DNA of 21,811 bases from a virus. Where the stretch lies: the IMG/VR virus record IMGVR_UViG_3300008259_000251, positions 1-21,811 of that record; one strand, 5' to 3'. Positions 1-21,811 of the stretch are shown one piece after another; position 1 is the stretch's first letter, and each line of letters begins with the position of its first letter. The position numbers were made by a program, and so were the translations under genes. The notes below the pieces were generated by a model that saw only the letters and a program-made list of their open reading frames with translations, was not told the origin of the DNA and searched no databases.

Positions 1-3000
1 CTTATTGAAGTAAAGAAAAGGTCATTCCATAACAGCGAAAGATCGTTTATAAAAATGTCTTGTTTGATTGCTTGCAGTATAGTTCTAAGTTCTAATGTTG
101 GCAACAGATCATAGCTACCTATGCCATAGTTGGCTGTTGCATCAAATCCTAAAGTTATTGTTGAACTGCTATACAAGTTAGAACTGAATACAATAGTTCC
201 GTTTTGTCTAGCTATTAAATTATAATTTCCTAGTATGGATCCCAATCCTGGTTGAGTTTTTTGTAATAGGGCCCAGCCGCCTGTGCCATATTCTTTTAAA
301 CGCAGTATGTCTCCTAATTCTATTTGAATAGTTGGTTCTTCATACAGATTTCCAATTTCTTTTACTATTCTGCTTACTGACGAATATCCAGGTGCATACC
401 AGTCTGTATAACTCCAATATTTGGTTGTATCAAATCCCTGTGATGCTGATCTAAAAAAAGTTTTACGTATGTCGTCCCAACTATATATTGACCAAAATCC
501 GTCAGCAGTTTCGTCGTTCCTTACTAGTACTGCAAACTGTCGTGCAGTAGCCGTAGCTGAAGTATATTTTTTTCCTTTAGCTGTTACTGACACTGATGAT
601 ATTCTACCTTGATTATCCAAGGTAGCAACTGCTTTTGCTCCGTCTACAAGATTTACTCTAAGACTGGCTTGTGTAACTCTTAGTGTATTTAGAACTGTGA
701 GATCAATGTATGTGTCAACCGCTTGATCATACAAATCTAACGTAGATGCAGGAATACTATCTACTTGATTTAATCTTGTAAAATCAATTATATCCGCAAA
801 AGGACGAGTTAACAAAATAGTATTGACTTTATCTAAAACAATTTTTAATATTTTGTTATTGTCTTTGAACATGCTTTGACGAGGTCTAAAGGACAGTCCA
901 TATTTTTGTTTTATTGGTAACTTGGGGTCTGGTACAGTGTTACCTGATTGATCAAAACCAACTAGACTATCAATCCATTTGGTTTCAAGATTTGTGTTTG
1001 GCTCACTGCCTACCATACCTTCGGTCAGTAGTTGATATTCTGTATGAACTATACCGTTACTTGTTTTGGTATTTTTAAATTCAATGTTAAACAACGCTTT
1101 TTCAACACGCAGTAATTGATCAAAATTATAAAATAAAAACTTATCTTTATCAATCAATGCTACTATAGGAATTCCAGACGATTGAGGACTAGATATTAAA
1201 GAGGATACCGATGCTGATGATACTCGTCTACCTGGCACATTTGCAGGAACTAGTGTTTTATTTTTTACCCAGAAATAGTATCTAGTACCAACAAGTACTC
1301 CAGTTGAAGAATTGTAAATCTCTTTAATACTATAAACGGTATCTTGAGGATATAGAGGCTGACCCGATATTCCCTCAGACAGGCCTTCGTTTGTGTCAGC
1401 AAGTATACTCCAATCCGATGGCAGTAATACAGACTCTACCCACTCATAGACATCAATACTAGATCCATAGGCCATTTGATTCCAGTGCCCTTGTCTATAG
1501 GTAAGGTCACCTTGTTCATATTCTATCCATTTTACCTTGCTTAGATCCCACCATAGCTTACCAACATTTTTTTCAAACCATGCCTGATCAGCATCTACTA
1601 CTTGTTCGTCTGCACCTATAGTATAAGTGGCAGGATCATAGACTGTTTTGTAGGCAATTTCTTGTTCAGCCAGACCTAAGATTTTTAATTTAGCATGATC
1701 GATTATATCTATGTCTGCTAGTTTTATACTGTTTTCGGGATCGTAAATTTCAATAGATTTAAATAGTTCTAGATTGGCTCTTAAACCCTGCGAAGCTGTT
1801 ACATTCCAGATTTGTATAAACGGGTCTTTTCTAAATAATCGTGTCATTCCTCGACTGTCGTCAAGTAGGTTTTGATCAATCTCTGTTAATCGATATGTTG
1901 GTGATCCTGTTATAATTACAGACCCAACACAGTCTAAACTATATCCAAAAGATTCAGCATTCTTTAAATCTGCTTCTAATTTTTCAGCTAGAATAAAGAC
2001 ATTGTCTTTTCTTTCAAATACATATACCTGTCCGGTGTATCCTTGATTTTTTGTAAATGTTGTAGAATTACCGTCAAAGGAAGTAGCATCTCCAACATCG
2101 AATCTTACCGGTAATCTGTAGGGAGCATTTTTAGCTCCTACTACTATTCTTGTTGCATCAGAATCAATAGATACTGCAGATCCAAACAACGCATTATTGT
2201 AATATTCAAAACTATATAATTTTTGTGCTAACGAATACTCAGGCAATTGTGTACTAGTTGTATTAAACACAAACACCGAACCTTGATTTTGAAATCTTAC
2301 ATCTGCTTCGGGACAAGAAACTACTAGAACACTACCAGAGGCGTTAATGTCCATGGCGAATCCAAATCTATCACCAGCTGATATATCTACCGCACTGTTA
2401 GTTAGATTTAATTGCTCTATGTTTTCCGCTGTGATCACTTGTTGTAATTCGTAAACCTTATTAGCGTTTCGTTTATAGATATAAATTTTGCCAGTGATTA
2501 ATGTATTGTCGTTGGAGATCTGTTGCCAGAACTCATATCCATTATCTGGTGGTTGATTTTTACTAACAATGGTGCTGTCTAATGCAGAATCTGGTAACGG
2601 ATTTTGATCAAACGGTTCTACTAGTCTGTAGTATAAACTGTTGCGCAATACCACATCTCCTTCTCTATATTCCTGATATGAAATCCAAGGTCCTTTATAT
2701 CTGGTAAAATATTGACCATCACTGTTTGGGGATCCTACTACTAGTATACTTCCGTCTTGATTCATTGCAAGACTTGTTCCGAATTCATCTCCAATTTTTA
2801 CCAATTCAGAAATCTGATCAGGAGTAAAAAGCCCCACAGGTATTGTAGAGTCACTGTAAGGTGTTGTAGAGTCATCGTCGTCTAACGCAATGTTTGTAGG
2901 TAACGAATTCTGAGTACTTATAGAATCTAATTCTATCCAATCTATAGTATCTAATCTGCCCGCTTCGTTGACTGGTATAGAACTGCCGTCACCTTGATAA

Positions 3001-6000
3001 TCAACTATAGCTTGATAAAGTCTATTGTCTTGCCATACTATAGATCCCGTTGGATAAAATTTTGTTCCGTCATAGATTCCTACATAGTTGGTGTTTTCAA
3101 GATGTAACCATCCCTGAGTTTGAATTTCTCGATAGGTAATTGTTAAGGTAGCGCCGCTTCCGTATCCAGGAGCAGAAGTTGTAGGTTTGGTGCCGGGACG
3201 AACTGTTGTAAATCTTCCACGAGATATCGGCGTGGCTGCTGTAACTATTCCACTATCGATAGTTGCTAAAAAAGTTGCTGTTTGATTATCATAGGTTACC
3301 GTTAATGTTGTTGGTTCAATAACTGCTGGCCTAAAAGTCACAGACACTAAGCAACCAACAGACAAAGATGATCCGTCCGAGGACTCGCTTGGTTCAGCAG
3401 TGACTAATAACGGTGCTGAAGGTAAATCAATCCACAGGCCACGATCCAACGGAGTAACTGTTTTTACGCTGAATGCAACGCTGTTGTCTCCGGGAATAAG
3501 TGTTTCTGTATCTACTTCTGCAGTAAATGTTGCGGTCTGTCCTAGATACGTCACTGTTAATACTAACCCGGCGGATTCTGGATTGTATCCAACTCCGCCG
3601 TCAACAATTGTTACTGTATCAATTTCATAAACAGTATAATCCGATCCCCCCGAAGCTACTTCTGCAGATTCAACTTCAGTAACTGTAATTGTGTCGTATT
3701 CGTAAAGATACACCCTACCACGGTTGTCTCGAGCGCCAACAGCTGACACTGCCAAGAAATATTTTCCTAGAGTAGAACCAATTGTTAGATTTGATCCAAA
3801 AAATTCATCTTGAGCAGGTCTAGGACTAACTATCGACAAAGATTCAATCCATTGGTTGTTTACAAATTTATAGATAGTTATCAGTCCCTGGCCAGCATAT
3901 CCAGCAAATCTACCGGTGCTGTTTTCTTCTATTAATGTTGCAGGTATCCAATCGGCAGTGTTAAATGTTATAAAAGTTGAGTCACCTAAATTAGATAACG
4001 CATTCCCTGTAAAATCATTAACTGCTTTCCAAAGTTTTCCGTTATATAATACAATTTCTCCAGCAAAATAACTGTCTGTAGGTTTAAAGTCGCCCATGAA
4101 CTTGCTGGCAATAAAACTAGCATATGGCGAGCCTATTATTAAATATTCACCGTCTTCGGATGCGGCCATAGAAAGTCCAAACGATCCATTGAGTTTTAAT
4201 TTCACAGATGTAGGTGGCGATATAATTTGATATAATTTTAATCCTTCGGCTGTTTCAACATAGGAAAACACATAGCCTGTGGCAGGCATACTAGAAATGA
4301 CTTGTTTTAATTTTTCTATGTATAGAACTTTAGTGCCGCTGCCAATTGGCGTTTCAATTCCGTATTCTATTAAATCTTTTCCAGAATATTGTTTGTTTTT
4401 TTCTATAACTTCCCATCGTTGATTTTCGTTTGAATCTACCCATAATTTGGTACTATTAGGCAATGCAGCAACATCTGTTAGATTTAGATTGTCATAGTTT
4501 TCTATTCTTGAAGATTTAAAAACATTCAAAGTTGTGTATATACTATCTGAAAATTCAGGATTTAATGTTGAGGCCGAAAGCTCTACGGTAATAGTGTTAG
4601 ACGACACAGCTATTACTTTAAAAAATCCTTCCAGGTCAACAATGTCTTTTATCCCAACAATATTGTCAACTACAATATCGTGGAGTTTGTCTAGGGTTAT
4701 TACTACTGATAAATTATTTTTTGTAATTCCAATTATTCTTAACAATGGCAAATTCACAAACCTTAGCACATTCCAAGACTGCTTATCAAATGTGATCCAC
4801 ACTGTTGAATTTTCTACAAAATTATTAATATCCAGTTGCAATAATTCTTCTGTGTTTTTTACTACAAAATCAACCTGATCCTGTCTAACATAGCCTGCTA
4901 TTCTAGATGTGGGTTCTAGGTATGTTTGAGGAGTAATACTGGTTGTAAAAGCACCATCTCTTGCTAGAGTAAAATTTTTAGAATCTATTCTATAAATTTG
5001 ATCAGTTTTTATATCGCTGATCTGTTCATTGATTATCTCCACTGGCTGTGGATTAATTTCTAGGCTACTGGAAAATATTTCAAACTCAGTTTCGTTAATT
5101 TCAGCTAGGTTGCCTAATCTTCCTGATCGAAATGCCCATTCTTCGTTGACTACAATACTGTCTTCGTCAGTTTTGCTGAGTTTATCAAATATTTTGGTGA
5201 TTGCATTTAGGGTACCTTTTTCTCGGATAAACCCTTGATATAGTTGGAACTGCACTATATCGTCTTGTGCAATATTCTGTAGATAGTCTCTGGTTTGATA
5301 GCCAATTAGATGTCGGCCAAGATCACGCTGACTAGATCCCAGACCGTCGGAATCAAGATTATAATAGTCTTCAAATTGATTTATTTTATAATCAAAATTA
5401 GGAATCAATTGTTTTACAGGTGTGCTATCTAACTTTGTCCAAAAGCTGTCGTTGAACTCTACTTGACTAGTGTGATTTTTTTTACAGGTCCAGTTTATTG
5501 ATTTAAAATTAACAATGTCTCCCATTCTGTACTCGTAGAATGGGCTCCAAATCTGTATGTTAACATTGTCAAAAATAAATCCCGGACTGGTGTAATCGCC
5601 ATCCCAGTCTACTGTGCGGAATCCTCTAGATTTAATACGATCTTGTCTATATCCTGTAGGTTTATTATATATCACATCATTGAATACAGTAACATCTGAA
5701 AATATAGTTACGTGTTCTTTTAGTATAAAGTGCGCTTTAAAAAAATAAATTCCGTCTGATGTATTAGTTACTGTAATTGTTAAATTTTGAAAATCTCTGT
5801 TAACATTTATAAATGCAGGCAACAACGCAGTTCCGTCTGCTTTAAGTATCTGATATGGATAAAAATTATCAAACAAATTATCTGCTACGCCAAGCGCAAA
5901 ATTAACATTTACTTTAGATGCAGATGGGCTAATACTGATCAACGCACCAACGTCCCAGTTATGTTTGGTCCAGAACATAAACTCTTTGCTTGAGGTCAAC

Positions 6001-9000
6001 CAATCTTGTGATGTTTTATTATCTCTGTCATATTGATCAAATACAAAACCCTGAGATGATAGGTATTCTCCGTATCCTAATAAAAAATCTACTACTTTTT
6101 GTATGGTTGGCAGGATTTCACCATAACTCAATACGTTAGGTCGTAATTTATAAAATGTTTTTCTATATAATGCATTTACAGAACCAACCGTGGAAGGTTG
6201 AGGAATTTGCTTGAGATTTTCTGTATTAAAATTAACGCCGCTGGTAAAACTTTTTATTGATCTAAAATAGTTATTACCGTTTTGAATACAGGTTCCATTT
6301 CCATAGAATTTTTCTGGTTGCCATTTTACAATGTCTTCGCTGACACCGCCTACAGCAATCACTGAATCGCCAGGACTTTCAATAGCACCGAAGTAATTAA
6401 AATACGGAAACTGATTATCGTAGCCTGTTATTTTCCATCCACCGTCAGTTTTTTCTATCAGCACACCACTATATGAAATTGTAGACACCGGAGTACTAGA
6501 GTTAAAAATAATTTCATAATTTTCAGGCGGTATAAAAATACTGCTCGACGAAGACCTAGGCGACTTGCTATCTAAAAGATACTTTTGCTGTGTTTGGTCA
6601 ACAAAGCCTGACAATCTTGTAGTTAGGTTGACATCGATTCCTGAAATTTTGTCTAGTAATAGTGATTCTTGTTGCCCCTGGCTTCTTAAATAATTTATAA
6701 CATAGCAAACTAGACCGGCAGATTGTGAAACTCCCACGATAGGCATTTCAAAATTATCTAGAGTATCAAACACTCTAGTTTTTTTATTAACAGTTTGTCC
6801 TATGATATTTTTATCAAGTTTTGATATGTCAAAACTATTATTGATATAATTAAAAGGTTTGAGTAGGCAAAGAGCTTTAACTAACGCAAATGGCCATTCT
6901 GAACTAGATCTCCATCCGTATTCTACTGGGCCCATATCGCCTAACTTAAAGGCTCCGGTATTGTTAATTAGGCTGAAATTTTTGGCTAGACCGGAATCTA
7001 AGGGACTTAATAAATTGCCAAGATCGTCCGTTGGAATATGTGATAGTATACTGGCTCTTTTGTATCTGTCATATATACCGGCTCGAGATCCTTGTCGAAT
7101 AATTCCGTCTCTTAAATCTTCCCAAAGAATTAAGTTCCCTCGAGTATACGGGGCAGGGCCGTATTCACTTTCCCACCATGTAGGTTTTTCACTAAATCCC
7201 AACATTTCCCACGGACACTGGTGCGGTCGGGTTGTATCATAGAACCACTGATATACTCCTCTCCAGTAGCCTGGTAAGCTAGATGTACCCAGGCTATCTG
7301 TCATATTATTATAGGTATAGGTGAAACTGTTTTCAGTGTCAAGATACTGATTAATTGTGTAATTAATATTTGTTCCACTTATCCATTTTAAGAAATCTTG
7401 GGCAACAATAACGTCAACAAGATCTTTTGAATATTCTGCATTTCCATAATATCCTCCTACTACGTCATCGATGTTGAAAATAGATTCGTTGTATTGAGAC
7501 TTTATATTGTTGTAAATTCTTAATTCTAGTTCTAAAAGAATGTCATCTCGATAGTCTCCAAACGCTTTTGTAATGCTGCCGTCGTGTCCTCGAATAACTT
7601 CTATAGGTTCGATATAAGTATCATCAATGAATTTGCTAGGTAGATATTTTTTGTATAGGCCTAGACTTGTGGGAGTAAAAGGTATAAAATTAAAAGCTGT
7701 AGAAACGTATTCTCTAATGACAATTAGATCACCTTCTATAACTGGTATTAGAAGTGTTACGTATGATGCGTTTTCTGAAAACTGATAGTCTCTGCCTTGT
7801 ATTAACTGTTGTTTGTTTTTGTAAAGATATACGGCCTTGCGACTTAGTGTGTTTAGATCAAAGTAATTTGATAATCTAAAATTGCTAATATCAATGTCAT
7901 CCACTATGTATGCAAGTTCAGTGTATGCTCCGCTTCCTATCATGTCTGAATCAACAAATGCTGAATTTTCAGTTTTAGCTTTTCCGTATTCAGAAATTAT
8001 TTGATCAAGAGACTCTGCAGGATCATCATTATAGAGTATTTCTTTTGATAATTCAAAAAATTTATTTTTAAAATCAGTATATGCTTGCAGTGCATATTCT
8101 ATTGATTTAATAATATTGATCTGTCTATCGCACAATAAAGTAATAGCTAGAGGCGCAATTCCTGCATGTTTAACAAATCTTCTACCATTATTTTGATAGC
8201 TATCGATGTCTCTAAGATTACTAACTCCTGGATATATTCCAACAAAATTATCTGATAATTCTAACGATGTAGTTACATGGTCAATGGCTTGACCGAGAGT
8301 AAATTTTTCAATGTTTTGATTTAATGGATTTTTTTCAAGTCCGATTGGAATTTCATAATAACCTTGATTTGGTTCTGCATTTGAAAATATTTTGATTACA
8401 ACTGCGTCGTCTGCAAGAAAATCTTTTGCAAAAACAAAAGTACCGTTATTGGCTATTCCTTCATTGATGTTAACTAAACTGTTTTCTAGCCTAACTCCGT
8501 TAACATAAAATAAAATTTTTGTAACATTGATATCTACGGTATTCCAGTCAACTGTGTTAAATTTTACTGTGTTAGTCGTGGCTTGAATTGTTGTACTATC
8601 TAAAATTGGTTGGATGTAATCTTTGTTTGAGAGTTGCCAGCCATTAGCGTATTGGTTAGTTTGATTTAATTTATAAAACCCTTCATTTATTGCCTTTACA
8701 TACGGAACTTTATTAATCTGGTACGTAAACGTTTGAGAATCCCAATTAAATAAAAATTGAATATCTCCTACATTATCTATGTTAAGATATTGAAGACTTA
8801 TTCCTAGTTCAGTATCTACTATGCCATTTCCTTTGGCATAACTTAAGATTTCACTGCCTGAAAATGAACTAGTAGGATAAGATTCTACGTTTGAAAAACT
8901 AATCCCTGTACTGTCAAAGGCATCAAATAATGGTTGCTGTTGTACCTTTGTTTTTTCTTGACTAAGTCTCCAATCAGTACCGGTAAAATAAAACATTTTT

Positions 9001-10742
9001 CCTCGATTTTTTAGACCTCTACTAATTAAAACTGTTTCGCCAATAGTGGAGGCAGAGTCAAGCGAGTCAATTAATGTTATTTGAGAAACTGAAGCACCGG
9101 TGATAGGATCGGGATGTTGTATGAATTTTACATTGTATATTTTGTTGTTGGCTAAAGAATCTGTATCGGCTGTAATTAATACCCGAGCTCCTTCAAATAA
9201 TTCTTCGCCATCAATATTATAACCTGTACTTCCTTCTATTACTGAAAACACGTCCGAAGTAAAATCATCAATATAATCAACCGTAGTTTTAGCTATTGAA
9301 CCGTGCTGATATAATTGAAGACCTGCTATAAATTCTATAATTGGACGTTTAGCTCTCGACGAGTCGGCGCCATCAAAACTAGTTCCGTTGTAGGTGTGTG
9401 CCTTATTCAATACCGATATATGGAACCAACGATTATAACGACTCCACGGATTAAGGTCAGGACTAGATCTGTTAATGGTAATATAATCTTTATCTACAGG
9501 ATAGGCAGATGCATCATCAAATGGTTCTGTATCAAATCCCGAATTATCAAATAGAATTTCAGGAATATTTTTACTAATTAACGGTACTACTAGATCTGTA
9601 AAGTTAACCAGAGTGATGGCTGTGCCTACTCCTTCTATCAACCATTTGTTGTCAGCATATTTTGTTGGTGTTATATTTCCAAAAAATTCAACAATTAATC
9701 CGTTGGTAAACTCTATGCCGTTACTAGAAGTATACGTAGACTTTCCTAATATTTCTTCGTCAACATTTATTTTAGTATTCGAATCCATATCGGATATGAT
9801 AAATCTTCCAAGTCTATCAGGGTAAACAGTGCTTTGATAATATAATACATCTGGTGCATTATAAGGCACTTCAAATGTTAATGTACCAGTGCTAATTCCA
9901 TTGTTTACTATGCCTTGATTATAATCCAGTGCTCCTTGTACATATACATCTTCAATAAACTCCCAGTCTTGTGAATTCAATGTTATGCTACTACCGTCAG
10001 CTGGTGATATCTGTATTTTTGCTTTCCATAGTTTCCCGTCATAGATAACTACCTGTCCTGCATTGTATGGTACAATAGGATCAAAAATCAAAGATCCAGT
10101 ATCATAGTAGCTTCTTATTGCAAATGCTTCGCCTGGTAGTGATATGTTAAACTTGTAAGTTTGTCCTCGGTACAGATTAATCGTGGGATTATTTGTTAAG
10201 CCGTCTGGTGTAAAAATCCAATTGTCGCCAATTCCCTGTCTAACTTTGTAGGTGCTAACAATTGTTGATGCCTGGCCTAAAACTCTTACAGGAGGCGGGC
10301 CGCTCGGTGCCCAATAGTATTGTCTAAAATTAGTAAACTTATCCCAGTCAATAGGAGGATCCCAACTAAAATGATCAGCTTCAGTTTCTAGACTGTCATT
10401 TTCATTTTGATTATTAAAAAATTTCAGCTGATTTTTAAAATCTATATAATCGTAAAAATTTGTTATTCTTGAATTTTCATCGCGAATAACAACACCAGGT
10501 TCTAGTTGATATCTGGAACGAAGTGTATTGTTGCTGTCAAGATAAATGTCTTTGCCATTATATGTTTTTCCAAATCTGCGGCCAACATATCCTACAGTTT
10601 TTTCTAAAACTCCAGGTTGTATCAAAGGATCAACTACTCCTGCTAAAAATTTAGCATTAGCGTCTGTTTGAAAAATCTGTGGTAATAGTTCTACTGCACG
10701 TCTAATTGGTAATTCACTATCTGGAAAAATATTTTTTGCCAT
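1..10742 (-). CDS. Giant virion structural protein, baseplate/tail-fibre-like, partial (3' end beyond window)
   Basis: One reading frame runs from an ATG at 10742 to the left edge without a stop: 3,580 codons plus 2 bases, roughly 390 kDa and still incomplete. The start is supported by an AAGG Shine-Dalgarno six bases upstream, and it lies 8 bases after the gp6 stop. The N-terminus begins MAKNIFPDSELPIRRAVELL. No catalytic motif was recognised. Visible parts include a tryptophan/proline-rich block at about residues 1153-1213 (FYDTTRPHQCPWEMLGF), six FG-GAP-like propeller repeats between about 2180 and 2953, CBM5/12-like modules at about 225, 1467, 1735, 2222, 2558 and 2685, and Gly/Thr-rich beta repeats at about 2365-2530. 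The position directly after gp6 is that of genes 7-12 in T4, but I see no clear likeness to gp7. My inference is a baseplate-attached peripheral or fibre-like protein that may bind cell-surface sugars. The structural role is fairly secure from context; the precise role is unknown. Confidence 0.85.
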   Translation of the reverse strand, partial: MAKNIFPDSELPIRRAVELLPQIFQTDANAKFLAGVVDPLIQPGVLEKTVGYVGRRFGKTYNGKDIYLDSNNTLRSRYQLEPGVVIRDENSRITNFYDYIDFKNQLKFFNNQNENDSLETEADHFSWDPPIDWDKFTNFRQYYWAPSGPPPVRVLGQASTIVSTYKVRQGIGDNWIFTPDGLTNNPTINLYRGQTYKFNISLPGEAFAIRSYYDTGSLIFDPIVPYNAGQVVIYDGKLWKAKIQISPADGSSITLNSQDWEFIEDVYVQGALDYNQGIVNNGISTGTLTFEVPYNAPDVLYYQSTVYPDRLGRFIISDMDSNTKINVDEEILGKSTYTSSNGIEFTNGLIVEFFGNITPTKYADNKWLIEGVGTAITLVNFTDLVVPLISKNIPEILFDNSGFDTEPFDDASAYPVDKDYITINRSSPDLNPWSRYNRWFHISVLNKAHTYNGTSFDGADSSRAKRPIIEFIAGLQLYQHGSIAKTTVDYIDDFTSDVFSVIEGSTGYNIDGEELFEGARVLITADTDSLANNKIYNVKFIQHPDPITGASVSQITLIDSLDSASTIGETVLISRGLKNRGKMFYFTGTDWRLSQEKTKVQQQPLFDAFDSTGISFSNVESYPTSSFSGSEILSYAKGNGIVDTELGISLQYLNIDNVGDIQFLFNWDSQTFTYQINKVPYVKAINEGFYKLNQTNQYANGWQLSNKDYIQPILDSTTIQATTNTVKFNTVDWNTVDINVTKILFYVNGVRLENSLVNINEGIANNGTFVFAKDFLADDAVVIKIFSNAEPNQGYYEIPIGLEKNPLNQNIEKFTLGQAIDHVTTSLELSDNFVGIYPGVSNLRDIDSYQNNGRRFVKHAGIAPLAITLLCDRQINIIKSIEYALQAYTDFKNKFFELSKEILYNDDPAESLDQIISEYGKAKTENSAFVDSDMIGSGAYTELAYIVDDIDISNFRLSNYFDLNTLSRKAVYLYKNKQQLIQGRDYQFSENASYVTLLIPVIEGDLIVIREYVSTAFNFIPFTPTSLGLYKKYLPSKFIDDTYIEPIEVIRGHDGSITKAFGDYRDDILLELELRIYNNIKSQYNESIFNIDDVVGGYYGNAEYSKDLVDVIVAQDFLKWISGTNINYTINQYLDTENSFTYTYNNMTDSLGTSSLPGYWRGVYQWFYDTTRPHQCPWEMLGFSEKPTWWESEYGPAPYTRGNLILWEDLRDGIIRQGSRAGIYDRYKRASILSHIPTDDLGNLLSPLDSGLAKNFSLINNTGAFKLGDMGPVEYGWRSSSEWPFALVKALCLLKPFNYINNSFDISKLDKNIIGQTVNKKTRVFDTLDNFEMPIVGVSQSAGLVCYVINYLRSQGQQESLLLDKISGIDVNLTTRLSGFVDQTQQKYLLDSKSPRSSSSSIFIPPENYEIIFNSSTPVSTISYSGVLIEKTDGGWKITGYDNQFPYFNYFGAIESPGDSVIAVGGVSEDIVKWQPEKFYGNGTCIQNGNNYFRSIKSFTSGVNFNTENLKQIPQPSTVGSVNALYRKTFYKLRPNVLSYGEILPTIQKVVDFLLGYGEYLSSQGFVFDQYDRDNKTSQDWLTSSKEFMFWTKHNWDVGALISISPSASKVNVNFALGVADNLFDNFYPYQILKADGTALLPAFINVNRDFQNLTITVTNTSDGIYFFKAHFILKEHVTIFSDVTVFNDVIYNKPTGYRQDRIKSRGFRTVDWDGDYTSPGFIFDNVNIQIWSPFYEYRMGDIVNFKSINWTCKKNHTSQVEFNDSFWTKLDSTPVKQLIPNFDYKINQFEDYYNLDSDGLGSSQRDLGRHLIGYQTRDYLQNIAQDDIVQFQLYQGFIREKGTLNAITKIFDKLSKTDEDSIVVNEEWAFRSGRLGNLAEINETEFEIFSSSLEINPQPVEIINEQISDIKTDQIYRIDSKNFTLARDGAFTTSITPQTYLEPTSRIAGYVRQDQVDFVVKNTEELLQLDINNFVENSTVWITFDKQSWNVLRFVNLPLLRIIGITKNNLSVVITLDKLHDIVVDNIVGIKDIVDLEGFFKVIAVSSNTITVELSASTLNPEFSDSIYTTLNVFKSSRIENYDNLNLTDVAALPNSTKLWVDSNENQRWEVIEKNKQYSGKDLIEYGIETPIGSGTKVLYIEKLKQVISSMPATGYVFSYVETAEGLKLYQIISPPTSVKLKLNGSFGLSMAASEDGEYLIIGSPYASFIASKFMGDFKPTDSYFAGEIVLYNGKLWKAVNDFTGNALSNLGDSTFITFNTADWIPATLIEENSTGRFAGYAGQGLITIYKFVNNQWIESLSIVSPRPAQDEFFGSNLTIGSTLGKYFLAVSAVGARDNRGRVYLYEYDTITVTEVESAEVASGGSDYTVYEIDTVTIVDGGVGYNPESAGLVLTVTYLGQTATFTAEVDTETLIPGDNSVAFSVKTVTPLDRGLWIDLPSAPLLVTAEPSESSDGSSLSVGCLVSVTFRPAVIEPTTLTVTYDNQTATFLATIDSGIVTAATPISRGRFTTVRPGTKPTTSAPGYGSGATLTITYREIQTQGWLHLENTNYVGIYDGTKFYPTGSIVWQDNRLYQAIVDYQGDGSSIPVNEAGRLDTIDWIELDSISTQNSLPTNIALDDDDSTTPYSDSTIPVGLFTPDQISELVKIGDEFGTSLAMNQDGSILVVGSPNSDGQYFTRYKGPWISYQEYREGDVVLRNSLYYRLVEPFDQNPLPDSALDSTIVSKNQPPDNGYEFWQQISNDNTLITGKIYIYKRNANKVYELQQVITAENIEQLNLTNSAVDISAGDRFGFAMDINASGSVLVVSCPEADVRFQNQGSVFVFNTTSTQLPEYSLAQKLYSFEYYNNALFGSAVSIDSDATRIVVGAKNAPYRLPVRFDVGDATSFDGNSTTFTKNQGYTGQVYVFERKDNVFILAEKLEADLKNAESFGYSLDCVGSVIITGSPTYRLTEIDQNLLDDSRGMTRLFRKDPFIQIWNVTASQGLRANLELFKSIEIYDPENSIKLADIDIIDHAKLKILGLAEQEIAYKTVYDPATYTIGADEQVVDADQAWFEKNVGKLWWDLSKVKWIEYEQGDLTYRQGHWNQMAYGSSIDVYEWVESVLLPSDWSILADTNEGLSEGISGQPLYPQDTVYSIKEIYNSSTGVLVGTRYYFWVKNKTLVPANVPGRRVSSASVSSLISSPQSSGIPIVALIDKDKFLFYNFDQLLRVEKALFNIEFKNTKTSNGIVHTEYQLLTEGMVGSEPNTNLETKWIDSLVGFDQSGNTVPDPKLPIKQKYGLSFRPRQSMFKDNNKILKIVLDKVNTILLTRPFADIIDFTRLNQVDSIPASTLDLYDQAVDTYIDLTVLNTLRVTQASLRVNLVDGAKAVATLDNQGRISSVSVTAKGKKYTSATATARQFAVLVRNDETADGFWSIYSWDDIRKTFFRSASQGFDTTKYWSYTDWYAPGYSSVSRIVKEIGNLYEEPTIQIELGDILRLKEYGTGGWALLQKTQPGLGSILGNYNLIARQNGTIVFSSNLYSSSTITLGFDATANYGIGSYDLLPTLELRTILQAIKQDIFINDLSLLWNDLFFTSI
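1884..4206 (-). repeat. Six FG-GAP-like beta-propeller repeats within the giant protein
   Basis: Six copies of the pattern FG-x-(S/A)-(L/M/V)-x(4-8)-G-x-x-(L/I)-(V/I)-(V/I/T)-(G/S)-(S/A/C) occur in frame. Examples are FGLSMAASEDGEYLIIGSP (about 4120-4190), FGSNLTIGSTLGKYFLAVSA (3740-3805), FGTSLAMNQDGSILVVGSP (2725-2790), FGFAMDINASGSVLVVSCP (2300-2365), FGSAVSIDSDATRIVVGAK (2125-2190) and FGYSLDCVGSVIITGSP (1895-1955). Strands such as GRVYLYEYD, GSVFVFN and GQVYVFERKD follow several copies, as expected for blades of an integrin-alpha-type propeller. Long insertions separate the early copies. The repeat pattern is directly visible; the fold is inferred from the family signature. Confidence 0.75.
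2515..10068 (-). repeat. Scattered CBM5/12 (ChtBD3)-like modules within the giant protein
   Basis: Modules with the pattern Y-x-x-G-(D/E/Q)-(I/V)-V-x-(Y/F)-x-x-x-x-(W/Y)-x-(A/C), mostly ending in a W-x-x-(L/I) strand, recur in frame. They lie at about 9960-10068 (YNAGQVVIYDGKLWKAKI), 5436-5556 (YRMGDIVNFKSINWTCKKNH then FWTKL), 3943-4083 (YFAGEIVLYNGKLWKAV then ADWIP), 2925-3072 (FYPTGSIVWQDNRLYQAI then IDWIEL) and 2515-2691 (YREGDVVLRNSLYYRLV then FWQQI). A weaker one lies at about 6255-6345. This pattern matches the short carbohydrate-binding modules found in chitinases and in some phage tail proteins. Sugar binding is inference: the aromatic residues are present, but the ligand cannot be told. 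Confidence 0.6.
3120..3660 (-). repeat. Gly/Thr-rich beta repeats with a near-duplicate strand pair
   Basis: Within the giant protein, LTVTYLGQTATFTAEVDT (about 3508-3563) and LTVTYDNQTATFLATIDS (about 3253-3310) are near copies about 84 residues apart. A third partial copy, ATLTITY, lies near 3140-3160. A Gly-Gly-x-Gly-Tyr turn (IVDGGVGYNP) precedes the first copy. A related sequence (VSVTAKGKKYTSATATARQF) occurs near 540-640. Such units resemble beta-solenoid or Ig-like stalk repeats of phage tail proteins, but I cannot assign a family. Confidence 0.55.
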
Positions 10743-10750
10743 CTTACACC

Positions 10751-13700
10751 TTAATATGTACTAGAACTGACTGAAACAATTGATGTTCTAGTTTCAACTG
10801 CATTTATAGCTGTTACAATTTCGATATCGTCGACGGTTGCTCCGCTAACAAATATTTCATCTGATCGACTTTGTATTTCAAATAAACTACCAAATGACTG
10901 ACTGAGTTGTCTAGGAACAATAGTCATGTTACTGACATCAGGCGACACTGCATTTGTAATAAAGGTAATTAATTCGCTAACATAAAATCTGTCCCCAAAG
11001 TCCCAATTTTTAATATCAAAAAAAGTATTAATTGAATTAATAATACGCACTTTAAGGTCGTTGTCATTAATTGTTTTGTATGGGTTTTTAACAACTTTAA
11101 ACACGGCCTGTAAACTTTCATCTGCTAACGCACCAAACAATATTTTATAATTTGTTGTATGATAAACTATTTCGTCACTGATAGATTTTATAGCATTGAG
11201 ATTTGTACCAAAACTTATACGTAAGCTATCAGAACTTGGAGCTTCGGGTTTCGCGGCGGCTCCTGCAAGATAATTTCTAAAAGCAGTATCGTATGACCGT
11301 GTTAATAAAAATATATCAACAATGTTGCTAACACTAGGATCAATCCTTCTATCAACGTTTGCATTGTGAATATAATGGAATTTTAATTTATCTCTTCCTA
11401 CATTGGCTTTATAGTTACTCTGCAACTCTAAAATTTTAGAGTTATTAGAAGATACTACTACCTTTTTAATTCTGTCTTCATTGCTGTTATAGAAATATAT
11501 AAAACTGCCTTCTGCATAGTCATCTATGTTGATATTGCTTTCAGTCGGAGTAGCCGTGATAATTTTTGTTGAATTATCAATAAATTCAAAAATTTTATTT
11601 CCTGCTATATCAACTGTTTCTTGAAAAAATAAAAATTTTTCTTCTGCATTTTCAGTCCCAGAAAAATCCGTACCTACAACTTCTTCAAATGCATCTGGGT
11701 CATCTATTATTCCGTCATCGTCAGAATCAGCAAATGAAATTTTGATTTGATCAGCTGCTTCGTAGCCATCTTCGTATCTAATAGTATCACTGATTTCAAA
11801 TGGAATATCTCTAGTCAATGCATTAATTTTTGTAAAATCTGTGTTAATTCCTAGAATTTTAATTTGATCTTTTACTGTTTTTCCGGTTACTGCACTATAT
11901 GTTTTTTGATTTGTGTCAAGATAAAATCTATTCTCACTGATGCTGCCAAATGCATAGTAAAGTCCTCTTACTCGTACATTGTAACGATCGCCTTCTTTTA
12001 CAAAAGCTACTAGCCAAGATGCATCAATTGAACTGTTAGAAACGTCGCCGGTTTTTCCTAAACTAAAATTTATAGTGGTATTCAAATTTGAAGACGTTAT
12101 AATTTTCCATGCCGATTCAACGTAGTCGTATCTTAGACCAAAATTTAGATTATTCAACATGAAATTAATTATTTCATTTTCTAACGCTGTAGGCAAATTG
12201 TTTACAAATTTAGGTATTATTCGAGAAGCCACGGCTCTTGAAGGGATTATATCATTAAATTCAACTGGGCCAAGTCCCGACACTAGAGCGCCGCGATTAG
12301 AATTAGTGCCGTCACCCGCTACCTTAGTAACTTTAGTCCAAATATACGATTTGTAATCAGCATCTTGAGAACTAGTATCGACTTCAACTATTTGATTGTC
12401 TTTGAAAACATTTTTTTTGCCGGTGACTGTTGAAGTGGGAGGAATAAATTTTATTAATGCTCCTACCTTGGCATACTTTAACGTGTTAGTTGTATAGGTT
12501 CCACATTTTAACAAGGCAGAATCTATGGTGTTAATAAAATAACCAGTTGAATTATTAATGTCGTTGGTTATCTGTGTCCAGGCGGTAGTTTGGTCTACAA
12601 AAACAATTTTGTTGTATTTTGTAAAATAGAAGTTGTAAACTTCAGTGTTTGTAAATAATGGCTCTATACTATTTCTTAAAAAATTAATTATATCTAATCG
12701 ATTAGAATATTTAAAATTTAACGTTTTTTCATTTTCTTCTTTATAGATAAAACCGTCAGTGGCAAAGACATTTACAGAACTATATTTTCCGCTGACATCT
12801 ATAATGTCAAAGTTTCTTGAAATTCCACTAGAAGTTCTGTTTATAGACTTGACCTTTAAGATATCTTGAGAAGCGCCAAACGGTGCCAAGTTATAATCTT
12901 CGCCGGTGATCATTCTGTTTTGTGTATAATACACCGCAGGTGCGTTGGCTCTAATTGAAGCAACGTCTTCAGAGGCTGCTGCAGATGTCACTGAAGTTTT
13001 TAAACTAAGGCTGATTGTGAGTGTGTGTTCTACGCCCTGCTTGTTAGCATATGGAATAGAAACGTTTATTCCTCTCATTTCTGTTGGGCTGATTGTGTAC
13101 ACTAATCCGTTACTGACTCTATAATAAAATCTAAAACTTCCTTGCGGTAAGTTTCCGTAAACTCCGTCACCGAACAGAATATCTACTCTGTCATTGTTTT
13201 TTGTAAGGACTTCGTAGATAGTTCTTACATTGTTTGTAACACTATTATAGGCAATATTGTTTCCTACAAGAGACGATACTCGTGTCCATTCCGCTTGTTG
13301 TGTGCCTGCTGTATCTAGGCCAAATAACCATAGATCGTCATTGTTGATATTTTCTGCATCAACTGCTACTTTTTCATTAGTGGTCGGAACTGCAATGGCA
13401 AAATCTGCTAGCTCTAGACTACCTTGCTTAAACATTAAAAAGAAACCAGTGTTTGAACTTCCTGCGCCACGAGAATCGTTTTTGTATATAAAACCTAGCT
13501 CATTTTTTGGCACTGGTGGTTCTTCGTATATATTTTCTTTATCAATAAAACTTGTGCTCACCACCTCAAATGACATGCCGCGGCCGGCAACTGTTTTTGT
13601 ATAGGCAAATAACGGTACATCTGCTAACAATGTTCTAAATCTATATTGTTCAGTTGGTATCGTCTGTATAATTGCAGAGCCTTGACTACGGCCAAATTCA

Positions 13701-14203
13701 GTGTTATCGCTCATTGCCGAATTCAACACCAAGATAAACTGTTCTAACCAGTTTATGTTTGTGGGATCATTCCAAATAATAGTCTGTGATTGTAGATTTT
13801 TTCCGTTGCTGTCTAATAGATCTTCTGTGGTACTTACGGTGTCAAATTTTAACAGGCCTGTTGCTGCAATGTTTCTCTTGGCATTGTAACTCAGCATACG
13901 TGCTAGGCGTAGCACACTTTCTTTTCTTTCAGCTAGTTCTAAAAAATTTTCTCTACTTGCTAGATCAATACGAAAACTTATGCTTTGACCAAGGAATGCC
14001 ACTGCATCGATTAATGCCAAGTATTCTGAACTTTCTATGTAATCGTTGAAATCTTCTGGGTAGTTTTCACGCAGATACGTGATCATTACTCTACGAAGAT
14101 TTTCAAAATCATAGCTTTTAAAATCAGCATTTTGAAAAGTCTGATATATAGTTTTCCAATCTTGGTTGAGTATTAAATTAGTTTGTCTTGTTGTGGTTGA
14201 CAT
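10751..14203 (-). CDS. 6: Baseplate wedge protein gp6 (Baseplate_J-type), enlarged
   Basis: This is the 1,150-aa counterpart of T4 gp6, the wedge protein whose dimers form the ring holding the baseplate together. The N-terminal 130 residues (DFENLRRVMITYLRENYPED, then ALIDAVAFLGQSISFRIDLA and a Leu/Arg-rich helix ending in LSYNAKRN) are typical of the T4 gp6 family. A baseplate-J segment lies at about residues 405-437 (SIRANAPAVYYTQNRMITGE). T4 gp6 is 660 aa, so nearly 500 residues are extra, mostly C-terminal of the J segment. The extra part includes an Asp-rich loop at about 824-838 (DSDDDGIIDDPDAF) resembling a calcium-binding loop. The ATG has an AAGGAA site about 10 bases upstream. The gene follows gp25 after a 45-base gap and is followed 8 bases later by the giant gene. 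The identity is firm; the roles of the insertions are unknown. Confidence 0.93.
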   Translation of the reverse strand: MSTTTRQTNLILNQDWKTIYQTFQNADFKSYDFENLRRVMITYLRENYPEDFNDYIESSEYLALIDAVAFLGQSISFRIDLASRENFLELAERKESVLRLARMLSYNAKRNIAATGLLKFDTVSTTEDLLDSNGKNLQSQTIIWNDPTNINWLEQFILVLNSAMSDNTEFGRSQGSAIIQTIPTEQYRFRTLLADVPLFAYTKTVAGRGMSFEVVSTSFIDKENIYEEPPVPKNELGFIYKNDSRGAGSSNTGFFLMFKQGSLELADFAIAVPTTNEKVAVDAENINNDDLWLFGLDTAGTQQAEWTRVSSLVGNNIAYNSVTNNVRTIYEVLTKNNDRVDILFGDGVYGNLPQGSFRFYYRVSNGLVYTISPTEMRGINVSIPYANKQGVEHTLTISLSLKTSVTSAAASEDVASIRANAPAVYYTQNRMITGEDYNLAPFGASQDILKVKSINRTSSGISRNFDIIDVSGKYSSVNVFATDGFIYKEENEKTLNFKYSNRLDIINFLRNSIEPLFTNTEVYNFYFTKYNKIVFVDQTTAWTQITNDINNSTGYFINTIDSALLKCGTYTTNTLKYAKVGALIKFIPPTSTVTGKKNVFKDNQIVEVDTSSQDADYKSYIWTKVTKVAGDGTNSNRGALVSGLGPVEFNDIIPSRAVASRIIPKFVNNLPTALENEIINFMLNNLNFGLRYDYVESAWKIITSSNLNTTINFSLGKTGDVSNSSIDASWLVAFVKEGDRYNVRVRGLYYAFGSISENRFYLDTNQKTYSAVTGKTVKDQIKILGINTDFTKINALTRDIPFEISDTIRYEDGYEAADQIKISFADSDDDGIIDDPDAFEEVVGTDFSGTENAEEKFLFFQETVDIAGNKIFEFIDNSTKIITATPTESNINIDDYAEGSFIYFYNSNEDRIKKVVVSSNNSKILELQSNYKANVGRDKLKFHYIHNANVDRRIDPSVSNIVDIFLLTRSYDTAFRNYLAGAAAKPEAPSSDSLRISFGTNLNAIKSISDEIVYHTTNYKILFGALADESLQAVFKVVKNPYKTINDNDLKVRIINSINTFFDIKNWDFGDRFYVSELITFITNAVSPDVSNMTIVPRQLSQSFGSLFEIQSRSDEIFVSGATVDDIEIVTAINAVETRTSIVSVSSSTY

Positions 14204-14220
14204 TCGTATCCAGTTCCTTT

Positions 14221-14233
14221 GTAGTATTTAATC
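14221..14233 (-). promoter_or_regulatory. Possible weak late promoter upstream of gp6
   Basis: On the minus strand GATTAAATACTAC lies 18 to 30 bases before the gp6 ATG, in the 45-base gap after gp25. It shares AAATACTA with the T4 late consensus (TATAAATACTATT) but has a mismatch in the core. It could boost expression of gp6 and the giant gene, or be chance in AT-rich DNA. Confidence 0.3.
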
Positions 14234-14248
14234 AGAAAAAATAACTGG

Positions 14249-14686
14249 TCATTTAATGACTGAATTGTTTTTATCAAAGTCAAAGGTCATTCTTTCATTG
14301 ACATTAAAAGGAATATAAACTATGTCAGCTTCAATGCGTATTCCTTGATCTGTTGAATCTACCAACACTGCATTAATGGCAATTCTAGGATCGTAGTTAA
14401 TAATATCTTCAACATCTTTAGATATAAGAGTTTTTACTTCATCGGTAAAATTTTCAAAAATCATATCCCAAATAATAGTTCCAAAATTTGGGTTTTCTAA
14501 TTTTTCACCTTTTCGAATATAAAAATGATTTATAATATCTTGTTTAACTAGATCTATATCATATAGTTTAAAATTCTTTTTAGATTCTGCTGAGCTAAAC
14601 CCCTTGTAGGTAAATGCGCCGTTATCTCTATCGCCTACACTGGCTTTGTTTTTTGCCACAGTTTTTTGATTATATAGTTTTGCCAT
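14249..14686 (-). CDS. 25: Baseplate wedge subunit gp25
   Basis: The product is a 145-aa member of the GPW/gp25 family, close to T4 gp25 (132 aa). In contractile tails gp25 binds the gp6 dimer core and touches the first sheath ring, so it takes part in starting sheath assembly and contraction. The diagnostic segment is at residues 36-80: a helix (DIDLVKQDIINHF), then R-K-G-E-K at 58-62, N-P-x-F-G-T at 65-70, and a hydrophobic/acidic helix. The C-terminal strands (IRIEADIVYIPFN) match the family's closing beta sheet. The first 30 residues are basic and polar and look like an extension. An AAGGAA site precedes the ATG. It sits between gp5 (9-base gap) and gp6, as expected for co-assembled wedge and hub genes. 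Confidence 0.93.
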   Translation of the reverse strand: MAKLYNQKTVAKNKASVGDRDNGAFTYKGFSSAESKKNFKLYDIDLVKQDIINHFYIRKGEKLENPNFGTIIWDMIFENFTDEVKTLISKDVEDIINYDPRIAINAVLVDSTDQGIRIEADIVYIPFNVNERMTFDFDKNNSVIK

Positions 14687-14695
14687 GTTTATTCC

Positions 14696-16258
14696 TTAGT
14701 CTACATCTCTATCAGTTTTATCTGGTTGAAAAAATTCCGGGGCATTCGATTCGTGCAATTGCCAAGGTTCGTGCATAGGTACCCGCCACATTACTGTCTT
14801 TAATTTTTCCTCCGACTGGTATCTCTTCTTCTGACCCCAGCCAACTGTGATATCACTTACTGGTACCTCATGAAGTGACAAAGGCTCAATAGCTTTAGCT
14901 TTATCAGATGAAGAAGCGGTAGGACCATTCATGTCAATTCTACTGGCAGTTTCTTTATATCGACCCCCAGCTTTGATATCCATTGTACCCGAGGCTGTAT
15001 TTTTAAAATTACCGCCTGAATTAATGTCAAAATTTCCTGCGCTGGTTATTTTAGTGTTAGCTCCAACAACGTGTTCGTATTCAGCACCTATAGTCAGTTT
15101 CCCGTCTTTGCCTGCAGTGATTAAAAAATCTGTAGCTATGTCGGCTTGTAGTCGTCCAGAGGCTGCTCGCATATTGATGTTTCTGCCAGCTTCAAAATTG
15201 ATATCCCTATCAGCTCGTATATTCAAATCGTTTTCAGTATGAATAGACACAGAATCTTTTGCATAAATGTCTATTTTACCGTTGCTGGTTAGTTCTATCC
15301 AGGCGGTGCCTTTGGAGTTTGCAATGTAGATTAAATCTTCTGTGTTGTGAAGCAACAACTGGTGTCCAGTACGAGTACGCACTCGAAAATATTCATTGTA
15401 AGGAATGGTGGGGTCACCTTTTTCTCCCTCGAGAGTATCTGCGTATTCTCTAGGACCTTCTCCTGCAGGCTTTTTTCTTTGATATTGATCATCACCGTCA
15501 TCAAATACCAACTGAGTACCACCCAGTCTGCTTACAAACACCGGGGCAGGACTTTGACTTTGTTTTGTACCTATACTTTTTTTCAATGCGCCTGGGCGGC
15601 GATCTAACGGGCCTGGGGTGCTTATGCCAAATACCATGTTTGGTACAGACCTTCTAGAAGTAGATGTTGTTGCGCCTCTAATGTCGTCCTCTAATAATCC
15701 CTGTTCTAGAAATCTATCAGCTATAGGATGCACTGGTTTTTTTATTTTATCCACCGCCATGTTTTTGTCAAGAGTATTAGCGGCTCTGTTTATTTCTCCT
15801 ACTGGCAGAGGTTGTTTTGTATCAAATTTTTCTTTATCACTATCAGATAGTTCAACATCTGTAGATGCAGCAATTGCCGGAATCATATTATTGGTAAATC
15901 TACCGGGCACACAACTGATCCAATATCCCTGTGAAGGATCTCCGTCTACAAATGCCACAAGAACAGTTACTCCAACGTCTGGTGGAATAAACCACATCCC
16001 GTAACTTTTTTGTGTATCATTAAAATCTGTTTTGTTTTTCCCCATAAATTCATAAGCCGTTGAGCCATAAAATGGGCTGGCAAACATCACTGAATAGGTC
16101 TGATTTACATCACCTATTATGTTTCCGTCTCTTCTTAACAGGGTGACCTGGAGTCCTCCCATAAATGCTGGATCAAGATGACTGATTACCCTGGCCAGGT
16201 ATAACCCTGCGCCCATGTCTCTTTTTCTAGTATTACCTAATCTTTTTTCAGTAGACAA
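14696..16258 (-). CDS. 5: Baseplate central spike/hub protein gp5-like, no lysozyme domain
   Basis: This 520-aa protein resembles gp5/VgrG-type spikes, which trim the end of the tail tube and pierce the cell envelope. Residues about 18-125 look like the N-terminal OB-fold (LARVISHLDPAFMGGLQVTL, then WFIPPDVGVTVLVAFVDGDP and YWISCVPGRF). Residues about 290-440 form a repetitive beta-helix with regular hydrophobic alternation (DIYAKDSVSIHTENDLNIRA, INFEAGRNINMRA, NFDINSGGNF). The ending includes MWRVPMHEPWQLHES. The T4 lysozyme domain (roughly residues 174-339 in T4) is missing; a Pro/Gly/Ser-rich linker lies there instead. The start is a TTG at 16258, supported by GGAG six bases upstream inside the end of the preceding gene, whose stop lies 1 base before. 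The spike role is fairly certain; how the cell wall is cut must be solved by another protein. Confidence 0.88.
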   Translation of the reverse strand: MSTEKRLGNTRKRDMGAGLYLARVISHLDPAFMGGLQVTLLRRDGNIIGDVNQTYSVMFASPFYGSTAYEFMGKNKTDFNDTQKSYGMWFIPPDVGVTVLVAFVDGDPSQGYWISCVPGRFTNNMIPAIAASTDVELSDSDKEKFDTKQPLPVGEINRAANTLDKNMAVDKIKKPVHPIADRFLEQGLLEDDIRGATTSTSRRSVPNMVFGISTPGPLDRRPGALKKSIGTKQSQSPAPVFVSRLGGTQLVFDDGDDQYQRKKPAGEGPREYADTLEGEKGDPTIPYNEYFRVRTRTGHQLLLHNTEDLIYIANSKGTAWIELTSNGKIDIYAKDSVSIHTENDLNIRADRDINFEAGRNINMRAASGRLQADIATDFLITAGKDGKLTIGAEYEHVVGANTKITSAGNFDINSGGNFKNTASGTMDIKAGGRYKETASRIDMNGPTASSSDKAKAIEPLSLHEVPVSDITVGWGQKKRYQSEEKLKTVMWRVPMHEPWQLHESNAPEFFQPDKTDRDVD

Positions 16259-16259
16259 T

Positions 16260-18497
16260 TTATGCTCCGGCTGCTATGGCAGCATCAACAACAGATGACA
16301 CATCTTTTTGTTCTTTTAATGTATACAACAACACTTGAGATTTGCTTATATTACTTTGTCCTTCATAGGACTGAGGCTGTCCAGTCATCCTGATCAATTT
16401 TAAAGTCTGTTGAAAAGTTCCAGCACTAAATTTGTGACCACAACTAACTACTTTATAAATTCCGCTAAATGGACTTACTATTTCACCTTTGGGGAAATTC
16501 CATAGACCACCTTGGCCAGTAGTGCCTAAATTTGGTTCTATAGGTGTTCTAAAAGTAACATAAACATAAACATCACTTCCTTCATAATTCATTGTAAGAT
16601 CACCGTTAACCTGCGAAGAAGGTCCCTTGGGTGCAAGATAATTGCCTAGTCCGGTATCAACTAACCAAAATGGATCACCTAGAATATCAATAGTTAAATT
16701 GATAAGATCTGCGGAATTATTTAAAAATGCATTTTGAAAAGTATCTGCTACTCTTCTTTCTGTACTTACATCTCCCGAACCCCCCGAAATTGGTGGTCGT
16801 CCAGCTGCTTCGTCTGGTTTAACTGACTTACTTCCAGTGACTGATGCGGCAGTTTCTGGTTTGCTTCCAGTTTGTAGTTCCGCTTTATTGGTTTTTTCTT
16901 TGCCAGACTCATTGGTATCTTTGCTTTGATTGGTTGCAGTCTGCTCCGGAGGCGAGATAGGTCGTCCTGTGTAAAACATATTGTCTATGTCTATATCAAA
17001 CTTTAAAACATCAAGATTTAATCCTGTGTATATGTAATCGTACTGTTTGGCAATAATTTTTTTAAGTTGCGAAAGTCCAGGCGAAGCAGCAGTGGGATTT
17101 TTTAAAATATCACTGTGAACTTTAAATGGCAACACTCTAAAGATTATCCTTTTAGCATACTCATTACGTGAGATGTCAAAATCTAATAGTTGTATTTGAA
17201 CATCAATTCTAAACCACTCAATTTCTCCCGTACTGGCGTTTATGTTTTTTTCAACAATGGCATTTTTAGCATAGTTACTGCTTAACACACATTGGGTTAT
17301 GATATCAGTTAACGATTGATTTTGTGCAAATTTAAATTCTCTAACACTGGGATCAATGGTCATTTTATTGCGCTGAACTAGTCCTGTTTTTTCATCTCGT
17401 ACATCACCTTCTAGACTGCTTACATATGTTCCGCCAGAGCTTGGAGTGAATCCCATGGAATTTTTATCTATGCCTAACGGACCTTCTCCAAAATTTAAAG
17501 AGTCTTTTGAATTAGATCCAATATCTTGTGATTTGATTTGCGAAGGGGGTGCAGCGGCTTTGTCTAGAGAAGATCCTATTTCAGGATCAAGTCCAACGCT
17601 GTCACTGGCATCAGTAGGGAAAACTATCAAATACTTGTTGGGAATTCCTCCTTGTTTTTTTACAGAGTTTATTTCCCTTTCATTGAGCACTGAAGTTAGA
17701 CTTCTAGGACCAGATGCTAAAAGTTCTTTTAGAGTATCTCCAACAATAGCAATGTCTGAAAATGACTGATTTAGTGTATTTGAAAATCCCTGATGACTGT
17801 AAGGTATACATTCGCATTTGTAATTGCTGCCGCCTTCATTTACACTGAATTTTACTTTTTTAAATTTTACCGTCCAATATCTTGCCAGCTGATCGGTGCT
17901 GGCAAAAACATTACCGTCGTCTGTGAATCCTAAAAATTCAAGTTTTAAAAGATAGGGCGCATTATCTAGATAACTGGCATATCCAGCATTTATAGCAGCT
18001 ACCTGCATGCTCTGCAACAGCAGTCCCATACTATAGGGTTCATATATATCAAAACTAAATGATACAGCATTGGTGTTTCCAGTTTTTTCTGAGGCAGCAA
18101 CAACAGTATGCATTTGAAAATTATCTACATAATATTCGGGCGAGCCGTTTACGGTATTTGTACGATTACCTCCAAATCTGCCAGCAGATGCAAAAATTAT
18201 AGATGATTGAGTTTTTGCGCCTGATTTACCATTATAAGAATCGTTTAACCATATAGATGGATTTCCTCTATATGATTTGGGATCATTGAACTGCTTAGGT
18301 GTAAGGCAGGCCATGCTCCATAATGGAACATAACTGGCAAACTTATGCAACGGATTAATATATGGTGGTCCGCTGGCGGCGGCTGCTCCTGCTGGCGAAG
18401 CCGATGCAGAATTGTCTCCCGATTCCTTAGTTGTGTTAACTGTAGCACCTACGCTTTGAACGGCTGTGACTACCCTGGCTAAGTTTTGAGAAATCAT
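16260..18497 (-). CDS. Putative baseplate hub protein (745 aa, gp27-like position)
   Basis: The gene directly precedes the gp5-like spike with a one-base gap, which suggests the partner that forms the hub cylinder under the tail tube. After a low-complexity N-terminus (Ala/Ser/Gly-rich, about residues 1-45), residues about 125-260 contain tube-like beta strands (AVSFSFDIYEPYSMGLLLQS, YLLKLEFLGFTDDGN, YWTVKFKKVKFSV). The C-terminal third has FRTPIEPN and then GIYKVVSCGHKFSAGTFQQT followed by LKLIRM, a pattern common at the ends of phage hub proteins. A charged, low-complexity linker (about 515-585, rich in Lys/Glu/Ser/Gly) separates two parts. T4 gp27 is 391 aa, so this is much longer; I cannot claim sequence homology by eye. 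AGGAG lies four bases before the ATG, overlapping the end of the gp53-like gene. Other structural roles remain possible. Confidence 0.7.
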   Translation of the reverse strand: MISQNLARVVTAVQSVGATVNTTKESGDNSASASPAGAAAASGPPYINPLHKFASYVPLWSMACLTPKQFNDPKSYRGNPSIWLNDSYNGKSGAKTQSSIIFASAGRFGGNRTNTVNGSPEYYVDNFQMHTVVAASEKTGNTNAVSFSFDIYEPYSMGLLLQSMQVAAINAGYASYLDNAPYLLKLEFLGFTDDGNVFASTDQLARYWTVKFKKVKFSVNEGGSNYKCECIPYSHQGFSNTLNQSFSDIAIVGDTLKELLASGPRSLTSVLNEREINSVKKQGGIPNKYLIVFPTDASDSVGLDPEIGSSLDKAAAPPSQIKSQDIGSNSKDSLNFGEGPLGIDKNSMGFTPSSGGTYVSSLEGDVRDEKTGLVQRNKMTIDPSVREFKFAQNQSLTDIITQCVLSSNYAKNAIVEKNINASTGEIEWFRIDVQIQLLDFDISRNEYAKRIIFRVLPFKVHSDILKNPTAASPGLSQLKKIIAKQYDYIYTGLNLDVLKFDIDIDNMFYTGRPISPPEQTATNQSKDTNESGKEKTNKAELQTGSKPETAASVTGSKSVKPDEAAGRPPISGGSGDVSTERRVADTFQNAFLNNSADLINLTIDILGDPFWLVDTGLGNYLAPKGPSSQVNGDLTMNYEGSDVYVYVTFRTPIEPNLGTTGQGGLWNFPKGEIVSPFSGIYKVVSCGHKFSAGTFQQTLKLIRMTGQPQSYEGQSNISKSQVLLYTLKEQKDVSSVVDAAIAAGA

Positions 18498-18498
18498 A

Positions 18499-18798
18499 TC
18501 ACACTCCTAGATACTTTTGAAGATTTGATTTCTTGGGGCAAAAAATTTTTCTTCCTGGTTCAAAATCATAGATAGGATCTCTAATAGTATCCATATTCCT
18601 TTGAGCAAACACCCACCATAATTTAGGATCTCCGTAAAGGTCATAGGCCAACAGGTCCGGTCTATGTCTGTATTGTCCCTCAATAGCATACAAAAAATCA
18701 TCAGGTTCGGACGGAACTGGTCGTATTTCTAACAATTCAAGATAGAGATTGTTTTGCGGCGTATTGGCCCAAGGAGAAGATCTTTTATACTCGGCCAT
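18499..18798 (-). CDS. 53: Baseplate wedge protein gp53-like
   Basis: The 99-aa product carries the gp53 core: YRHRPDLLAYDLYGDPKLWW followed by VFAQRN and then DPIYDFEPGRKIFCP, a LysM-like arrangement seen in T4 gp53 and related small wedge proteins. In T4, gp53 joins neighbouring wedges and locks the baseplate iris around the hub. T4 gp53 is 196 aa; here only the core remains. The ATG directly follows the TAA of the upstream tube-cap gene and has GGAAG upstream, so translation is probably coupled. Its place between tube-cap and hub genes fits a baseplate assembly operon. Confidence 0.85.
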   Translation of the reverse strand: MAEYKRSSPWANTPQNNLYLELLEIRPVPSEPDDFLYAIEGQYRHRPDLLAYDLYGDPKLWWVFAQRNMDTIRDPIYDFEPGRKIFCPKKSNLQKYLGV

Positions 18799-19431
18799 TT
18801 AGATACTTCCTACAATTGAACCGTTGGCATAATTTTTTAAGTTAAACTCTCGAAGTTTTGTTCTATTATAAATTGGAGATACTGTTACTGAAATTTCACT
18901 TACTACAGGAACCCAAGTTGAAGAATTATTTTTATTGCATTTGATGTAATTGACTTCAGGAGGCAGTGTTACACTGAACGATTTTATGATAACCGGAACA
19001 CTGTTGAATACTCTTGAACCATATCCAGAAAGATTACAGATAATTGGTGGATTTCCCACATTATCTCCTGAACCAAACCACATCTTGGTTGCTGTTTTAA
19101 AAAATGTTGTTGCTTCAATCCAATACTCTGCGTCTTTTGCAGTTTCTGCAGAAAACTCTCCAGTGATTGTGATGTCGTCTATTTGACTGTTTTTATATGC
19201 TTGAAAAGGTTGATTACTATGCACGGGATCAATTTGTGTATAATTCGCTTTAGAGGACACAGTAACACTAGGAGTGTAAGGCCATACTACACCGTTGGTA
19301 CTTTGCAATCTTTCAAATGCATTACCAAATAGTCCAAAATTTGCATTTTGCTCGGCCAAGACTGAGTATATTGTTGAGGGCACCTGCGGCGCTGGAAATT
19401 GAAGTAGCCAGTGATTGCAATCCGGAACCAA
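18799..19431 (-). CDS. Tail tube cap/baseplate protein gp48/gp54-like, C-terminal part (second frame)
   Basis: This frame encodes the folded part of a tube-cap protein. It contains GVVWPYTPSVTVSSKANYTQ, a helix (AKDAEYWIEATTFFKTATKM), a proline strand (NPPIICNLSGYGSRVFNSVP), and VIIKSFSVTLPPEVNYIK followed by SEISVTVSPIYNRTKLREFN. This strand-helix-strand order resembles the C-terminal halves of T4 gp48 and gp54, which sit on the hub and start tube assembly. The frame is open from a stop at 19450-19452; the listed start is a TTG, and a GTG lies at 19383, but neither has a Shine-Dalgarno site. The first residues after the TTG look non-native, while convincing protein begins near VLAEQNANFGLFGNAF. 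It is therefore more likely the continuation of the upstream frame (19786-19322) by a +1 shift than an independent gene. Joined, the product would be about 328 aa, close to T4 gp54 (320) and gp48 (364). Confidence 0.7.
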   Translation of the reverse strand: MVPDCNHWLLQFPAPQVPSTIYSVLAEQNANFGLFGNAFERLQSTNGVVWPYTPSVTVSSKANYTQIDPVHSNQPFQAYKNSQIDDITITGEFSAETAKDAEYWIEATTFFKTATKMWFGSGDNVGNPPIICNLSGYGSRVFNSVPVIIKSFSVTLPPEVNYIKCNKNNSSTWVPVVSEISVTVSPIYNRTKLREFNLKNYANGSIVGSI

Positions 19432-19786
19432 GCCCGCCGGCTGACAATCCTAGTTTACTAATACTGGCTCCGATGTCAGCAGCTCGATTTGATAGATCCC
19501 CAACATTAGGTAGACTCTGTGCAAGATTTGCCACATTGCCTAAAGCTGTTTTTGCAAATCCAGCAAGTTGGTTGGCTCCGCTTTGAAGATCGCCGGTTAC
19601 ACCGCCGAGTGGACCTAGGCCGCTGTTTAAAGCTCCTCCGAGCTGGGCTACTTTTAAGTCTAAACCGCTTTTAAGCGAAGCAAACTTTTCTCCCACTGCA
19701 GAAACATTAGCTGCATTGGTCACTGAGGACACAGCTTCAGATACTGATGCAATAAGTTTTGCTTGCGGATTGATTGGCAATGGCAT
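19322..19786 (-). CDS. Tail tube cap/baseplate protein gp48/gp54-like, N-terminal part (first frame)
   Basis: This is the first gene of the late minus-strand operon. The ATG has CGGAGA seven bases upstream and lies about 20 bases after a late-promoter box. The 154-aa frame is low in complexity: rich in Ala, Gly, Ser and Leu with amphipathic stretches (VAQLGGALNSGLGPLGGVTG, LGLSAGGLGSGLQSLATSIS). It then ends in a short, out-of-character tail (LGRAKCKFWTIW). T4 gp48 has a comparable low-complexity Ser/Asn-rich N-terminal region before its folded tube-like part. The coding character passes to the overlapping frame at about 19322-19380, so I read this as the N-terminal half of one gp48/gp54-like protein. 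If it really is a separate gene, its role is unknown. Confidence 0.65.
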   Translation of the reverse strand: MPLPINPQAKLIASVSEAVSSVTNAANVSAVGEKFASLKSGLDLKVAQLGGALNSGLGPLGGVTGDLQSGANQLAGFAKTALGNVANLAQSLPNVGDLSNRAADIGASISKLGLSAGGLGSGLQSLATSISSAAGALNNILSLGRAKCKFWTIW

Positions 19787-19805
19787 AATAAATCTCCGTA
19801 TACTC

Positions 19806-19813
19806 TATTTATT
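19806..19813 (-). promoter_or_regulatory. Late promoter box AATAAATA for the baseplate operon
   Basis: Read on the minus strand the sequence is AATAAATA followed by GAGTATACGGAG. It fits the T4 late-promoter -10 box (TATAAATA) and the NATAAATA form described for marine T4-like phages, which is recognised by RNA polymerase carrying gp55. The transcript would start near 19799 and reach the Shine-Dalgarno site almost at once, then the ATG at 19786. I noticed no second exact copy elsewhere on either strand, which fits one long late transcript. Confidence 0.7.
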
Positions 19814-19825
19814 CTTGAAAAAATG

Positions 19826-19834
19826 TGCTATAAT
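19826..19834 (+). promoter_or_regulatory. Extended -10 promoter (TGC-TATAAT) for gp55
   Basis: A perfect TATAAT at 19829-19834 is preceded by TGC, making an extended -10 element that needs little -35 contact. The -35 position (about 19806-19811, TATTTA) is poor and coincides with the late box of the opposite strand. The gp55 Shine-Dalgarno AGGAGA (about 19844-19849) and ATG (19856) follow. It is probably an early or middle promoter used by the host sigma factor. Confidence 0.65.
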
Positions 19835-19855
19835 ATAAGTAATAGGAGAACCCAT

Positions 19856-20704
19856 ATGATAACTACCGTACCTAAAATCAAGTATCTAACCAATAAAGAT
19901 TTACTAAAAGAAATACATTTAAGTAAAAATACCTACTGTTATTTTGAAAAATCTGAATACGCAGACTATGATTTAATTGTATCTGATTTATCAAAAATCA
20001 ACATACGCACCATAGCAGACGCCAAAAGAAATAAAGCATCTAAACTGTCAAAGTCTGCACAAGAGCAGGCACAGCTGACAAGTAGCAAAAAACTACCTGC
20101 TAAAGAATTTGAAGTTGACTACAAGAAGGTAGCAAAAACTGATGTTGTATTTAGAATAATGACGTTTGATCATATTCCCCTGGCTCCTGGACGTAAAAAG
20201 ACCTTGAAGAATACTGCTGACAGCCACGACAAGGTAAACTTTCCTCCATTCCAACACTGGAAGTTTGATGATAGCAATAACTTGGTGTGTGTAGGTAAAA
20301 GCCACTGGAAAGGCGATTTGATAAATGGTGCTTTTAACAAAGAACACGGAAAAATGACAAACAATCTAGCTCGTATGTTTTTAAAACTATGCGAGAGATA
20401 TGCCACTCGAGGCAACGTTCGAGGTTATACCTACAACGACGAAATGCGTGGACAGGCTATTCTACAGCTAACACAGATTGGTTTACAGTTTGACGAATCA
20501 AAATCAGACAATCCCTTTGCCTACTATACTGCTGCGGTTACCAATTCATTTGTTAGAATCATCAACATTGAAAAACGCAATCAAAATATTCGAGACGATA
20601 TTTTAGAAATTAACGGAATGAACCCTAGTTGGACTAGGCAAAATGCGTCAAGCGGTGGAGGAGCCGTGAGTACTGGATCTGTGGATGGTAGTGATTGGGA
20701 TTGA
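19856..20704 (+). CDS. 55: Late-transcription sigma factor gp55, with large internal insertion
   Basis: gp55 is the phage sigma factor that directs host RNA polymerase to late promoters. The ATG at 19856 is chosen because AGGAG lies just upstream; an in-frame start at 19763 would place 31 extra residues across the promoter. The 282-aa product matches T4 gp55 (185 aa) in two blocks. One is N-terminal KIKYLTNKDLLKEI (8-20; T4 has a KYNYVNNKELLQAI-like start). The other is the sigma core at about 168-250 (LARMFLKLCERY, YTYNDEMRGQAILQL, DNPFAYYTAAVTNSFVRIIN, then EKRNQN). Between them lie about 120 extra residues, including HWKFDDSNNLVCVGKSHWKG and HGKMT. The end is Gly/Ser-rich and finishes in an acidic DGSDWD. 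In T4 the gp55 C-terminus binds the gp45 clamp through an acidic/hydrophobic motif; this tail may do likewise. Identity is strong; the insertion has no assigned role. Confidence 0.9.
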   Translation: MITTVPKIKYLTNKDLLKEIHLSKNTYCYFEKSEYADYDLIVSDLSKINIRTIADAKRNKASKLSKSAQEQAQLTSSKKLPAKEFEVDYKKVAKTDVVFRIMTFDHIPLAPGRKKTLKNTADSHDKVNFPPFQHWKFDDSNNLVCVGKSHWKGDLINGAFNKEHGKMTNNLARMFLKLCERYATRGNVRGYTYNDEMRGQAILQLTQIGLQFDESKSDNPFAYYTAAVTNSFVRIINIEKRNQNIRDDILEINGMNPSWTRQNASSGGGAVSTGSVDGSDWD

Positions 20705-20730
20705 CCTAGCTGTTGTAAATGTGTTACAAT
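20701..20730 (+). promoter_or_regulatory. Sigma70-type promoter for gp47-gp46
   Basis: TTGACC (20701-20706) and TACAAT (20725-20730) are 18 bases apart, a good match to a host sigma70 promoter. The -35 element overlaps the gp55 stop codon (20702-20704). A TAAGGAG ribosome site (20734-20740) and the gp47 ATG (20746) follow. It would allow gp47/gp46 expression independent of readthrough from the gp55 promoter. Confidence 0.6.
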
Positions 20731-20745
20731 AACTAAGGAGATTCT

Positions 20746-21756
20746 ATGTCATTATTCAAAAAAGTAGCCTGTTTCACCGATATTCATTTCGGACTAAAGT
20801 CTGGAAGTCGTACACACAATCAAGATTGCGAAGATTTTGTCACTTGGTTCTGTGATACTGCCAAGGCACAGGGTTGCGAAACTGCAATCTTTCTAGGTGA
20901 TTGGCATCATAATCGTAGTACTACAGATGTCAGTACTATGAATTATACTGTCAGCAACTTAGAAAAGTTGAGTCAAAGTTTTGAAAAAGTCTATTTTATT
21001 CTAGGCAATCACGATCTGTTCTACAAAGATAAGCGTGAAATTAACTCTATTGAGTTTATGCGCCTGTTCCCAAATATTGTGCCTATTAAAGAAACATTGA
21101 CCGAAGGCGATGTTACAATTATGCCTTGGCTGATTGAGGACGAGTGGAAAACTATTCCTAATATCAAGAGCAGGTATTTGTTTGGTCATTTAGAATTGCC
21201 CAGCTTTTATATGAACGCCATGGTGCAGATGCCTGATCACGGAACAGTTCAACGTTCGCATTTTGCCAATCAAGAATACGTGTTTACTGGCCATTTTCAC
21301 AAACGGCAACAAGGTGGCAATATTGTATACATTGGTAATGCGTTTCCACATAACTATGCAGACAGCGGCGACGACGATCGTGGCATGATGATTTTAGAAT
21401 GGGGTGGCAAACCAGAATACAAAACTTGGCCTGGACAACCAGTTTATCGTACCTACAAACTCAGTCAGATCATTGACACTCCGGATAAGTTGTTACGTGA
21501 AAAGATGCACTGTCGTGTTACTAGTGACTTGCCTATCAGCTTTGAAGAAGCAAACTTTATTAAAGAACAATTTATTCCGCAGTATAAACTGCGTGAACTC
21601 ATGCTGATACCAGAAAAGGTAGAAGTAGAATCTAATCAGGTTCCTATCGATATTAACTTTGAAAGTGTTGATACTATTGTTATCAATCAGATATCTGCTA
21701 TTGACAGCGACTCCTACGACAAAAATATGCTATTAAGCATCTACAGCAACCTATGA
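20746..21756 (+). CDS. 47: Recombination endonuclease subunit gp47 (Mre11/SbcD-like)
   Basis: gp47 is the nuclease half of the gp46/gp47 complex, the phage counterpart of SbcCD and Mre11-Rad50, which resects DNA ends for recombination-dependent replication and degradation of host DNA. The 336-aa length equals the family norm (T4: 339). All metallophosphoesterase motifs are present: D-I-H at 12-14, G-D-W-H-H at 51-55, G-N-H-D at 87-90, G-H-L-E at 147-150 and G-H-F-H at 182-185, giving a full two-metal site. The ATG has AAGGAG five bases upstream. The stop overlaps the gp46 start as ATGA, so the two subunits are probably translationally coupled. The 55-47-46 grouping matches T4 order. Nothing suggests inactivation. 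Confidence 0.95.
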   Translation: MSLFKKVACFTDIHFGLKSGSRTHNQDCEDFVTWFCDTAKAQGCETAIFLGDWHHNRSTTDVSTMNYTVSNLEKLSQSFEKVYFILGNHDLFYKDKREINSIEFMRLFPNIVPIKETLTEGDVTIMPWLIEDEWKTIPNIKSRYLFGHLELPSFYMNAMVQMPDHGTVQRSHFANQEYVFTGHFHKRQQGGNIVYIGNAFPHNYADSGDDDRGMMILEWGGKPEYKTWPGQPVYRTYKLSQIIDTPDKLLREKMHCRVTSDLPISFEEANFIKEQFIPQYKLRELMLIPEKVEVESNQVPIDINFESVDTIVINQISAIDSDSYDKNMLLSIYSNL

Positions 21757-21811
21757 TAAAAATTCAAAATTTAACCGTGCGTAATTTCATGAGTGTGGGC
21801 AATCAAACTCA
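21753..21811 (+). CDS. 46: Recombination endonuclease subunit gp46 (Rad50/SbcC-like), 5' end only
   Basis: Only 19 codons lie in the window, starting at the ATG that overlaps the gp47 stop (ATGA). The peptide MIKIQNLTVRNFMSVGNQT matches the start of gp46/SbcC ATPases, where a first strand leads into R-N-(F/I)-M-S-V-G before the Walker A loop (the T4 protein has NIMSVGQNG). gp46 supplies the ATPase and coiled-coil arm to gp47. The Walker A motif should follow just outside the window. Confidence 0.88.
   Translation, partial: MIKIQNLTVRNFMSVGNQT

Follow-up and report, generated by a model that had tools for sequence, protein, structure and literature searches.

In phage T4, gp48 and gp54 make the platform where the tail tube polymerises (PMC3004832). 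Homologues of the gene described here occur in the jumbo phages Atu_ph07, 121Q and PA5oct (PHROG 12050), where a homologous tube domain is retained at 28-36% identity and a gp53-sized gene adjoins. In each of these phages the homologue is a single frame. We analysed a stretch of viral DNA of 21,811 nucleotides, referred to as the window, in which the corresponding gene appears as two overlapping minus-strand frames. A preliminary description had read this arrangement as a tube-cap gene divided by a +1 frame change, and had offered programmed frameshifting, a real mutation or a one-base assembly error as its cause. Our comparison with relatives makes it very probable that a loss of 92 bases, private to this contig, breaks an ordinary tube-initiator gene, and nothing in it requires a frameshifting mechanism or points to one.

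Identity and surroundings of the tail-tube initiator gene

The tube-initiator gene strongly matched PHROG 12050 (virion structural protein), whereas a Pfam search of the gene and a DNA-level search of phage records returned no match. A Foldseek search with a structure model of an intact orthologue (residues 162-344) retrieved 6j0n_b, from the baseplate of a contractile injection system (1.1e-04), and the T4 baseplate chain 5iv5_BE (residues 39-358, 3.3e-04). We infer that chain BE is gp48, as residues 39-358 fit this protein, which has 364 aa and is present in entry 5iv5. The tube-domain model, of moderate confidence (residues 162-344, pLDDT ~60-83 over most of its length), aligned with 5iv5_BE at Z 8.7 and an rmsd of 4.6 over 144 residues, and reached Z 8-9.7 with many chains of baseplate initiators; outside the tube domain both structure models were poor. 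The model predicts a tube-like beta-barrel of the kind found in contractile-tail initiators. This relation is visible by fold only, since comparing sequences against PDB entries and against T4 gp48 brought no useful result, and hhalign against the single T4 gp48 sequence, run with a shallow profile, returned a probability of 0.03%. The gene thus resembles T4 gp48 in tube-domain fold and length, and differs from it in gene neighbours and in the lack of sequence similarity detected with that single sequence and shallow profile.

The genomic surroundings are those of a baseplate gene, among hub and wedge genes. Directly downstream lies a gp53-like baseplate wedge gene (18499-18798, minus strand; PF11246 1e-05, phrog_7145 2.6e-28), and the same-strand series after the tube initiator continues with gp5-, gp25- and wedge-like genes. 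The opposite flank holds a divergent gene for a gp55-like late sigma factor (19763-20704, plus strand; phrog_12791 9.4e-81), whose true start is probably an ATG within this TTG-started frame, and an SbcD gene. 121Q and PA5oct share this gene order, the SbcD and sigma-factor genes likewise lying on the opposite side, and Atu_ph07 has a similar one. In 121Q and PA5oct the N-terminal part of the protein is far shorter, and in Atu_ph07 its length bears no relation to that seen here. Fold prediction and gene context both mark the gene as an ordinary tail-tube initiator of the T4 gp48-like kind. The earlier assignment to a gp48/gp54-like tube cap therefore holds for predicted fold and context, while the comparison with the single gp48 sequence detected no sequence relation.

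Layout of the two frames and the missing 92 bases

The upstream minus-strand frame starts with an ATG at 19786 and stops at 19322, encoding 154 aa. It is preceded by a GGAG Shine-Dalgarno sequence at 19797-19794, in line with the ribosome site originally ascribed to it, and the same 20 bases precede the ATG in the six intact relatives L002-L007. A promoter had been proposed as well; a scan for sigma-70-type promoters upstream of 19786 found none. By eye, we spotted GAATAAATAG just upstream of the Shine-Dalgarno sequence (~19805-19816, minus strand), which we take to be close to TATAAATA, the consensus of T4 late promoters; the gene for the late sigma factor adjoins. The second minus-strand frame is open from 19449, has its first TTG at 19431 and ends at 18799, its only possible starts being TTG or GTG codons without a Shine-Dalgarno sequence. 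The overlap of the two frames spans 128 bases, and if one base were skipped they would be joined into a 328-aa product, as first described.

An IMG/VR scan with the downstream frame as query yielded 14 relatives. The gene start was present in 13 of these, and in each of the 13 the gene ran uninterrupted for 338-385 codons from an ATG of its own. Compared to the window, the three closest contigs, IMGVR_UViG_3300015244_001295 (L003), 3300032310_000044 (L002) and 3300021429_003266 (L004), are ~99% identical and have the same gene, neighbours and start region, including the 20 bases ahead of the ATG, but their orthologues are single frames of 359 codons that contain the 92 bases. A deeper IMG/VR scan with alignment recovered 80 loci at 53-100% identity; every one of them encoded the protein in a single frame, and none had a gap in residues 147-178. 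Judged from these alignments, the tube-initiator gene is intact in public contigs. The preliminary description had pointed to related phages as the place to look for a shared break or for two well-initiated genes, and neither was seen in any of the 80.

Measured against contig G002 (39.5 kb, ~99% identical), which served as reference for length differences, the window is short of 92 bases at 19346-19348; the flanking sequence matches perfectly, and the homology at the ends amounts to 2 bases. The junction, at 19345-19348 on the minus strand, thereby carries a 2-base ambiguity (AA), and the bases missing there are present in all relatives. As the size of the loss equals 3n+2, the rest of the gene moves to another frame. 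The upstream frame comprises residues 1-146 of the tube initiator (19348-19786), after which come eight foreign codons and the stop, whereas the downstream frame carries residues 178-359 (18799-19347), its portion from 19348 to 19449 being the upstream part of the gene read out of frame. The 31 residues removed (147-177) include eight that are invariant among 46 relatives, namely N148, P150, E154, F156, V163, D172, W173 and R174. A beta hairpin at residues 154-167 appeared in one of the two models and with low confidence, so the strands lost are not firmly nameable. The observation that the 19786 frame turns non-native ahead of its stop was thus correct, the sequence being foreign from the junction onward, but the one-base change placed near 19360 is actually a 92-base loss relative to the native gene and lies at 19346-19348.

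The missing bases were sought elsewhere in the window and are absent from it, and a search of viral and genome contigs found the joined junction sequence in none but this one. The change is therefore private to one contig and runs against conservation, as the segment is kept in 80 of 80 relatives. We also considered a bypassing or intron reading, which was rejected because in the relatives this segment is coding DNA read in frame, and the window lacks it altogether. In our reading, an ordinary single-frame gene of 359 codons for a T4 gp48-like tail-tube initiator has lost 92 bases in this one contig; residues 147-177 are removed and the reading frame shifts, so that what remains is an N-terminal frame of 154 aa and a downstream frame lacking a proper start.

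Programmed frameshifting and separate genes as alternatives

Programmed +1 frameshifting near CTC-AGT-C (19360-19366, minus strand), yielding tube-cap proteins of two lengths, one short and one full-length, would account for the two overlapping frames, the rare-looking heptamer close to their overlap and the small number of replacement changes in the downstream frame. Neither the split frame nor the slip site is conserved, however: the gene is undivided in all 80 relatives, in six intact ones (L002-L007) the heptamer simply supplies Leu-Ser codons of frame 0, and in more distant ones different codons stand in its place. Because the 92-base segment is kept in all relatives and absent here, a +1 shift would fail to restore the native protein; the shifted product would still lack the 31 residues with their eight invariant positions. 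The length of the overlap is equally expected from a random deletion. When 92-base deletions were simulated at random places in the intact gene, the mean overlap was 86 bases and 33% of the deletions reached at least 128, which makes the observed overlap ordinary. The alternative frame that makes up most of it is open in L002, L003, L004 and L006 but contains stops in L005, L007, L008, L009 and L012, and is thus not conserved as a reading frame. According to these comparisons, programmed +1 frameshifting as a conserved device is refuted, and we regard its operation at this heptamer as extremely improbable.

The substitution pattern dates the break without identifying its cause. Relative to L002-L004, the 3' part of the gene carries eight window-private substitutions, seven synonymous and one replacement when read in the native frame. 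Assuming that about three quarters of random changes are replacements, the probability of at most one in eight is ~0.0004, which indicates that this part was under native-frame selection until very recently. The break should hence be very recent or artificial. Taken alone, the pattern fits a young deletion or an artefact, and it also fits a downstream frame that is still translated.

A further alternative is that the locus holds two independent genes, with the downstream frame encoding a stand-alone tube domain like the short homologues of 121Q and PA5oct, from which the long N-terminal part is indeed absent. Those short homologues nevertheless still have at their start the D-R first strand, which the window has lost, the downstream frame offers TTG and GTG starts without a Shine-Dalgarno sequence, and none of the 80 relatives is split. 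The alignments refute the two-gene reading for this clade, and for the window itself we give it next to no chance.

A second private loss and the origin of the deletion

Compared to G002, the window shows four length differences: the 92-base loss, a loss of 84 bases, one 9-base repeat unit fewer and 27 extra bases. The 84-base loss (642-643, minus strand) is also private and removes 28 residues in frame from a 3580-aa frame; these residues are kept in 80 of 80 relatives of that region. No direct repeats were found around it, and identity to G002 over 600 bases on each side of its junction was 97.7% on the near and 95.5% on the far side. The intactness of this 10.7-kb frame had been taken as an argument against a generally error-prone sequence. 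It stays open solely because 84 is a multiple of three, and with a private loss inside it the open neighbour is no voucher for sequence quality. The frame itself (3-10742, minus strand) matches FG-GAP repeats (3.3e-13) and the carbohydrate-binding family CBM_5_12 (6e-11), and its product is possibly a giant tail or adhesin protein.

The two remaining differences were recorded as separate observations. In the late sigma factor gene, at ~20663, a 9-base tandem repeat (CTCCTCCAC) is one unit shorter in the window than in four of the closest contigs, an in-frame slippage difference near the C-terminal end of the protein. The 27 bases at 12663-12689, within a 1150-aa wedge-like gene, are present in the window and missing in G002; contig G006 shows no corresponding gap, so the loss seems to have occurred in G002.

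That one contig should bear two private losses, alike in size and both in conserved structural genes, favours an error of local assembly or consensus, which we infer to be the most likely origin of the 92-base loss. Local assembly errors are a known weakness of uncurated metagenome assemblies, and are recognised by a junction without perfect support from any read (PMC7111523). A strain chimera at the 92-base junction was rejected, given that identity to G002 shows no step there. A true deletion in the phage population, carried by a defective or minority genome or surviving by complementation in mixed infection, is a less probable but still appreciable alternative. The 2-base end homology is compatible with it and resembles that of spontaneous deletions, the window contains no N runs, and the smooth identity across the junction points the same way. 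A deletion between long direct repeats was rejected, as none were found around the loss, and the intact region as single-stranded DNA formed no stronger hairpin than shuffled sequences (z -0.84). Weighing against a true deletion, a conserved structural gene would be inactivated and the same contig bears the second private loss in another structural gene. That the deletion is real and a working tail is still built from the shortened or split initiator, via frameshifting or two separate starts, appears very unlikely. The mutation or assembly error initially envisaged was accordingly right in kind and wrong in size.

These findings carry two cautions for viral metagenomics: a small deletion private to one metagenome contig can produce neat overlapping frames, and a neighbouring frame that stays open can hide an in-frame loss, here of 84 bases. 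The split tube-cap gene is not a new feature; frameshifting, if true, would have been a new way of setting tube-cap stoichiometry.
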